Assembly (NCBI GenBank): GCA_003574685.1
Contig: QOCQ01000008.1
Location: 124,001 to 188,000, forward strand
Reading direction: 5' to 3'
Length of the DNA stretch: 64,000 nucleotides
Origin: Rhodospirillaceae bacterium SYSU D60007
GTDB taxonomy: Bacteria; Pseudomonadota; Alphaproteobacteria; Reyranellales; Reyranellaceae
Shown here: piece by piece, positions 1 to 64,000 of the stretch
Position numbering within the stretch: the stretch's first letter is position 1
How the letters are laid out: every line of letters starts with the position of its first letter
Position numbers and translations under genes: made by a program
The notes under the pieces: generated by a model
What the model saw: the letters and a program-made list of their open reading frames with translations, nothing else
What the model was told of the DNA's origin: nothing
Databases searched by the model: none

Positions 1-83
1 CGCACATCGGCGCACGCGCTCATCATCGCCAGCGCCGCGCCGGCCAACAGCGATATCCGGATCGCTTCTGACGTTCCGGCCAT
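1..83 (-). CDS. Lipoprotein, 5' end only
   Basis: An ATG at 83 on the minus strand opens a frame that runs off the left edge after 27 codons. The visible residues form a type II signal peptide: a short polar start, a hydrophobic stretch ILLAGAALAMM-like in composition, then a lipobox ending MSAC, so the cysteine at about residue 24 would be lipidated. Nothing of the mature domain is in the window, so the function is unknown. The call rests only on the signal peptide and the open frame. Confidence 0.5.
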   Translation of the reverse strand, partial: MAGTSEAIRISLLAGAALAMMSACADV

Positions 84-411
84 GACCCGATCTCCGCACG
101 GTTCCTCTGTAGACGTTGGCACCAGAGGGACGTGTTTCAACCGACGCCGCACTGGAGGCCATTCCCCAACTTTTCGTTGGGGGAGGAAGCGCTGCGCTCG
201 CGGGACAGATACGCGGGCGTGGAGGAATTGATCGTACCGCCCAGGGTTACGCGATCGTGATCCCATTCATTTCGCGATGTGCCGCGACAGTGCTGCGAGT
301 GAAGCGGCATACCTGGTATCGGATTGCGCCCTTGCTCGGCATCGATGGCGCGAGGACTCATCGAAACGCCCATCGTGCCGTGGCCGAGATACGATCTTCT
401 GTTGCGGATGC
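84..411. other. Intergenic stretch, no convincing gene
   Basis: This 328-base gap lies between the lipoprotein start and the 3' end of the antitoxin gene. Short open frames exist on both strands (for example 137-415 minus), but none has a convincing ribosome-binding site, protein-like composition or recognisable motif. The divergent lipoprotein promoter and the terminator of the toxin-antitoxin operon should lie here. I see no repeat element. Confidence 0.5.
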
Positions 412-708
412 TCACCGTGCCGCGCGATGCCCCTCTCGCTTTCGGAGTCGTGCCTTGCGGGTCGGCATTTCGTCGCCCGGGACGGGCCGGTTGCCGAGGC
501 CGGCACGCCTGAGGATGGCGAGCGCCTTCCCAACATCAGCACGACCGGCTCTTTCCTCAAAATAGCTTTCCGTGCGGATCGCCGACAGCTTCTCCGCCAC
601 CGCGACATTGATGAACTGGTTGAGCGCCACACCCTCCGACTCAGCCACCTTGCGGGCTTCGTCCAGCAATGAGGGCTGCAGACGCAGGGCAAAATTGCTC
701 TTCCTCAT
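412..708 (-). CDS. Ribbon-helix-helix (HicB-family type) antitoxin
   Basis: This 98-residue protein opens with a ribbon-helix-helix fold: a short strand (NFALRLQP) followed by two helices (SLLDEARKVAESEGVALNQFINVAVAEKL). Such domains dimerise and bind operator DNA. The C-terminal half is basic and variable and probably contacts the toxin. Its ATG overlaps the stop of the upstream PIN gene (ATGA, 705-708), so the two are translationally coupled. The resemblance is to proteins annotated as toxin-antitoxin HicB-family antitoxins that accompany PIN toxins. It probably represses its own operon through the repeats at 1146-1166. Confidence 0.7.
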   Translation of the reverse strand: MRKSNFALRLQPSLLDEARKVAESEGVALNQFINVAVAEKLSAIRTESYFEERAGRADVGKALAILRRAGLGNRPVPGDEMPTRKARLRKREGHRAAR

Positions 709-1133
709 CTCGTCATCCCCAGTCGTCCTATCGTCTCTGCCGGTGACAGGACCTCTACGTTGAATCGATCCGCTGCAACGCTGATATCGCGCCTGTTGAA
801 CGTCACGATGGCATCCGCGCGCCCGTTCACCGCAGCCTCAAGAACCATGTCGTCATCCGGATCAGGTAGTGCTGGCCGCCAAAGAAAAGCCAGCCTCACC
901 TGCTCAGCAACGGCTGCTACAGCATCAAGGACGGTTTCAACGTCCTCCGCAGACAAACCCGCCGCCTCCAGATGTTCCCGCCGCGTCATCACGGCCTGAT
1001 ACTCGATCAGCAACGGCACCGACACCAGTAACGTAACCCGCTGATCGAGCCCCGCGACCAGGATACGCCGGGAAGCGCCGACATTGCTGCGGAGCGCGGC
1101 GACCATCGTCGCCGTGTCGAGCACCAGCCTCAT
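705..1133 (-). CDS. PIN-domain ribonuclease toxin
   Basis: This 142-residue protein has the PIN-domain layout: an N-terminal strand with the first acidic residue (RLVLDTATMVAAL), a GASRRIL segment typical of the putative toxin component PIN family, an acidic cluster PDPDDDMVLEAA near residue 93, and a final IVTFNRRDI strand. PIN toxins are Mg-dependent endoribonucleases. Here the toxin gene comes first and overlaps the antitoxin by four bases, the reverse of most VapBC operons. The start is 12 bases from a tandem repeat that looks like an operator. The RNA target is unknown. Confidence 0.7.
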   Translation of the reverse strand: MRLVLDTATMVAALRSNVGASRRILVAGLDQRVTLLVSVPLLIEYQAVMTRREHLEAAGLSAEDVETVLDAVAAVAEQVRLAFLWRPALPDPDDDMVLEAAVNGRADAIVTFNRRDISVAADRFNVEVLSPAETIGRLGMTR

Positions 1134-1145
1134 TCAATGAGGATA

Positions 1146-1166
1146 GATATTGCATGCGATATTGCA
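1146..1166. promoter_or_regulatory. Tandem GATATTGCA repeats, candidate toxin-antitoxin operator
   Basis: Two exact copies of GATATTGCA lie at 1146-1154 and 1158-1166, a spacing of 12 bases, just upstream of the PIN start codon at 1133. Ribbon-helix-helix antitoxins commonly bind short tandem repeats over their own promoter. Autoregulation by the antitoxin at 412-708 is inferred from position only. Confidence 0.4.
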
Positions 1167-1326
1167 AGCCTTTACGTGCCCCGCCGTTGACAGTTTTGTA
1201 AGCGCGCCGCTACCGTGCCGGCAAAGCAGGAGGACCGCCGTTCGGTAGTCCCCGGCGCGATGAAGCGCCCGCCGGCTGATGGATGACCATCGTCCGGGAC
1301 CGCTGCATGCAACGGGAGGATGACTG

Positions 1327-2313
1327 ATGACGACGCATCGCGCCGTGTCGCTGTGCCTTGCGCGCAGCCTTGCCGCAATCGCGCTGGCCCTGGCCGCCGC
1401 CGGGGCGGCCCATGCCCAGAGCAAGGTCGACGTGATCTTCACTGCCGGACCGACCGGCGGGAGCTGGACGCCGATGGCGGCCGCCGCCTCGCAGGTGATC
1501 AACAAGCGCTTCGCCGACCTCAACGTGCAGGTCGAGCCGGGCGCGGCGCTGGTCAACATGGAGAAGATCCGGGCCGAGAAGGCCGATATCGGCTGGTCGA
1601 TGACCACCGTGATGGCCGATGCGCGCGAGGGGACCGGCCAGTTCGCGGGCAAGAAGACCGACAAGGCGCTGTTCGTCGCCAATTTCTACCCCAACGTCTG
1701 GCAGCTCGTGGTGCCGGCCGACAGCAATATCAAGAGCGTCAAGGACCTGAAGGGCCAGCCGGTGGCGCTGCCGGCGCGCGGCAATACCAGTCTCGTCTCC
1801 GGCTGGGAGTACCTGCTGAAAGTCAACGGCATGACGCTGAACGACCTCGGGCCCAAGAGCTACGGGCCGGTGTCGTCCAATGCCGAGGCGATGAAGAACC
1901 GGCAGGCCATGGCGGCGGGCTGGTTCACCGTGGTGCCGGCCTCGTTCGTGATGGATCTCGGTGCGTCGATGAAGGTGCGCATGCTCGGCCTCAGCGACGC
2001 GGAATTCCAGGCGCTGAAGAAGCTCAATGCCGGCTTCGTGCGTCACACTGTGAAGGCGGGCGTCTACAAGGAGCAGGGCGTCACCGAGGACGTCATTACC
2101 TTCCAGTCGCCCACGGTGCTGGTGGCGTCCGCCGCCACGCCGGCCGACGTGATCTATAAGGTGACCAAGGCGATCGTGGAAGGACGCGGCGAATTCGCGG
2201 CGGTGGCCAAGGTCATGGAGGGCGTCACGGCCGCCGACATGGCGCAGAATTTCGAGATGCCCTACCACCCGGGTGCCGAAAAGTACTACCGCGAGGCCGG
2301 CCTGCTGAAGTAG
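1327..2313 (+). CDS. TAXI-family TRAP transporter substrate-binding protein
   Basis: This 328-residue periplasmic protein has a Sec signal peptide cleaved near AHA-QSK (about residue 30). It then shows the TAXI-family opening (VIFTAGPTGGSWTPMAAAASQVIN) and a later DLKGQPVALPARG segment. TAXI proteins deliver carboxylate-type substrates to TRAP permeases; the substrate here cannot be read from sequence. GGGAGG lies 8 bases upstream of the ATG. The fused permease follows 15 bases downstream, so this is the first gene of a three-cistron uptake operon. An upstream alternative ATG in another frame is only a shadow. Confidence 0.88.
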   Translation: MTTHRAVSLCLARSLAAIALALAAAGAAHAQSKVDVIFTAGPTGGSWTPMAAAASQVINKRFADLNVQVEPGAALVNMEKIRAEKADIGWSMTTVMADAREGTGQFAGKKTDKALFVANFYPNVWQLVVPADSNIKSVKDLKGQPVALPARGNTSLVSGWEYLLKVNGMTLNDLGPKSYGPVSSNAEAMKNRQAMAAGWFTVVPASFVMDLGASMKVRMLGLSDAEFQALKKLNAGFVRHTVKAGVYKEQGVTEDVITFQSPTVLVASAATPADVIYKVTKAIVEGRGEFAAVAKVMEGVTAADMAQNFEMPYHPGAEKYYREAGLLK

Positions 2314-2328
2314 GCGGACTGCTTCGCC

Positions 2329-4215
2329 GTGCGCAAGCTCACCGGCTACCCCGGGCTGGTGGTCGGCGCGGTGGCGGTCGCGATGGCCGCCTACCACATC
2401 TACGCGCGGCTGACGATCTATGCCCCCGACCAGCAGGCGCTGCTCTATATCACGCTGGCGTTCAGCCTCGTTCTGTCCTTCCTGCTGTGGCCGCGCCGCC
2501 AGGGCGAGACACCTGACAGCATACCCTGGTCCGATCTTGGCCTGGCGGCACTGTCGCTGACCGTCCTCGGCTACATGTTCGTTCGCTATGACTACATCGT
2601 GAACCGCTTCCCCACCGCCCACCCGCTGGAGCCGGCGGACATGGTGGTGGGCATCGCCGGCATCCTGCTGGTGCTGGAGGCGAGCCGGCGCACGCTGGGC
2701 GCGGCGCTGTCGATCGTGGCCCTGGTGTTCGTGGCCTACGCGCTCGCCGGGCCGTGGATGCCCGGCTGGCTGTATCATCGCGGCCTCAGCGTCGAGATCG
2801 CGGTCGACCAGACCTGGTTCACCACGGAGGGCATCTTCGGCGTGCCGATGACGGTGGCCGGCACCTACGTCATCCTGTTCATTATCTTCGGCGCCTATCT
2901 TGAACGCTCCGGCGCCGGCCAGTTCTTCACCAATTTCGCCAACGCCATCGCTGGCGGCGCACGTGGCGGGCCGGGCAAGGTGGCGGTGGTGTCCTCGAGC
3001 CTGTTCGGGACCATTTCCGGCTCGGCGGTGGCCAACGTCATGGTCGATGGCTGGCTCACCATTCCGATGATGAAGAAGACCGGCTTCAAGCCGGAGGCGG
3101 CAGCCGCCATCGAGGCCGTGGCCTCGACCGGCGGGCAGATCATGCCGCCGATCATGGGCGCCGCGGCCTTCGTCATGGCCGAGTTCATGGGCGCCAGCTA
3201 CACGGATGTGATGATCGCGGCCGCGATCCCGGCGCTGTTCTATTACGGCGCGCTGTTCGCGGCGATCCACTTCAACGCGGTGCGCTCCGGCCTGAAGGGC
3301 CTGCCGCGCGAGGAGCTGCCGATCCTGGGCGTCATCATCGTCGCCCAGGCGCATCTCTTCCTGCCCGTCATTGTGCTGCTGGTGCTGCTGCTCTACGGCT
3401 TCACGCCGACCTATGCCGCTATCGTCGCCACGGTGGGGCTGATCGCCATTTCCTGGCTGCGCCCGGCAACCGGCTTGCGCCCGAGGGCCTGCATCGAAGC
3501 GTTGCGCGACGGCGCGCTGCACACAGTGCCCGTGGCCATGGCCTGCGCCTGTGCCGGCATCGTGATCGGCCTTGTGCTGCAGACCGGGCTGGCACTGCGC
3601 TTCACCGCCTTCCTGATCGACTTCACCTCGGGTTCGCTGCTGCCCGCGCTGGTCATCACGATGGTGGCCGGCATCATTCTCGGCATGGGCATGCCCACGA
3701 CACCCGCCTACATCATGCAGGCGGCGCTGCTGGTGCCGGCTATCATCAAGCTCGGCGTCGAGCCAATGGCGGCGCATATGTTCGCGTTCTACTTCTCCTG
3801 CCTGTCCGCGGTCACGCCCCCCGTGGCGCTGGCCGTCTATGCGGCGGCTTCCATAGGTGGCGCCGATCTGTGGCGCGCGGGCGTGCAAGCGGTGAAGTTC
3901 GCCGCCGCCGGCTTCGTCGTACCGTATTTCTTCATCTACAATCCCGCCTTGCTGTTTTCGGGCTCCTGGGACGACATCCTGCGCGCGGTCGTGACCGGCA
4001 CGATCGGCGTCATCTCGCTGGCGGCGGGCCTGGAGGGATATTTCCTGCGCCGCGCGTCGTGGCTGGAACGGGCGCTGTTTATCGCGGCGGCGTTCCTGCT
4101 GATCGATCCCGGCGCCGCCACCGATCTCATCGGCCTGGGCCTCCTGGTGGCAACGCTGGCCCTGCAGAAGCTCTACCAGCCGCGGACGGCAGCGGTGAGC
4201 GGGAGCGGACCGTGA
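2329..4215 (+). CDS. TRAP transporter fused 4TM/12TM permease (DctQM fusion)
   Basis: This 628-residue integral membrane protein combines the small (DctQ) and large (DctM) TRAP subunits, the normal arrangement for TAXI systems. The N-terminal segments (LVVGAVAVAMAAYHIYA and following) form the 4TM part. The large subunit carries the GTISGSAVANV and PPIMGAAAF segments around residues 225-280 and a late GMGMPTTPAYIMQAALLVPA segment. It uses an ion gradient to import the substrate bound by the 1327-2313 protein. The start is GTG with only a weak upstream purine run. Its TGA is overlapped by the next small ORF. Confidence 0.88.
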   Translation: MRKLTGYPGLVVGAVAVAMAAYHIYARLTIYAPDQQALLYITLAFSLVLSFLLWPRRQGETPDSIPWSDLGLAALSLTVLGYMFVRYDYIVNRFPTAHPLEPADMVVGIAGILLVLEASRRTLGAALSIVALVFVAYALAGPWMPGWLYHRGLSVEIAVDQTWFTTEGIFGVPMTVAGTYVILFIIFGAYLERSGAGQFFTNFANAIAGGARGGPGKVAVVSSSLFGTISGSAVANVMVDGWLTIPMMKKTGFKPEAAAAIEAVASTGGQIMPPIMGAAAFVMAEFMGASYTDVMIAAAIPALFYYGALFAAIHFNAVRSGLKGLPREELPILGVIIVAQAHLFLPVIVLLVLLLYGFTPTYAAIVATVGLIAISWLRPATGLRPRACIEALRDGALHTVPVAMACACAGIVIGLVLQTGLALRFTAFLIDFTSGSLLPALVITMVAGIILGMGMPTTPAYIMQAALLVPAIIKLGVEPMAAHMFAFYFSCLSAVTPPVALAVYAAASIGGADLWRAGVQAVKFAAAGFVVPYFFIYNPALLFSGSWDDILRAVVTGTIGVISLAAGLEGYFLRRASWLERALFIAAAFLLIDPGAATDLIGLGLLVATLALQKLYQPRTAAVSGSGP

Positions 4216-4307
4216 CCCGCGCCCAACTTGCCGCACTCACCCTGATCGCGGCAGTCACTCTTGTCGGCATGGTGGCCTACGGCCTGCTGCGCCTCTACGC
4301 GGCCTGA
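4212..4307 (+). CDS. 31-residue single-pass membrane protein overlapping the TRAP permease
   Basis: A GTG at 4212 overlaps the permease stop (GTGA) and opens a 31-codon frame reading MTRAQLAALTLIAAVTLVG followed by MVAYGLLRLYAA. About 20 residues form one hydrophobic helix bounded by charged residues. The overlap implies translational coupling to the permease. I know no named family. It may be an accessory TRAP subunit or regulator, but it could also be a chance frame. Support is the overlap, the membrane-helix composition and a stop well before the repeat at 4348. Confidence 0.45.
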   Translation: MTRAQLAALTLIAAVTLVGMVAYGLLRLYAA

Positions 4308-4347
4308 AGCGCCAGCGCGGCACCGGTGACTCGCAGGGTTGGCACGG

Positions 4348-4421
4348 TTCACCCTCTCCCCGCCTTCGCGCTACGGCGTGGACGCATCTTCACCCTCTCC
4401 CCGCCTCCGCGGGGAGAAGGT
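4348..4421. repeat. CCCTCTCCCC-type intergenic hairpin element
   Basis: Two near-copies of TTCACCCTCTCCCCGCC start at 4348 and 4389. The second forms a perfect hairpin, CTCCCCGC (4397-4404) against GCGGGGAG (4409-4416) with a four-base loop. The element lies between the convergent TRAP operon and the Rieske protein gene. Related sequence recurs at 39718-39955. Confidence 0.55.
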
Positions 4422-4505
4422 TGAGCCTCTGCGGAACTGAATGGCATGGCGCTTCATTCGCTACTCGCCCGATTTTCCCCGGACAGGCCTGCCGTGATGC
4501 GGATC

Positions 4506-6065
4506 TCATGAAGATGCGGCGGCGGGTTGCTTCTCGTCCTCGATGCTGACAGATGCCAGCGGCCGTATGGCCGGGCCGGCCAGCGCTTCACCGTCGATCG
4601 AGAATTGCGAGCCGTGGCAGGGGCAGTCCCAGCACGTCTCGAACGGGTTCCACTGCACGATGCATCCTGCATGGGTGCACGCTGCCGAGCGGGCATGCAG
4701 CTTGCCGGCTTCGTCGCGATAGGCCGCCACCTTGTGCAGGCCGCGGCCCACGATACCGCCCTGGCCCGGTGCCAGCTCATCGGCCGATGCGATCTCCGCG
4801 CTGCCCAGGTGTTGCGCAACATGGCCAGCGACGTCGGCATTCTCGCGCAGGTATTCGCCGGCCGCGCGCAGCGTGACGCGCTGCGGCAGGTAGACATCCG
4901 TCCATCTAGTCGGACGCTCCAGCACCAGGTCGCGCAGCAGCATGCCGGCCATGGCGCCGGTGGTCATGCCCTGGCCGGAATCGCCGGTGACGACAAAGAT
5001 GCGGCGGTCACCCGGATTGCGGCCGACATAGGGGGCGTAATCGACCGGCTCCATGACCTGGCCCGACCAGCGATACTCGATAGCGCCAAGCTGCGGCGCA
5101 CGGCTGCGGGTCCACGCTTCCAGCCGCACGAAGCGCTCGTGCTGGTCGCGGCCATGGCCGCTCTTGTGGTCTTCGCCGCCGCTGATCAGCCAGTCGTGTG
5201 CGGCGTCCGCGTCCGGCTGCAAACGCACATAGTGGTAAGGATCAAGTGTATCCCAGCAGAGCGCATCGTGGACCGCCCCCTTGGGCACCCGGGCGGCAAT
5301 GACATAGGTGCGGTACGGCGCCTGCTTGGTGTGAATGGCGATGCGGTCGTTCACCGGACAATTCGTCGCCACGATGGCCGCGTCGGCGTAGAGCACCGGC
5401 CCGTCCGCCGTGGTGATGACGACGCTGCCATCCCTTTCCTCAAGACGCGTGGCCGCCGTTTCCGAAAACAGGTGCCCGCCATCACGGCGGATGCAGCGGA
5501 GCAGGCCATCGAGATATTTGAGAGGATGGAACCGCGCCTGGTCGGGGAAGCACAGGCAACGGGGATCGTCCTCGCCTTGCCATGGTGTCTCGCCCCAGGC
5601 GATTCCCTTCACGCCGATCTGCCGGCACGCTTCGAACTCGCGCTCCAGCAGCTCGACATCCGTTTCGGCGGCACGGATCAGGAAGCCGGTCACCCGCCGG
5701 AAATCGCAATCGATCGCTTCGGCGCGCTGGATCTCCTCGATGCGGTCGATCGCGGCGGTCTGGCTTTCGTAATAGAGACGTGCCTCACGCTCGCCGCGCA
5801 GGCGAATGTGCTCGCTGTAGAAGTCGTCCAGTTCGGCCGCGAGATGAGCGGTCGTGCGCGCGCTCATGCCGCCAGCCAGCGGGCCGCGATCGATCACGAT
5901 CACGCGTTTGCCCGCCTGCGCCAGCTCGTAGGCCGCCGAGAGACCGGCGATACCCGCGCCGATGATCGCCACATCGGCATTGGCATCCTGTGTCAGCGGT
6001 GGTGCGGGTTCAATGGCAGCCGTTGCCATCCACAGCGAGGTGCTGCGTTCGGTGCTCGCGTTCAC
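4506..6065 (-). CDS. FAD-dependent oxidoreductase with C-terminal Rieske [2Fe-2S] domain
   Basis: This 519-residue protein joins a DAO-type FAD domain to a Rieske domain. The dinucleotide-binding motif GAGIAGLSAAYELA lies near residues 36-50 and an acidic strand end VIDRG follows. The Rieske ligands are Cys463-Thr-His465 and Cys481-Pro-Cys-His484, matching CxH and CxxH. Proteins of this build are known among alphaproteobacteria and cyanobacteria but their substrates are mostly undefined. It probably oxidises an amine or similar substrate and passes electrons through the Fe-S cluster. No signal peptide is seen, so it is likely cytoplasmic. It lies 85 bases downstream of the MgtC-like gene on the same strand. 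Confidence 0.85.
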   Translation of the reverse strand: MNASTERSTSLWMATAAIEPAPPLTQDANADVAIIGAGIAGLSAAYELAQAGKRVIVIDRGPLAGGMSARTTAHLAAELDDFYSEHIRLRGEREARLYYESQTAAIDRIEEIQRAEAIDCDFRRVTGFLIRAAETDVELLEREFEACRQIGVKGIAWGETPWQGEDDPRCLCFPDQARFHPLKYLDGLLRCIRRDGGHLFSETAATRLEERDGSVVITTADGPVLYADAAIVATNCPVNDRIAIHTKQAPYRTYVIAARVPKGAVHDALCWDTLDPYHYVRLQPDADAAHDWLISGGEDHKSGHGRDQHERFVRLEAWTRSRAPQLGAIEYRWSGQVMEPVDYAPYVGRNPGDRRIFVVTGDSGQGMTTGAMAGMLLRDLVLERPTRWTDVYLPQRVTLRAAGEYLRENADVAGHVAQHLGSAEIASADELAPGQGGIVGRGLHKVAAYRDEAGKLHARSAACTHAGCIVQWNPFETCWDCPCHGSQFSIDGEALAGPAIRPLASVSIEDEKQPAAASS

Positions 6066-6150
6066 GGGCAGCGCTCCTGGATCGAGGCTTCCGGCGAACG
6101 CCCCGGCGACGGCGTGGTTCCACCGCCGACGCGGCGGTCAACGGAGCGGA

Positions 6151-6627
6151 TCAGGCCGGCCCGCGCCGTTCCTTGTCGTCGTCCGCGGCGTCAGTGCGCG
6201 GCTCCTGCTTCAGGGGCGACAGCAATTTCAGCGTCAGGAAGGTGAACACGGCGATCATCACGGCGACGTCGTAGCTGCCTAGACCGACCGCGGCGCCCAT
6301 CGCGCCGGTGGCCCACAGGCTCGCCGCCGTAGCGGTGCCCCTGACCGCGTGGGCAAGCTTGATGATGGCGCCGCCACCGATGAAGCCCATCCCCGTGATC
6401 AGACCCTCGACGATGCGCGCCATGGCCTCCGGGTTGTCGCGGGTGATGTTCTCGGTGGCCTGAATGAAGGCGCAGCTCGCCAGCGCGACTAGGGGAAAAG
6501 TGCGCAGCCCGGCGCTGCGTTCCTCCTTCTCGCGGTCCCAGCCGATCGGCAAGGCCAGCACATAGGCGATTCCGAGTGAAACCAGATGGGGGAGGATTCG
6601 CAGATCATCGAGCGAAGGGAAATCCAA
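6151..6627 (-). CDS. MgtC/SapB-family membrane protein
   Basis: The protein has four or five membrane segments and the MgtC signatures LPIGWDREKEERSAGLRTFPLVAL and GMGFIGGGAIIK. The conserved region begins almost at the TTG start chosen here (6627), which has GGAGA eight bases upstream; that gives 158 residues, a usual length for the family's membrane domain. An ATG at 6807 in the same frame would overlap the thiolase and cross its terminator, so it is rejected. MgtC relatives affect survival at low Mg or inside hosts, and some inhibit F-type ATP synthase. The specific role here is unknown. Confidence 0.82.
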   Translation of the reverse strand: MDFPSLDDLRILPHLVSLGIAYVLALPIGWDREKEERSAGLRTFPLVALASCAFIQATENITRDNPEAMARIVEGLITGMGFIGGGAIIKLAHAVRGTATAASLWATGAMGAAVGLGSYDVAVMIAVFTFLTLKLLSPLKQEPRTDAADDDKERRGPA

Positions 6628-6698
6628 GGCAGCAATCTCCCGCGACTCGCTACACAACGCTGCCGCGGCGCAACGGCTCCCTGCATGCCACGCAAAAA

Positions 6699-6720
6699 CG
6701 GGGCGCCTTGTGGCGCCCCG
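6699..6720 (-). terminator. Intrinsic terminator of the thiolase gene
   Basis: On the minus strand a perfect 9-base stem (6712-6720 against 6699-6707) with a four-base loop is followed by five T residues (AAAAA at 6694-6698 on the plus strand). It lies 30 bases past the thiolase stop and separates that gene from the MgtC-like gene. Confidence 0.8.
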
Positions 6721-6749
6721 TAAGGACAAGAGAGGGGACTCTACGCCGT

Positions 6750-7952
6750 TCAAACCCGTTCGATCACCATGGCAATACCCTGGCCGACACCGATGCACAT
6801 TGTGCAAAGCGCGTACCGGCCGCCCGTCTCTTCAAGCTGGTTGAGCGCGGTCATGATCAGCCGGCCGCCGCTGGCACCCAGCGGGTGACCCAGCGCGATG
6901 GCGCCGCCATTGGGGTTTACATGGTCGGCGCAATCCGACAGCCCGAGCTGGCGCATGACGGCCAGGCCCTGCGCGGCGAACGCTTCGTTCAGCTCGATCA
7001 CATCCATATCCGACATCTTCAGGCCGGCGATCTCAAGGACCTTCCGCGTCGCGGGCACCGGCCCGATCCCCATGACCCGGGGCGGCACGCCAGCGGCGGT
7101 CGCCGCCACCACGCGCGCCCGCGGCGTCAGCCCCTGACCCTTCGCCGCCTTCTCCGAAGCCAGGATCATGGCGCAGGCGCCGTCGTTGATGCCCGATGAA
7201 TTGCCGGCCGTCACGGTGCCTTCCTCATGGAAAGCAGGTGGCAACTTGGACAGGCCCTCCATCGTGGTGTCGAAGCGGGGATGCTCGTCCGCATCGACCA
7301 CCGCCTCCGCCTTGCCCTTCTTTGCGGTCACGGGAACCAGCTCCTTGCGGAAGAAGCCGCGCTCGGTCGCTTTCTTGCAGCGCTGCTGGCTGCGGTAGGC
7401 GAAGGCGTCCTGGTCGACCCGGCTGATCTGGTGCTCCTGCGCCACGTTCTCCGCCGTCTGGCCCATGGCATCGACCCCGTAGCGCGCCTTCATCGCAGGG
7501 TTGATGAAGCGCCAGCCCAGTACCGTGTCCTCAAGCTTCATGCTGCGGTCAAAGCCCTGGGTGGGCTTGCCCATCACGTAGGGCGAGCGCGTCATGCCCT
7601 CTACGCCGCCGGCAATCATCATCTGCGCCTCGCCGGTCCGGATGGCGCGCGCCGCGGCGGCGGCCGCCTCAATGCCCGAACCGCACAGACGGTTGACCGT
7701 GGCCCCGGCGACCTCGACCGGCAGGCCGGCCAGAAGGCCCGCCATGCGCGCGACATTGCGGTTGTCCTCGCCGGCCTGGTTGACGCAGCCATACACCACG
7801 TCATCCACGGCGCCCCAGTCAACGCCGGGGTTGCGCGTCATCAGCGCCTTCAGCGGGACCGCCGCCAGGTCGTCGGTTCGGACGGAGGCCAGCGCGCCGT
7901 TGTAGCGACCGATTGGCGTACGCACCGTGTCGCAGATGAAAGCGTCGGTCAT
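6750..7952 (-). CDS. 3-oxoadipyl-CoA-type thiolase (acetyl-CoA acyltransferase)
   Basis: This 401-residue thiolase has the nucleophilic Cys90 in VNRLCGSG, the GHPLGASGGRL histidine motif and a C-terminal CTMCIGVGQG cysteine. The N-terminal part (GRYNGALASVRTDDLAAVPLKAL, then NPGVDW and YGCVNQAGEDNRNVARMA) is characteristic of PcaF/PaaJ 3-oxoadipyl-CoA thiolases, which split 3-oxoadipyl-CoA to succinyl-CoA and acetyl-CoA at the end of protocatechuate or phenylacetate breakdown. The ATG at 7952 is preceded by GGAG. An upstream in-frame start at 8024 adds 24 unconserved residues. PaaG-like crotonases at 11286-12873 fit an aromatic-acid role. Confidence 0.85.
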   Translation of the reverse strand: MTDAFICDTVRTPIGRYNGALASVRTDDLAAVPLKALMTRNPGVDWGAVDDVVYGCVNQAGEDNRNVARMAGLLAGLPVEVAGATVNRLCGSGIEAAAAAARAIRTGEAQMMIAGGVEGMTRSPYVMGKPTQGFDRSMKLEDTVLGWRFINPAMKARYGVDAMGQTAENVAQEHQISRVDQDAFAYRSQQRCKKATERGFFRKELVPVTAKKGKAEAVVDADEHPRFDTTMEGLSKLPPAFHEEGTVTAGNSSGINDGACAMILASEKAAKGQGLTPRARVVAATAAGVPPRVMGIGPVPATRKVLEIAGLKMSDMDVIELNEAFAAQGLAVMRQLGLSDCADHVNPNGGAIALGHPLGASGGRLIMTALNQLEETGGRYALCTMCIGVGQGIAMVIERV

Positions 7953-8078
7953 GCCCAGCTCCGTTTGCCGACGGTGGAAGGATTGGTTAACACCCTCGTG
8001 CGGTGGAGTCGAAGCCGCGAGCAATGCCCATGCCGCAACGGCGGCATGCGGGCCGCGCCGGGGGGATTCTCGTGACCC

Positions 8079-8726
8079 TCAGTCCGGCCGGGCAAGCGCT
8101 TGCGCCTGGGCGATGGCAGCAACGATGCCATCGATCAGCGGCACCGGCGCACCAGGCGCCAGCCGCTCGGCAAGGCCGGCCAGGCCAGCGCCGCCAAGGA
8201 TCACCGTGTCGGCGCCGTCGGCGGCGGCCTGCGCGCACGCCGCCGCGAGCGCCGGCAGCGATCCCTCCGGGTCACGCGCGATGTCGGCGCCCGTCGGCGC
8301 CAGGGTGTGGATGCAGGCAAGGCGATCGGTCAAACCGCGTACGGCGACGAAGTCGCGCAAGATGGGCGCCCATCCGCTGCCGCCTGTAACGATCCCGAAA
8401 CGCCCGCCAAGCCGGCAGGCCGCCTGGATTGAGGCGTCGGCCATCCCCACCACCGGCACCGGCACCACCTCCCGCAAGGCCTCGAGGCCGGGATCGCCGA
8501 AGCAGGCGAGAACCACGGCATCGAACGGACCGGACGTTTCGGCCCAGGCGTCGAGGGCGGCATGGGCAGCAATGGCATAGCTCGCACGGTCGGCAATGAC
8601 CACGGCGCCGAACCGGGCGGTGACACCCACCACCTCCGCCCCCGGTGCCACAAGCGCTCGTGCAGCTTCAACCACCTTGTCGGTCATCGAAGCCGTCGTG
8701 TTGGGATTGATCAGCAACAAGCGCAT
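8079..8726 (-). CDS. Asp/Glu (hydantoin) racemase family protein
   Basis: This 215-residue protein begins MRLLLINPNTTASMTD, the hallmark opening of hydantoin and related Asp/Glu racemases. Catalytic cysteine candidates are in VVLACFGDPGL (about residue 75) and near TVILGGAGL, where the second position has Gly in place of Cys. Loss of the second cysteine is known in some members and would leave isomerase or decarboxylase-like chemistry instead of two-base racemisation. The start 8726 is preferred to 8741 because it begins the conserved strand. It is divergent from the malonyl-CoA decarboxylase gene across a region with a palindrome at 8760. Confidence 0.75.
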   Translation of the reverse strand: MRLLLINPNTTASMTDKVVEAARALVAPGAEVVGVTARFGAVVIADRASYAIAAHAALDAWAETSGPFDAVVLACFGDPGLEALREVVPVPVVGMADASIQAACRLGGRFGIVTGGSGWAPILRDFVAVRGLTDRLACIHTLAPTGADIARDPEGSLPALAAACAQAAADGADTVILGGAGLAGLAERLAPGAPVPLIDGIVAAIAQAQALARPD

Positions 8727-8759
8727 GGACCACCCAACCATAATGGACCGGGCAGAGGA

Positions 8760-8774
8760 TGACAGCGGCTGTCA
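8760..8774. promoter_or_regulatory. Perfect palindrome TGACAG-CGG-CTGTCA
   Basis: Six-base arms with a three-base spacer form an exact dyad in the divergent intergenic region between the racemase (start 8726) and malonyl-CoA decarboxylase (start 8886). This is the size and position expected of a repressor operator. No regulator gene lies beside it, so the binding protein is unknown. Confidence 0.35.
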
Positions 8775-8885
8775 CGCAGGGATAATCGCGGGCTGCAAGC
8801 TGCGTGTTTTTTCGGTGGCGGGCGAGCGGACATATCTACAAGTTAGCGCCCGCGCGCCTATCTCGGAGTCTGAACGCAGGTCCCG

Positions 8886-10298
8886 ATGACGTCTCCCCTT
8901 TCCGGCTTTGTCGATCGCACCCTGGACCGGGTGGCGCGCGCTTTCCGCGATGCCACAACCGGGGCGCGCGAGGTGGTCGGCGCCCCGCTGCGGCCCGACT
9001 TGCCCGAGGACGAACTGCCGCGGCTGCGGCGGCAGATCGAGGCCTGCCTTGATGGACGCGGGGGCGAAACGGCGGCCCGCGCCCGGGCGGCCGAGCTGGG
9101 GCGCACCTATCTCGCCCTGTCAGCCCGGGGCAAGCACCGGTTCCTGACCGTGCTGGCGCGCGAGCATGGCCCCGATCCGGCGCGCATTTCGGCCGCCATT
9201 GCCCGCTGGCAGGAGGCCACCGACGACCGCCAGCGCGCCGCCGCTGAAGCCGGGCTGCGCGAAGCGATGGAATCGCCCGCCGCGCAGTTGCTGGCGTGGT
9301 TCAACAGCCTGCCCGAAGGCGTGAAATTCGTCGTCGACCTGCGCGCCGAGCTGCTGCGGATGGGCAAAAAGGACCCTGCGATCGTGCGGCTGGCCGAAGA
9401 CCTGCGGCGCCTGCTGGGCACCTGGTTCGATGTGGGTTTTCTCGATTTGCGACATATCGACTGGCGTGCGCCGGCCGCCTTGCTGGAAAAGCTGATCGCC
9501 TATGAGGCGGTTCACGCCATCGGCTCGTGGAGCGACCTGAAGAACCGGCTCGATTCGGACCGCCGCTGCTTTGCGTTCTTTCATCCCCGCATGCCGGACG
9601 AGCCGCTGATCTTCGTCGAGGTGGCACTGGTCGATGGCATGGCCGACAACGTGCAGCGGCTGCTGGACGAGGCCGCACCTACTCGCGATCCGCGCGCGGC
9701 CAATACCGCCATTTTTTATTCCATCTCCAACTGCCAGGAAGGGCTGGCGGGCGTCAGCTTCGGCAATTTCCTGATCAAGCGCGTCGCCGAGGAGCTCAAG
9801 CGCGAGCTGCCCCGTCTCTCTACCTTTGCCACACTGTCGCCGATCCCCGGCTTCCGGGCCTGGCTGGAGTCGGTGCTGGAAGCGGAAGGCGATGCCGCCC
9901 TCACGCCGGGCGAGATCGAATCGCTGGCAGCGGTGACCGACGCCACCCGCGGCGCGGCGGCCGTCAGGCTGCTGCTGGCAGGCAGCGACTGGCCCGATAT
10001 ACGAGCCCAGGAGAATGCGCTCAAGCCGATCCTGATGCGGCTATGCGCGCGCTACCTGCTGCGTGAGATGCGGGGCACACAAGCGCTGGACCGCGTGGCG
10101 CATTTCCACCTGCGCAACGGGGCGCGCATCGAGCGGCTGAACTGGCTGGGCGATCCCTCGGCCAACGGCCTGAGGCAGGCCTGCGGCCTGATGGTGAACT
10201 ACCGCTACAAACTGGAAGAGGTGGACGCCAACCACGAAGCCTACGCGGACGGCAAGATCGTGGCCTCCAACGAGGTGCGGCGGCTGGCCAAAAGCTGA
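8886..10298 (+). CDS. Malonyl-CoA decarboxylase
   Basis: This 470-residue protein matches malonyl-CoA decarboxylase along its length: an all-helical N-terminal region and a C-terminal acetyltransferase-like catalytic domain. The catalytic serine region FYSISNCQEGLAGVSFGNFLIKRV and the histidine region VAHFHLRNGARIERLNW align by eye with the human enzyme's Ser and His motifs. It converts malonyl-CoA to acetyl-CoA and CO2. Bacterial homologues often serve malonate use, but no malonyl-CoA synthetase or malonate transporter is adjacent. No mitochondrial-type leader is present, so it is cytoplasmic. Confidence 0.9.
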   Translation: MTSPLSGFVDRTLDRVARAFRDATTGAREVVGAPLRPDLPEDELPRLRRQIEACLDGRGGETAARARAAELGRTYLALSARGKHRFLTVLAREHGPDPARISAAIARWQEATDDRQRAAAEAGLREAMESPAAQLLAWFNSLPEGVKFVVDLRAELLRMGKKDPAIVRLAEDLRRLLGTWFDVGFLDLRHIDWRAPAALLEKLIAYEAVHAIGSWSDLKNRLDSDRRCFAFFHPRMPDEPLIFVEVALVDGMADNVQRLLDEAAPTRDPRAANTAIFYSISNCQEGLAGVSFGNFLIKRVAEELKRELPRLSTFATLSPIPGFRAWLESVLEAEGDAALTPGEIESLAAVTDATRGAAAVRLLLAGSDWPDIRAQENALKPILMRLCARYLLREMRGTQALDRVAHFHLRNGARIERLNWLGDPSANGLRQACGLMVNYRYKLEEVDANHEAYADGKIVASNEVRRLAKS

Positions 10299-10313
10299 TG
10301 CGCGCCCCGGCCG

Positions 10314-11264
10314 TCACTCACGGTTGAGATATTTCAGCTTGTGGCCGGCGCGAGGCCAGTCGAAGGCCACCAGCTTGCCGGTCATCGACAGCGTCGCGTA
10401 GGCAGTGCGCAGGCCCTGGCCGCCGAAGCAGACATTGGTTACCATCGGATCGGGCAGCTTGTATTGATCGACGCGGCTGCCATCGGGCCAGATGTCGGAC
10501 ACGGCGCCGGTGATCAGGGTCGCCACGCAGATGTGTCCGGCGGAATCCACAGCCAGCGAGTCGAACATCTGGTAGCCGCCCAGGCCCACGACCACGCGTC
10601 CCTTCTCGCCGCGGTAGGGGCCGTTGGCCGACTTGATCTCGCCCGGCGCCGACAGCTCGAATGACCAGCACCGCGCGGTCGGAGTCTCGACCACGTAGAG
10701 CGTCTTGCCGTCCGGCGACAGGCCGCAGCCATTGGGCCGCTCCAGCGGGAAGATCTTCTCCTCGATCTTCGAGCCGTCGGCCCGCGCGTAATAGACCGCG
10801 CCGCGGTCGCTGTCGCGCTCGCGCGTCTTGCCGAGGTCCGTGAACCAGAAGCCGCCAGCATCGTCGAACACCAGATCGTTGGGGCCATTGAGCCGCCGTC
10901 CGCCGCAGGAGTCGTACAGCGTCTCGAACTTGCCGGTTTCCGGATCGACGACCTGGATCGAGCCGCCGCGATAGTCCTCAGGCTGGGTGCCGGGGAACAT
11001 CCGGCCGTCGGGCCGGACGATCCAGTTGAAGCCGCCATTGTTGGTCACGTAGATCTTGCCATCAGGCCCCATGGCAGCGCCGTTGGGGCCGCCGCCGAGA
11101 GTCGCGATCACATGCTGCTTGCCGTCCGGCATCACCCGGGTCAGCGTCTGGCGGGCGATCTCGACGAGGATGACCGAACCATCGGGCATCGCCACCGGAC
11201 CTTCGGGAAATTTCAGGCCCGACGTGATCTCGCGGTATTTTGGTTCGATCATCGTTGTCTGCAT
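10314..11264 (-). CDS. SMP-30/gluconolactonase family lactonase
   Basis: This 316-residue protein is a six-bladed beta-propeller of the SMP-30/LRE family. Visible features are the opening GLKFPEGPVAMPDGSVILVEI with the metal-binding Glu, the NGPNDLVFDDAGGFWFTDLG motif around residue 120, a PNGCGLSPDGKTLYVVE segment and DSLAVDSAGHICVATL. The family hydrolyses sugar or other lactones using a divalent cation. The likely substrate cannot be set from the sequence. It is 21 bases downstream of the crotonase pair on the same strand and probably shares their operon. Confidence 0.85.
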   Translation of the reverse strand: MQTTMIEPKYREITSGLKFPEGPVAMPDGSVILVEIARQTLTRVMPDGKQHVIATLGGGPNGAAMGPDGKIYVTNNGGFNWIVRPDGRMFPGTQPEDYRGGSIQVVDPETGKFETLYDSCGGRRLNGPNDLVFDDAGGFWFTDLGKTRERDSDRGAVYYARADGSKIEEKIFPLERPNGCGLSPDGKTLYVVETPTARCWSFELSAPGEIKSANGPYRGEKGRVVVGLGGYQMFDSLAVDSAGHICVATLITGAVSDIWPDGSRVDQYKLPDPMVTNVCFGGQGLRTAYATLSMTGKLVAFDWPRAGHKLKYLNRE

Positions 11265-11285
11265 TTCTCTGCTCCCCTCGGGATA

Positions 11286-12074
11286 CTATCGCCCCTTGAA
11301 CTGCGCTGGCCGCTTGGCGAGGAAGGCCGCGACGCCCTCCTTGAAGTCCTCGCTGCGTCCCAGCTCGCGCTGGAGATCGCGCTCGAGATCAAGCTGGGCC
11401 GACAGATCGTTGTCGTAGGCGGCGTTCAGCGCTTTCTTGATGCTGGCCAGCGACAGGGTGGGTCCGTCCGCCAGCCGGCGCGCGACGGCGGTGGCGGCCG
11501 CCATCAGCGCGTGGTCGTCCACGACGTCCCAGATCAGGCCCCAGCTATGCGCTTTCTCCGCAGGAATCTGCTGCGCCAGCATGGCAAGCGCGCGGGCCCG
11601 GGCATCGCCGATCAGGCGCGGCAGGAACCAGGTGCTGCCGCCGTCGGGTACCAGGCCGATGCGCGCGAAGGCCTGCAGAAAGCTGGCGGTGCGCGCCGCG
11701 ATCGCGATGTCGCTCGCCATCACGAAGCTCATGCCCACGCCCGCCGCGACACCGTTCACCGCCGCCACGATCGGCTTGGGCAACGTGCGCATGGAGCGGA
11801 TGACCGGATTGAAGAACTGCTCCAGCGCCGCGCCCGAATCGGCCATGGGCCCCTGCGCACGGTCGGGGTCAGCGAGATCGGCGCCAGCACAAAACCCGCG
11901 CCCGGCGCCGGTCAGCAGCACGGCGCGCACGCTCATATCGTCCGCCAGCTTTTCCCAGCATTCCTTGAGCTCGCCGATCATGCGCCGCGACACGGCATTG
12001 AGCTTGTCGGGCTGATTGAGCGTGATGGTCGCGAGGCCATCGCCTGTCGTGAGCTGGATCGTGGTGTAGGTCAT
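11286..12074 (-). CDS. Enoyl-CoA hydratase/isomerase, PaaG-like (second of a tandem pair)
   Basis: This 262-residue crotonase has the oxyanion-hole segments RGFCAGADLADP and AAVNGVAAGVGMSFVMASD. The hydratase Glu pair is absent. In its place is GLVPDGGSTWFLPRL, whose Asp is the catalytic residue of PaaG, the epoxy-phenylacetyl-CoA isomerase. The ATG at 12074 is one base from the stop of the upstream paralogue, so the two are coupled. The 36-residue upstream extension of the frame lies inside that paralogue and is not used. It probably acts on an aromatic- or unsaturated-acid CoA intermediate. Confidence 0.83.
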   Translation of the reverse strand: MTYTTIQLTTGDGLATITLNQPDKLNAVSRRMIGELKECWEKLADDMSVRAVLLTGAGRGFCAGADLADPDRAQGPMADSGAALEQFFNPVIRSMRTLPKPIVAAVNGVAAGVGMSFVMASDIAIAARTASFLQAFARIGLVPDGGSTWFLPRLIGDARARALAMLAQQIPAEKAHSWGLIWDVVDDHALMAAATAVARRLADGPTLSLASIKKALNAAYDNDLSAQLDLERDLQRELGRSEDFKEGVAAFLAKRPAQFKGR

Positions 12075-12075
12075 G

Positions 12076-12873
12076 TCATTGTCCTCTGAACCGGGCCGGA
12101 CGCTTGGCGAGAAAGGCGGCGACGCCTTCCCTGAAGTCGTCGCTGCGGCCCAGCTCGCGTTGCAGATCACGTTCGAGATCAAGCTGCTCGCTCAACGAAT
12201 GCCGGCCCGACTCGCTCAGCGCCCGCTTGATCGCGGCGTAGGAAAGGGTGGGACCGGCCGCCAGCCGCCGCGCCAGCGCCCGCGCCTCATCCATCAGCGC
12301 CGCGTCATCGACCACCTGCCAGATCATGCCCATCTGCTCGGCTTTCTCTGCAGGCACCGAGTTACCCAGCATGGCGAGCGCACGCGCCCGGGCGTCGCTC
12401 AAATTGTGCGGCAGGAACCAGGTGCCGCCGAGGTCGGGGATCAGCGAAATGCGCACGAAGGCCTGGTCGAAGCGCGCCGAACGGGCGGCGATCACGATAT
12501 CCGCCGCCAGCGCCAGGTTGGCGCCGCCGCCCGCCGCGACGCCGTTGACCGCCGCGATCACTGGCTTGGGCAGCCCGCGGACGCGGCGGATCATCGGATT
12601 GAACAGCCGGTCCATGGCCGTGCCGACATCGGGCTTGCCGTCGGCCCCCGCGTCACCCGGACCGCCGCCGCTGAGGTCGGCGCCGGCGCAGAAGCCACGG
12701 CCGGTGCCGGTGATCAGCACGCAGCGGACGTCATGGTCCTTGCCTGCCCGGTCCAGGGCTTCGTTGACGGCGGCGATCAGGCCGTGACTCATCGCGTTGA
12801 GCCGGTCGGGCCGGTTCAGCGTGAGGCTCATCACACCATCGGTGATATCAACAAGCACGGGCGGTTCGGTCAT
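12076..12873 (-). CDS. Enoyl-CoA hydratase/isomerase, PaaG-like (first of a tandem pair)
   Basis: This 265-residue crotonase is a clear paralogue of the next gene: both end in near-identical LDLERDLQRELGRS, GVAAFLAKRPA segments. It keeps the CAGADL and AAVNGVAAGGGANLALAAD oxyanion-hole segments and the PaaG-type Asp in ISLIPDLGGTWFLP. The ATG at 12873 begins the conserved part; 12891 is an alternative. Two tandem PaaG-like enzymes may form a heteromeric isomerase or serve successive double-bond steps. The palindrome at 12968-12993 lies about 95 bases upstream. Confidence 0.83.
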   Translation of the reverse strand: MTEPPVLVDITDGVMSLTLNRPDRLNAMSHGLIAAVNEALDRAGKDHDVRCVLITGTGRGFCAGADLSGGGPGDAGADGKPDVGTAMDRLFNPMIRRVRGLPKPVIAAVNGVAAGGGANLALAADIVIAARSARFDQAFVRISLIPDLGGTWFLPHNLSDARARALAMLGNSVPAEKAEQMGMIWQVVDDAALMDEARALARRLAAGPTLSYAAIKRALSESGRHSLSEQLDLERDLQRELGRSDDFREGVAAFLAKRPARFRGQ

Positions 12874-12967
12874 GGCGGCGGACTGTGGCACGAGGCGCTG
12901 GCCAGCGTAAACGCGCGTTCACAGACGTTCCGGCAGGCGAATTGCGATCGGCTTGCCATGGGCCGGC

Positions 12968-12993
12968 TAATTCGGTATGGCGATACCGAATTA
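12968..12993. promoter_or_regulatory. Perfect 11-bp-arm palindrome in a divergent promoter region
   Basis: TAATTCGGTAT at 12968-12978 is followed by GGCG and then its exact reverse complement to 12993. It lies between the divergent crotonase operon (start 12873) and flavodoxin gene (start 13025). The long perfect arms and A+T-rich ends suggest a TetR- or GntR-type operator governing one or both transcripts. A hairpin in the flavodoxin leader is a second possibility. No adjacent regulator gene is present. Confidence 0.5.
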
Positions 12994-13024
12994 CACTGAC
13001 CGCCCGGCAACGGATGCGATAACC

Positions 13025-13471
13025 ATGTCCAATATCCTGGTCCTGATTGGTACCGAATCCGGCAATGCCCAGATGGTGGCCGACGCCGTGCGCGATCCGC
13101 TGGAAGAAGCCGGCCATGCCGTCGCCATCTCCGACAAGGCGACCCATGCCAGCGAATTCGCCGGCCACGATACCCTGCTGGTGATCTGCGCCACGCATGG
13201 CTCGGGCGACATCCCCAGCAACATCCTGCCGCTCTACGAGACGCTGGCGCGCGAAAAGCCTGACCTGTCGCCGTGGCGCTACGGCGTCATTGCGCTGGGC
13301 GACATGACCTACCAGGACACGTTCTGCGGCGGCGGCAAGCAGATGGACGCCCTGCTCCAGCAGCTCGGTGCCCGCAAACTCGGCGAGCGTCTGGAGGTCG
13401 ATGCCTCGACCCAGCCGCTGCCCGACGAGGAAGCCGTGGGCTGGGTCAGGGAGTGGGTCAAGCTGATGTGA
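13025..13471 (+). CDS. Flavodoxin-like (MioC-type) electron carrier
   Basis: This 148-residue protein has the flavodoxin phosphate loop IGTESGNAQMVAD directly after the first strand, a THGSGDIPSN loop and a LGDMTYQDTFCGGGKQMD segment typical of MioC and of the flavodoxin domains of sulfite reductase. It should bind FMN and shuttle electrons. The ATG at 13025 starts the first beta strand; the earlier ATG at 12977 lies inside the palindrome and would add 16 unconserved residues. A partner redox enzyme is not obvious, although several CoA-acid catabolic genes are adjacent. Confidence 0.8.
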   Translation: MSNILVLIGTESGNAQMVADAVRDPLEEAGHAVAISDKATHASEFAGHDTLLVICATHGSGDIPSNILPLYETLAREKPDLSPWRYGVIALGDMTYQDTFCGGGKQMDALLQQLGARKLGERLEVDASTQPLPDEEAVGWVREWVKLM

Positions 13472-13545
13472 ACGAAGTTACCGCTTCTTATCCGGAGAGC
13501 CCGAATGAACAGGCCGTTGCGCAGAGGCATCTTTGACGGACGTGA

Positions 13546-13701
13546 AGCTTTGACCTTTCGATACCGGAGACTGCTGATAGTGAATACGTACCTGTAAAGA
13601 GAAGGGCCTACATTTTTCATTCTTTAAAACATCCCAAAGAAGTAGAGCTCTTACGAAAAGTATATGGAGATCTGTTCGTAGTAATTTCAGTGTACCCGTC
13701 G
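13546..13701 (+). pseudogene. Internal fragment of an AvcD-type anti-phage dCTP deaminase, plus-strand piece
   Basis: Frame 13546-13701 on the plus strand reads through KRRAYIFHSLKHPKEVELL and then RKVYGDLFVVISVYPS. This is the conserved central block of anti-phage dCTP deaminases, which follows the N-terminal kinase-like domain. It has no start codon and a stop just upstream at 13543. The matching N-terminal half lies head-to-head on the opposite strand (13702-14017). If this segment is flipped, it joins that half in frame. The zinc-binding deaminase domain is missing. The region is visibly richer in A+T than its neighbours, which suggests horizontal origin. Confidence 0.7.
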
Positions 13702-14017
13702 ACTCCCTCCGCAACTGATGAAGGGCCAAAACGGATAGCATTACCAAACCATCGCCGTCCCTTGTTTCCCGTCTAAAGACGTCTCCAATGTCCATCAGGG
13801 CGTTAATGCGATCATACTCGCCAGCCCCAGCTTTCGGTATCTGTCGCCGATACTTAGTTGCCCGAAGAAGGTCACTCAGACGAATTATATTCGTAGAGTA
13901 GTCAACACGCCTTAGTTCCTCCTTTAGGCAATGTGTCACGAGCTTCATGTCGATCCCAACTGGACCGACCAATCCGATGAAAAGTTCCGGATCTGTTAGT
14001 GGATCGAGAGCGCTCAT
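13702..14017 (-). pseudogene. N-terminal fragment of an AvcD-type anti-phage dCTP deaminase, minus-strand piece
   Basis: From the ATG at 14017 about 105 codons read as the N-terminal P-loop-like domain of the family: ELFIGLVGPVGIDMKLVTHCL, VDYSTNIIRLSDLLR and then INALMDIGDVFRRETRDGDG followed by LVMLSVLALHQLRRE. After 13703 the frame continues open to 13478 but the residues no longer resemble any deaminase. In the intact family this domain is followed by the block found on the other strand at 13546-13701. Intact AvcD proteins deplete dCTP/dCMP during phage infection. This copy cannot encode the active enzyme because the deaminase domain is absent. Confidence 0.72.
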
Positions 14018-14177
14018 TTGTCGCAAAAACCTGTCAAACCGCAACCATACTACGCATCTCTGATATAGCACTCAAGTGTACATTTGTATTCTTAGCGTTC
14101 CGATCTGGCTGGACTCATCGATGCTCTACTCCCTACTAAACTCTCAACAAACGGTTAGCGAGCCGGAGATCATTTCC

Positions 14178-15620
14178 ATGCCCGACGGCCAGATCCTCAT
14201 CAATGGCGACTGGCGTGCGCCTGCGACCGGCGCGGCGCTGCCGGTGTTCAATCCCAGCGATGGTGCCGAGTTTGCGAAGATTGCGCGCGGCTCCGCCGAG
14301 GATATCGATCGCGCGGTGAAGGCGGCGCGCGCCGCGTTTGAAGGCGGAGCGTGGGGCAAGATGACGGCCGTCGAGCGTGGCCGGCTATTGTCGAAAATGG
14401 CGCAGAAGGTGGCCGACCATGCCGAGGAGCTGGCGGTGCTGGAAGCCCGCGACACCGGCAAGCCGATCTCGCAGGCACGGGCCGATGCCCATGCGCTCGC
14501 ACGCTATTTCGAGTTCTATGGCGGCGCCGCCGACAAGATCCACGGCGAGACGATCCCGTATCTGAACGGCTACACCGTCTTCACCCTGCGCGAACCGCAT
14601 GGTGTCTGCGGCCAGATCATCCCTTGGAACTATCCCATGCAGATCTTCGGGCGCACCGCCTGCGGCGCGCTGACCATGGGCAACGCCGTGGTGATGAAAC
14701 CTGCCGAGGAGGCGTGCCTGTCGGTGCTGCGCGTGGCCGAGCTGATGCTGGAGGTCGGCTTCCCGCCCGGCGCCATCAACATCGTGCCCGGCCTGGGCGC
14801 GGAGGCCGGCGCGGCGCTGGCGGAGCATCCCGGCATCGATCACCTGAGCTTCACCGGCTCGCGCCAGGTGGGCGCGCTGGTCCAGGCGGCTTCGGCGAAG
14901 TTCAACCGTCCCTGCACCATGGAGCTGGGCGGCAAGAGCCCACAGGTGGTGTTCGCCGATGCCGACATGGACGCGGCGTTGCCGTTCATCACCCGCGCCA
15001 TCATCCAGAATGCCGGGCAGACGTGCTCCGCAGGCTCGCGGCTGCTGGTCGAGGACAGGGCCTATGACAGCTTCGTGGGCCGCGTCGCCGAGAAGTTCAA
15101 GGCGTTACGCGCCGGACCGTGGGACCGCGATCTCGATGTCGGACCGTTGATCTCGAAAAAGCAGAAAGAGCGCGTCGATGGCTTCGTGCAGAAAGCCACC
15201 GAAGCCGGCGTGAAACTGCTCGCCGCCGGCGAAACTGCCGCAAACGCGCCGTCGGGCGGCTACTACGTGGCACCGCAGGTCTATGGCGACGTGCCGGTCG
15301 ATCACATCCTCGCGCAGGAGGAAGTATTCGGCCCCGTGCTGGCGGCCATCCGCTTCCGTGACGAGGCCGATGCCATCCGCATCGCCAATGCCACACCCTA
15401 TGGGCTTGTCGCCGGCATATGGACCCGCGACGGCGGCAAGCAAATGCGGCTGGCGAAGGCTGTCCGCGCCGGCCAGGTGTTCATCAACAATTATGGCGCG
15501 GGCGGCGGCATTGAGTTGCCTTTCGGCGGCGTGAAGGGCTCGGGCTTCGGCCGCGAGAAGGGCTTCACGGCCTTGCACGACTTTTCGGTGCTGAAGACCG
15601 TCGCCATACAGCACGGATAG
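14178..15620 (+). CDS. Aldehyde dehydrogenase, betaine-aldehyde-dehydrogenase-like
   Basis: This 480-residue NAD(P)-dependent aldehyde dehydrogenase has catalytic Cys283 (NAGQTCSAGSRLL), general-base Glu249 (TMELGGKSPQ), the IIPWNYP motif near residue 148 and the cofactor loop SFTGSRQVG. It oxidises an aldehyde to an acid. GGAGA lies ten bases before ATG 14178, which begins the conserved domain. The frame extends 34 codons upstream into the A+T-rich deaminase scar, but that part has no family resemblance. The SDR gene 25 bases downstream probably forms a two-step alcohol-aldehyde oxidation pair with it. Confidence 0.87.
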   Translation: MPDGQILINGDWRAPATGAALPVFNPSDGAEFAKIARGSAEDIDRAVKAARAAFEGGAWGKMTAVERGRLLSKMAQKVADHAEELAVLEARDTGKPISQARADAHALARYFEFYGGAADKIHGETIPYLNGYTVFTLREPHGVCGQIIPWNYPMQIFGRTACGALTMGNAVVMKPAEEACLSVLRVAELMLEVGFPPGAINIVPGLGAEAGAALAEHPGIDHLSFTGSRQVGALVQAASAKFNRPCTMELGGKSPQVVFADADMDAALPFITRAIIQNAGQTCSAGSRLLVEDRAYDSFVGRVAEKFKALRAGPWDRDLDVGPLISKKQKERVDGFVQKATEAGVKLLAAGETAANAPSGGYYVAPQVYGDVPVDHILAQEEVFGPVLAAIRFRDEADAIRIANATPYGLVAGIWTRDGGKQMRLAKAVRAGQVFINNYGAGGGIELPFGGVKGSGFGREKGFTALHDFSVLKTVAIQHG

Positions 15621-15645
15621 CGGACGACACCCAAGGGAGGAAGCC

Positions 15646-16401
15646 ATGCGTCTGAAGGGAAAGGTCGCGATCGTCACCGGCGCTGGTCAGGGCATCGGCG
15701 AGGCGATCGCCCGGCGGCTGGCCGAAGAAGGCGCTGCCGTCGTCGTGAATGACGTGAACGCCGCCAACGGCCAGAAGGTGGCGCGCGAGATCGAGGGCAA
15801 GGGCGGCCGCGCCACCTTCTGCGAGGGCGACGTCACGAAGCTGGCGGCCAACGAGGCGATGGTGCAGACAGCGACGAAGAGCTACGGCCGCATGGACGTA
15901 TTCGTCGCGAACGCCGGCGTCACGCACTGGAACAAGCCCATGCTCGACGTCAGCGAGGAAGAATTCGACCGCATGTTCGCGGTCAACGTCAAGGGCGTCT
16001 ACCAGGCGGCACGAGCCTGCGTGCCGGTGTGGGAGACGCAGGGCGCGGGCAACATGATCGTCATCGCCTCGACCGCTGGCATCCGGCCGCGGCCGGGGCT
16101 GGTCTGGTACAACGCCACCAAGGGCGCAGTGATCATCGCGGTGAAGGCGATGGCTGCCGAATTCGGGCCCAAGAGCATCCGCTTCAACGCGATCTGCCCG
16201 GTGGCCACGGAAACGCCGCTGCTGGCGCATTTCATGGGCGGCGACAATGCCGACAACCGCGCGCGCTTCAACGCCACGGTTCCGCTGGGGCGCCTGGGAC
16301 AGCCGCTGGATCACGCCAACGCCGCGGTGTTCCTGGCATCAGACGAATCCGCCTTCATCACAGGCGTCGACCTGCCGGTAGACGGAGGCCGCTGCATCTA
16401 G
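15646..16401 (+). CDS. Short-chain dehydrogenase/reductase (SDR)
   Basis: This 251-residue classical SDR has the cofactor loop TGAGQGIGEAIA (residues 11-22), the NAG motif at 89-91 (VANAGVTHW), and catalytic Ser142, Tyr155 and Lys159 (WYNATKG). The C-terminal SAFITGVDLPVDGG block is typical of glucose/3-oxoacyl-type SDRs. Asp36 at the end of the second strand favours NAD(H). A strong GGGAGG site precedes the ATG. It probably oxidises an alcohol to the ketone or aldehyde handled with the dehydrogenase upstream. The substrate is not known. Confidence 0.87.
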   Translation: MRLKGKVAIVTGAGQGIGEAIARRLAEEGAAVVVNDVNAANGQKVAREIEGKGGRATFCEGDVTKLAANEAMVQTATKSYGRMDVFVANAGVTHWNKPMLDVSEEEFDRMFAVNVKGVYQAARACVPVWETQGAGNMIVIASTAGIRPRPGLVWYNATKGAVIIAVKAMAAEFGPKSIRFNAICPVATETPLLAHFMGGDNADNRARFNATVPLGRLGQPLDHANAAVFLASDESAFITGVDLPVDGGRCI

Positions 16402-16410
16402 CCTCATAAA

Positions 16411-16548
16411 CCTTCCCCCGGAGGGGGAAGGTGCCCGAAGGGCGGAAGGGGGATGGTGCACCATCTTCGGCGTCTCGCCTTTGACGCCGTACTTGCTGAG
16501 GCATCCCCCTTCCGGCGCTTCGCGCCACCTTCCCCCTCCGGGGGAAGG
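16411..16548. repeat. Inverted-repeat intergenic element, copy 1 (family A)
   Basis: This 138-bp element has a left end of 45 bases (16411-16455) and a right end of 47 bases (16502-16548) that are near-perfect reverse complements. Each outer end is itself a small hairpin, CCTTCCCCC against GGGGGAAGG. The roughly 46-base centre contains TCGCCTTTGACGCCGT, shared with copies at 32508 and 55786. It lies downstream of the SDR gene. No coding capacity is credible. Confidence 0.85.
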
Positions 16549-16579
16549 CGGTTTTTGTCCAGAGTCACCTGTGTGTGCC

Positions 16580-17125
16580 ATGCCCCGCCTGTTTGTTGCC
16601 CTTCCGCTGCCCGACGACATTGCCGACGGGCTCGTGTCGCTCCAGGAGGGGATTCCCGATGCCAACTGGGTGCCGGCGGAGAACATGCACCTGACGCTGG
16701 CTTTCATCGGCGAGGTCAATGGCGGTGCGCAGCATGACATCGCTGACGCGCTCGCCACCGTCGACGGGCCGGTGCTCGATCTCGAGATCGCGGGCATCGA
16801 TCACTTCGTCGAAGGCCGCACGCCCAAGGCGCTCTATGCGAGCGTCGCCCTGACGGACGCCCTGCAGCGGTTGCAGGAGCGGGTAAGCTCGGTGCTGCGT
16901 GGCGAAGGCGTCAAGCTGGACCGGCGCAAGTTCCGGCCGCACGTAACGCTCGCGCGCTTTGGCCGGCGTGCGGAGATGGGCCACCACATCGCGCAGTTCG
17001 TCGCCAGCAACAATTTGCGCCGTTTCGGGCCGTTCGAGGTCGATGTCTTCCGGCTCTATTCCAGCCTGACGCGGCCGGAGGGCGCGGTCTACACCGTCGA
17101 AGCCGAATACCCGCTGGGCTATTAG
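16580..17125 (+). CDS. thpR: RNA 2',3'-cyclic phosphodiesterase (ThpR/LigT family)
   Basis: This 181-residue 2H phosphoesterase carries the two HxTx motifs, His37 (NMHLTLAFIG) and His121 (FRPHVTLARF). The family opens RNA 2',3'-cyclic phosphates to 2'-phosphates and was first described as a 2'-5' RNA ligase. The ATG at 16580 begins the MPRLFVALPLP strand. A longer frame from 16481 would read through the family A repeat and is rejected. Its stop overlaps by four bases the stop of the convergent kinase gene. Confidence 0.87.
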   Translation: MPRLFVALPLPDDIADGLVSLQEGIPDANWVPAENMHLTLAFIGEVNGGAQHDIADALATVDGPVLDLEIAGIDHFVEGRTPKALYASVALTDALQRLQERVSSVLRGEGVKLDRRKFRPHVTLARFGRRAEMGHHIAQFVASNNLRRFGPFEVDVFRLYSSLTRPEGAVYTVEAEYPLGY

Positions 17126-18012
17126 ACTTCGAAGCGATCGAGCGTGCGTGCAACGGACGCGGCCCAGGCGCTGCCAAACAGTGCCGTATGCACCAGCAGC
17201 GGATAGAGATTGTAGAGATCGCGTCGCTCTTCGTTGAACCCCGGCGGCGAGGGGTTGAGGGCAAAGTAGCGCGCGTAGAAGGCGGCAGGCAAACCGCCGA
17301 ACAGCGCCGTGAACGCGATCTCGATTTCGGGATGGCTCCACGATATGGCGGGATCGATCACTGCCACCATATGACCGCGCCGGCACAGCACGTTGCCCGA
17401 CCAGAGATCGCCATGGATCAGCGCTGGTCGGGCAGGCTCCTGCAGCCACTCGTGCAGGCGCGCGCCCAGCCGCTCGATGCGTACCATCGTGCCCACCGGC
17501 AATCGTCCAGCGCGCTGCGCCAGCCACGCTGCCATCCACAGCCGTTTCCAGCGGAAGAACGCAACCCAGCTTCCCCAGCGCTCGTTGATCTGCGGCAGGC
17601 CGCCAATCATGACATCGTAGCGATAGCCGAAGGGCGGCTCGCCGTCCGCGGCGACCGGCGTGGCGTGCAGTCCGGCCAGGCGCTCGGCGAAAGCAACTCC
17701 GCCCTCGTCAGACAGAGTGCTGCCGTCATGCTCGATCCAGTCCATCAGCAGCAGGCGGTCGTTGCTGGCATGGACGGCCGGCACCGGCCAGCCGGCGACA
17801 GCGAGATCCTGCAGCATGCGGCCTTCGCTGGTCAGGTGTGCCCCTGCGGTTTTTCCAACCAACCGCTCCCGCCCCACCTCGACACGCCACACACGTGCCT
17901 GGTGGCCGCCGTCGGCCAGCGGCGTCACGCGCGCTGGCCGCTGGCCCAGTGCCGTCTCGACCAGATCGGCAACGGCGTCAGCCGTGCCGGCAGACCGCGC
18001 GCTGGCCGTCAC
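17122..18012 (-). CDS. Fructosamine/ketosamine-3-kinase family protein
   Basis: This 296-residue protein has the aminoglycoside-phosphotransferase-like kinase fold: a GGHQARVWRVEV strand pair, catalytic loop LIHGDLWSGNVL and metal-binding VIDPAISWSHPEIEIAF. The HGDLWSGN form is diagnostic of the fructosamine kinase family, which phosphorylates glycation adducts so that they fall off proteins or amino acids. A GTG at 18012 overlaps the stop of the phosphatase gene upstream (GTGA) and is chosen as start. Kinase and low-molecular-weight phosphatase are commonly adjacent in this arrangement. Confidence 0.85.
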   Translation of the reverse strand: MTASARSAGTADAVADLVETALGQRPARVTPLADGGHQARVWRVEVGRERLVGKTAGAHLTSEGRMLQDLAVAGWPVPAVHASNDRLLLMDWIEHDGSTLSDEGGVAFAERLAGLHATPVAADGEPPFGYRYDVMIGGLPQINERWGSWVAFFRWKRLWMAAWLAQRAGRLPVGTMVRIERLGARLHEWLQEPARPALIHGDLWSGNVLCRRGHMVAVIDPAISWSHPEIEIAFTALFGGLPAAFYARYFALNPSPPGFNEERRDLYNLYPLLVHTALFGSAWAASVARTLDRFEV

Positions 18013-18488
18013 GCCGTCAGCGCGCTGGCGCGCAGATGGTTGAGCAGGGCCGCGCATCCCGCTTCGATGGTGTTCAGCGCCCGCTCGTAATCGTCCACCG
18101 TGCCGTACCAGGGATCGGCCACGTCGTGCAGGCCCAGATCGGGCGCGGTGGCAAGGAACAGGCGTGGCTTGTCGCGCAGCCCAGGCGGCGCCATGCCCCG
18201 CAGCGCCCTGAGATGGCCGCGGTCCATGGCCAGCACATGATCGAAGCGGCGCAGATCCTCCGGCATCACCAAACGGGCACGCAATCCGGCGATGTCGTAG
18301 CCGCGGCGTGCGGCCGCCCGCACTGCTTCACGGCTCGGCGGCTCCCCGACATGGCCTTCATACGTGCCCGCCGAATCGACGTGGAATGCCGTACCCAGGC
18401 CGTCGCGCTCGGCCATGGCGCGGAACACGCCCTCCGCCGTGGGCGAGCGGCAGATATTGCCGGTGCAGACGAACAGAACCCCGATCAT
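18009..18488 (-). CDS. Low-molecular-weight protein-tyrosine phosphatase
   Basis: This 159-residue protein begins with the active-site loop CTGNICRSP (nucleophile Cys8, Arg14) and has the general-acid loop DVADPWYGTVDDYE near residue 124. These are the complete catalytic elements of the family. The gene overlaps the following fructosamine kinase gene by four bases. It may be a protein deglycation partner or a phosphotyrosine phosphatase. It is the only such phosphatase in the window and so a candidate partner for the BY-kinase at 43043, but that link is speculative. Its start is near the divergent sirtuin gene. Confidence 0.88.
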   Translation of the reverse strand: MIGVLFVCTGNICRSPTAEGVFRAMAERDGLGTAFHVDSAGTYEGHVGEPPSREAVRAAARRGYDIAGLRARLVMPEDLRRFDHVLAMDRGHLRALRGMAPPGLRDKPRLFLATAPDLGLHDVADPWYGTVDDYERALNTIEAGCAALLNHLRASALTA

Positions 18489-18552
18489 GCTTGCGATCCC
18501 GGAAATCGACGTGGCGCGCTATCCTTGTACTCCAGATCGGGAGTGGACGCGC

Positions 18553-19287
18553 ATGCATCAAGACGTGGGCGAGGCGTGCATTGTGGTGCTGACCGGCGCC
18601 GGCATCTCCAAGGAGTCCGGCATCGACACCTTCCGCGACAAGGACGGGCTGTGGACCCGCTACGATCTGGAGGAGGTCGCGACGATCGAGGCGTGGTACC
18701 GCAACAAGAAGAAGGTGCTCGATTTCTACAACGAAGGGCTAGGCTGGTTCCGCGGCGCCAATATCCGGCCCAACGCCGCGCATGCAGCGCTGGCGCGGCT
18801 GGAGAGGAGTTGGCCGGGCGAGGTGCTGGTGGTGACCCAGAACATCGACCTGCTGCACGAGGAGGCGGGCTCGCGCAACGTGCTGCACATGCATGGGCAG
18901 GCCGGCAAGATCCGCTGCATGGCCTGCGAAACCGTGATCGACTCGCAGATGGAGCTCGACACGGCCACGCCCTGCCCGCATTGCGGCGCCCTGGGCGAGC
19001 TGCGCCCCCACGTGGTCTGGTTCGGCGAAATGCCCTTCCACATGGACGAGATTTATGCGGCGCTGGAGCGCTGCACGCTGTTCCTGTCGGTGGGCACGTC
19101 CGGCATGGTCTATCCCGCCGCCGGCTTCGTCGAGCATGTGCGCCGCCACGTACCACGCGCCCACACCGCCGAGCTGAACCTGGAACCCTCCGACGGCCAT
19201 TCGCTGTTCCGCGAGCGCATCTACGGACCCGCCACCGAGGTGGTGCCGGCCTATGTCGAGAAGGTGCTGACGCGCGGGTGGCGGTAA
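18553..19287 (+). CDS. cobB: NAD-dependent protein deacylase, CobB-type sirtuin
   Basis: This 244-residue sirtuin has the NAD-binding TGAGISKESGIDTFRDKDGLW (residues 14-34), TQNIDLLHEEAG (95-106), catalytic His114 in LHMHG, and a four-cysteine zinc site (Cys122, 125, 141, 144). It removes acyl groups from lysines, consuming NAD. GGGAG nine bases before ATG 18553 supports this start; ATG 18487 would add 22 residues. The class III acyl-pocket Tyr is kept (Tyr59) but the Arg three residues later, present in E. coli CobB, is Gly62, so succinyl or malonyl removal may be weak. Confidence 0.87.
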   Translation: MHQDVGEACIVVLTGAGISKESGIDTFRDKDGLWTRYDLEEVATIEAWYRNKKKVLDFYNEGLGWFRGANIRPNAAHAALARLERSWPGEVLVVTQNIDLLHEEAGSRNVLHMHGQAGKIRCMACETVIDSQMELDTATPCPHCGALGELRPHVVWFGEMPFHMDEIYAALERCTLFLSVGTSGMVYPAAGFVEHVRRHVPRAHTAELNLEPSDGHSLFRERIYGPATEVVPAYVEKVLTRGWR

Positions 19288-19370
19288 GGGCAGGTCAGCT
19301 CGCCATTCCTAAGGCTCGTCTTCCTGATTACGCTGCAGGCTCCCGAGCAGTAGCGTTGCCGGGTAGAAAA

Positions 19371-19482
19371 CCGCTTCATGGTGAGCACAGGTGGATGCTT
19401 CGCATCCACCGGGTCGAACCATGAAGCGGCCCGCACCGCCGACGTGCGACGCCTTCATGGTTCGACAGGCCCACCATGAAGG
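19371..19482. repeat. Paired CTTCATGGT hairpins, copy 1 (family C)
   Basis: Two hairpins lie in tandem: 19371-19429, with arms CCGCTTCATGGT and its complement and a further hairpin GGTGGATG/CATCCACC in its loop, and 19452-19482 with arms CCTTCATGGT. The same pair occurs in the opposite orientation at 35751-35838. It occupies the gap between the convergent sirtuin gene and the small ORF at 19518. Confidence 0.75.
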
Positions 19483-19517
19483 CTATTTGACGCTGTGCCT
19501 CAATCTGGAAAGTAGAT

Positions 19518-19721
19518 TTACTCCCGGCTGTTGCGCCGCGCGGCCTCGCGTTCGCAGAGCACCTGTGCCTCCCGCAGCGTAGTCCCCTGCCCGAGAACCT
19601 CGTCGTCCGCCCACGCGAGGAAGAACTTGCTGCTGCCGCCCGGCGCAGCGCGATAGACGACGCCGCCTGCCGTCATCTCACGGCCGTCGCCCACCTCTGT
19701 CCAGTCATGCCGGCTCGCCAT
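19518..19721 (-). CDS. Small conserved-looking protein of unknown function (67 residues)
   Basis: From ATG 19721 a 67-residue soluble protein is encoded. It begins ASRHDWTEVGDGREMTAGGVVYRAAPG and ends with an acidic-basic helix LREAQVLCEREAARRN. The N-terminal half looks like a compact beta sheet. I do not recognise the family. A TGAGG lies about 12 bases before the ATG. The frame extends upstream to 19841, into the tRNA gene, so the shorter start is preferred. It lies downstream of the tRNA gene on the same strand. Confidence 0.5.
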   Translation of the reverse strand: MASRHDWTEVGDGREMTAGGVVYRAAPGGSSKFFLAWADDEVLGQGTTLREAQVLCEREAARRNSRE

Positions 19722-19760
19722 CGCGGCAGTTTGCCTCAGATGTGACGCAGTATGAAAGTT

Positions 19761-19788
19761 CCCGGCGGCCCGTAGGGGGCCGGCCGGG
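19761..19788 (-). terminator. Possible terminator or processing hairpin after tRNA-Thr
   Basis: A strong G+C stem, 19761-19770 against 19778-19788 with one bulged base, lies 26 bases past the tRNA 3' end. On the minus strand it is followed by AACTTTC, a short weak T run. It may end the tRNA transcript. Confidence 0.4.
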
Positions 19789-19814
19789 AAACCCGTACGA
19801 AGGCTGATGGCAAC

Positions 19815-19889
19815 TGGTGCCCCGAGTCGGATTTGAACCAACGGCCTACCGCTTACGAAGCGGTTGCTCTACCGCTGAGCTATCGGGGC
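19815..19889 (-). tRNA. tRNA-Thr (anticodon CGT)
   Basis: The minus strand folds as a standard 75-nt tRNA with encoded CCA: acceptor stem GCCCCGA paired with TCGGGGC, D arm, anticodon stem ACCGC/GCGGT with loop TTCGTAA giving anticodon CGT, a five-base variable loop, and T arm GTTGG/CCGAC with loop TTCAAAT. It reads threonine ACG codons. No duplicated 3' fragment or integrase gene indicates use as an integration site. Confidence 0.95.
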
Positions 19890-20093
19890 GCGGGGCGGGT
19901 CATACGGGAAACCGGCCGGTCCTGCAAGATGGACCGTCCGGACGACAGAGCGGCCGGCGTCCCGGTTTTGGCCGCAAAGTGGTACCATCCGGCTTGCCGC
20001 AGGCGGACTTTCACCGCCGGCGACGGCTGCGCCGGGGATGCCCGGCCGGCCGGCTCCGTATCCGTTCAGGGTACCGACAGGATCACCACACGC

Positions 20094-21292
20094 ATGCGCT
20101 CGCCCTTCCGTCTTCTGCCCGCCATGCCGCGACGCGCCACCTTCGCGCTGATCGGCTTTCCGGCGATCGTGGCGCTGCTGGCCGGCGGCTGGTGGCTGCT
20201 GTCCGGCAACGGCGAGCCGCGCGGCACGCCCGTAACCCAGAAGGTGGTGATCGGCGACGTCGAGGACACGGTTTCGGCCGTGGGCACCCTGCAGCCGCGC
20301 GAATATGTCGACGTCGGCACCCAGGTTTCCGGCCAGTTACAGCGGATCCTGGTGGATTTCGGCGTCCGGGTGGAAAAAGGCCAGTTGCTTGCCCAGATCG
20401 ATCCGGCCGTCTACCAGGCCCGGGTCAATGCCAACGAAGCGCAGCTCCTGAGCCTGAAGGCCCAGCTCGCCGACAAGCAGGCACAGAAGCTGCTCGCCGA
20501 GCAGCAGCTCAAGCGCCAGAAGGAGCTGCTGGCCTCGCGCGCCACCAGCCAGGACGCGCACGACGTTGCCGATGCGAACCTGAAGATCGCCATTGCGCAG
20601 ATCGCCATGATCGAAGCGCAGATCCAGCAGACCGAGTCGACCCTGAACGGCGATCGCGCCAATCTCAGCTACACCAAGATTTACGCGCCCATGTCGGGGA
20701 CGGTAGTCAACATCACGGCCAAGCAGGGACAGACGCTGAACGCCAACCAGCAGGCGCCGATCATCCTGCGCATTGCCGAGCTCGATCCGATGACCGTCTG
20801 GACCCAGGTGTCCGAGGCCGACGTGCCGCGGCTGAAGGTCGGCATGCCGGCTTATTTCACGACGCTGGGCCAGCCCGACCGCCGGCGCCACGGCAAGCTG
20901 CGCCAGATCCTGCCGACGCCCGAGGTGGTCAACAACGTCGTGCTCTATTCGTCGCTGTTCGAGGTCGAGAACCCCGAGGGCGACCTGCTGCCGCAGATGA
21001 GCGCGCAGGTATTCTTCGTGGTCGGCGCCGCCCGCCGCGTGCCGATCGTGCCGGTGGCGGCATTGCGGCCGGTGCGCGGCAAGGCCGCGGACGGCAAGAA
21101 GCTCTACCGCGTGCGTGCCATGGAGGATGGCCGCGTGGTCGAGCGCACCATCGAGGTCGGCGTGATGAATCGCGTCTCGGCGGAGGTCAAATCGGGGCTG
21201 GAGCCGGGCGACGAGGTGGTGATCGGCGACGGCGCGCAGGGCAGCGCCGCCCCGGCGTCGAAATCCGGCGGGCGCCTGCGGACGCCGCGGCT

Positions 21293-21296
<4 letters not shown>
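20094..21296 (+). CDS. macA: MacA-type periplasmic adaptor of an ABC efflux pump
   Basis: This 400-residue membrane-fusion protein has one N-terminal membrane anchor ([19 protein letters not shown]), a biotinyl-lipoyl half ([17 protein letters not shown]), a long coiled-coil hairpin (about residues 110-190, Leu-, Gln- and Lys-rich), the second lipoyl half ([11 protein letters not shown]) and a beta-barrel domain. It links MacB in the inner membrane to the outer-membrane channel. ATG 20094 gives a normal membrane anchor; longer frames run back into the tRNA gene. Its TGA overlaps the macB ATG (ATGA). Confidence 0.88.
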
Positions 21297-23269
<1,973 letters not shown>

Positions 23270-23304
23270 TTCCCCCATCCGCATTCACCCCCGGACCTTC
23301 CCGT

Positions 23305-24699
23305 ATGCGTAGTGTCCTGTTTCCCGTCATGATGGCTGCCGTCGTCGCCGGCTGCTCCGTTCTCGGCCCTGACTACAAGCCCGAGACTGTCGAGGTGCCC
23401 GATCGGTGGCAGTGGGATGCCGATGCCGCCGAGGTCTGGCCCGATTCCGGCTGGTGGCAGGTCTTCGGCAGCGCCGAGCTCAACCAGCTCATGCGCGACG
23501 CGGAGGCAGGCAACCGCGACCTGAGAGCCGCGGTGGCGCGCATTGCCCAGGCGGAGGCGCAGGCGAAGATCGCCGCCGCGGCGCTGGCGCCGACGCTGGG
23601 CGCGGATGCAGGCGCCACGCGCAGCTCCCAGACCAGCCAGATCTCCGGACGCCGCACGACGACGAACAATCTCAGCGTCGGCGCCACGGCCGCCTATCAG
23701 CTCAACCTGTTCGGCGCGGAGTATGCATCGACGCGTGCCGCCAGAACGCGGGTGGAAGCCAGCCGCTATGACCGCGAGACGGTGGCGCTTACCGTCAACA
23801 CCAGTGTTGCGCAGACCTACTTCCAGATTCGCGCGCTGCGCGAACGCATCCGCATCGCGCGCGCCTCGCAGGCCACCGCTGCACGCCTGCTGGAGCTGCT
23901 GGAGGAGCAGCGGCGCATCGGCACCACCTCCGATCTCGAGGTGGCGCAGCAGCGTGCGGAAGTGGCGGCCCAACGCGCGACGATCCCGGCCCTGGTCCAA
24001 GCGGAACGCGAGAGCCTCGCGTCGCTCGCCTTGCTGCTGGGACGCAATCCGCAGGGTTTCGAGCTGAAGGCACAAAACCTCGAAGGCCTGACGCTGCCCA
24101 GGGTGATCGGCGGCATGCCCTCGGAGCTGCTGCAGCGCCGGCCGGACATCCGCGCCGCAGAAGCCCAGCTGCGCGCCGCCAATCTCGATATCCAGGCGGC
24201 CCGCGCCGCACGCTTTCCCAACATCGCCCTCACGGCCGACGGCGGAACGATCAGCCGCGCGCTGGCTAACCTGTTCTCGCCCGCCAGCATGCTTTACACG
24301 CTGGCCGCCAGCCTCACGGCACCGATCTTCCAGGGCGGCAGGCTTGAAGGCCAGGAGAAGCTGACGCAGGCGCAATACGAGGAGCTGATCGAGACCTACC
24401 GCACCGCCATTCTCTCCAGCTTCCGTGACGTGGACACCGCACTGAGCGCCGTCGATCTGCTGCGCCAGCAATACGCCTACAATCTCCAGCGGCGTACGCA
24501 GGCCCGCGAGGCCTATCGCCTTGCCGAATTGCGCTACCGCGCCGGAACCATCGACTTTTTGACCGTGCTCGATACGCAGCGCGCCGTGCTGCAGGCGGAA
24601 GACGCGCTGGTGCAGTCGCAGGTCGCCCACATCAATGCGCTGGTGAGCCTCTACCAGGCGCTGGGCGGCGGCTGGACGCCGACAGCGCCCGGCCGATAG
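23305..24699 (+). CDS. NodT-family outer-membrane efflux lipoprotein
   Basis: This 464-residue TolC-superfamily protein has a lipobox VVAGC with Cys17, the NodT opening LGPDYKPETVEVPDRW, and the RRPDIRAAEAQLRAANLDI motif in the repeat. Long alpha-helical stretches and a final YRAGTIDFLTVLDTQRA helix are characteristic of the trimeric channel-tunnel. It is the outer-membrane component of the MacAB pump encoded immediately upstream. The gene starts 35 bases after macB and belongs to the same operon. Confidence 0.9.
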   Translation: MRSVLFPVMMAAVVAGCSVLGPDYKPETVEVPDRWQWDADAAEVWPDSGWWQVFGSAELNQLMRDAEAGNRDLRAAVARIAQAEAQAKIAAAALAPTLGADAGATRSSQTSQISGRRTTTNNLSVGATAAYQLNLFGAEYASTRAARTRVEASRYDRETVALTVNTSVAQTYFQIRALRERIRIARASQATAARLLELLEEQRRIGTTSDLEVAQQRAEVAAQRATIPALVQAERESLASLALLLGRNPQGFELKAQNLEGLTLPRVIGGMPSELLQRRPDIRAAEAQLRAANLDIQAARAARFPNIALTADGGTISRALANLFSPASMLYTLAASLTAPIFQGGRLEGQEKLTQAQYEELIETYRTAILSSFRDVDTALSAVDLLRQQYAYNLQRRTQAREAYRLAELRYRAGTIDFLTVLDTQRAVLQAEDALVQSQVAHINALVSLYQALGGGWTPTAPGR

Positions 24700-24704
24700 C
24701 CGTG

Positions 24705-25445
24705 ATGCGACTGCTGCCGGCGATCGCGACAGGCCTGCTCGTTTTTCTGGTGCTGACTGGCGTGCCAGCCGCGCTGGGGTTCGTGTCCTATGCACTGGGC
24801 CTGACAGCGTTGGCGGTCCTGACGCTGGCCGGGTTATGGCTGGCATACCACGCCGGTATCCTGTCGGCGCTGGCGGCTGTCTTCATGGCGCTGCTGCCGG
24901 CGGCACTGGCGGTAGGGGGCACGGAAGACCTGCGCACCGCGCGCCGGACGGTGGTTGCGGAAACGGCGGTTGCGCAAGCACCAGAGCATCCCGAGGCCCA
25001 AGTGCTGATCCTTCGTGATGCCCGCGTCGCCGCTGAATACACCTTGACCTGGACGACGCGCGCGTCCGCCGGCGCCGACATGCACCACGCCATGGCACCG
25101 TTGGTACCGGCGCAATGGCAGCGCGGCGAACCGGTCCCTGCGTGGCGGGTGTGCAGTGGCGGCGATGCGGACTGGTGCGTAAAGGCCATGGCCCATCCGG
25201 TGCACGCGATGCGCCGCTTCGATGCGGCGCAGGCGGAGCGATATCGGCCGCGGATTGCCGAGCTTTCTGCCCGCTTTGACTTGCAGTCAGCGCCCAACGC
25301 ACCACTGCTGCAGCTCACGACCCCGCCGGCCGAGCGTGCGGCGGCCGCCGTGACCGGCATGATCTTTATGCCGGCGCTGAGCTTCGCCCTTTGGCTGATG
25401 GGCCTGTTGTTGTGGCGCGGCGCGCGCCGGCTGCGTGCCCGCTGA
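24705..25445 (+). CDS. Membrane protein of unknown function
   Basis: This 246-residue protein has two or three N-terminal membrane helices (residues 3-70), a soluble periplasmic-side domain of about 140 residues with two cysteines (WRVCSGGDADWCVKAM) and a C-terminal helix before a basic RGARRLRAR tail. I do not recognise the family. It follows the efflux operon by five bases and precedes the permease gene by ten, so it may be co-transcribed with either. GTG 24702 and ATG 24705 are both possible starts. Confidence 0.6.
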   Translation: MRLLPAIATGLLVFLVLTGVPAALGFVSYALGLTALAVLTLAGLWLAYHAGILSALAAVFMALLPAALAVGGTEDLRTARRTVVAETAVAQAPEHPEAQVLILRDARVAAEYTLTWTTRASAGADMHHAMAPLVPAQWQRGEPVPAWRVCSGGDADWCVKAMAHPVHAMRRFDAAQAERYRPRIAELSARFDLQSAPNAPLLQLTTPPAERAAAAVTGMIFMPALSFALWLMGLLLWRGARRLRAR

Positions 25446-25455
25446 GCCGGCCTGC

Positions 25456-26916
25456 ATGCCGACCCTTCTGGCCATTGCACCGTTGCTGATCGTCATTGCA
25501 CTGCTGGCCAGCGGCCGCGCGAGTGCGCTGCTTGCCGGCGCAGCAGGGCTTGGTGCGACTCTTCTGGTCGTATTGCTCGCACCGCCGCCCGGCGTGGCGT
25601 TGTCCCCGTTCCTGCTGCACCATGCCGGCATCGGCGCCTGGCTGGCCTGGCAGGTGATCGCGATCGTCGTGGGCGGCATCTTCTTCTACCGCTGTGTGCG
25701 GGCCCGCGAGCAGACCCTGCCGCCAGCGCACAAACCGGTGGTGCAGGCAACGCTGCATCGGCAGCTCTATTTCGCCGCGTTCCTGCTGGGGCCTTTTGCC
25801 GAGGCGGTCACCGGCTTCGGTGTCGGCTACATCATCGCGCTGGCGGTCATCGCGCGGCTGGGCATACGCGGCGTGCCCGCCTTGGCGCTGGGACTCTACA
25901 GCCAGTGCCTGGTTCCCTGGGGCGCGCTTGCGATCGGAACGACGCTGGGGGCGCAGATCGCGGGCATGTCGCCGACTTCGCTGGGGGAACGCTGTGCGCT
26001 GCTGCAAATGCCTATCCATGCCGGTTACCTGCTGCTCTTCTGGCATTTCCTGCGCAGCGCCGGCATCCGGCCGCGCTCGGGCCAATGCGTGGATGATCTC
26101 GTGTGGACGCTGCTTACGGTCGTGGCGGTGTGGCTGGCACACACGGTCGTGGATGTCGAGATCGCGGGCGCGGCACCGCTGGGCATTCTGGTGGCGCTGC
26201 GCTGGCTGCGCGATGAGCGCCCTGATGGCGATCGCCTGCGTGGGGCGCTGCGCACCGCGCTGCCGTATGCGATGCTGACGATTGCACTGGTGCTCACACG
26301 GACTGTCGTGCCGCTGCAAGACGCGCTGAAAGCGCTGGCCGCATGGCAACCCTTTGCCGATCAGGCGCCGTTCGCGCCGTTCTACGCGCCGGGTTTCTGG
26401 CTACTGCTGGTCGGCGCAGCGACACTGATCGTTGCGCGTACCTCGCCGACTGTGATCATTCGCCAGACGGCCGCGGCGGCATGGCGGCCCTCTGCCGTCA
26501 CCCTGCTGTTTGTTGTGATGGCCGCGTTCTATGTTGCAGGCGGTCTTGCGACTTCGATCGCCGCAGCGCTGCACCAGGCTGTCGGTCCGGCAGCAACACT
26601 GGCCTCGCCGGCTTTCGCCGCAATCGGCGGTTTTCTCACCGGCAGTGGTGCAGCCTCCAACGCCATGCTGATGCCCATGCAGGCCGCGCTGGCCGCTGAG
26701 GCGAACATCGATCCGGCCTGGGCGGCGGCGGTGCAGAACGGGGTCACCGCCAATCTCACCATGCTCTCGCCGATCCGTGTCTCGATGGGCGCAGCCATCC
26801 TGGCGCTGGCCGGCGGCGACGGCGCGGTCTATCGCGCCGCGTGGCTGTTGGCACTGCCGGCACTGGTGACCGGTGTCACCGCCATCGCGCTGCTGCTGGG
26901 CCTGGCGGGCAGGTGA
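25456..26916 (+). CDS. L-lactate permease-family (LctP-like) transporter
   Basis: This 486-residue polytopic membrane protein shows LctP-family features: FGPFAEAVTGFGVGYII-like segment (here LLGPFAEAVTGFGVGYIIA) in the first half and GGFLTGSGAASNAMLM with NGVTANLTMLSPIRV in the second. The family imports lactate or glycolate with protons. It is shorter than E. coli LctP and may lack helices at one end. No lactate dehydrogenase is adjacent, so substrate assignment is tentative. The ATG at 25456 is preferred over an upstream start at 25435. Confidence 0.75.
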   Translation: MPTLLAIAPLLIVIALLASGRASALLAGAAGLGATLLVVLLAPPPGVALSPFLLHHAGIGAWLAWQVIAIVVGGIFFYRCVRAREQTLPPAHKPVVQATLHRQLYFAAFLLGPFAEAVTGFGVGYIIALAVIARLGIRGVPALALGLYSQCLVPWGALAIGTTLGAQIAGMSPTSLGERCALLQMPIHAGYLLLFWHFLRSAGIRPRSGQCVDDLVWTLLTVVAVWLAHTVVDVEIAGAAPLGILVALRWLRDERPDGDRLRGALRTALPYAMLTIALVLTRTVVPLQDALKALAAWQPFADQAPFAPFYAPGFWLLLVGAATLIVARTSPTVIIRQTAAAAWRPSAVTLLFVVMAAFYVAGGLATSIAAALHQAVGPAATLASPAFAAIGGFLTGSGAASNAMLMPMQAALAAEANIDPAWAAAVQNGVTANLTMLSPIRVSMGAAILALAGGDGAVYRAAWLLALPALVTGVTAIALLLGLAGR

Positions 26917-26980
26917 CGTGTCGCGACGTCGGCGCTAGGGTGCGCCGGCGTTTCCGATCACCTTTGCGAGGGAGCAATCG

Positions 26981-27850
26981 ATGGCGAAAGTCGCCTTTCT
27001 GGGACTGGGCGTGATGGGCTTTCCGATGGCGGGCCATCTTGCCGCCAAGGGCCACGACGTAACGGTCTACAACCGCACCTTCGCGAAGGCTGAGCAGTGG
27101 ACGCAAAAGCACAAGGGCCAGGCCCGCAAAACACCGCGCGAGGCGGCCTCGGACTGCGAAATTGTGTTTTGTTGCGTGGGCGACGACGACGATTTGCGCT
27201 CGGTGGTGCTGGGGCCGGATGGCGCGCTGGCGGGCATGAAGGCGGGCACGATCTTCGTCGACCACACCACCGCCTCCGCCAAGGTGGCGCGCGAGCTCTA
27301 CGCATTGGCACAAAAACAGGGGGTCGACTTCATCGACGCGCCGGTATCAGGCGGCCAGGCCGGCGCCGAGAACGGCGCATTGACGGTGATGTGCGGCGGC
27401 GACCAGGCGCCGTTCGACCGCGCCAAGCCGGTGATCGACAGCTTTGCGCGCGCCTGCACGCTGATCGGTCCCTCGGGCGCCGGCCAGCTCACCAAGATGG
27501 TGAACCAGATCTGCATCGCCGGCCTGGTCCAGGGCCTCGCCGAGGGCATCAATTTCGGCATGAAGGCCGGTCTCGACATGGAAAAGGTCATCGGCGCCAT
27601 TTCCAAGGGCGCTGCCCAGAGCTGGCAGATGGAGAATCGCTGGAAGACCATGGTCGAAGGCAAGTTCGAGTTCGGCTTTGCCGTCGACTGGATGCGCAAG
27701 GATCTCCGCATCTGCCTTGAGGAGGCCAAGACCAGCGGCGCACAATTGCCGGCCATCGCGCTGGTCGACCAGTTCTATGCCCGCGTCCAGGCCCGCGGCG
27801 GGCGGCGCTGGGACACCTCCAGCCTGATCCAGCTACTGGACAAACCATAA
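26981..27850 (+). CDS. 3-hydroxyisobutyrate dehydrogenase-family (beta-hydroxyacid) oxidoreductase
   Basis: This 289-residue protein begins with the NAD(P)-binding GLGVMGFPMAGHLAAKG, has the substrate-binding DAPVSGGQAGAENG near residue 120, and the catalytic Lys in GAGQLTKMVNQI near residue 170. The NRT segment after the second strand (YNRTFAKAE) favours NADP. The family reduces or oxidises beta-hydroxyacids such as 3-hydroxyisobutyrate, tartronate semialdehyde or succinic semialdehyde. GAGGGAG precedes the ATG. The GST gene 61 bases downstream may be co-transcribed. Confidence 0.87.
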   Translation: MAKVAFLGLGVMGFPMAGHLAAKGHDVTVYNRTFAKAEQWTQKHKGQARKTPREAASDCEIVFCCVGDDDDLRSVVLGPDGALAGMKAGTIFVDHTTASAKVARELYALAQKQGVDFIDAPVSGGQAGAENGALTVMCGGDQAPFDRAKPVIDSFARACTLIGPSGAGQLTKMVNQICIAGLVQGLAEGINFGMKAGLDMEKVIGAISKGAAQSWQMENRWKTMVEGKFEFGFAVDWMRKDLRICLEEAKTSGAQLPAIALVDQFYARVQARGGRRWDTSSLIQLLDKP

Positions 27851-27911
27851 GCCTCTTGCACCCGGCACCGATTCAAACCACCATGCCGGTTAGAAGTAGC
27901 AGGAGGCGCTG

Positions 27912-28559
27912 ATGCACAAGCTCTACGCCCAGCCCGGCTGGGGATCGACTTTGGTCGAGGCGCAGCTCGCCTGGTACGGCATCCCGTGCGAGATCGAGGA
28001 CGTCGGCAATCTCTTCAAGTCGCCGGAAGCGCGCGAGAGGCTGGCGAAAGTCAACCCGCTGGCGCAGCTCCCCACGCTCGTGCTGCCCGATGGCCGCATC
28101 ATGACCGAGAGCGCGGCCATCACGCTGCACCTGGCCGACACCGCGCCGGCCGGCAAGTCGCTGGTGCCCACCGCCCCCGGCGCCGAGCGCGACCGGTTCC
28201 TGCGCTGGCTGGTGTTCCTGGTGGCCAGCATCTATCCCACCTTCACCATCGGCGACGACACCAGCCGGTGGCTGCCGGACGCGGCGGCGCAGAAGGATTT
28301 GCGCGAGGCCATGAACGCTTATCGTGAACGGCTGTGGCACATGGTCGAGGGTGCGGTCGGCGACGGGCCGTGGTTCCTCGGCAACCGCTTCTCGGCACTG
28401 GACATCTATATCGCCGTGATGACGCGCTGGACGCCGCGCCGGGCGTGGTTCGCGGCCAACACGCCGAAGCTGAGCGCACTGGCACTGCGCGGCGAAGCGG
28501 TCCCCGAGCTGGCGAGCGTATGGCAGCGCAACTTCCGGGAAACGCCCGGCATGGGCTGA
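27912..28559 (+). CDS. Glutathione S-transferase family protein
   Basis: This 215-residue protein has an N-terminal thioredoxin-like domain with the cis-Pro region NPLAQLPTLVLPDGRIMTESAAI, which contacts the glutathione peptide, and an all-helical C-terminal domain containing WFLGNRFSALDIYIAVMTRW, the capping motif. The active-site residue near the N-terminus appears to be in AQPGWGS, a serine-type site. It probably conjugates or reduces a small electrophile. AGGAGG precedes the ATG. The gene converges on the hybrid kinase gene. Confidence 0.85.
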   Translation: MHKLYAQPGWGSTLVEAQLAWYGIPCEIEDVGNLFKSPEARERLAKVNPLAQLPTLVLPDGRIMTESAAITLHLADTAPAGKSLVPTAPGAERDRFLRWLVFLVASIYPTFTIGDDTSRWLPDAAAQKDLREAMNAYRERLWHMVEGAVGDGPWFLGNRFSALDIYIAVMTRWTPRRAWFAANTPKLSALALRGEAVPELASVWQRNFRETPGMG

Positions 28560-28573
28560 GGTGCAGCCCGGCC

Positions 28574-31500
28574 TCAGGCCACCGCTTCGCCGGCCAGCGC
28601 CTGCTGCACCGCCTGCCATTCGGCGCTGATGGCCGGTAGCTGCTCGGCGAAGCGCTCGTGCCGGCCGTCCAGCGCCGCCTGCTCCAGCGCCGAGGCAAGG
28701 TCGCCGAGATTGGCGGCGCCGGCGGCGCGCGCGGCGCCCTTGAGCTTGTGTGCGGCCTCGGCCAGCGCCGTCATGCTGCCCGCCGCGGCGTGGCGATTGA
28801 TCTCCACCATGAGCTCGCCGGCGCTGTCGCGGAAACGGGCCAGCATGCGGGCGAGCATGGCCGGGTTGTCGCCGAACAGCGCGCCCAGCGCGCTGCGATC
28901 CAGGGCCGGCGCGGCCGGCAGAGGCCGGGGCGCCATGGCGAGCCAGCGATCAAGCGCCGTGCGCAAGCGGTCCAGCGGGAGCGGCTTGGTGAGGTAGTCA
29001 TCCATCCCGGCGGCAATGCAGCGCTCGGCCTCGCCCTTCAGGGCGTTGGCGGTGAGGGCAAGGATGGGCGTGCGCACGCCGTTGCCGCGACCCGCCTCCT
29101 CGGCGCGGATCTGCCGGGTGAGCTCGAAGCCGTCCATATCAGGCATGTGGATGTCGGTCAGCACCAGCGCATAGGCGCCGCTGCGCCAGAGCGTGAGCGC
29201 CTCGATCCCGTTGCGGGCGAGGTCGGCCTCCACGCCCAGGATGTCGAGCTGTTGGGCGAGGACTTCGAGGTTGACGTCGTAATCATCCACGGCGAGCACA
29301 CGGCCGGTGTGACGGTGCGCTGCGGTCTCGGCGGCCGCAGCTTGAGGGGCAGGCTGAAGCTGGCTGGCGGCGCTTCCGACGGAAAGGGTCGCGGTGAACG
29401 TCGATCCCCTGCCCGGTTCGCTACTTACCGTCACATCGCCACCCATGAGCTGGGCGAGACGACGCACGATGGAGAGCCCCAGGCCGGTGCCCCCGAAGCG
29501 GCGCGTGGTGGAGCTGTCGGCCTGCGCGAAAGGCTGGAACAGGCGCCCGACCTGCTCGGCGCTCATGCCGATGCCGGTATCGGCCACCGAAAGGGTGAGC
29601 GTCACGGCGCCAGCCGGCTCCCGTGCAGGCATGGCCGCTGCCGTCACCCGTACGCCACCGATCTCCGTGAACTTGATAGCATTGCCGATCAGGTTGAACA
29701 GGATCTGGCGCACGCGTGTGGCATCGCCGAGCAGGTCGTCGGGGCTGTCTGGATCAATCCAGGCGGTCAATTCCAGTCCCTTGCGCTGGGCCTGCACGCG
29801 CAGCGTTTCCGCCGTGCTCTCAACCAGGGCCCGCAGCGCAAAGGGCGCACGCTCCAGCTCCATCCGCCCGGCCTCGATCTTGGAGAAGTCGAGCACGTCA
29901 TCGATGATGCGCAGCAAGGCGGTGGCAGAGGTACGGACCGTGCCCACCAGACGCCGCTGGCGCTCGTTCAGCGCCTCGCGCTCCAGCAGCTCGGCCGACC
30001 CCAGCACGCCATTCATCGGGGTCCGGATCTCGTGGCTCATGGTTGCAAGGAAGGTCGACTTGGCCTGGTTGGCGGCCTCGGCCTCTGCGCGCGCCGCCTC
30101 GGCGGCATCGCGTGCCTGTTCTGCCGCTTCCTTGGCGCGCGCCAGCTCGGCCTCGCGCGCCTTCAGCGCGGTGATGTCGCTCAGCGCCACGACGGTGTTA
30201 CCCAGCGGCGTGCGCGAGGCCGCATAGCGACCCCATCGATCACCCGGCAGCCCGCCCTCGAACGGCCCGGTAGGGTTGGACAGCTCGCGATGCCACCAGG
30301 CGATCCAGCGCTCGCCGTGTTCGCCTTCGGTGATGTTTGTCGCGGCACCACGGCGCACGACTTCGCGCAATATGTCGCCCAGCGGCGTGCCGGTCTGGCG
30401 GATCGCTTCAACCCCGGGCAATGCCGAGGCAAAGGCGTCATTGACCACCACCAGACGCATTTCCGAGTCCAGCACGACGACACCCACCGGCAACGCCGCT
30501 AGGGCATCGCCCAGTTCCGCCCGCGCCCGCTCGGCCTGCGCCCGCGTCTTCGCCAGCTCTGCTTCGCGCCGCCGGGCCTCGGTCATATCGGTGATCAGGG
30601 TCACCACACCGCCGTCTCCGGTGGGGTACTTGGACACACGAACCCAGCCGCCGCCGGCGCTGGGCATTTCCCGCTCGCCGCCGCCGCGATGGACGGCTTT
30701 CAGCCGCTCGAACCATGCCTCGTCGCGGGGCGGCATGCCCGGCGCGGGTGGCGGGACGGCGCGCAGGACATCCTCGTAGGACACGCCCGGGCGCACCGCA
30801 TCGTGCGGAATGGCCATGTACGCCGCGTAGGCGTCGTTGCTGGTCACCAGCCGGTCGTCGGCGTCGTACAGCGCAAAACCCGAGGGCAGGGCAGCGATGG
30901 CATCGTCGAGCCGTCGCTGGGCACGCTGGGCGGCATCGCGGGCCGCCTCGGCCTCGTTGCGCGCGATCGCCAGCCGTTCGGCGAGCGCCTCGTTGGCAAA
31001 GTCGCGCACGATCGTCTGCCGGTGCGCCGCCTCAAGCCTGCGGGTAAACACCGGCAGCGCCAGAACGATGAGCAGCAGGCTGCATACGGCATTGACGTCG
31101 CTGATCACGCTGCGATGCGCCAGAGCCGCCGGCAGCAGCGGCAGGGCCAGTCCGATCATCAGCGCCAGGCTGGCGGGCGGATGGTGCGAGCGGCTGGGAA
31201 TGTCGGCGATGAGATAAATCATCACCGTCAGGCTCCAGACGATCTGCGCGCCCTGGTGCCCGTACAGGATCGAGGCAGCGCCGACCAGGCTCCAGACCAC
31301 ACCGACGGCCCCGTTATAGGCGGTAAACGCGCGGGCAAAACGCAGCGCCGCGGCTACGTCGTCCACCTTCAGCCCGATGGGAATCAACCGGTCGAGCCAG
31401 AACGTCACCGCCAGGCGCAGCACGACCAGACCGGCTGTCACCCACAGCGGGACCGCGGTCGCGAGATAGGCAACGGGCAAACCCCACAGCACCAGCGGTG

Positions 31501-31639
31501 CATAACGATAAGGGGCCAGCTTCACCGCGATTCGCCGCTTCAACTCGACGGTTACCCGCGGCTCGTCCGGTGACAGACCTTCGCCCTGCGAGACGGGCGG
31601 AACTGCCGCTGGCATGATCGGCACCTTGGAACGGCTCAT
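28574..31639 (-). CDS. Hybrid sensor histidine kinase with two PAS domains, REC and HPt
   Basis: This 1021-residue protein has about five N-terminal membrane helices (residues 45-210), two PAS-type sensor domains (first around LDDAIAALPSGFALYDADDR, second around ALPVGVVVLDSEMR), a HisKA domain with phospho-His in [11 protein letters not shown], an ATPase domain ([22 protein letters not shown]), a receiver domain ([11 protein letters not shown]) and a terminal HPt domain ([13 protein letters not shown]). All phosphorelay residues are present. It diverges from the OmpR-type regulator at 31723 and has a close paralogue at 32715-35339. The ligand is unknown. ATG 31639 follows AAGGA. Confidence 0.88.
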   Translation of the reverse strand: MSRSKVPIMPAAVPPVSQGEGLSPDEPRVTVELKRRIAVKLAPYRYAPLVLWGLPVAYLATAVPLWVTAGLVVLRLAVTFWLDRLIPIGLKVDDVAAALRFARAFTAYNGAVGVVWSLVGAASILYGHQGAQIVWSLTVMIYLIADIPSRSHHPPASLALMIGLALPLLPAALAHRSVISDVNAVCSLLLIVLALPVFTRRLEAAHRQTIVRDFANEALAERLAIARNEAEAARDAAQRAQRRLDDAIAALPSGFALYDADDRLVTSNDAYAAYMAIPHDAVRPGVSYEDVLRAVPPPAPGMPPRDEAWFERLKAVHRGGGEREMPSAGGGWVRVSKYPTGDGGVVTLITDMTEARRREAELAKTRAQAERARAELGDALAALPVGVVVLDSEMRLVVVNDAFASALPGVEAIRQTGTPLGDILREVVRRGAATNITEGEHGERWIAWWHRELSNPTGPFEGGLPGDRWGRYAASRTPLGNTVVALSDITALKAREAELARAKEAAEQARDAAEAARAEAEAANQAKSTFLATMSHEIRTPMNGVLGSAELLEREALNERQRRLVGTVRTSATALLRIIDDVLDFSKIEAGRMELERAPFALRALVESTAETLRVQAQRKGLELTAWIDPDSPDDLLGDATRVRQILFNLIGNAIKFTEIGGVRVTAAAMPAREPAGAVTLTLSVADTGIGMSAEQVGRLFQPFAQADSSTTRRFGGTGLGLSIVRRLAQLMGGDVTVSSEPGRGSTFTATLSVGSAASQLQPAPQAAAAETAAHRHTGRVLAVDDYDVNLEVLAQQLDILGVEADLARNGIEALTLWRSGAYALVLTDIHMPDMDGFELTRQIRAEEAGRGNGVRTPILALTANALKGEAERCIAAGMDDYLTKPLPLDRLRTALDRWLAMAPRPLPAAPALDRSALGALFGDNPAMLARMLARFRDSAGELMVEINRHAAAGSMTALAEAAHKLKGAARAAGAANLGDLASALEQAALDGRHERFAEQLPAISAEWQAVQQALAGEAVA

Positions 31640-31722
31640 CGTGTTCCTTGCGGCAGCAAAGCCGCCTGACTTGATCGTGCAGCCGGCGCTGCGGCAAGAT
31701 GCACGGCGGGGGACAATACAGC

Positions 31723-32448
31723 ATGGCAGCACGGGGCAAGGATCCGCGACCGCATGTCCTCGTCGTCGAGGACGAGGCGTTCCAGCGCGAAGCGTTGACC
31801 GAGTATCTTGAGAACAACGGCTACCGCGTCTCGGGCGTGGAGAGCGGCGCGGCCATGCGCAAGCTGGTCGAAAAGGACCCGCCGGCGCTGGCGCTGCTGG
31901 ATCTGCGCTTGCCCGGTGGCGAGGACGGGTTTGCCCTGGCCCGCTGGCTGCGCGAGCGCAGCAAACGGCTCGGCATCATCATGGTGACCGCCAGCGGCGA
32001 TACGGTGGACCGGGTCGTCGGGCTGGAAACCGGCGCCGACGACTACATCGCCAAGCCGTTCGAGCCGCGCGAGCTTCTCGCCCGCGTCAAGGCGGTGTTG
32101 CGGCGCGCCGGCGGCGCGCAGGCTGCCGACCGCTCGCCGCGCGTGCGCATCGGCCGCTGCATGCTCGATCTGGAGTCGCGCAAGCTGACCACGCTTGCCG
32201 GCGAGGACGTTCCGCTGCGCGCCGGCGAGTACGAGCTCTTGAAGCTGCTGGCGGAGAACCCCAATCGCGCCCTGTCGCGCGACTGGCTGCTGGAAACCGT
32301 CAGCCATCGCGAGCTGGATGTGTTCGACCGCGCCATCGATATCCGCATCCTGCGCCTTCGGCGCAAGGTCGAGGAAGACCCGGCACGGCCGACCTCCATC
32401 CGCACCGTGCGCGGCGCCGGCTACATGTTCGTCCCGCCCGACGACTGA
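31723..32448 (+). CDS. OmpR-family DNA-binding response regulator
   Basis: This 241-residue protein has a receiver domain with acidic pair Glu-Asp in VLVVEDEAF, the phospho-acceptor Asp in LALLDLRLPGGEDG, the Thr/Lys switch residues (VTASGD, AKPFEPREL), and a C-terminal winged-helix DNA-binding domain (LRAGEYELLKLLAENPNRALSR, then RTVRGAGYMF). It is the only response regulator between two hybrid kinases and so the likely target of both. An ATG at 31699 is an alternative start adding eight residues. Confidence 0.88.
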   Translation: MAARGKDPRPHVLVVEDEAFQREALTEYLENNGYRVSGVESGAAMRKLVEKDPPALALLDLRLPGGEDGFALARWLRERSKRLGIIMVTASGDTVDRVVGLETGADDYIAKPFEPRELLARVKAVLRRAGGAQAADRSPRVRIGRCMLDLESRKLTTLAGEDVPLRAGEYELLKLLAENPNRALSRDWLLETVSHRELDVFDRAIDIRILRLRRKVEEDPARPTSIRTVRGAGYMFVPPDD

Positions 32449-32507
32449 CCGGGCGCCGAGACGCCCGTCATCTCGAGGGGCAAGGCATTCGCATAGGAGC
32501 CAAACAA

Positions 32508-32646
32508 CCTTCCCCCGGAGGGGGAAGGTGCCCGAAGGGCGGAAGGGGGATGGTGCAACACGTTCGGTGTCTCGCCTTTGACGCCGTGCTTGTGGAGGCA
32601 TCCCCCTTCCGGCGCTGGCGCGCCACCTTCCCCCTCCGGGGGAAGG
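32508..32646. repeat. Inverted-repeat intergenic element, copy 2 (family A)
   Basis: This 139-bp copy has the same inverted ends and centre (CTCGCCTTTGACGCCGT) as the element at 16411. It lies between the convergent regulator and second kinase genes. It is itself enclosed by a wider inverted pair, GGCATTCGCATA at 32484-32495 and its complement at 32663-32674, so two elements are nested. Confidence 0.85.
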
Positions 32647-32714
32647 CTCATGAAGGGACACATATGCGAATGCCCTGCCCTTCCGGGGTACGGTCCCTGA
32701 GGAGGCGAGGACAC

Positions 32715-35339
32715 TCATTGCGGAGCGCCGGCGGTAATGCCGGCGTCGAGCGATGCCGTGACGGCCTGCCATTCGGTGGCGATGCCGGGAAGCTGTTCGG
32801 CGCAGCGGGACCGTTGGCCATCCAGCGCTGCCTGCTCCAGCGCCGCGGCCAGGTTGCCCAGCGCCAGCGCGCCGGCGGTGCGGGCGGCGCCCTTGAGCTT
32901 GTGAGCGGTTTGCGCCAGCGCCGGCAGGTCGCCCGCGGCCACCTGCGCATCCAGCCCTGCCACAAGCTCTGCGCTGCTTTCGCGGAAGCGTGCCAGCATG
33001 CGCGCGATCAGGGCAGGATTGTCGCCGAACAGCGTGCCCAGCACGGAAGAATCGATGGGCGAGGCCGGCAGGGTCGCGAGGGATGCTGCGGTCGGCCGCG
33101 TTGTCAGCCAGCGTCCAAGGGCGGCGCGCAGACGTTCCAGGGTCAGCGGCTTGGTCAGGTAGTCGTCCATGCCCGCGGCAAGGCAGCGCTCGGCCTCGCC
33201 TTTCAGGGCATTGGCCGTCAGCGCCACGATCGGTAGCCGCCCGCCGTCGGCGCGCGCGGCCTCTTCTGTGCGGATCTGGCGCGTCAGCTCGAAGCCATCC
33301 ATATCGGGCATGTGAATGTCGGTCAGCACCAGCGCATAGCTGCCGTCACGCCAGAGCGTCAGGGCCTCAATGCCGTTTCGGGCAAGGTCGACCTCGACGC
33401 CAAGAATCTGGAGCTGCTGCGCCAGCACCTCCAGGTTGACCTCATAGTCATCGACCGCCAGCACGCGCCCGGCATGCGCCGGCCCCGGCGTTTCCACCTG
33501 CGGCTCGGGGGCCGGCGCGAAATCCGAGGTGCTGGCGAGATCCCTCTCCACCGTGACGGTCGCGAGGAAGGTCGAGCCCTTGCCGGGTTCGCTGCTGACC
33601 GTGACATCGCCGCCCATCAGTTGCGCAAGGCGGCGCACGATCGACAGGCCAAGGCCGGTGCCGCCGAAACGCCGCGTGGTCGAGCTGTCCGCCTGCGCGA
33701 AGGGCTGGAACAGGCGCGCCTGCTGCGCGCCATCCATGCCGATACCGGTATCGGTGATACTGAGCGACAGGTTCACCGCCGATTCGTCGACCGTCACGGC
33801 ACGTGCCGCCACGCGCACGCTGCCGATCTCGGTGAACTTGATGGCATTGCCGATCAGGTTGAACAGGATCTGCCGCAGGCGCGTGGCGTCGCCCAGCAGG
33901 GCGTCGGGGCTGCCCGGCTCGACAGTGGCACTTAGCTCGAGGCCCTTGCGCTGGGCCTGCACGCGCAGCGTCTCGACCGTGCCTTCGATCAGCGCCCGCA
34001 GCCCGAACGGCGCGCGTTCGAGCTCCATGCGGCCGGCCTCGATCTTGGAGAAATCGAGCACGTCATCGATGATGCGCAGCAGCGCCGTGGCCGAGGTGCG
34101 GACGGTGCTCACGAGCTGGCGCTGGCGGCCGGTCAGGGTTTCGCGTTCGAGCAGTTCCGCCGACCCCAGCACGCCGTTCATGGGTGTTCTGATCTCGTGG
34201 CTCATGGTGGCGAGAAAGGTCGATTTCGCGCGGTCGGCGGCCTCGGCCACATCACGCGCCTCCTCGGCTGCCTTGCGGGCGGCGGCAAGCTCGGCTTCGC
34301 GCCGCTTGGTGTCGGTCAGGTCGGTGATCAGCGTGACCACGCCGCCATCGCTGATGGGTACCTTTGACAGGCGCATCCAGCCGCCGCTGACGGTCGCCAT
34401 CTCGCGATCAGCGGGCCCGGACCGTTGTGCCGTCACCATGCGCTCGATCCAGCTTTCGTCTCGCGGCGGCAAATCCGGCGCCGGCGGCGGCAGGGCCCGC
34501 AGCACGTCGGCGTAGGCCACACCGGGCCGCAGCGCATCCCGTGGCAGCGAGGTCAGTGCCGCATAAGCGTCGTTGCAGGTGACGAGGCGATTGTCCCGGT
34601 CATAGATCGCGAACCCCGAAGACAGGGCACGGATGGCATCGTCGAGCCGCTGCTGCGCGGCCTCGGCCTCCCGCCGCGCGCTGGCCATGCCGGCGATCGC
34701 GCTGGCGTAGTTCAGGTCCCGCGCGATGTTGCGGCGCTCGGCGCGCGCGATGCGGCGGGTGACAAAGTGCACCACGGCGAGGCCGACGAAGCCGGCCACC
34801 AGCACGGCATCGCCGGCCGGGCTTCGGTACATCGCCAGCAGCGGCGCCACCGGCAGGAACAGGCTCGCCAGCAGCGCGATCATGGCCGGCGGATGCATCG
34901 AGCGCGTCGGCAGGGAGCCGATCACGAACAGCGCCGACATGATGTTCCACACGATGATGGGCCCTTCGGCCTCGTTGACCACGGCAAGCCCGCCCGTCAG
35001 GGCCCAGAGGCTGCCGCTGGCGACCGAGTAGAGCGTGTAGTCGCGGGCGAGCCGCCGCGCGGCCCCCGCGTCGGCCAGCGTCGCACCGGTGCGGATCAGC
35101 CGCGCAAGCCACCAGATCGCGAGACCATGCAGGAGGACCAGGGCCGCCGTGACCCAGGGCGCCACCACCGTGGCCAGATAGGCAAGGCACACGCCCCACA
35201 GCACGGTCGGGCCATAGCGCATGCCCGCGATCGTGCTGAACACCCGGCGCAGCAGCTCCAGCGTGATGCGCGGATCATCGAGGGGAATGCTTTCCGTCGG
35301 CGGCGGGCCGGCACCGGCGCTCCCGGCGGCTGCATTCAT
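32715..35339 (-). CDS. Hybrid sensor histidine kinase with one PAS domain, REC and HPt (paralogue)
   Basis: This 874-residue protein repeats the design of the kinase at 28574-31639 with long identical stretches (for example [20 protein letters not shown]) but lacks the second PAS domain. It has N-terminal membrane helices, a PAS domain ([20 protein letters not shown]), HisKA ([11 protein letters not shown]), ATPase, receiver ([11 protein letters not shown]) and HPt ([13 protein letters not shown]). All phosphorelay residues are intact. It converges on the shared OmpR-type regulator. A local duplication followed by loss or gain of a PAS domain explains the pair. Confidence 0.88.
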
Positions 35340-35555
35340 GGCGATCGGGCGCGGCAGGACATGAACGGGTCATCCTCCAAACCCCCATCATGCCGCCTGC
35401 CGGTTTCGCGGCCGTATCGCCAACGGCCGGAATTGTTGCGTCTGTTTCGCGGCCCTTCCGCTCCTTCCCGTCCACCGCAGCCATGGCATATGCCCTGGTA
35501 ACTTCCTTCCCCCTCCGGGGCAAAGCATTCGCACATGGCCTTGACGCCGTATTGT

Positions 35556-35680
35556 CGTCGTCCTGAGCGAAGCGAAGGACCTTGCGATCGTTCGGATAAG
35601 CCCGGCAGAATCGATGGTTCACCGCCGCGAGCGTTCACGGTTGGGCGACCGCAAGGCCCTTCGCTGCGCTCAGGACGACG
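35556..35680. repeat. Inverted repeat with GTCCTGAGCGAAGCGAAGG ends (family D)
   Basis: Arms of about 35 bases (35556-35590 and 35646-35680) are near-perfect reverse complements separated by about 55 bases. The arm sequence GTCCTGAGCGAAGCGAAGG is of a kind often seen in intergenic hairpins of alphaproteobacteria. It lies in the 600-base gap upstream of the second hybrid kinase; apart from this and the next hairpin pair I see no gene there. Confidence 0.7.
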
Positions 35681-35750
35681 GAAAAAATCGCCATATGCGA
35701 ACCTGATTACCCGGCTGGCTCCGCTAGCGCATACGAACGGTGTCAAGAAG

Positions 35751-35838
35751 CCTTCATGGTGAGCTTGTCGAACCATGAAGGCGTGGCAGAGCGGCGGTGC
35801 GGGCCGCTTCATGGTTCGACAAGCTCACCATGAAGCGG
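35751..35838. repeat. Paired CTTCATGGT hairpins, copy 2 (family C)
   Basis: Two hairpins, 35751-35781 (arms CCTTCATGGT) and 35814-35838 with its arm CCGCTTCATGGTT, are separated by 32 bases. The order is reversed relative to the copy at 19371-19482, so the whole block is conserved as a unit in opposite orientation. It is nearer the 3' end of the ACT-like gene than the kinase start. Confidence 0.75.
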
Positions 35839-35946
35839 AATCTATCGCTGAGCGTCTCTCAGCGACGTCAGCCGGATAATCAGGTATGCGAATGCCCTGG
35901 CCTTCGCGGGGAGAAGCAAGACGCTACGAACTTGTGGGACAGGATC

Positions 35947-36309
35947 CTACCGCCGGCTCATGGCGACGTGGCGGACGCCTACGATCTGGCGCAGGCATTC
36001 GCCGACATGGGAGGCGGCCTCGGGCTCGAGGCCCTCGACCTGCATGTCGACGCTCAGCGTGTCGGCCACGCCCTCGACGTCGCGCTCGATGCAGCGGCTG
36101 GCGTGCACCACGAGCGGCACGAGGCCGCGCTTGGCGACGAACTCCAGCACGCGGGGCAACAGGCCGGGCGACGGATCGGCGCTGACGCCGTAGCACCAGA
36201 CCGGCGCGGCCAGCACGTACGATGCATCGGGCCGGCGATGGCCGGGCGTCTGGCGAAGATGAACGGTGGGTGAAAAAGCGACCGGCTCAGCGGCCGTGAC
36301 GGCGGACAT
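35947..36309 (-). CDS. Small ACT-domain-like protein
   Basis: This 120-residue protein contains, from about residue 30, a beta-alpha-beta-beta-alpha-beta pattern (YVLAAPVWCYGVSADPSPGLLPRVLEFVAKRGLVP, then a second repeat ending RQIVGVRHVAMSRR) that resembles ACT domains such as those of acetolactate synthase small subunits. ACT domains bind amino acids and regulate partners. No biosynthetic enzyme is adjacent, so its partner is unknown. AGGGAG lies eight bases before ATG 36309. It diverges from the creatininase-family gene. Confidence 0.6.
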   Translation of the reverse strand: MSAVTAAEPVAFSPTVHLRQTPGHRRPDASYVLAAPVWCYGVSADPSPGLLPRVLEFVAKRGLVPLVVHASRCIERDVEGVADTLSVDMQVEGLEPEAASHVGECLRQIVGVRHVAMSRR

Positions 36310-36462
36310 GGGAGCGCTCCCTGGACGGACGGACGAAAAAGCCTTCGACCCGGACCCTGTGAGGGGCCGGGCGGCTAATTCGCCGACCGATGAGCGCGTG
36401 CATCCGCATGGCCGCTAAAGTACGCTCGGCGCGCTCTTGAGGCAAGACCGGCGGAGAAGTTC

Positions 36463-37206
36463 ATGCGTCTGCAGCTCGTGACGTGGTCCGATGTGGAACA
36501 GTATCTGAAGCAGAGCAGCGGCATCATCATTCCGATCGGCTCGACCGAGCAGCACGGCCCGAACGGCCTGGTCGGCACCGATGCGCTGACCGCCGAGCTG
36601 ATCGCGCAGGGTGTCGGCGAGAAGACCGGCGCGCTGGTGGCGCCGACCATCGCCGTGGGCATGGCCCAGCACCATCTCGCCTTTCCCGGTTCGATGACGC
36701 TGCGGCCCTCGACCCTGATCGCCGTCGTGCGGGACAACATTCAGTCGCTTATGCGCCACGGCTTCACACGATTCTTTTTCGTGAACGGCCATGGCGGCAA
36801 TATCGCTACCGTGACCGCGGCCTTTTCCGAGATCTATGCCGAGCATTCGCTGCAGCGTGGCGGCAATGCGCCTTCGGTGAAGTGCAAGTTGCGCAACTGG
36901 TGGGAAGGGCCGGGTGTGAAGACGCTCTCGAAAGAGCTCTACGGCAACCAGGAAGGCAGCCACGCCACGCCCAGCGAGGTGTCGCTCACCTTTTTCATGT
37001 ATCCGCATACCGAGAAACATGTGGCCATGGAGCCGGAGGTGGCGCCCAACGGTACGTTCGCTGACGCCGACGACTATCGGCGCAATTTCCCCGACGGCCG
37101 TATCGGTTCGAACCCCAACCTTTCCACTGCCGCGCACGGCAAGCGCTTTTATGATGTCGCCGTCGAAGAGGTCGCACGCGACTATCTCGCCTTCACCGCA
37201 ACGTAG
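36463..37206 (+). CDS. Creatininase-family amidohydrolase
   Basis: This 247-residue protein has the family metal-binding motifs: IIPIGSTEQHGPNGLVGTDAL (Glu, His and Asp ligands, residues 22-42), AVGMAQHHLAFPGSMTL and VNGHGGNIATV near residue 105. Members hydrolyse creatinine or related cyclic amides, or act in cofactor pathways such as mycofactocin or FAPy removal; which applies is not clear. GGCGGAGA precedes the ATG. The small NTF2-like gene follows by 35 bases and may be in the same operon. Confidence 0.87.
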   Translation: MRLQLVTWSDVEQYLKQSSGIIIPIGSTEQHGPNGLVGTDALTAELIAQGVGEKTGALVAPTIAVGMAQHHLAFPGSMTLRPSTLIAVVRDNIQSLMRHGFTRFFFVNGHGGNIATVTAAFSEIYAEHSLQRGGNAPSVKCKLRNWWEGPGVKTLSKELYGNQEGSHATPSEVSLTFFMYPHTEKHVAMEPEVAPNGTFADADDYRRNFPDGRIGSNPNLSTAAHGKRFYDVAVEEVARDYLAFTAT

Positions 37207-37241
37207 CGACAGCCCTTGCATACATATTGGAGGAGCAGCCC

Positions 37242-37616
37242 ATGACCCCGACTGCCGCGGAACGGGACACGATCTTCAAGGCGTTCGGCCGTGCCTTCTT
37301 CAAGCAGGACCTTGACGCGATGTACCAGGTGGTGACGCCGGACTTCGTGTGGAGCTGCCAGGGCGACACGCCGCGGCTTCTCCAATCCCGCGAAGAGATC
37401 CTGGCCTACTTCGCCGAACGCAAGCAGCAGGTCGACAACGTGCGCTTTCACGACGTGGTCTACCACCACGCACCTGATGCCAGCTTCATGACCTTCCGCC
37501 TCACCGGCACCGACAAGGCAACCGGCAAGCCGTTCGAGACCGTCGGCGTCGAGCGCTACACCTTCCGCGACGGCAGGCTGGCCGTGAAAGACGTCTACAC
37601 CAAGGCCGCCAGCTAA
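37242..37616 (+). CDS. NTF2/SnoaL-like protein
   Basis: This 124-residue single-domain protein has the cone-shaped NTF2-like pattern: helices FKAFGRAFFKQDLDAMYQVV, then strand PDFVWSCQGD, helix REEILAYFAERKQQVD and strands ending GVERYTFRDGRLAVKDVYT. Such proteins act as small isomerases, hydrolases or ligand-binding partners. A strong GGAGGA site precedes ATG 37242, chosen over an upstream start at 37227. The substrate is unknown. Confidence 0.8.
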   Translation: MTPTAAERDTIFKAFGRAFFKQDLDAMYQVVTPDFVWSCQGDTPRLLQSREEILAYFAERKQQVDNVRFHDVVYHHAPDASFMTFRLTGTDKATGKPFETVGVERYTFRDGRLAVKDVYTKAAS

Positions 37617-37679
37617 AACGACTGCCCCCGGAGGGGCAGGCATTCTCATACCGGATTACCCGATTCGCTCCGCTGATTC

Positions 37680-37802
37680 GTTGAACCCCCTGGGAGCGCG
37701 GGCGGCTCGCCCGCATCGCCGGTAGCGCAAGCGAAGGGCGAAAACACATCGGCGCTGCGCGCCGATGCGGACAAGATGCCCGCGCTCCCAAGGGGGTTCA
37801 AC
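37680..37802. repeat. GGGAGCGCGGGC-type inverted-repeat element, complete copy (family B)
   Basis: The element is bounded by GTTGAACCCCC and its complement, directly inside which lie GGGAGCGCGGGC arms. The centre holds smaller hairpins (GGCGAAGGGC, TCGGCGCTGCGCGCCGA). It is the most complete copy; shorter copies occur at 39671, 53446 and 55705. Immediately upstream, at 37624-37650, is a partial CCCCCGGAGGGG plus GGCATTCTCATA segment related to the sequence around 32484. Confidence 0.75.
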
Positions 37803-37917
37803 GCTGTGCCTTGCTATTGAGGTTCAAACTGGACTGGATCGCGGCCTGACGGCGGCGAACCTCGTGGACTGCGGCACGGCCAGGCTGTAGACACCGGAGG
37901 TCATCAGATCGCAACCA

Positions 37918-39663
37918 TTGGGTGCGGTGATTTCGCCCAAACTGACACGCTTCCTGCGGCCGGCTTTCCTGCTCGTACAGCTTGCCGCGGTCGCCTTTGT
38001 CCTGTGGAAGGTCTTCCCCCAGGAAGCTCTCTGGCCGCACGCCGTCTATCTGGGACTCATCCACGGGTTGCTGGCGCTCGCCATCTATGCCCTCACGCGC
38101 CGCCCCGTGTTCAGCCTCACGGTCGTGGCGCTGGCGTTCTATGCGATCCTGCGCGTCTCCGCCGCCAAGCTCGCCTATCTCCGCTCACCGCTGCAGGTCG
38201 ACGATGCCCTGCTGCTGCTTCAGGGCGACATCGTTGCCCTCTTGCTCGACGGCTATCCTGGCCTGGTCTGGCTGCCGGTTGCCGGCCTGCTGGCGGCGAT
38301 CGGCTACGGGGCCCTGGCGCTGGTGCTTGAACGCCCCTTGGGCACAGGCCGACTGCGGGTCGGCACTGCCGTCGCGGCAATCCTCGGCCTCGCCGTCATC
38401 GTGCCGGGACCGGGCGCCCTGTCGGCCGCGGCGGCCGACGATGCCCGCCTGATCGAGGGGGACAGGGGCTACAATCTGGTCAGCCATTTCGTGGGTTCGC
38501 TGACGCGGCTGGGCTTGCGGCGCCCGGTTATCGCGGCCGGCGCAACGAACTGGCCGCCGCCGGACGTTGTCGCCGCCTCGCATGTCGGACCGGCGGTCGC
38601 GGCAAAACGGCCACCCGACATCGTCGTTGTGCTGGAAGAGAGCACGTTCAACCCGCAGGCCTTGCTGCCGTTCTGCACGCCGGCACTCTGCCATCGCGCG
38701 CTGTTCGAGCCTGGGGCCGACACCGTGGCCACCGGTCCGCTGCGGGTGCATGTCACGGGCGGGCTCTCCATCCTGTCGGAGTTCACGCTGTTCACGGGCA
38801 TGCCGCACACGCTCTTCGGCGGGGCGGGCCTGCGGGCGCCGATGACCGTGCTGCCGCGCACGCACGTGGCCCTGCCGCGGCACCTCAAGCGTCTCGGCTA
38901 CCGGACCATCGTCGTCTATCCGCTGGAGAAAGGAGCCTTCGGTGCGTCCGTGGCCTATCCGCTCTACGGTTTCGACGAGATCCGCGAACACCCTGTGATT
39001 GGCAGCGAGAAGCGGAACTACTGGGCCCTGTCCGATCGCGACATCTTCCGCTTCATCGAGGAGCTGCTGCGCGAGGAGGATGTCAGGCCGGATCGTCCGC
39101 CCCTGTTCATCTACGCCCTGACGGTACAGCAGCATGGTCCTCATGCCGCCGGCCGTCCCGGTCAGCCCCCGCGCGATGAGCACCCGACGTTTGCGGGGCT
39201 GGATATCGAAGTGAACGCCAAGCTGAACGACTACCTCTCCCGCCTGACGCAGTCGGACGAGGCCGTCGCCCTGCTGCAGGCGGCTCTGCGGCGGCGGGAC
39301 CGGCCCTGGCTGCTCGCGCATTTCGGCGATCATCTGCCGGCATTCGAAGGCCTGATGCAGGGCGTGCCCAAGCGGTCGCCGGTCGCCGGCCTGCCGGCTG
39401 ACTATGTGACGTACTACAGCATCGAGACGGGCGGCTTCGATGCCGCCGGGCCGGCCGTTGCGGGCAAGTACCCGGCGCTGGACATCGCCTTCCTCGGCGG
39501 CTTGCTGCTGGACGTCGCCGGATTGCCCAAGGACCCCTATTTCACCGCCAATACCCGCCTGCGGCAGGTCTGCGGCGGGCTATTCGCGGAGTGCCCCGAC
39601 TCCGCAATGATGAGCGCCTATCAGCGCTACATCTTCAATACGCTGCAGGTGGTGAATTTCTAG
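37918..39663 (+). CDS. Membrane-anchored sulfatase-like hydrolase/transferase
   Basis: This roughly 580-residue protein has four or five N-terminal membrane helices (to about residue 165) and a C-terminal alkaline-phosphatase-superfamily domain resembling LTA synthase and OpgB. Supporting motifs are DIVVVLEESTFNPQ with the first metal ligand, LSEFTLFTGMPHTLFGG, YALTVQQHGPH and AHFGDHLPAFEG with paired metal ligands. The position of the Thr nucleophile is less clear. It probably transfers or removes a phosphoglycerol- or phosphoethanolamine-type group on an envelope glycan. The start is uncertain: TTG 37918 or GTG 37927, with GGAGG rather far upstream. Confidence 0.78.
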   Translation: MGAVISPKLTRFLRPAFLLVQLAAVAFVLWKVFPQEALWPHAVYLGLIHGLLALAIYALTRRPVFSLTVVALAFYAILRVSAAKLAYLRSPLQVDDALLLLQGDIVALLLDGYPGLVWLPVAGLLAAIGYGALALVLERPLGTGRLRVGTAVAAILGLAVIVPGPGALSAAAADDARLIEGDRGYNLVSHFVGSLTRLGLRRPVIAAGATNWPPPDVVAASHVGPAVAAKRPPDIVVVLEESTFNPQALLPFCTPALCHRALFEPGADTVATGPLRVHVTGGLSILSEFTLFTGMPHTLFGGAGLRAPMTVLPRTHVALPRHLKRLGYRTIVVYPLEKGAFGASVAYPLYGFDEIREHPVIGSEKRNYWALSDRDIFRFIEELLREEDVRPDRPPLFIYALTVQQHGPHAAGRPGQPPRDEHPTFAGLDIEVNAKLNDYLSRLTQSDEAVALLQAALRRRDRPWLLAHFGDHLPAFEGLMQGVPKRSPVAGLPADYVTYYSIETGGFDAAGPAVAGKYPALDIAFLGGLLLDVAGLPKDPYFTANTRLRQVCGGLFAECPDSAMMSAYQRYIFNTLQVVNF

Positions 39664-39670
39664 CCCTGCC

Positions 39671-39955
39671 GGGAGCGCGGGCATCTTGGCCGCATCGGCG
39701 CTACGGGGTCGACACATCTTCACCCTCTCCCGAAGGCGCAGGACTGTCCGGGAAAACGTGGCGCTCTTTGCCCTCTCCCCGCGAAGGCTGGGAGAGGAGG
39801 GGCCCATCGCGGCAGCGATGGGAGGTGAGGGGCTTCGCGGCCTTGCGGCAGACACGGCACTTGTTCAACGAAGACCGTCGCTTGAATCGGCGCCGCGAAG
39901 CCCCTCATCCGCCCTGCGGGCACCTTCTCCCCGCCTTCGCAGGGAGAAGGAAAGA
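39671..39955. repeat. Composite intergenic repeats (partial family B plus CCCTCTCCCC type)
   Basis: A truncated GGGAGCGCGGGC element (39671-39700) runs into CACCCTCTCCC sequence at 39720. Then comes an inverted pair, GAGGGGCTTCGCGGC (39826-39840) against its complement (about 39892-39906), and a final hairpin CCTTCTCCC/GGGAGAAGG ending at 39950. No gene is supported in this gap between the convergent sulfatase-like and amidotransferase genes. Confidence 0.65.
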
Positions 39956-40014
39956 CGCTCTAAGATGCGTCGATGTCGTAACGCATCGGCGCGCAGCGCC
40001 GAGGGAATGCGGCG

Positions 40015-40812
40015 CTACTCGGCGGCCATACGCAGGGGCGTGCCCAGGCGTTGTGCGGCACGTGTGCGGCAGGCGGCGCTGAACGCATCGAACAGCTTCA
40101 TCGATAGCGGGTTCTCGCGGACCCGGTGCTCGGGATGCCACTGCACGGCGCAGACAAAGCCCGGTGCATCCGGCAGGCTCACAGCCTCGATCTGCCCGTC
40201 GGGTGCCACCGCTTCCACCTTCAGCCCTGGCGCCAGCCGGTCGATGCCCTGGCCATGCAGCGAGTTGACCATGGCCTCGGTGCAGCCCAGCAGCGCATGA
40301 AGCTGGCCGCCGGGCAGGATGGCGACGGGATGCGCCGGCTGCCCTTTGGGTTCCAGCTCGTCGACCTTGGGCGCGCGATGGTCGAGGCGGCCCGGGATCT
40401 CCTCGACATGCTGGTGGAGGGTGCCGCCCAGCGCGACGTTGAGCTCCTGCAAGCCACGGCAGATCGCAAACAAGGGCACCGCGCGGTCCAGCGCGCGGCG
40501 GATCAGCGGTAGCGTGGTCATGTCACGCGCGGGATCAGCGGCCACGCCCCGACGCGCCGGCGGGCCGCCATAGTGGGACGGCGCGACATTGGAGGGGCTG
40601 CCGGTCAGAAGAATGCCGTCCAGCAGGTCAAGTGCGCGGTCGATATCCAGACCGTCCTCGCGCGTGCCGATCGCTGGCAGGACCAGCGGCATGCCGCCGA
40701 TCACCTGGGTCACGGCCTCGATGTACTTCTCGCTGACGCAGTGTGCGGTAAAGACGCCAATCGTGCGGCGGCACGCAGAAACGCCGATCAACGGACGCAA
40801 CACGGCGGACAT
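40015..40812 (-). CDS. Class I glutamine amidotransferase-like hydrolase (PuuD type)
   Basis: This 265-residue protein has the gamma-glutamyl-hydrolase arrangement: LLTGSPSNVAPSHYG, nucleophile Cys in PLFAICRGLQELNVALGG (about residue 120), and His in CAVQWHPEH with its Glu partner nearby. PuuD-type enzymes hydrolyse gamma-glutamyl-GABA or other gamma-glutamyl compounds in polyamine breakdown. The rest of a putrescine pathway is not in the window. The start at 40812 begins the conserved RPLIGVSACRR strand; the frame is open further upstream, without resemblance. Confidence 0.85.
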   Translation of the reverse strand: MSAVLRPLIGVSACRRTIGVFTAHCVSEKYIEAVTQVIGGMPLVLPAIGTREDGLDIDRALDLLDGILLTGSPSNVAPSHYGGPPARRGVAADPARDMTTLPLIRRALDRAVPLFAICRGLQELNVALGGTLHQHVEEIPGRLDHRAPKVDELEPKGQPAHPVAILPGGQLHALLGCTEAMVNSLHGQGIDRLAPGLKVEAVAPDGQIEAVSLPDAPGFVCAVQWHPEHRVRENPLSMKLFDAFSAACRTRAAQRLGTPLRMAAE

Positions 40813-40984
40813 TGCTGGAACACCTCGCAGGTCAATTGTCGCATTGTCCGGCAGTTCGCCTGCTGCTGCAATTGCCGGTATTCGCTGCCAGCCATGTCTC
40901 CCGGCATCGCAACAGCGGCCTTCCCGCATGCCGGCTCCCGGCCCTATGCTCGCCGCCTTCCATTCGAGGGTGCGGGAGAGGGAC

Positions 40985-41953
40985 ATGCAGAAGCGCAGGC
41001 TCGGCCGGTCGGGCATCGAGGTGGCGCCGCTGGCGCTGGGCGGCAACGTCTTTGGCTGGACGGCTGACGAGCAGCGCTCTTTCGCCGTGCTCGACGGCTT
41101 TGTCGATGCCGGTTTCAACCTGATGGATACCGCCGACGTGTATTCGGTCTGGGCGCCGGGACACAAGGGCGGCGAGTCCGAAACGGTGATCGGCAAGTGG
41201 CTCAAACAACGGGGCGGTCGCGACAAGGTGGTGATCGCCACCAAGGTCGGCATGCAGATGGCGCCGGACCGCAAGGGGCTGGCCAAGGCCTATATCCTGC
41301 GCTCGGTCGAGGATTCGCTCAAACGGCTCCAGACCGACTACATCGACCTCTACCAGTCGCACCGCGACGATCCCGAGGCGCCCATGGAGGAGCGCTTCGA
41401 GGCCTATGTCCAGCTCGTGAAGCAGGGGAAGGTGCGGGCCATCGGCGCCTCCAATTACGACGCTGCGCGCCTGAAGCTGGCGCTGGAAACCAGCCGCCGG
41501 ATGGGGGCGCCGCGCTACGAGACGCTGCAGCCGCACTACAATCTCTGCGAACGCGGCCTGTTCGAGGGCCCGCTGCAGGATCTGTGCGTGGCCGAAGAGA
41601 TTGGCGTCATCGGCTACTACTCGCTGGCCAGCGGCTTCCTGAGCGGCAAGTACCGCAGCGAGGCGGATCTCGGCAAAAGCGTGCGCGGCGCCGGTGGCGT
41701 GAAGAAGTACCTCAACCCGCGCGGCTTCGGCATTCTGAAGGCCGTCGACGACGTTGCGGCACGAACTGGCGCGACGCCGGCGCAGGTGGCCCTGGCCTGG
41801 GCGATGTCGCGGCCGGCGGTGGCAGCGCCGATCGTGAGCGCGACCAGCACCGGACAACTTGCCGAGATCCTCAAGGCAGCCGATCTGAAGCTCGATGCTG
41901 CCGCCATCGCCCGGCTCGACGCCGCCAGCGCCCCGCAAGCGGCCGCGGCCTAG
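40985..41953 (+). CDS. Aldo/keto reductase
   Basis: This 322-residue TIM-barrel reductase begins QKRRLGRSGIEVAPLALGGNVFG and has the tetrad residues Asp and Tyr in MDTADVYSVW, Lys in VIATKVGM and His in YQSHRDD. The C-terminal cofactor segment VSATSTGQLAEI corresponds to the NADP(H) phosphate loop. It reduces a carbonyl compound; the substrate is unknown. GGGAGAGGG precedes the ATG. Its TAG stop is the first base triplet of the inverted-repeat region that follows. Confidence 0.87.
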   Translation: MQKRRLGRSGIEVAPLALGGNVFGWTADEQRSFAVLDGFVDAGFNLMDTADVYSVWAPGHKGGESETVIGKWLKQRGGRDKVVIATKVGMQMAPDRKGLAKAYILRSVEDSLKRLQTDYIDLYQSHRDDPEAPMEERFEAYVQLVKQGKVRAIGASNYDAARLKLALETSRRMGAPRYETLQPHYNLCERGLFEGPLQDLCVAEEIGVIGYYSLASGFLSGKYRSEADLGKSVRGAGGVKKYLNPRGFGILKAVDDVAARTGATPAQVALAWAMSRPAVAAPIVSATSTGQLAEILKAADLKLDAAAIARLDAASAPQAAAA

Positions 41954-42276
41954 CCCGTACTTCTCAATTCCAACGCATCAATCCTTGCTGGGAGCGCGCC
42001 ACTAACAAGAAATAAAGGTACGAAACTTGCGGTCGGAGCGCCTGACGTCGCCTTCCCCCTCCGGGAGAAGGAAGAACACATCAGTCACTGCTGGCCGATC
42101 GTTTCATACCCGAGGGTCGGCCTCGCCGGTGGCAAACTCCAGTGGCGCCTTGCCCGCAGCGAAGCGGAGGACCAACGTGGTGTGCGCAAGCTCGTATGAT
42201 GGCGGCGTTAGCACGCCGCCGGCGCCACTGGAGTGGCGCGCTCCCAGCAGGAGAGGCGCTTGAGAAATCCGGGCTA
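41951..42276. repeat. Long inverted-repeat region between convergent genes (family B related)
   Basis: Outer arms TAGCCCG...TTCTCAA (41951-41967) and the complement at 42260-42276 enclose a second pair, GCTGGGAGCGCGCCACT (about 41987-42003) and its complement (about 42232-42248). The interior contains CTTCCCCCTCCGGGAGAAGG and A+T-richer sequence with no gene. The arms reach into the stop codon of the aldo/keto reductase. This looks like nested insertion of repeat elements. Confidence 0.6.
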
Positions 42277-42282
42277 GCCGGG

Positions 42283-42987
42283 CTACGGCGCCGCCATGTA
42301 GACGGCATCGAATTTATCAAGCAGGGCGGCGTTGGCGGCGAGCGCATCGCGCACGGGCTGCAGGCCGTAGCTGCGCCGCGCCAGCACGGCCAGGGCCTTG
42401 AGATCACGGTCAGCCAGGAGGCGGATCTGCGCCGCTGCCAGCCGGCGCGTCGGGGCATCGATGCGGTGCCAGTGCCGGCAGGCCATCTCGACGCGCTGGT
42501 TCAGATAGCGCGGATCGTAGGGCGCCACGGCGATGGCGCGCTGCAACGCCCGCGGAAACTGCGGATCGCGGGCATTGCCGGGCTCCAGCGCCAGGGCCAG
42601 CAGCGCCCATGCCGTGGGGTGTGCCGGCGACAGCCGGATGGCGTGCCTGGCCGCCTCGATCGCCTGCGCAAGACGCGAGGCCGACCCTTCCGGCGTCTCG
42701 GCCTGGCCAGCCTGTGCCAGCCGGACCGACGCCAGCAGGGCGGCAAGATCGGGATCGTCCTGCCAGTCGAGCGCGTAGCGCAGGGCCAGAGCGGCCTGCT
42801 CGACCCGCTGCGAAGACAGCGCCGGATCACCGCGCTGAGCCCGCTCGGCAATGCCGCGCGCATCCAGGAGCTCGATGGCGGCGAACAGGCGCGGGATTGC
42901 CAGCACCAGCAGCAGCACGCCAGCCAGCACCGCCCCGGCAGCAACGATCAGGCGCGCCGGACGCCGCCGGCCAGGATCCAGTGTCAT
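42283..42987 (-). CDS. TPR-like single-pass membrane protein of an export locus
   Basis: This 234-residue protein has a short basic N-terminus, one membrane helix (LIVAAGAVLAGVLLLVLAI) and a periplasmic domain of Ala/Leu/Arg-rich helices with TPR-like spacing (AIEAARHAIRLSPAHPTAWALLALALEPG). Proteins of this kind accompany polysaccharide export genes and are thought to scaffold other components. It is 55 bases downstream of the tyrosine autokinase on the same strand. ATG 42987 is preferred over TTG 43008. No enzyme activity is suggested. Confidence 0.6.
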   Translation of the reverse strand: MTLDPGRRRPARLIVAAGAVLAGVLLLVLAIPRLFAAIELLDARGIAERAQRGDPALSSQRVEQAALALRYALDWQDDPDLAALLASVRLAQAGQAETPEGSASRLAQAIEAARHAIRLSPAHPTAWALLALALEPGNARDPQFPRALQRAIAVAPYDPRYLNQRVEMACRHWHRIDAPTRRLAAAQIRLLADRDLKALAVLARRSYGLQPVRDALAANAALLDKFDAVYMAAP

Positions 42988-43042
42988 TGGGCGTCTCTTC
43001 GCCCGCAAGTCTACATGTCCGGGGACGGCGGATCGAGGCCGC

Positions 43043-45325
43043 TTATGCCTCGCCGTAGTAGCGCTTGTAGCCCCTGTAGTAGAAGACGCCGCTGTCGGTA
43101 TAGTCGTACTGCGCGTGGCGCCGCAGATCGACCTGGCTCAGCACGATGCCGGACAGGCGCGCGCCCGCCTCGTGCACCATCTTGATGCCGGTCGTCGCCA
43201 CGTCGCGGCGGGTCTTTTCCCAGCGCACGACGAAGATGGTGGTATCGGCCTGGCGCACCAGCAGCAGGGCGTCGGAGACCGCCAGCACGGGCGGGCTGTC
43301 GAGCACCACCAGGTCGAAATTGTCGGCGAGCTGCTGCATCAGGCGGCGCATGCGCAGGCTGCCCAGCAGATCGGTCGGCGAGGGCGGCCGCTTGCCGGCC
43401 AGCACGTAGTAAAGCCCCGATTTGGGCTCCACCTGCACCAGCTCCTCAAGGTCGCGCTGGCCGGCGAGAAACTCGGCCAGTCCGGCTTCGTTGGCGACGC
43501 CGAGGTTCTTGTGCAGCGCGGGCTGGCGCAGATCGCAGTCGATGATCAGCGTGCGCGCTCCCGAAGCCGCCGAGGCGGCGGCCAGCGCCAGCGCGGTTGT
43601 GGTCTTGCCCTCGCCCGGCACCGACGAGGTGACGACGACAGTGCGCTGCGGATGGTCGGCGCTGGAGAGCGCAATCCCCGTGCGGATCGTGCGCAGCGCC
43701 TCCGAGAAGGCCGAATTGGGCTTGTCGACCACGGTGAGCCACGGTTTCGGCCCGCGCCGCAAGCGGCCGGTCGCCAGATACGGCACCATGCCCAGCGCCG
43801 CGACGCCGGTCTGCTGCTCGAGCTGGTGTGCCGAGCGGAAGCCCGAGTCCATCAGCTCGATGGCCACCGACAGCGCCACGCCCAGCGCCAGCGACGCCAT
43901 GAAGGCCATGAACACGACCAGATTCTTGCGCGGCGCGACCGGCAGGATCGGCACGGCGGCCTCGTTGATCTGCCGGGCATCGCCCTTCTTGTCGACGCCG
44001 GCCAGCACGTTGACCTCGGAAAGCCGGGTCAGCAGCGTCGAATAGAGCTGCTTGGCCGTGTCCAGCTCGGTCTGCAGCGCGCGCAACTGGGCCGAACCCT
44101 CGGTCTGCCGCTTCAGCTCCCGCTCCAGCCGGTCGACCTCGGCTTTCAGACTGGTGGCATTCTGGCGCGCCGCCTTGGCTTCGGCTTCGAGATTGGCCCC
44201 GCTGCGGCGGCGTTCCTGCGCCAGCCGCGCCTGCACGGCCCCCAGCCGGTTACGCGCCTTGATGTACTCGGGATGACCCGGCGCGGCGTACGAGGCGACG
44301 GCCTGGAAGTCCTTCTCCGCCTGTGCCAGCTCGGCCAGCAGCAGCGAACCGGCGGTTTCGGAGGAGACGCCCTGCTTGATCGCGGCCTCGCGCTGCGTCG
44401 CCGTGGCCTCCGCCGCCAGCCACTGCGCCCGTACGTCGGCCACCGTCTTGGCCAGCGTCGAGGCATCGGTGGTGTCATACATGGCGTTGTCGGCCCGGAA
44501 CTTCGCCAGATTGCGCTCGGCCTCGACCACCTTGGCGCGCGCATCGTCGATGCGGGTGCTGAGAAACTTCATCAGCTCCAGCGGCCCTTCCGATTTCTCT
44601 TTCTTCTGGTCCTCGATGTAGCTTCGGATCGCCTGGTTCACCGAAGCCGCCGCCAGTTTCGGATCGGGCGAGCGAAACCGCACCTGGAGCACCAGCGAGT
44701 TGGGCATCACCTGGGTCGTCAGACCCAGCAGCCAGTGGTCGGCGATCTGTGCGTAGAGCTTCTCGCGTGCTTCCGCAGAGCGCGCCGCCAGACGCTGCTC
44801 CAGCTCCTCGGTGGTCAACTGCGGCCTGGCCGGCGGCTCGGCAAGATGCAGGACCTCAAGGATGGGCATGAAGATTGTGCGCAGCCGGCTCTGCTCCGGC
44901 GGTGCCAGGTCAGGGTTGTAGAGCGGGTGCGTTGCCAGCCCCAGGGCGATCACCGATTGCCGGGCCAGCCGCTCGGCGCGCAGCTTGGCTGCCTCCGTCT
45001 CCATCATGCGCGCATCCAGCGGCTGCTGCGCATAGTCCGGGCCGGACCGCATCACGTCGCTGACCCGTGGCTCGACCACCACGTCGGCCTGGGCCTGGTA
45101 GACGGGTGTAAGCTGGTTGGCGACCAGCCAGGCGATGGTGGTGCCGATGACCGCGATGCCGCCGATCAACAGCTTTCGGCGTCGCAGGGTTCCGAGGATC
45201 TGGCGGACCGAAAGACCTGAACCGCCGTCGTCCCCGCCGCCGCCGGGGGGCGCCGGGAGGGGAGGCATTGATTCGGCGGGCAGATTGCTGCTGCTACCGG
45301 TCTGCAAACGGCTGACGTTGGCCAT
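43043..45325 (-). CDS. Polysaccharide co-polymerase / BY-type tyrosine autokinase (Wzc-like)
   Basis: This 760-residue protein joins a Wzz-type chain-length domain, with membrane helices at about residues 52-72 and 475-495 enclosing a long coiled-coil periplasmic part, to a BY-kinase. Kinase motifs are Walker A SSVPGEGKTTTALAL, Walker A' LIIDCDLRQPA and Walker B LVVLDSPPVLA. The tail is Tyr-rich (YDYTDSGVFYYRGYKRYYGEA), the expected autophosphorylation cluster. Such proteins control length and export of capsule or exopolysaccharide in the inner membrane. No dedicated phosphatase gene is adjacent. The gene diverges from a metallophosphoesterase gene. Confidence 0.88.
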   Translation of the reverse strand: MANVSRLQTGSSSNLPAESMPPLPAPPGGGGDDGGSGLSVRQILGTLRRRKLLIGGIAVIGTTIAWLVANQLTPVYQAQADVVVEPRVSDVMRSGPDYAQQPLDARMMETEAAKLRAERLARQSVIALGLATHPLYNPDLAPPEQSRLRTIFMPILEVLHLAEPPARPQLTTEELEQRLAARSAEAREKLYAQIADHWLLGLTTQVMPNSLVLQVRFRSPDPKLAAASVNQAIRSYIEDQKKEKSEGPLELMKFLSTRIDDARAKVVEAERNLAKFRADNAMYDTTDASTLAKTVADVRAQWLAAEATATQREAAIKQGVSSETAGSLLLAELAQAEKDFQAVASYAAPGHPEYIKARNRLGAVQARLAQERRRSGANLEAEAKAARQNATSLKAEVDRLERELKRQTEGSAQLRALQTELDTAKQLYSTLLTRLSEVNVLAGVDKKGDARQINEAAVPILPVAPRKNLVVFMAFMASLALGVALSVAIELMDSGFRSAHQLEQQTGVAALGMVPYLATGRLRRGPKPWLTVVDKPNSAFSEALRTIRTGIALSSADHPQRTVVVTSSVPGEGKTTTALALAAASAASGARTLIIDCDLRQPALHKNLGVANEAGLAEFLAGQRDLEELVQVEPKSGLYYVLAGKRPPSPTDLLGSLRMRRLMQQLADNFDLVVLDSPPVLAVSDALLLVRQADTTIFVVRWEKTRRDVATTGIKMVHEAGARLSGIVLSQVDLRRHAQYDYTDSGVFYYRGYKRYYGEA

Positions 45326-45468
45326 ACATGATCCCTATGGACGCTCGCTCCGACGCGGCCACAGGACCGCAAACTCCCGCGTGAAATGAGCGTTAAATTA
45401 CACCGCGGGCGCGAAAGCTGGAACCAAAATATGGGCCATGATGGTGCAATCAAACCGGATCGCACCCC

Positions 45469-46242
45469 ATGACTCCATCCGCCGGTATCACCCGGCTGTC
45501 ACCCGACATCCTTATGCTGCATGGCATGACCTTCCGCATCGCACAGATTTCGGACACCCATCTCAGCGCCGGCAAACCCTTCTTCGTGCCGAACTTCACG
45601 CGCATCGCCGAGGGAGCCGCTGCCGATGCGCCGGACCTGCTGGTCAATACCGGCGACATCTCGCTGGACGGCGTGACCTGCGAGGCCGATCTCGCGGAGG
45701 CCCGACGCCTGCACGATGGTCTTGATCTGCCGGTGCGCTATGTGCCGGGCAACCATGACATTGGCGACAACCAGGACATCCCTGGTCCCCACGGTTACCC
45801 GATCGACGCGGCCAGGCGGCAGCGCTATCGCCGGCACTTCGGCGCGGACTGGTGGTCGCTGGACGTTCCCGGCTGGCGCCTGCTGGCGCTCAACGCGCAG
45901 CTCTTCGGCAGCGATCTGGAAGCGGCGCAGGAACAGGAAGAGTTTGTCGCCGAGACCGTGGCCGGCGTTGGCACGCGCCGCCTCGCGCTGTTTGTTCACA
46001 AGCCGCTGTTCGACCGCAGCCCGGATGAAGAGACTCTCGGTGGGCGCTTTCTGAACCCCGCGCCCCGGCGCCGGCTTCTGGCGTCACTGGCGGCCTGCCG
46101 CCCCCGTGTGGTGGCCTGTGGCCACGTCCATCAATACCGCGTCACCGAGTTCAAGGGCACCCGGCATGTCTGGGGACCTTCGACCGGCTTCGTATTGCCT
46201 GATGAGCTGCAGCCACGCTACGGCCGGCTACGTCCTGCATGA
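45469..46242 (+). CDS. Metallophosphoesterase, 3' end shifted out of frame
   Basis: This calcineurin-like phosphoesterase has complete metal motifs: ISDTHLS, NTGDIS, VPGNHDIGD, VHKPLFD and CGHVHQYRV. The frame then stops at 46242 with an atypical tail RYGRLRPA. Removing one base in CGGCCGG (46221-46227) restores a continuation GYVLHDLYVDGR and on to 46345, so the natural protein would be about 291 residues. Either a real frameshift or a sequence error is present. The metal-binding core is intact, so a truncated product could still act. Start could be 45469 or 45526. Confidence 0.75.
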   Translation: MTPSAGITRLSPDILMLHGMTFRIAQISDTHLSAGKPFFVPNFTRIAEGAAADAPDLLVNTGDISLDGVTCEADLAEARRLHDGLDLPVRYVPGNHDIGDNQDIPGPHGYPIDAARRQRYRRHFGADWWSLDVPGWRLLALNAQLFGSDLEAAQEQEEFVAETVAGVGTRRLALFVHKPLFDRSPDEETLGGRFLNPAPRRRLLASLAACRPRVVACGHVHQYRVTEFKGTRHVWGPSTGFVLPDELQPRYGRLRPA

Positions 46243-46345
46243 CCTTTACGTCGATGGTCGTGCGGAATGCCGGCTAGTCAGGATTCCTTATGTCAAGGAT
46301 TTCCTCATTACAGATTTCCCGGAAGCCTATGGGTCGAAGAAATAG
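46228..46345 (+). pseudogene. Frame-shifted C-terminal tail of the metallophosphoesterase
   Basis: In the frame one base ahead of the upstream gene, this segment reads GYVLHDLYVDGRAECRLVR and then IPYVKDFLITDFPEAYGSKK to a stop at 46345. It has no start or ribosome-binding site of its own and completes the usual C-terminal strand pair of the family. Its last 19 bases overlap the convergent fusion-protein gene. Confidence 0.6.
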
Positions 46346-47253
46346 CTGAGAAGCGATCGGCGGCCCGTGGGCAATTGAATGTCGGCCCGCATGCCGGGGA
46401 GCAGCCGGTAATGCTGCGGATCGTCGCCCAAATAATCCTTTTCCAAAGCGATCCGGACGGCAAAGCGGGCCTCACCGCCCGGTACGCTGGCGATATCCAC
46501 GACCTTGCCCCTGAGGGCTCGGTCACCGCGTCTGGCATAGGCGGGAAACGTCACGATAGCGTCCTGGCTCACGGCAACGATGCCGACGTCGCGGTCGGCG
46601 AGATGGATCGCCACCTCCATGCGCCGGTCGCCGGCCGCGGGATGGAGCCGGGCGATGATTTCTCCGCCACTGACACTGGCGCCCGGGCCGAGCCGCTTGA
46701 GGTGGCGAATGAGCCCGTCGGCGGGGGCATCCACCACAAGACGCTCTCGGCGCATTTCCCGATCGGCCAGCTCGGCGGCATAGCGGTCCCGTTCAGCGAT
46801 GGCATCGGCCATGGCTTTCGTGTGGCCCGGCTCGTCGGGCGACGTTGCCCGCAGGTTTTCGACATATCGGGCCAGCACGCGATGGACCGCCGTCAGCCGG
46901 GCGATCTCCTCGCTGAGCTGGCTGTCATCGAGCCGCAGCAGGATCTGGCCTGCACGCACGGCCTCGCCCTCCGTCACCAGCATTTCCTTGACCCGGCCGC
47001 CCCTGGGATGGCTGATCGCAAGCGGCGGCACCGTGGCCTGCACCAGCCCATGGGCCGTCACCGCGCTGTCCACCTGGCCGAAATGCAGCCAGGCGCCGGC
47101 GGCAGCCACCATCAGGGCAAGAACCACGATGAGCCATGTCGCGAAGGGTGAATGCCGGCGCGCCGTCAGGGGCTCCTGCTCCGGCAGGAAGTCCGCGCAG
47201 GCGGCCCCCACACCCGGAAGGCGCGCCTCTGCCAGCCGCCGCACAAGGTTCAT
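46327..47253 (-). CDS. HlyD-family membrane-fusion protein, short form
   Basis: This 308-residue protein has one membrane helix (FATWLIVVLALMVAAAGAWL), a biotinyl-lipoyl domain (HPRGGRVKEMLVTEGEAVRAGQILLRL), a short helical hairpin (about residues 108-165), the second lipoyl half (VDAPADGLIRHLKRLGPGASVSGGEII) and a beta domain. Typical type I secretion adaptors exceed 420 residues; here the coiled-coil hairpin is much shorter. It overlaps the ABC transporter gene by four bases and is its partner. No TolC-like gene is in this locus, so the outer-membrane route is unclear. Confidence 0.82.
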   Translation of the reverse strand: MNLVRRLAEARLPGVGAACADFLPEQEPLTARRHSPFATWLIVVLALMVAAAGAWLHFGQVDSAVTAHGLVQATVPPLAISHPRGGRVKEMLVTEGEAVRAGQILLRLDDSQLSEEIARLTAVHRVLARYVENLRATSPDEPGHTKAMADAIAERDRYAAELADREMRRERLVVDAPADGLIRHLKRLGPGASVSGGEIIARLHPAAGDRRMEVAIHLADRDVGIVAVSQDAIVTFPAYARRGDRALRGKVVDIASVPGGEARFAVRIALEKDYLGDDPQHYRLLPGMRADIQLPTGRRSLLSYFFDP

Positions 47254-49148
47254 GCCGGCATTCCTATCCCCGCGCCTGTGCCGAGGCCGGCGATGGCAAG
47301 CGCGGGCGAGGCTGGCCGACCGCGGCTGTTTTCGGCCATCCGGATGCGCGCATAGGCCATCACGTCGGCGGGGGACCCCCGGCGCTCGACGCGGCCGTTG
47401 ATCACCAGCGCCACCTGGTCGGCAATGGCAAGGGGCGCCAGCCGATGCGTGATGATGACCACGGTGCGTCCCCGCGCGTTGGCTTTCAGGGCGCGAAGGA
47501 ACTGTTCCTCGCTCGCCGGATCGAGGGCACTGGTTGCCTCGTCGAGCACGATGATCCGGGGATTGCGGACCATGGCGCGGACAATGCAGATCAATTGTTT
47601 CTGCCCGGCCGACAGGCCGCTGCCACGTTCCCCGAGCATGGTGTTGTAGCCGCGCGGCAGGCGCTGGATGAACCCGTGCGCGCCGACCATCCTGGCGACC
47701 GCAACAAGCCGCGCCGGATCTGCGCCGCCAGCGCCCATGGCCATGTTCTCCAGCACCGTGCCAGAGAACAGTTGCGCGTCCTGTGGTACGCAGCCGATCT
47801 GGGCGCGCAGTTGCGCCGGCGGGATATGGGATACCTCGGTGCCGTCGATCAGCACGCGGCCCGACGAGGCGCGATAAAGGCCCTGAAGGAGGTTGGCGAG
47901 CGTCGTCTTGCCTGAACCGGAAGGACCGACAACCCCCACGATCGTTCCTGGTTCGATGTGCAGGTCAATATCGTGAACGGCCGGGGGCGCATCCGGCGCA
48001 TGGCGAAAGCTGACGCCTTCAAAGGCAATCTCTCCGGCGATCTGCGGCACCACTGCCGGCCCGGCGGCCCCGCTCTCGGCGGGCTCGCGCATCACGTCAT
48101 CGATGCGCCGGAAAGCCGCGCGCACCGACTGGATGGTATGCCAGGCGCTGACCACTTGCCGCATCGGCGTCAGCGCCCGCGCAGAAAGCATGCTGATGGC
48201 CACCAGCGCGCCCACGGACAGACGCTGCGCGGCCATTTCGTGCACACCCAGGAGGATCACGCCCAGCCCGGCGAAGAGCTGCAGGGAGCCCGTGAGCGAG
48301 GTCACGACATTGACGAGGTTGTTGGCCCGGTAACCCGTCCATGCCGCCTGCGCGACACGCGTCCCCCAGCGCCGTTCCATCTCCGCTTCCAGACCCAGCG
48401 CCTTGATCGTCCCCGCGTTGCTGACAGTCTCGTTGAGCATCGAGCCCTTGGCCGCGAGCGCCTCGAAGCTCTCTTCGACATGGCGTCTCTGGGCACGGTG
48501 CGTAAGCAACGATATGCCGGCGAATACCGGCATCATCAGCAGGACGGCCACGCCGATCGGCGGACTGATGGCAAGGATGGCGGCGAGGCAGAGGACGGCA
48601 AAGCCCAGATCGATGATCAGGGAGGGCATGTGACCGGTGAAGAAGGCACGCAACGTATCGAGCTGGCGCAGCCGTTCCGCAATCAGACCGGACGGCGTGC
48701 GTTCAAAATACGGGTAGGGCAGACGCAACAGATGGTGCACGACCTCGCGCGAAAGCAGGGTATCGACACGTGCACCGGTGTGGCTTGAGATGTAGCCGCG
48801 CAGGATGCGCAACCCGAGGTCGAACAGGTAGGCGATGCCCAGGCCAACCGCCAGGGTGGTCATCAGGGTGGCGCCCGACGAGTAGGGATTGTCGTGGCCG
48901 ATGACCCGGTTGAACACGGCCATCAGGAACAAGGGCGTCGCCAGGGCCAGTATATTGATGGCCAGCGATGCCACCAACAGTTCGCCAAGCACATTGCGGA
49001 TGCGGCGACGGAGCAGGGACTTCCAGTTCTGCTGCCCTGTCTCAAGGGAATCGACGCCTGGGCGCGTCGATTTTGGTCCATCGGGGTCTGAATCGAAGGC
49101 GGCGGCCGACTCGCCGTCGTACAAGGGCGCATGATCAGGCGGCGGCAT
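47250..49148 (-). CDS. Type I secretion ABC transporter, permease-ATPase fusion
   Basis: This 632-residue protein has a six-helix exporter domain (residues 50-330) and a C-terminal ATPase with Walker A GPSGSGKTTL, an altered signature LSAGQKQ where LSGGQ is usual, Walker B IIVLDEATSALD and ITHRL. Similarity is to the PrtD/HlyB and LapB class. No C39 peptidase domain is present; the first 40 residues are polar. It should export a protein or peptide together with the HlyD-type protein. No RTX-type substrate is nearby. Confidence 0.86.
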   Translation of the reverse strand: MPPPDHAPLYDGESAAAFDSDPDGPKSTRPGVDSLETGQQNWKSLLRRRIRNVLGELLVASLAINILALATPLFLMAVFNRVIGHDNPYSSGATLMTTLAVGLGIAYLFDLGLRILRGYISSHTGARVDTLLSREVVHHLLRLPYPYFERTPSGLIAERLRQLDTLRAFFTGHMPSLIIDLGFAVLCLAAILAISPPIGVAVLLMMPVFAGISLLTHRAQRRHVEESFEALAAKGSMLNETVSNAGTIKALGLEAEMERRWGTRVAQAAWTGYRANNLVNVVTSLTGSLQLFAGLGVILLGVHEMAAQRLSVGALVAISMLSARALTPMRQVVSAWHTIQSVRAAFRRIDDVMREPAESGAAGPAVVPQIAGEIAFEGVSFRHAPDAPPAVHDIDLHIEPGTIVGVVGPSGSGKTTLANLLQGLYRASSGRVLIDGTEVSHIPPAQLRAQIGCVPQDAQLFSGTVLENMAMGAGGADPARLVAVARMVGAHGFIQRLPRGYNTMLGERGSGLSAGQKQLICIVRAMVRNPRIIVLDEATSALDPASEEQFLRALKANARGRTVVIITHRLAPLAIADQVALVINGRVERRGSPADVMAYARIRMAENSRGRPASPALAIAGLGTGAGIGMPA

Positions 49149-49171
49149 CGCGGGGACGTCTCAACTTTTTT

Positions 49172-49192
49172 CTGCAATACAGAAGTTTGCAG
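49172..49192. promoter_or_regulatory. CTGCAA-N9-TTGCAG dyad upstream of the ABC exporter gene
   Basis: Six-base inverted arms separated by nine bases lie 24 bases before the ABC transporter start (49148, minus strand), in a 275-base A+T-richer divergent region that also holds the promoter of the secreted protein at 49424. It may be an operator. Evidence is symmetry and position only. Confidence 0.3.
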
Positions 49193-49423
49193 CGATATTC
49201 TAATGTACTCCCGCAAATTCAGCCATGACTTTGACCCTGACGGGAAAAATCATCGGCTAAACGTGAATTTCAGGCAGGAATTGGGCAATCTTTTCTTGTT
49301 CTGTTCTCTCGATTGCTCGCAGACCAACGGAAATGAGTCCCCTTTGCGCCCGGCAAATGTTATAGGCTTTCTCTCCATTTAGCGGTCCGGGTATTCGTCC
49401 GGATTATCAGGAAGCCATTTTTC

Positions 49424-50512
49424 ATGCTGCCTTCACGATTTATTCCCGCGCTTGCCATGGTCCTGATGAGTGCGGGCGCTCTTTCGGCTGCGTATGCCGC
49501 CCCACCGCAACTCAGCGGCTCCAGGGCGGTCGCACCCGCCGTCCTGGCACCCCAGGCGAATGATCTCGCCGATGCAATCGCTCGCAACGAAGGCGACTGG
49601 CGCAGCCGGGTCCGGTCCTATCTGCAGGCCGCCTATCCCGACCGCACGGCCACCACGGACCGCGCCATCCAGCTCCTGAAGGCCGTCAACCAGAAGTGTC
49701 TCGCCTCGCGCACCTGCCCGCCCAACGTGCTGAACGAAATCGCGCTCATGTCCAAGAGCGCGGCTTGCGCGGCGTTCATTATTGATTCGGTCTGCGTGCG
49801 GCGCTTCAACGTGCCGCGCGGCGCCCAGGCTTTCGATTTCGGACCGACGGGGCAGCCGGTGTATCCCGGGATGCGGGCGGTCACACCCGGCGATCCGCGG
49901 ATCACCGGCGCCAGCCTGAACGGCGTGCGGTACAACGATGCCTATCCGGCGTCCGGCGACTCGGTTATCGGCATCTCAAGCTTCAAGACCACGGCCGGGC
50001 CGGGCAAGTACCGGGTCGTGCTGGTCAGCGGCAAGCGGCCACTGGCTCAGGCCCTGACCACGCCATTCGGGCGCACGATCCAGGCCAACGGACGGTCAAT
50101 CGAGGTGTTCGCGGCCGGCCCTGACCGGTGGCTGCCGCGCGGCGCGCTGGCGAACGGCGCGCCCGACCAGGTCTTCTCGCCCAGCAACGTTCTCCCGGGC
50201 AGCGCACCGGCCGTGGTCTTCGACATCGACCACGCCGGCGGCGAGCTGGTGCTTGCCTTCCCGCAGACCGCCGAAATCGGCGCCCTGCTGCTGGAGCCTG
50301 CCGGGCAGACCTCCGGTTTCGTGCTGGACGCGACAGCCCAGTCCATGGGGCCGGTTTCCAACCGTGCCTGCCTGGAGCAGGAGCAGCGCATCGACAGGGC
50401 GCTGGCGGAACTGCCGCAGGATGAGCCTCCGGGCAGGAACTGCCCCGGTGGCATCTGCCGTCCGCCGGAGCCGCCCTGCGTCGGGATCTGCGCACCGCTC
50501 AGCCGCAGCTAG
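49424..50512 (+). CDS. Secreted protein of unknown function with cysteine-rich tail
   Basis: This 362-residue protein has a Sec signal peptide (cleavage near AYA-APP, residue 26), a helical segment with two cysteines (QKCLASRTCPPNVLNEIALM), a beta-rich central part (residues 130-310) and a short C-terminal tail with paired cysteines (NCPGGICRPPEPPCVGIC). I do not recognise the family. It is first in a plus-strand run with the beta-barrel and OPX genes, 36 bases before the barrel gene, and so probably works in the same export machine. Confidence 0.65.
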   Translation: MLPSRFIPALAMVLMSAGALSAAYAAPPQLSGSRAVAPAVLAPQANDLADAIARNEGDWRSRVRSYLQAAYPDRTATTDRAIQLLKAVNQKCLASRTCPPNVLNEIALMSKSAACAAFIIDSVCVRRFNVPRGAQAFDFGPTGQPVYPGMRAVTPGDPRITGASLNGVRYNDAYPASGDSVIGISSFKTTAGPGKYRVVLVSGKRPLAQALTTPFGRTIQANGRSIEVFAAGPDRWLPRGALANGAPDQVFSPSNVLPGSAPAVVFDIDHAGGELVLAFPQTAEIGALLLEPAGQTSGFVLDATAQSMGPVSNRACLEQEQRIDRALAELPQDEPPGRNCPGGICRPPEPPCVGICAPLSRS

Positions 50513-50548
50513 CCAACCTCTCTTCATTCATTCTTCCGGGAAGACCAC

Positions 50549-51874
50549 GTGCGCATCCTATCGACCTTCAGGGCCGGAAGCTTTGCCGCGCTTGTGATGG
50601 CCTCGGCCGCCGTCGTTGTGCTGGATAGCAGCCCGGCCGATGCCCAGCAGTACGGGACGCCCGTGGTGACCCAGCGGCCATCGGGTGCACGCGACACACG
50701 GGCTGACCAGTCGGCCCGCGAGGCGTCGGTCCTCCGCCGCGCCAGCCCGGACAGCCCCGCGGGCTTCGCTGTCGGCTCGTTCGTGCTCTATCCGCGCCTC
50801 GAAATCGACGGCGAGTACGACGACAACGTCTTCAGGACACGCAATAACCGCGAGGACGATTTCATCTTCCGGGTCCGGCCGGGCTTTTCGCTCGTCAGCG
50901 ACTGGGCGCTGCACGGCGTCGAGTTCTATGCGCAGGGCGAGATCGGCCGCTACCTTGAGTTCGGCAGCGAGAGCTATGAGGCTTTCACCGTCGGCGGCAG
51001 AACGCGCTTCGATATCACCGACGAGCTTGCCTGGGTGGCGGACGGCGATGTTTCGCGCAATCGTCTGTCGCGTGGTGCCCCCGGCATTTTCGGCGGACCC
51101 ATCGGCCGAAACACGATCGTCAACACCTATACGCTCGGCACGGCCCTGGTTTACACCGGCGATCCCCTGTTCTGGCGCATCGGACCACGCTTCCGCCGCG
51201 CGGACTACGTCAAGGGCACGCCCGACAGCGAGAACTTCAACATCTACGAAATCGCGGCGCGCGTCGGCTACCGCATAACGCCGGATTTCTCCGTATTCAT
51301 CGATCCGTCGTACCAGTGGGTGCGCTACGACCGGAAGACCGATCCGTTCGGGTTCAAGCAGAACAACGAAGGCTTCGACGTGCGTTTCGGCATCGCCTAC
51401 GACGTGGCGCAGACCGTGACAGCGGAGCTTGGCGTGGGCTACTTCCGCCGCACGTACAGCGATTCGCGGTTCAAGGATCAGGACGGTCTCTCCGTGCTGG
51501 CGCGGCTCTACTGGAATCCGACGGACCTGATATCGGTCGAGGCCGAGGCACGGCGTTCGCTGTCGGAGTACCGGACCACGATCAACAACATCGCGGCCGT
51601 GGGCAATGCGATCGAAACCTATGTCGGTCTGCGTGTGGGCTGGGAAGCGGCCAGTGCGCTGGTGGTCGATGCCGGCGGTGCGTTCGCGCACTACAAATAC
51701 CGCGGCCAGAACGTCACCGAGCGCTACTGGTTCTTCGATGTCGGCGCCCGATACTACCTGAACGCCAATTTCTACGTAGGTCCGCGCTATTTCTATGAGC
51801 GGCGCGATGCCTCGCCGAGTTCACTCAACTATACTGACAACCGCTTCCTGCTGACGATCGGCGCGCAGTTATGA
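50549..51874 (+). CDS. Outer-membrane beta-barrel protein of a polysaccharide export locus
   Basis: This 441-residue protein has a signal peptide (cleavage near ADA-QQY, residue 33) and then alternating aromatic/polar strands, for example VGSFVLYPRLEIDGEYDDNVF, RYWFFDVGARYYLNANFYVGP, ending in the outer-membrane signature LLTIGAQL. About 16-18 strands can be counted by eye. It resembles the barrel proteins (EpsL-type) found in exopolysaccharide clusters. With the OPX protein encoded 51 bases downstream it may form the outer-membrane exit. The start is GTG with GGGAAG upstream. Confidence 0.78.
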   Translation: MRILSTFRAGSFAALVMASAAVVVLDSSPADAQQYGTPVVTQRPSGARDTRADQSAREASVLRRASPDSPAGFAVGSFVLYPRLEIDGEYDDNVFRTRNNREDDFIFRVRPGFSLVSDWALHGVEFYAQGEIGRYLEFGSESYEAFTVGGRTRFDITDELAWVADGDVSRNRLSRGAPGIFGGPIGRNTIVNTYTLGTALVYTGDPLFWRIGPRFRRADYVKGTPDSENFNIYEIAARVGYRITPDFSVFIDPSYQWVRYDRKTDPFGFKQNNEGFDVRFGIAYDVAQTVTAELGVGYFRRTYSDSRFKDQDGLSVLARLYWNPTDLISVEAEARRSLSEYRTTINNIAAVGNAIETYVGLRVGWEAASALVVDAGGAFAHYKYRGQNVTERYWFFDVGARYYLNANFYVGPRYFYERRDASPSSLNYTDNRFLLTIGAQL

Positions 51875-51925
51875 CGCGCCGCCTGAGAGCCCGCATTTTT
51901 GACCATTGATATACGAGGGGGTTCC

Positions 51926-52540
51926 GTGAGCTGCGTATACCACCCCATGCCATATGCCGGCCGCACAGGAAAGCTGGCGCACAGGGTCCTTGCCATCGCC
52001 GCCGTTGCGGGCGCGCTGGCGCTTGCCGCCTGCGAGGGCGGCACGAGCACGGTCGGTATCCCGTGCCCCGGCGACAAGGCGCTGGTTGGCGGCCTCAACT
52101 ACAAGCTGGGAGTCGGCGACAAGGTCAGGGTCACCGTCATTGGCCAGCCCGAGCTCGGCGGCGAGGCCGAGGTGGATGCCGGCGGCAAGATCGTCATGGG
52201 CCTGGCGGGCGAGGTCATGGCTGCGGACCGCACGGTGGGCCAGCTCCAGGCCGACATCACTTCGCGGCTGAGGAGCAACATCCTGGTCGACCCGAAGGTC
52301 GCGGTGCAGGTCTCGGGCTATCGGCCCGTCACGGTGCTGGGCCAGGTGCGCCAGCCCGGTCGCTATCCGTTCTCGTTCGGCCTCAACGTGCGCGGCGCCG
52401 CGGCGCTGGCGGGCGGCTACGAGCGGCGTGCCAGCAATGACCGCGCGGCCATCTTCCGCGAGGGCAAGCAGTGCGATGCCGGTCCGGAAACGCCGCTGTT
52501 CCCCGGCGATACCGTGGAAGTGCTGCGGCGCACATTCTGA
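51926..52540 (+). CDS. Short polysaccharide export (OPX/Wza-like) lipoprotein
   Basis: This 204-residue protein has a lipobox ALAAC (Cys36) then a polysaccharide-export domain (YKLGVGDKVRVTVIGQPELGGEAEVDAGGKI) and one SLBB-type segment (VTVLGQVRQPGRYPFSFGLNVRGAAALAGGY). It ends directly after VEVLRRTF. E. coli Wza is much longer and ends in the amphipathic helix that crosses the outer membrane; that helix is absent here. A GAGGGGG site selects GTG 51926 over the TTG at 51899. It probably pairs with the adjacent beta-barrel. Confidence 0.82.
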   Translation: MSCVYHPMPYAGRTGKLAHRVLAIAAVAGALALAACEGGTSTVGIPCPGDKALVGGLNYKLGVGDKVRVTVIGQPELGGEAEVDAGGKIVMGLAGEVMAADRTVGQLQADITSRLRSNILVDPKVAVQVSGYRPVTVLGQVRQPGRYPFSFGLNVRGAAALAGGYERRASNDRAAIFREGKQCDAGPETPLFPGDTVEVLRRTF

Positions 52541-52561
52541 TCCGCCAGCGTCCTGCCGGCT

Positions 52562-52592
52562 TTGACATTCCCCGACCGCGGTCGGCTATGGT
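52562..52592 (+). promoter_or_regulatory. Candidate promoter with palindrome in a 19-base spacer
   Basis: A consensus -35 TTGACA (52562-52567) and a weaker -10 TATGGT (52587-52592) are 19 bases apart, with a perfect 14-base palindrome CCGACCGCGGTCGG (52572-52585) between them. Long spacers holding a dyad are characteristic of MerR-type promoters. Transcription would start almost at the ATG of the next gene (52602), giving a nearly leaderless message. This is inferred from sequence only. Confidence 0.33.
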
Positions 52593-52601
52593 GGCCGGGC
52601 C

Positions 52602-53426
52602 ATGACGCCGCCGGCCGCCATCGCCATGCTGCGACAGCCCAGACGCCTGTGGGCGATCCCCGCGGTGCATGGTGTGGTGCACCGCCTTCTGGCGGTGGCC
52701 AACACGATCGCCGGAAGGCTTGAAAGCGGCGACAGCCTGGTTTTTCTGGGTAATCTCATCGGCGGTCGGCAGGGAGATGAGCCCGCCGATGTCGCCGCCA
52801 CGCTCGATCTGGCACTGACTCTGCGCCGGCGTGTGCTGGCGCTGCCGGGTGCGCGCGCCTGCGACGTCGTGTTCCTGCGCGGCACGCAGGAGGAGATGTG
52901 GACCAAGCTGGAGCAGCTTCACTTCGCGCAGGGACCGGCAGAGGTGCTGCGCTGGATGCTGCAGCGTGGACTTGAGGGCACCGTCGCTGCCTACGGCGGC
53001 AGCGGCGCCGTCGACGAAGGTCTGCGCGCCGTCCGCGACGGACCCATGGCGATCGCGCGCTGGACCGGCGAGCTGCGCCGCAGCCTGCGGGCACGGCCGG
53101 GCCACGTCGAATGGCTGTCCGCGATCCGCCGCGCGGCGCTGAGCGACGATGGCCACCTGCTGGCGGTGCATCACGGCATTGATCCGCGCAAGCCGCTTGA
53201 CCTCCAGGGGGATTCCTTCTGGTGGGGCAGCGGCGTGGCGTTCGACACCATCGATGCGCCCTATGGCGGCATCGGCCGCATGATCCGCGGCTTCGATCGC
53301 AGCCATCCCGGTATTGTCGATGGCGCGCATACCCTGACGCTGGATGGCGGCTGCGGCTCGGGCGGGCCGCTCCTGGCCGCACTGCTCGATGCGCGCGGCG
53401 TCGTGCTCGATATCGTCCAGGGCTGA
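52602..53426 (+). CDS. Metallophosphoesterase-fold protein with degenerate metal-binding motifs
   Basis: This 274-residue protein follows the layout of PPP-type bacterial phosphatases, but the catalytic motifs have decayed. GDIHG is PAVHG (AIPAVHGVVHRL), GDxxxRG is LGNLIGGR (GDSLVFLGNLIGGRQ), and GNHE is RGTQEE (VVFLRGTQEEMW). The later HHGI and closing strands are kept (LLAVHHGIDPRKPLD). The Asp, Asn and His residues that hold both metals are replaced, so activity is unlikely while the fold appears intact. The frame is clean, so this looks like a pseudoenzyme and not a decaying gene. It follows the export operon. Confidence 0.72.
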   Translation: MTPPAAIAMLRQPRRLWAIPAVHGVVHRLLAVANTIAGRLESGDSLVFLGNLIGGRQGDEPADVAATLDLALTLRRRVLALPGARACDVVFLRGTQEEMWTKLEQLHFAQGPAEVLRWMLQRGLEGTVAAYGGSGAVDEGLRAVRDGPMAIARWTGELRRSLRARPGHVEWLSAIRRAALSDDGHLLAVHHGIDPRKPLDLQGDSFWWGSGVAFDTIDAPYGGIGRMIRGFDRSHPGIVDGAHTLTLDGGCGSGGPLLAALLDARGVVLDIVQG

Positions 53427-53445
53427 CCGATATTTTTCCGAACTG

Positions 53446-53550
53446 ACACGCGGAGCGCGGGCGTCTCGCCCGCACCGGCGCGCCAGCGCCGGCAATTCGC
53501 CCGCCGCTGGCGCTCCGGGCGATGCGGGCCGGACGCCCGCGCTCCGTGTG
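53446..53550. repeat. GGGAGCGCGGGC-type inverted-repeat element (family B)
   Basis: Arms ACACGCGGAGCGCGGGCGTC and the complement ending GCTCCGTGTG bound about 105 bp with GCCGGCGCGCC-type inner hairpins. It lies between the convergent pseudophosphatase and DprE2-like genes and could act as a bidirectional terminator. Confidence 0.65.
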
Positions 53551-53555
53551 AGTCG

Positions 53556-54293
53556 TCAGAGGTCCAGGCGCTTGAACAGCGGTTCGGGGATGGCGCGCAC
53601 CGCTGCCATGATCCAGCGCCAGCGGGTGGGGCTGTAGATCACGTTGCGGCGGCGCTGCGCGGCGCGCCAGCACGAATCGGCGACCGCCTCGGTGGTTGCG
53701 ATGCCGCGCAGATCGGTGCGCGCGAATGTCATGCCGCTGTCGAAGGGTCCGGCCTTCACCAGCGTCACCGACACCCCGGCGCGGTGCAGCCGGCCGCGAT
53801 AGCCCGATACCAGGGCGTGCAGGCCGGCCTTGCTGGCACCGTAGACGTAGTTGCGCGGCCGGCCGCGATCGCCCGCGACCGAGCCGATCACGACCACCCG
53901 CGCGCCGGGTTTTTCCTCCAGCACCGGCAGCAGGCGCAGCATCACGCTCGCGGCGCCGGCGAGATTGGTACCGATGACGGCCGCCGCCTGTTCCGGCCGC
54001 CGCTCCAGGGCTGCCTGAAGCGGCATGACGGCGAAGGCCAGCAGAATGTTCGGTTCCCGCACGGCGCCAAGGCGGAGCGCCAGCGCATCGTGACCCGCCG
54101 GCGAGACGGCGTCGAACGCCAGGACTTCAGCCTCTGCGTTGAAACGCGTGCGCAGGTCGGCGGCCATGTCGGCAAGGTCGGCGGTGTCACGTCCGGCCAG
54201 CAACAACTGCGCTCCTTCCCGCGCCGCGCGGCGCGCAAAGGCCCGTCCCAGCGCGGAAGAGGCACCAAGAACCAGCCATGTCTGCCCGGCCAT
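53556..54293 (-). CDS. SDR reductase, DprE2-like
   Basis: This 245-residue SDR has the cofactor loop VLGASSALGRAFARR, the NLAGAASVMLRLLPVLEEK helix and catalytic Ser, Tyr and Lys in VIGSVAGDRGRPRNYVYGASKAG. In mycobacteria DprE2 reduces the 2-keto intermediate made by DprE1, completing epimerisation of decaprenyl-phospho-ribose to arabinose. The gene directly follows a DprE1-like oxidase with a five-base gap, which is why that role is suggested. The C-terminal segment IYSPTRWRWIMAAVRAIPEPLF resembles the membrane-associated end of DprE2-type proteins. Confidence 0.78.
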   Translation of the reverse strand: MAGQTWLVLGASSALGRAFARRAAREGAQLLLAGRDTADLADMAADLRTRFNAEAEVLAFDAVSPAGHDALALRLGAVREPNILLAFAVMPLQAALERRPEQAAAVIGTNLAGAASVMLRLLPVLEEKPGARVVVIGSVAGDRGRPRNYVYGASKAGLHALVSGYRGRLHRAGVSVTLVKAGPFDSGMTFARTDLRGIATTEAVADSCWRAAQRRRNVIYSPTRWRWIMAAVRAIPEPLFKRLDL

Positions 54294-54298
54294 GGCGG

Positions 54299-55657
54299 CT
54301 ACACCACGTAATCGCGCAACCGCAGCCGGCGCGCCAGATCAGACTGCAGGCGCATGTCCGGATCGATGTGCGCCAGCACGGTGCGGAACGCTTCGAGACG
54401 GGGATACATCGCGGCGAAGCCGTGATCGGTCAGATACGCATCGCTTGCCAGAGCGACCCGTCCCTCCCGGTCGAGGATCTCGCGCTCGAGCCGGTGCATC
54501 AGATCCGGAAGGGTTGCTGCCGCCGGCAGGTCGAGCGTCAGCTCGACGCCGGGCCGCGCGAGACTCAGCATGCCGCCCGCATGGGTACCCATCATCCGGG
54601 CCGTGGCCGATGGCAGCGCACTGCCGCGCTCGGCAATGTCAAACAGGCGCCGTGTGGCAGCGCCGACGCTCTCCAGCGGCAGGACGCAAACCAGCCGCAC
54701 GGCCGACGGCCTGCCGGCCTCAAGCAGAAAGCGTTCGAGCGGCCAGCGGAACGCGATGCCGCCGGGCCGTGCGGCCCTGCGATAGCGCCGTTCGCCCTGC
54801 AGCCGCAGGATGGTATTTGGCAACCGCGGGAACACAGGCCCTGGCCATTTGCCATGCCACAGACGCGGTTTGCGGCGCGGTGCTTCGGCGGGGTCGGCGA
54901 CCTGCAGTACGCCTCGGCCACGTGCCAGGCCGGACGTTGCCGTATCGATCCAGGCGCTGGCATGCTCATGTGCAGCCGCCGCGGCCGAAAGCCGCTCCAG
55001 CAGGGCATCGAGCGAACCCACCGCCTGGTGCCGGACGGCGACGAAAGCCGAGGACACGGGCGCGAGGCGAAGAGCTGCGCGGACGATGATGCCCGTCAGC
55101 CCCATGCCGCCGAGCGTGGCCTCGAACAGCTCCGGCGCTTCTTCCCGCGCGGCTCGGCACAGCGTGCCTCGCGGCGTGACGAGCTCCAGCCACATGACGT
55201 GGGCGCCGAAGGAACCGGCATGCACGTGGTTGTCGCCGTGGGCATCCGTCGCAATAGCGCCACCCAGTGTCGCAAGCCCGGTGCCCGGCCAGACGGCCGG
55301 CGCCCAGCCGCGCGGCAGGAAGGTGCGCAGCACATCACCGAGCGTGACGCCGGCTTCCGCGACGAGGATGCCGCTTGCCGCATCGAACGACAGCATGCGA
55401 TCCAGTCGCCCGGTCAGCACGACAGCGCCACCGTCGTTCAGCCCGGCATCCCCATGGCTCTGTCCGCCGCCGCGCGCGATCAGGCTGCGGCCTTCGGGCG
55501 CCGGCACGGCCTGCACCACCCGCGCCGGCCTGTCAGGCCGGCACACAAGCTGGGCCGCGCTGGCATGACGTCCCGCCGCCCACAGGCGCAGGCGCACCCA
55601 TTCGCCCTGCCCGGTCGCAAGACCGGCGTCCTCGTCACGCAGCGCGACGTCGTTCAT
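54299..55657 (-). CDS. FAD-binding oxidase, DprE1-like
   Basis: This 452-residue VAO-type flavoprotein has the FAD-binding segments ARGGGQSHGDAGLNDGG, VEAGVTLGDVL-like (here VAEAGVTLGDVLRTF), and WPGTGLATLGGAIATDAHGDN followed by HVHAGSFGAHV, the DprE1 signature. In M. tuberculosis, DprE1 oxidises decaprenyl-phospho-ribose. By eye, its Cys387 (in VCVDFP) is Thr here (LTLDLP), and Lys418 falls at Ser. The second change affects a substrate-contacting residue, so the substrate may differ. It is paired with the SDR gene downstream. A lipid-linked pentose or other sugar is the likely substrate. Confidence 0.78.
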   Translation of the reverse strand: MNDVALRDEDAGLATGQGEWVRLRLWAAGRHASAAQLVCRPDRPARVVQAVPAPEGRSLIARGGGQSHGDAGLNDGGAVVLTGRLDRMLSFDAASGILVAEAGVTLGDVLRTFLPRGWAPAVWPGTGLATLGGAIATDAHGDNHVHAGSFGAHVMWLELVTPRGTLCRAAREEAPELFEATLGGMGLTGIIVRAALRLAPVSSAFVAVRHQAVGSLDALLERLSAAAAAHEHASAWIDTATSGLARGRGVLQVADPAEAPRRKPRLWHGKWPGPVFPRLPNTILRLQGERRYRRAARPGGIAFRWPLERFLLEAGRPSAVRLVCVLPLESVGAATRRLFDIAERGSALPSATARMMGTHAGGMLSLARPGVELTLDLPAAATLPDLMHRLEREILDREGRVALASDAYLTDHGFAAMYPRLEAFRTVLAHIDPDMRLQSDLARRLRLRDYVV

Positions 55658-55704
55658 GACGCGAGTATGCCATCACTTGACTACCCGGTCGTCTTGAAGC
55701 CTGC

Positions 55705-55785
55705 TGGGAGCGCGGGCATCTTGCCCGCATCGGCGCGCAGCGCCGAAGTGTTTTCGCCCTTCGCTTGCGCTGCGGGCGATGCGGG
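55705..55785. repeat. Truncated GGGAGCGCGGGC element (family B)
   Basis: About 81 bases match the reverse complement of the complete element at 37680-37802, including GCATCGGCGCGCAGCGCCGA and TTCGCCCTTCGCTTGCGCT. The match ends at GATGCGGGC exactly where the family A element begins, and the missing right arm is not found on the other side. Confidence 0.7.
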
Positions 55786-55923
55786 CCTTCCCCCGGAGGG
55801 GAAGGTGCCCGAAGGGCGGAAGGGGGATGGCGCAACACCTTCGGCTCCTCGCCTTTGAAGGCCGTGCTTGCGGAGGCATCCCCCTTCCGGCGCTTCGCGC
55901 CACCTTCCCCCTCCGGGGGAAGG
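55786..55923. repeat. Inverted-repeat intergenic element, copy 3 (family A)
   Basis: This 138-bp copy has the same inverted ends as those at 16411 and 32508, with a slightly different centre (CTCCTCGCCTTTGAAGGCC). It directly abuts the truncated family B element. The remaining 110 bases to the S4 gene contain nothing I can name. Confidence 0.85.
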
Positions 55924-56033
55924 CAAGGCCAGACTCTCCCGAGATGTGTCCACGCCGTAGCGTGGGGAAAAGACTGCAGCCACGCTCGTCATTTGCGGGA
56001 GGCCCTCGGGATGACCCAGGCCCACGGCAGGAG

Positions 56034-56333
56034 TCAGGAGGGCGGGTCGAGCTCTTCGTAGAGCAGGCGCGCTTCGGATGCCGGGCCGCGGCGCGTGCCC
56101 GGGGCAAGGATGCGCACGACCCGCACCTGCGAACCCAGCGCGAAGGTGAGCACCATGCCAGGACCGACCAGGGCATGCGGCTTGTCGGTGGGACGGCCAT
56201 CAATACGGAACGGCGTTGCCGCCACGGCACGCGCCGCAGCACTGCGCGAGCGGAAGAAGCGCGCATGCCAGAGCCATTTGTCGAGCCGGATCGTCGCGCG
56301 CCCCGCCGGCGGCGGTGCCGCCGTGGAACTCAC
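56034..56333 (-). CDS. S4-domain RNA-binding protein (HslR/Hsp15-like)
   Basis: This 99-residue protein is essentially one S4 domain: RLDKWLWHARFFRSRSAAARAV, then FRIDGRPTDKPHALVGPGMVLTF and a short charged tail. Hsp15-type proteins bind stalled 50S ribosomal subunits carrying nascent chains. Its ATG overlaps the stop of the helicase gene upstream by four bases. The helicase plus S4 arrangement recurs among alphaproteobacteria, which supports a joint RNA or ribosome function. Confidence 0.85.
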   Translation of the reverse strand: MSSTAAPPPAGRATIRLDKWLWHARFFRSRSAAARAVAATPFRIDGRPTDKPHALVGPGMVLTFALGSQVRVVRILAPGTRRGPASEARLLYEELDPPS

Positions 56334-59300
56334 TTCTTGCCCAGCTTCAACTCGAGCAGCTTGGCGAAGGGGGAGTCGGAGGCCGGGCGATCGCCCTTCT
56401 TCTCAGTGGTCGCGACCAGGCGAACCTCCGGACCGCGCTCCCGGTCACGGTCACGACGCTCGCGCGGCGGTCCGCCACCGCGCCGCTCGCCGCTGTCCGG
56501 CCGCTCGCGCTCGCCGCGCGGCGTGCCGATCTTGCCCATGGCGTCGAGGCGTTCGCGCCGTTCCTCGCGCGGCCCGCTGCGGCGGAAGGCACGTTCATCG
56601 CCCGCCGGCGCACTCCCTGCCTCGGCCGCGGGCTGCGGACCGTCAGCCTGCCGCCGATCGCGCCGCGGCGGCCGATCCTCGGGCCTTCGGCGTTTCCACT
56701 CGGGCCGCGGCCCGCGCCGGTCGGCCTGCTCGTCGCGTTCGCGCTGAAAGCGCGGCCGCATCGAGAATGTGGTCGGGCCCTCGACACCCTCGGGCGGCTG
56801 GTGCACGCGATAGCCCAGCGCCCGAAGGATCACCGTCATCTCGGCCTCACCGCAGCCGATCAGGGACAGCATCTCGGGCGTGGCGCGGAAATGGCCGGGG
56901 GGCAGCGCCGGCTTCTCCACGGTCCGGGCACCGGCCTCTGACGACGCAGCCGGCGCAGCCGCGACCGTCCAGCGCCGCGTAACAGGCGAGAAGATTTCAG
57001 CCACCGGAATGGCGCCGCCGGTTTCGGGAGAGCCGCGCGTCCACACCGGTGCCGGCACATCTGCGGCCGCTTCCGGTGCGGAAGCCGGCGTCTGCGCCTC
57101 TGCCTCGGCCGCGGACTCCGCCGGTGTCGCCAAATCGTCGAACGCCTCGCCCAGCGCGGCGGCCGCGATCATCCACTCAGTAACGACGCCTTCGGCCTGC
57201 GGCGCCGATGCCCGCCTTGTGTCTGCCGCCGGTTGTGACTGCGCCTCCTGCCAGGCGCGATGCGCCTCGCGCGAGGCGCGAACGGCATTTCGTGCCACCC
57301 ACGCCAGGCGCTCCACCATGTCGGCGCGAATGGCGCGGTCGCCGATCGGCAGATAGCCGATCGCTGCGAGAAAACTCCGATCCATCTCCGGCGTGATCAC
57401 GACGGAGGTGCGGCCCTCGCCCGGCAATTGCGGGATCGACTCGCCGCCCCTGGAGATGGTCCACAGCAGCGCACGGGTGCGGATTGCCGCGGGCTTGAGC
57501 ATGGTCGGAATGAAGACCGTGTAAACGCCCAGCCGCACGCCGGCGCGCGCCAGCGCCTTGCGATCCGCATCGGTCATGGCCGCGATCTGCTCTTCCAGCG
57601 GCGCGCGCGGCATGGCGCCCAGCGCCTCGCCGAGCTGGAAGACGACACCGCGGGCTGCACCCGACAGCTCCGCCTCGCGCGCGGCCATGAGGTCGGGCAG
57701 CGATTTCCGGATGCTGGCTTCCAGCCAGTCGGCGCAGCGCTTGCGCACCGCTTCGCGCGCCGGCCCGTCGAGCAGATCGCTGCTCAGCGGCTCCACTTTC
57801 GGTGATAGCGGATCGGGGCCGGGCAACAGCCGCGCAATGGCGCCGCCGCCCCAGGTGAGACGCAGCTTCTCGTCAATGCCTATGGTCGCATCCGGCGAGT
57901 TCACGAACCTCTCCAGACGCGCCGGCAACTCCTGGCGCAACGCACGCAACGCCGCCGACAGCACAGTCTTCTGGTCGGCCTCGTCGCGCGCAGCCTCGGG
58001 CGCGAAGCGAAAGCCCTCGATGCGACCCAGCCGCTCGCCCTCGACCGTGACATCGCCCGTTTCCGAGACGCCCGTCATCAGTTCCTCCGGCAACTTCAGT
58101 TTCCTTACCAGCAACGCGGTGCGCCGGTCCACAAAGCGTTGCGTCAGCCGGTCATGCAAGGCATCGGACAGCCTGTCTTCGATCGCGCGGGTCCTTTCCT
58201 GCCACTCGGCAGCGCGCTCCAGCCAGCCGGCGCGGTGCGAAATATACGTCCAGGTACGGGTGTGCGCGATGCGTCCCATCAAGGTATCGATGTCGCCGTC
58301 GTAACGTTCCAGCCGCTTGATATGACTGTCGACCCAGTCGGCCGGCAGACGCTCCTCGGGCGATGTGAGAAAGCGGAAGAGCTGGGCCAGCAGACCCGTA
58401 TGCTCTTCGCTCATCGTCTTGCGAAAATCCGGAACCTGGCAGATGTCCCACAGCAGGCGCACGCGCTGGTGGCTGCGCGCCGCATCGGCGATTTCCGGCC
58501 GCTGCGCAAGGGCCATCAGCGCGAGCTGGTCGTCGGCCTCGCGTGCGCGCTGCAGGCCGGGCAGCGATGGCGGCGCGTTCAGCGAATCGAGCAGGGCGGC
58601 GATCGAGCGGAAATCGAGATCGGCATTGCGCCACTGGATGGCGCGCACGGGGTCGAAGCGGTGGTTCTCGATGGCCTCGACCTGTTCCTGCGTCAGCGGA
58701 CCGATATCGGCTGTCGTGCCGAAGGTGCCGTCGGTCATGTGCCGCCCGGCGCGGCCCGCGATCTGCGCCAGCTCCTCGTTGCGCAACGGCCGGATGCCGC
58801 GGCCGTCGAACTTGCGCAGGCCGGCGAACCAGACATGCGCCACTTCGAGGTTCAGGCCCATGCCGATCGCGTCCGTGGCGACCAGATAGTCGACCTCGCC
58901 GTTCTGGAACATTTCGACCTGGGCGTTGCGCGTGCGCGGGCTGAGCGCGCCCATCACGACCGCAGCACCGCCGCGCTGGCGGCGCACCAGCTCGGCAAGC
59001 GCATAGACCTCGCTGGCGGAGAAGCCGACGATGGCCGAACGCGGCGGCAGACGCGTCACCTTCTTTGTGCCGGCATAGCTCAGTGTCGAGAAGCGGGGAC
59101 GGGCGATGATCTCGATGTCGGGGAACAGCCGCTGCAGCAGGGGCCGCATGGTGTCGGCGCCCAGCAGCATGGTTTCGTCGCTGCCACGCGCGCGCAGCAG
59201 CCGTTCCGTGAAAATGTGCCCGCGTTCGGGATCGGCGCACATCTGGATTTCATCGACCGCAAGGAAGCGGACCTGCCGCTCCACCGGCATCGACTCCACG

Positions 59301-59545
59301 GTGCAGATGAAATAGCGGGCGTTGGGCGGGCTGATCTTCTCCTCGCCGGTGACCAAAGCGACGGCACCAGCGCCGACCTTGCGTATGGCGCGATCGTAGT
59401 TCTCGCGCGCCAGCAGGCGCAGCGGAAAGCCGATCATGCCCGACTCGTGGCCGAGCAATCTTTCCATCGCCAGATGGGTTTTGCCGGTGTTGGTCGGCCC
59501 GAGCACCGCCAGCAGGCGGCGCTCCGCAGGGGCGGACACGTTCAT
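56330..59545 (-). CDS. Suv3-like superfamily 2 RNA helicase with long charged C-terminal tail
   Basis: This 1071-residue protein has Walker A GPTNTGKTHLAM near residue 15, the Suv3-type motif II FLAVDEIQMCADPERGH near residue 95, VATDAIGMGLNL and QIAGRAGRH for motifs V and VI. These match mitochondrial Suv3, a degradosome RNA helicase. Residues from about 800 onward become Ala/Pro-rich and then strongly basic and acidic (many RERD/RR runs), typical of a disordered RNA-binding tail. ATG 59545 places the start at the conserved core; an upstream in-frame start at 59596 adds unrelated residues. It is coupled to the S4 gene. Confidence 0.88.
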   Translation of the reverse strand: MNVSAPAERRLLAVLGPTNTGKTHLAMERLLGHESGMIGFPLRLLARENYDRAIRKVGAGAVALVTGEEKISPPNARYFICTVESMPVERQVRFLAVDEIQMCADPERGHIFTERLLRARGSDETMLLGADTMRPLLQRLFPDIEIIARPRFSTLSYAGTKKVTRLPPRSAIVGFSASEVYALAELVRRQRGGAAVVMGALSPRTRNAQVEMFQNGEVDYLVATDAIGMGLNLEVAHVWFAGLRKFDGRGIRPLRNEELAQIAGRAGRHMTDGTFGTTADIGPLTQEQVEAIENHRFDPVRAIQWRNADLDFRSIAALLDSLNAPPSLPGLQRAREADDQLALMALAQRPEIADAARSHQRVRLLWDICQVPDFRKTMSEEHTGLLAQLFRFLTSPEERLPADWVDSHIKRLERYDGDIDTLMGRIAHTRTWTYISHRAGWLERAAEWQERTRAIEDRLSDALHDRLTQRFVDRRTALLVRKLKLPEELMTGVSETGDVTVEGERLGRIEGFRFAPEAARDEADQKTVLSAALRALRQELPARLERFVNSPDATIGIDEKLRLTWGGGAIARLLPGPDPLSPKVEPLSSDLLDGPAREAVRKRCADWLEASIRKSLPDLMAAREAELSGAARGVVFQLGEALGAMPRAPLEEQIAAMTDADRKALARAGVRLGVYTVFIPTMLKPAAIRTRALLWTISRGGESIPQLPGEGRTSVVITPEMDRSFLAAIGYLPIGDRAIRADMVERLAWVARNAVRASREAHRAWQEAQSQPAADTRRASAPQAEGVVTEWMIAAAALGEAFDDLATPAESAAEAEAQTPASAPEAAADVPAPVWTRGSPETGGAIPVAEIFSPVTRRWTVAAAPAASSEAGARTVEKPALPPGHFRATPEMLSLIGCGEAEMTVILRALGYRVHQPPEGVEGPTTFSMRPRFQRERDEQADRRGPRPEWKRRRPEDRPPRRDRRQADGPQPAAEAGSAPAGDERAFRRSGPREERRERLDAMGKIGTPRGERERPDSGERRGGGPPRERRDRDRERGPEVRLVATTEKKGDRPASDSPFAKLLELKLGKK

Positions 59546-59632
59546 GACGCACGATCCCGCGCCGGCGCACGAAAGGCAAGGCCGGCCCAAGCACAATAAG
59601 GTCGCAGCCAGCCTTGTTTCTGTCAGCAGCGC

Positions 59633-59929
59633 CTACGGAGCCTTGGCCGCACCGTCCATGAAGGCTGCCAGCTTCACATCAAGTTCGGTGACTCCGCCGG
59701 CATCGTGTGTGGCGAGCGTAACCTCGACGCGGTTGTAGACGTTGAACCACTCCGGATGGTGATCCATTTTTTCCGCCATCAGCGCCGCGCGAGTCATGAA
59801 GGCAAAGGCGGTGTTGAAATCGGCGAAACGGAACGACCGGGTGATCGCGTCCCGCCCGTCAGCTTCGCGCCAGCCATCGAGCCCGGCAAGCGCTTGCGTT
59901 CTTTGCGCACCTGTGAGTTTGTTTGGCAT
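59633..59929 (-). CDS. phhB: Pterin-4a-carbinolamine dehydratase
   Basis: This 98-residue protein carries the complete family motif [25 protein letters not shown] with the two active-site histidines, preceded by the helix [11 protein letters not shown]. It dehydrates 4a-hydroxytetrahydropterin, regenerating pterin after aromatic amino acid hydroxylases. No phenylalanine hydroxylase is in the window. The gene starts 52 bases before the divergent zincin start region. Confidence 0.9.
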
Positions 59930-60033
59930 GAGAATCCTCCTCTTGACAGAGTGACCGCTGACCGTTCCACCATCGCTCGATCATGGACCCCGTGCCTCTT
60001 GCGCATCGCGCATGGCGGGTTCAGGAGATGACC

Positions 60034-60480
60034 ATGACATCGGACCGGTACGACACACCACCGCGCGTGTTCACCTTCGCGCCGACGATCGAGGAGGTCG
60101 AGCAGATCGCGGCCGAAGCGCTTGCCTCGATCCCCGCCGAATTCCGCCGCCACACCGCCAACGTCCGCATTCACATCGAGGAGTTCCCGACGGAAGAGAT
60201 CGAGAAGGCGATGGAGCTCGAAAGCCCTTTTGATCTCCTCGGACTCTATCAGGGTGTGTCCATGGCCGAGAAGAGCGTGGCCCATGTGGCCAACGACATC
60301 GACCGCGTGTTTCTCTACCGGCGCCCCCTGCTGGACTACTGGATCGAATCCGGCGAGGACCTGACTCATCTGGTGCGCCACGTGCTGATTCACGAGATCG
60401 GCCATCATTTCGGCCTGAGCGACGAGGACATGGATGCGATCGAGGCGCAGGCCGAAGCCCTCGCCGCGGCGCAGGGCTAG
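60034..60480 (+). CDS. Zincin-like metallopeptidase family protein
   Basis: This 148-residue protein has the zinc motif HEIGHHFGLSDEDMD (HExxH in VLIHEIGHHFG, about residue 117) with a further acidic residue, as in the short metallopeptidase family widespread in alphaproteobacteria. The N-terminal half is helical and acidic (IEEVEQIAAEALASIP). AGGAG at a normal distance chooses ATG 60034 over 60028 and 59983. Its stop overlaps the stop of the convergent glycosylase gene. The substrate is unknown. Confidence 0.85.
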   Translation: MTSDRYDTPPRVFTFAPTIEEVEQIAAEALASIPAEFRRHTANVRIHIEEFPTEEIEKAMELESPFDLLGLYQGVSMAEKSVAHVANDIDRVFLYRRPLLDYWIESGEDLTHLVRHVLIHEIGHHFGLSDEDMDAIEAQAEALAAAQG

Positions 60481-61031
60481 GCTTGCGTCATTCCGGAACG
60501 CAAGGCGCGGCGTTGCGCCACGAAGGCCGCCATTTGCTGCCAGGGTTCGATCGTCCACCACGAGCGCGCGCGGCCCGACGGTGAGGCCAGCACGAAATAC
60601 GCGATCTGCGAGAGGACGCGATCGTCGAGCGCATCGATTACCGCCTGGTTTTGGCGGCCATAGGCCAGCGTGCGCGCAGCGAAGAAGTGCGAGGCGGCGT
60701 TCTTGCTGGTGAAGGCCACGGCCGCCGGCCTGTAGCGGCGCAGCTTGAGAACCAGCGCCGCGCGATCCATCGCATCGGCCGACAGCTCGTGGTCGCTGCC
60801 ATACTCGCTCTTGTTGAGATCGGTCAGCCCGATGCCAAAGCGCAGGACTTCCGGATAACGCCGCGGCTCGAAGAGCTCCGGCAGCACACCCACGGCATGC
60901 AGCGTACGCCAGAAGCCGTTGCCGGGATTGGCGTAGTAGGCGCGCTGGCGATAAGAGGCCGGGCTGGGGGCGGTGCCGCACAACACCAGGTCGAGCCCTG
61001 GCGCCAGCACGTCGGGTACCAGCGGCTTCAT
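60477..61031 (-). CDS. mug: Mug-type mismatch-specific uracil/thymine-DNA glycosylase
   Basis: This 184-residue protein has the TDG/Mug fold markers: active-site strand LVLCGTAPSPASYRQRAYY with PGNGFWRTLHAVG, and the C-terminal loop VLASPSGRARSWW that inserts into DNA. E. coli Mug has GINPG where GTAPS occurs here, a known variant in the superfamily. It should remove uracil or other damaged pyrimidines opposite G. Its ATG shares one base with the stop of the acyl-CoA dehydrogenase gene (TGATG), so the two are co-translated. Confidence 0.82.
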   Translation of the reverse strand: MKPLVPDVLAPGLDLVLCGTAPSPASYRQRAYYANPGNGFWRTLHAVGVLPELFEPRRYPEVLRFGIGLTDLNKSEYGSDHELSADAMDRAALVLKLRRYRPAAVAFTSKNAASHFFAARTLAYGRQNQAVIDALDDRVLSQIAYFVLASPSGRARSWWTIEPWQQMAAFVAQRRALRSGMTQA

Positions 61032-62833
61032 CAGGCCGACACCAGCGCCGATGCCTTGTCGAGCGGAACCCTGCCGTCGGACAGCAGCAGGGCCGTCGCT
61101 TCGTCTTCCCATGCATCCTCGTGCAGCGCCAGCGGATCCTGCGTGCGCAAGCGGTGGTCCAGCACGAAGCGCGCCAGCAGCAGCCGGCGGGCGTCACCGC
61201 CTTTGGCGCCGATGGCGGCACCTTCCGCCGCCAGCAGCGCGGCCGTGACCGCGTGATAAAGCGCCCCGGCGGCCTGGCGGCTGCGCTTCTCGTACCGCGG
61301 ATCGGCCGCCACCTTTTCGGCGAAATCGGCCGCTCGGCCCATGGTCGCACTCAAGAGGCCACGGAACTGGCCCGGCAGGGATGGCGAGCGTCCCAGCATC
61401 TCGTCAATAGCGGCCTGCAGCGCGCGGTGCCCGTTCGCCTTGCCCACGGCCCGCGCAATCACGTCGAGCGCGTTGATGTTGCTGGTGCCTTCCCACAACG
61501 TGCCGATCTGCGCGTCGCGCACCAGCCGGGCATTGGCCCATTCCTCAATGTAGCCGGCGCCGCCGCGCACCTCCAGCGCATGCGCGGCCACCGGGATGTT
61601 GTCGCGGCAGGCGCGGAACTTGAACACCGGCGTCAGGATACGCAGCAACGCCGCCGCGTCGCGGTCGCCGGCGTGCGCCCGTCCCATGACGGCGGCGGAC
61701 CACAGCGACATCGAAAGCGCCTGCTCCGTCGGCACCATGATCTTCAGGAGCTGGCGCCGCAGCAGGGGGAAGGCGTCGATGGTGCTGCCGAAGGCGCGGC
61801 GGTGGCGCGCCACCACCAGCGCCTCGTTGAGACACCGGCGCATCATGGCGGCGGCCCGCACGCCATGCGACAGGCGCGAGAGGTTCACCTGGTTCATCAT
61901 CTGCTTGAAGCCGTTGGCGACATCGCCCACCAGGTAAGCGATGGCGCCGTCAAGCCGGACCTCGCCGGACGCCATCGAGCGCGTGCCCAGCTTGTCCTTC
62001 AGCCGCACGACCCGGTATGCGTTGCGCGATCCGTCCTCCAGACGTCGCGGCAGCGCGAACAGCGCCAGCCCTTTGGTACCCGCCGCCGCGCCGCGCGGGC
62101 GCGCCAGCATCACCGTCACGTCGGCATCGGCATGGCTGCAGAACCATTTGTCGCCCCAGATGCGCCAGCGCTCGACGCCGTCCGGCCCCATGCCGACGGG
62201 TTCGGCTTCGGTTTCGATCGCACCGACATCCGAGCCGCCTGCCTTTTCGGTCATGAACTGCGCGCCCTTGAGCATGCTCGCCATGTCCGTCGATAGCAGC
62301 CGGTCGAGCAGCAGCTTCTTCAGCGCCGGCGAGCCGAACGTCCGGATGGTGAGGTTGGACGTGTCGGACATGCTGATCGGGCACATCAGCCCGAACTCGG
62401 CCTGCACGAACAGATAGGTGAATACGTATTTCACGACCGGCGGCGCCGGTTCGGGCATGCCCAGCACGCCCGCGCGATGGCTCATCGCATGCATGCCGAA
62501 ATCGCCGAATGCGATTTTCTCCATCTCGCGGTAGGCCGGATGGTACTCGATCCAGTCTTCGTCACGACCGAAGCGGTCGCGCGCATGCAGCACCGGCGGA
62601 TGCTTGTCGGCGATGTCTGCCAGCTCGTCGAGCCGCCCGCCCGCCAGCTCGCCCATGCGCTGGAAGTGCGGCTCCATCCGCTGCAGCCAGTCCGGCTCGA
62701 GATAGAGGCCGAGCAGGTCGCGCAGGCCCTGGTCGGCACGGTAGAAGTTCATGCCGCGGCAATCGGGCGCGATATGGTGCGCGCCGAATGGACGGGGCGT
62801 ATCGGTCCGCGAACGGATGGTTGTGTCGAGCAT
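61031..62833 (-). CDS. AidB-like acyl-CoA dehydrogenase
   Basis: This 600-residue flavoprotein is longer than classical acyl-CoA dehydrogenases (about 385 residues) and fits the AidB-like class: an extended N-terminal domain, FMTEKAGGSDVGAIETEA near residue 205, WFCSHADADVTVMLAR, and a C-terminal GTLWEGTSNINALDVIAR with the Glu base. AidB is induced by alkylation damage and binds DNA in E. coli; other members are ordinary dehydrogenases. Start 62833 is chosen over 62866. Coupling to a DNA glycosylase gene and divergence from polA make a repair-linked role possible. Confidence 0.82.
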   Translation of the reverse strand: MLDTTIRSRTDTPRPFGAHHIAPDCRGMNFYRADQGLRDLLGLYLEPDWLQRMEPHFQRMGELAGGRLDELADIADKHPPVLHARDRFGRDEDWIEYHPAYREMEKIAFGDFGMHAMSHRAGVLGMPEPAPPVVKYVFTYLFVQAEFGLMCPISMSDTSNLTIRTFGSPALKKLLLDRLLSTDMASMLKGAQFMTEKAGGSDVGAIETEAEPVGMGPDGVERWRIWGDKWFCSHADADVTVMLARPRGAAAGTKGLALFALPRRLEDGSRNAYRVVRLKDKLGTRSMASGEVRLDGAIAYLVGDVANGFKQMMNQVNLSRLSHGVRAAAMMRRCLNEALVVARHRRAFGSTIDAFPLLRRQLLKIMVPTEQALSMSLWSAAVMGRAHAGDRDAAALLRILTPVFKFRACRDNIPVAAHALEVRGGAGYIEEWANARLVRDAQIGTLWEGTSNINALDVIARAVGKANGHRALQAAIDEMLGRSPSLPGQFRGLLSATMGRAADFAEKVAADPRYEKRSRQAAGALYHAVTAALLAAEGAAIGAKGGDARRLLLARFVLDHRLRTQDPLALHEDAWEDEATALLLSDGRVPLDKASALVSA

Positions 62834-62956
62834 AGGCGTTGTCCCGGTGGCGACAATCCCCGCCAATAGCCCGCTCCGCCCGGCAGATCAACGAGACGCA
62901 CTGGCCCGCCTGCACGCAGGCTGACTGGCGCGTCAGGTCGTGCTACCCAAAGGGCC

Positions 62957-64000
62957 ATGTCTCGCAAGCCTGCCGTCGCCGCCAAAGCGGCCGCCGCATC
63001 TTCGTCCGCACCTGCCCTGGCCCAGGCGGAGCCCAGGGCCGCGCTGCCGGCCGCCGATCCCGCCAACAAGCCGCTGAAGCATCTGTGGCTGATCGATGCA
63101 TCCGGATACATCTTCCGCGCCTATCACGCCTTGCCGCCCATGACGCGGCCGGACGGCACACCGATCAACGCCGTCTATGGCTTCTGCCGGATGATCACGA
63201 AGTTCCTGCTGGATCGTCCCGACATTGATCACATCGCCTGCATCCATGATGCGGGCCGGGCCAGCTTCCGCGACGCGATCTACCCGAAATACAAGGCGCA
63301 CCGGCCCGATCCGCCCGAGGAGCTGGTGCCGCAGTTTCCGCTGCTGCGCGAGGCCACGCGCATGTTCGGCCTGCCCTGCATCGAGCTGGAGGGCTACGAA
63401 GCCGACGATCTGATCGCGACTTATGCCCGCATCGCCGTCGCCGCAGGCGCGGACGTCACCATCGTCTCCTCCGACAAAGACCTGATGCAGCTTGTCGGCG
63501 ACAAGGTCTCGATGTTCGATCCGATCAAGGAGCGCGCGCTGGGCCGCGAGGCGGTGGTCGAAAAATTCGGTGTGGGGCCGGAGAAGGTCATCGATGTCCA
63601 GGCGCTGGCCGGCGACAGCACCGACAACGTGCCGGGCGTGCCCGGAATCGGCGTCAAGACGGCGGCGCAGCTCATCACCGAGTACGGCGATCTGGAGACG
63701 CTGCTGGCGCGGGCCGGCGAGATCAAGCAGCCCAAACGCCGCGAGGCCCTGCAGGTCAATGCCGAGCTGGCCCGCATCTCGCGCCGCCTGGTGCTGCTGA
63801 AGGACGACGTGCCCATCACCGAGCATCCCGACTCGTTCGACAAGAAGCTGCCCGATCTCCACAAGCTGGTGCCATGGCTGGAGCAACAAGGCTTCCGCTC
63901 GCTGCTGGCCAAATATCGCGCGATGCAGGGCGCGCCGGGGCCGGATGAGGCGCCGCCGGCCGGCGAAGACACGCCGCCCCGCGCGCTGGAGGGCCGCACC
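62957..64000 (+). CDS. polA: DNA polymerase I, 5' part (5'-3' exonuclease domain)
   Basis: The frame runs off the right edge after 348 codons. After an unusual Ala-rich N-terminal extension of about 40 residues, the flap-exonuclease domain begins at HLWLIDASGYIFRAYHALPP. It continues with KYKAHRPDPPEEL, the acidic ELEGYEADDLIATYA and SSDKDLMQLV, and the helix-hairpin-helix DSTDNVPGVPGIGVKTAAQLI. The metal-binding aspartates are in place. The polymerase domain lies outside the window. The extension may be partly untranslated, since no strong ribosome-binding site is visible. Confidence 0.92.
   Translation, partial: MSRKPAVAAKAAAASSSAPALAQAEPRAALPAADPANKPLKHLWLIDASGYIFRAYHALPPMTRPDGTPINAVYGFCRMITKFLLDRPDIDHIACIHDAGRASFRDAIYPKYKAHRPDPPEELVPQFPLLREATRMFGLPCIELEGYEADDLIATYARIAVAAGADVTIVSSDKDLMQLVGDKVSMFDPIKERALGREAVVEKFGVGPEKVIDVQALAGDSTDNVPGVPGIGVKTAAQLITEYGDLETLLARAGEIKQPKRREALQVNAELARISRRLVLLKDDVPITEHPDSFDKKLPDLHKLVPWLEQQGFRSLLAKYRAMQGAPGPDEAPPAGEDTPPRALEGRT

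Follow-up and report, generated by a model that had tools for sequence, protein, structure and literature searches.

The systems closest to the locus described here are the anti-phage dCTP deaminases (NF041025; dCTPase in PADLOC; AvcD of AvcID). AvcID is a type III toxin-antitoxin system in which the toxin, AvcD, is a deaminase of this same kind and the antitoxin, AvcI, is an RNA of at least about 171 nt (PMC10511110). We analyzed a 64-kb stretch of DNA (hereafter, the window) that harbors pieces of such a deaminase. The locus shares with the anti-phage dCTP deaminases the N-terminal P-loop-like domain and the SLKHP block that follows it, but in the window this block is inverted and the zinc deaminase half of the protein is absent, and the remnant scores 52-53 bits against the curated NF041025 cut-off of 400. 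Because both the catalytic domain and a continuous open reading frame are lacking, the locus is a remnant of an anti-phage dCTP deaminase, not a working member of the family. Only 160 bp separate the deaminase start from that of the neighboring aldehyde dehydrogenase (ALDH) gene (152 bp and 163 bp in the related genomes G003 and G001), so an AvcI of the published type would have to overlap a gene here. The sole match in an Rfam scan of the window was a tRNA.

Two deaminase pieces in an A+T-rich island

The remnant lies in an island that extends from the stop codon of a flavodoxin-like gene (13025..13471, plus strand) to about position 14172, next to the ALDH gene (14178..15620, plus strand, with its ATG at 14178; Pfam Aldedh, 7.1e-159). 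The flavodoxin-like gene has a match in 71 of 75 genomes of the family, and the ALDH shares 94-95% of its amino acids with its G001 and G003 counterparts. When GC content was measured over 700-bp stretches across the 64 kb, the minimum of 0.474, at position 13451, coincided with the island (mean 0.673, s.d. 0.032).

On the minus strand, positions 13703..14017 encode the deaminase N-terminal (P-loop-like) domain in 105 codons free of stops and frameshifts, beginning with an ATG at 14017 and reading MSALDPLTDPELFIGLVGPVGID...LALHQLRRE. The plus strand carries the inverted block (13546..13702), the SLKHP region normally found 3' of the N-terminal domain, whose 52 codons (13546-13701) translate to SFDLSIPETADSEYVPVKRRAYIFHSLKHPKEVELLRKVYGDLFVVISVYPS. 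The minus piece matches the NCBIfam model NF041025, 'anti-phage dCTP deaminase', over profile positions 1-94 of 437 (4.9e-14), and the plus piece matches positions 102-137 (6.8e-10). Searched separately, the two pieces match the PADLOC dCTPase at 3e-16 and 4e-12, respectively, and phrog_9198 is matched as well. The minus piece is further supported by alignment with the G001 and G003 genes and the plus piece by a six-frame HMM search. A Pfam search of both pieces gave no match, Pfam being without a model for these parts, and in phage records we found two distant relatives only, at 31% identity. The 3' ends of the two pieces touch tail to tail at 13702/13703. The pieces represent consecutive, non-overlapping parts of NF041025 and can be joined in frame, the resulting 157 residues aligning end to end and unbroken with homologues from Pseudomonas, Enhygromyxa, Paenibacillaceae, Acidobacteriota and others. 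Both are single copy in the genome.

The zinc deaminase half (HAE ... PCxxC) was found neither at the locus nor elsewhere in the 5.3-Mb genome. A whole-genome search with the C-terminal half as query picked up only the inverted block plus a single weak 53-residue match, and a family-model search of the whole genome (E <= 1e-10) returned the remnant locus as its single match. A relocated C-terminal half was considered and rejected on the result of the genome-wide query. As it stands, the open frame comprises 197 codons on the minus strand (13478..14071; 179 codons from the ATG at 14017), matches NF041025 positions 1-101 at 2e-14, and consists of the deaminase N-terminal domain, the antisense of the inverted block and a short tail.

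The original prediction had proposed from the letters of the DNA that an AvcD-type deaminase was split here, that flipping the block back would rejoin it in frame with the N-terminal part, that the zinc deaminase domain was missing, and that the island was richer in A+T than its surroundings; the matches and searches above bear out all four points. It had also singled out the palindrome GTCGAC (13698..13703) at the junction. This suggestion did not hold, since the 706-bp island contains 13 six-base palindromes, GTCGAC included, and the one at the junction is not significant; for the same reason we rejected it as a recombination site.

The deaminase site in related genomes

We compared the site with three other genomes of the genus (G001, G002 and G003) and with the 75 genomes of the family. 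In both G001 and G003, this site is occupied by an intact deaminase gene that points the same way as the remnant (L039:1553-3082, 449.6 bits, and L038:3284-4849, 434.9 bits, against the cut-off of 400). Both genes lie on the minus strand adjoining the ALDH gene, from which they diverge as the remnant does; unlike the remnant, they are full length and include the deaminase domain (PF00383) with its HAE and PCHMC motifs. The gap between flavodoxin and ALDH measures 1.9 kb in G001 and 3.6 kb in G003. The flanks of both genomes are 83-88% identical to the window at the DNA level, on the left up to the flavodoxin stop at 13471, where the alignable flank ends, and on the right from 14173; the intergenic stretch that separates the start codons of the divergent deaminase and ALDH genes (14018..14177) cannot be aligned with the congeners. 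In the G003 slot, an ISAzo13-family transposase gene sits behind the intact deaminase (L038:1721-2950, minus strand). In G002 (L040:3302-4430), the flavodoxin gene is followed directly by a ligase gene, which in the window is located beyond the ALDH and SDR genes, and deaminase, ALDH and SDR are all missing.

Outside the genus, the ECH-flavodoxin pair is conserved in the family, but at the 26 loci inspected there, neither this ALDH nor a deaminase occurs within about 1.5 kb. Deaminases are rare in the family, with 4 of 75 genomes above the cut-off. Damaged deaminase genes were also seen at other loci: a Duganella gene has an internal deletion with a frame change (L033:5845-7013), and the gene in G004 has an in-frame TAG (L042:1456-2964).

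The original prediction had read the locus as a record of acquisition, rearrangement and loss, and had called for an alignment of relatives across the site. This alignment yielded the intact copies in G001 and G003 and, in G002, a site from which the ALDH is gone together with the deaminase. The inversion and the absence of the catalytic domain stand, but acquisition by this genome alone does not, because G001 and G003 hold intact genes at a shared site and in a shared orientation.

The deaminases have diverged far more than the genes beside them. Between species, the ALDH genes show dN values of 0.024-0.036 and dS values of 0.38-0.59, and the flavodoxin genes show dN values of 0.035-0.058 and dS values of 0.51-0.63. 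For the three deaminases, dN reaches 0.47-0.61 and dS is saturated (2.5, or beyond calculation), the joined remnant sharing 39-42% of its amino acids with the G001 and G003 proteins, whereas the DNA of the flanking genes is 86-88% identical. This contrast suggests that deaminase alleles have most likely been swapped in one slot between lineages. Fast evolution of the protein in place is disfavored, since synonymous sites are saturated as well. The exchange probably proceeded via recombination in the conserved flanking genes. In a tree of the sampled homologues, the G001 and G003 deaminases form a sister pair (96/89), to which the remnant attaches with weak support (84/81). Because these genes group together, the donor alleles probably came from a related, poorly sampled pool, and as the grouped genes are syntenic, this pool is likely a local one. 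Across four related species, a single site thus seems to have been caught at several stages of turnover, with nearly unchanged flanks around a defense gene that has apparently been swapped, is missing along with its neighbors, or is broken.

Origin of the rearranged locus

The island very probably represents a recently inactivated anti-phage dCTP deaminase in the site that such genes usually occupy in this genus, between flavodoxin and ALDH. One or two illegitimate events would have flipped 157 bp within the gene, an inversion that rests on a single assembly, and about 1.1 kb would have been lost on the flavodoxin side, beginning immediately past the SLKHP block. The deletion perhaps terminated within a small downstream open reading frame, described below. 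The rearrangement looks illegitimate because a search for inverted repeats bracketing the flipped block found none; for this reason, and because the catalytic half is absent, we also rejected a phase-variable (invertible) switch. All 157 deaminase codons are free of stops, which suggests that the loss is recent and postdates the species split: after 0.1 neutral changes per site, such a stretch would still be stop-free with a probability of 0.27, which falls to 0.03 after 0.3 changes per site. A product without the zinc deaminase domain would be unable to deplete dCTP, and because this domain is absent, no dCTP-deaminase defense would be expected from the locus. If slot content is indeed exchanged between lineages, the dead copy could be replaced. 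An inverted defense pseudogene is by itself ordinary decay. Weighing against a remnant, the current frame stays open through the inverted block, which remnants need not show, and a second N-terminal-only copy, described below, exists in G003.

The two pieces could instead stem from two different deaminase genes that were brought together tail to tail, with no inversion inside a single gene. Their third-position GC contents are unequal (0.51 and 0.37), and alleles at the site have most likely been exchanged. We nevertheless regard this origin as very unlikely: the pieces follow one another without overlap or gap, they join in frame with a linker similar in length to that of the G003 deaminase, and both are closer to the G003 gene than to the G001 gene, the two congeners compared.

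Less likely still is that the product of the 197-codon frame remains functional, as a regulator or decoy of deaminase-type defense made up of the N-terminal domain only. The conserved N-terminal residues are retained in the alignment with the G001 and G003 orthologues, and base shuffling puts the chance of the frame staying open through the inverted block and tail at about 1%. G003 contains a second N-terminal-only deaminase frame (162 codons; L049:1453-1938; G003:C15:124316-124621, minus strand), which likewise breaks off in the linker, ahead of the SLKHP block. This frame, however, belongs to a different subgroup from the remnant, and the tail of the 197-codon frame has no known homologue. 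Cuts near profile position 101 did not recur in about 784 genomes of the class and phylum, searched at an E-value limit of 1e-9 that weak N-terminal-only forms may escape; the other partial matches either extend well past position 101 or are C-terminal only, like generic deaminases. An N-terminal-only protein as a recurrent architecture is thus unsupported by these searches.

An assembly or scaffolding artefact is the least probable explanation: the genome is a draft of 58 contigs, but both junctions fall inside one contig of 202 kb, only 157 bp are flipped, these are single copy and not bracketed by inverted repeats, and the missing half is found on no other contig.

A small open reading frame downstream of dCTP deaminases

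Comparing these loci also brought to light a small conserved open reading frame behind several dCTP deaminases, to which neither Pfam nor NCBIfam gives a name. In contrast to AvcID with its RNA antitoxin, the G001 deaminase is followed by an unannotated frame of 61 codons (L039:1345-1530, minus strand), which contains a W-P-x-W-K/M motif and whose stop codon lies about 10 bp from that of the flavodoxin gene. Frames of ~60 amino acids are also found directly 3' of the deaminases in L032, L035, L037, L050, L051, L053 and L114, with hosts among Alphaproteobacteria, Vibrio, Paenibacillaceae and Acidobacteriota. They start between slightly before and about 40 bp past the deaminase stop and have the W-P-x-W-K/M motif in mid-protein. 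In the Vibrio plasmid record, the frame is not in the gene table, which is incomplete.

In a leave-one-out test with HMMs built from seven seeds, the eighth sequence was the best non-seed match among 7,394 open reading frames in seven of eight trials (E-values from 1.5e-10 to 0.0076) and was not recovered in the remaining one. Across 61 loci, the W-P-x-W-K/M motif was matched 11 times on the downstream strand, once in the upstream regions and never on the reverse strand. As this motif was picked after the sequences had been viewed, we place the weight on the leave-one-out test. Weaker matches of the full HMM include the frames downstream of the deaminases in L030, L118, L119, L052, L038 and L034. 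Behind most of the other 65 loci, which chiefly belong to other subgroups, the small frame is absent.

The window may retain a trace of this frame. The 197-codon frame closes with 21 residues that are rich in Ser, Lys and Arg, as are the tails of the small proteins, and it ends 7 bp from the flavodoxin stop, compared with about 10 bp for the small frame in G001. From position and composition, one might guess that the minus-strand segment 13478..13545 (TSVKDASAQRPVHSGSPDKKR, then stop) is the C-terminal tail of a small open reading frame.

We tentatively propose, as a possibility somewhat short of an even chance, that many dCTP deaminase genes form two-gene systems with a downstream protein of ~60 amino acids (W-P-x-W-K/M motif, Ser/Lys-rich tail), that one exchangeable slot in this genus holds such a system, and that the 197-codon frame is a fusion of the deaminase N terminus to the tail of the small protein. 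Should the small protein act as a partner or neutralizer, the published model, in which an RNA antitoxin accompanies the deaminase, would be incomplete for this clade. The remnant alone is a pseudogene, to which the exchangeable slot and the small frame add moderate interest, and the small frame, a by-product of the comparison, may be more important than the pseudogene itself. In plasmids of E. coli and Photobacterium, small open reading frames are located upstream of the deaminases (L134:1709-1894, L137:705-887 and L136:1648-1818), a position in which one might look for an upstream antitoxin, and their last codon before the stop encodes Trp.
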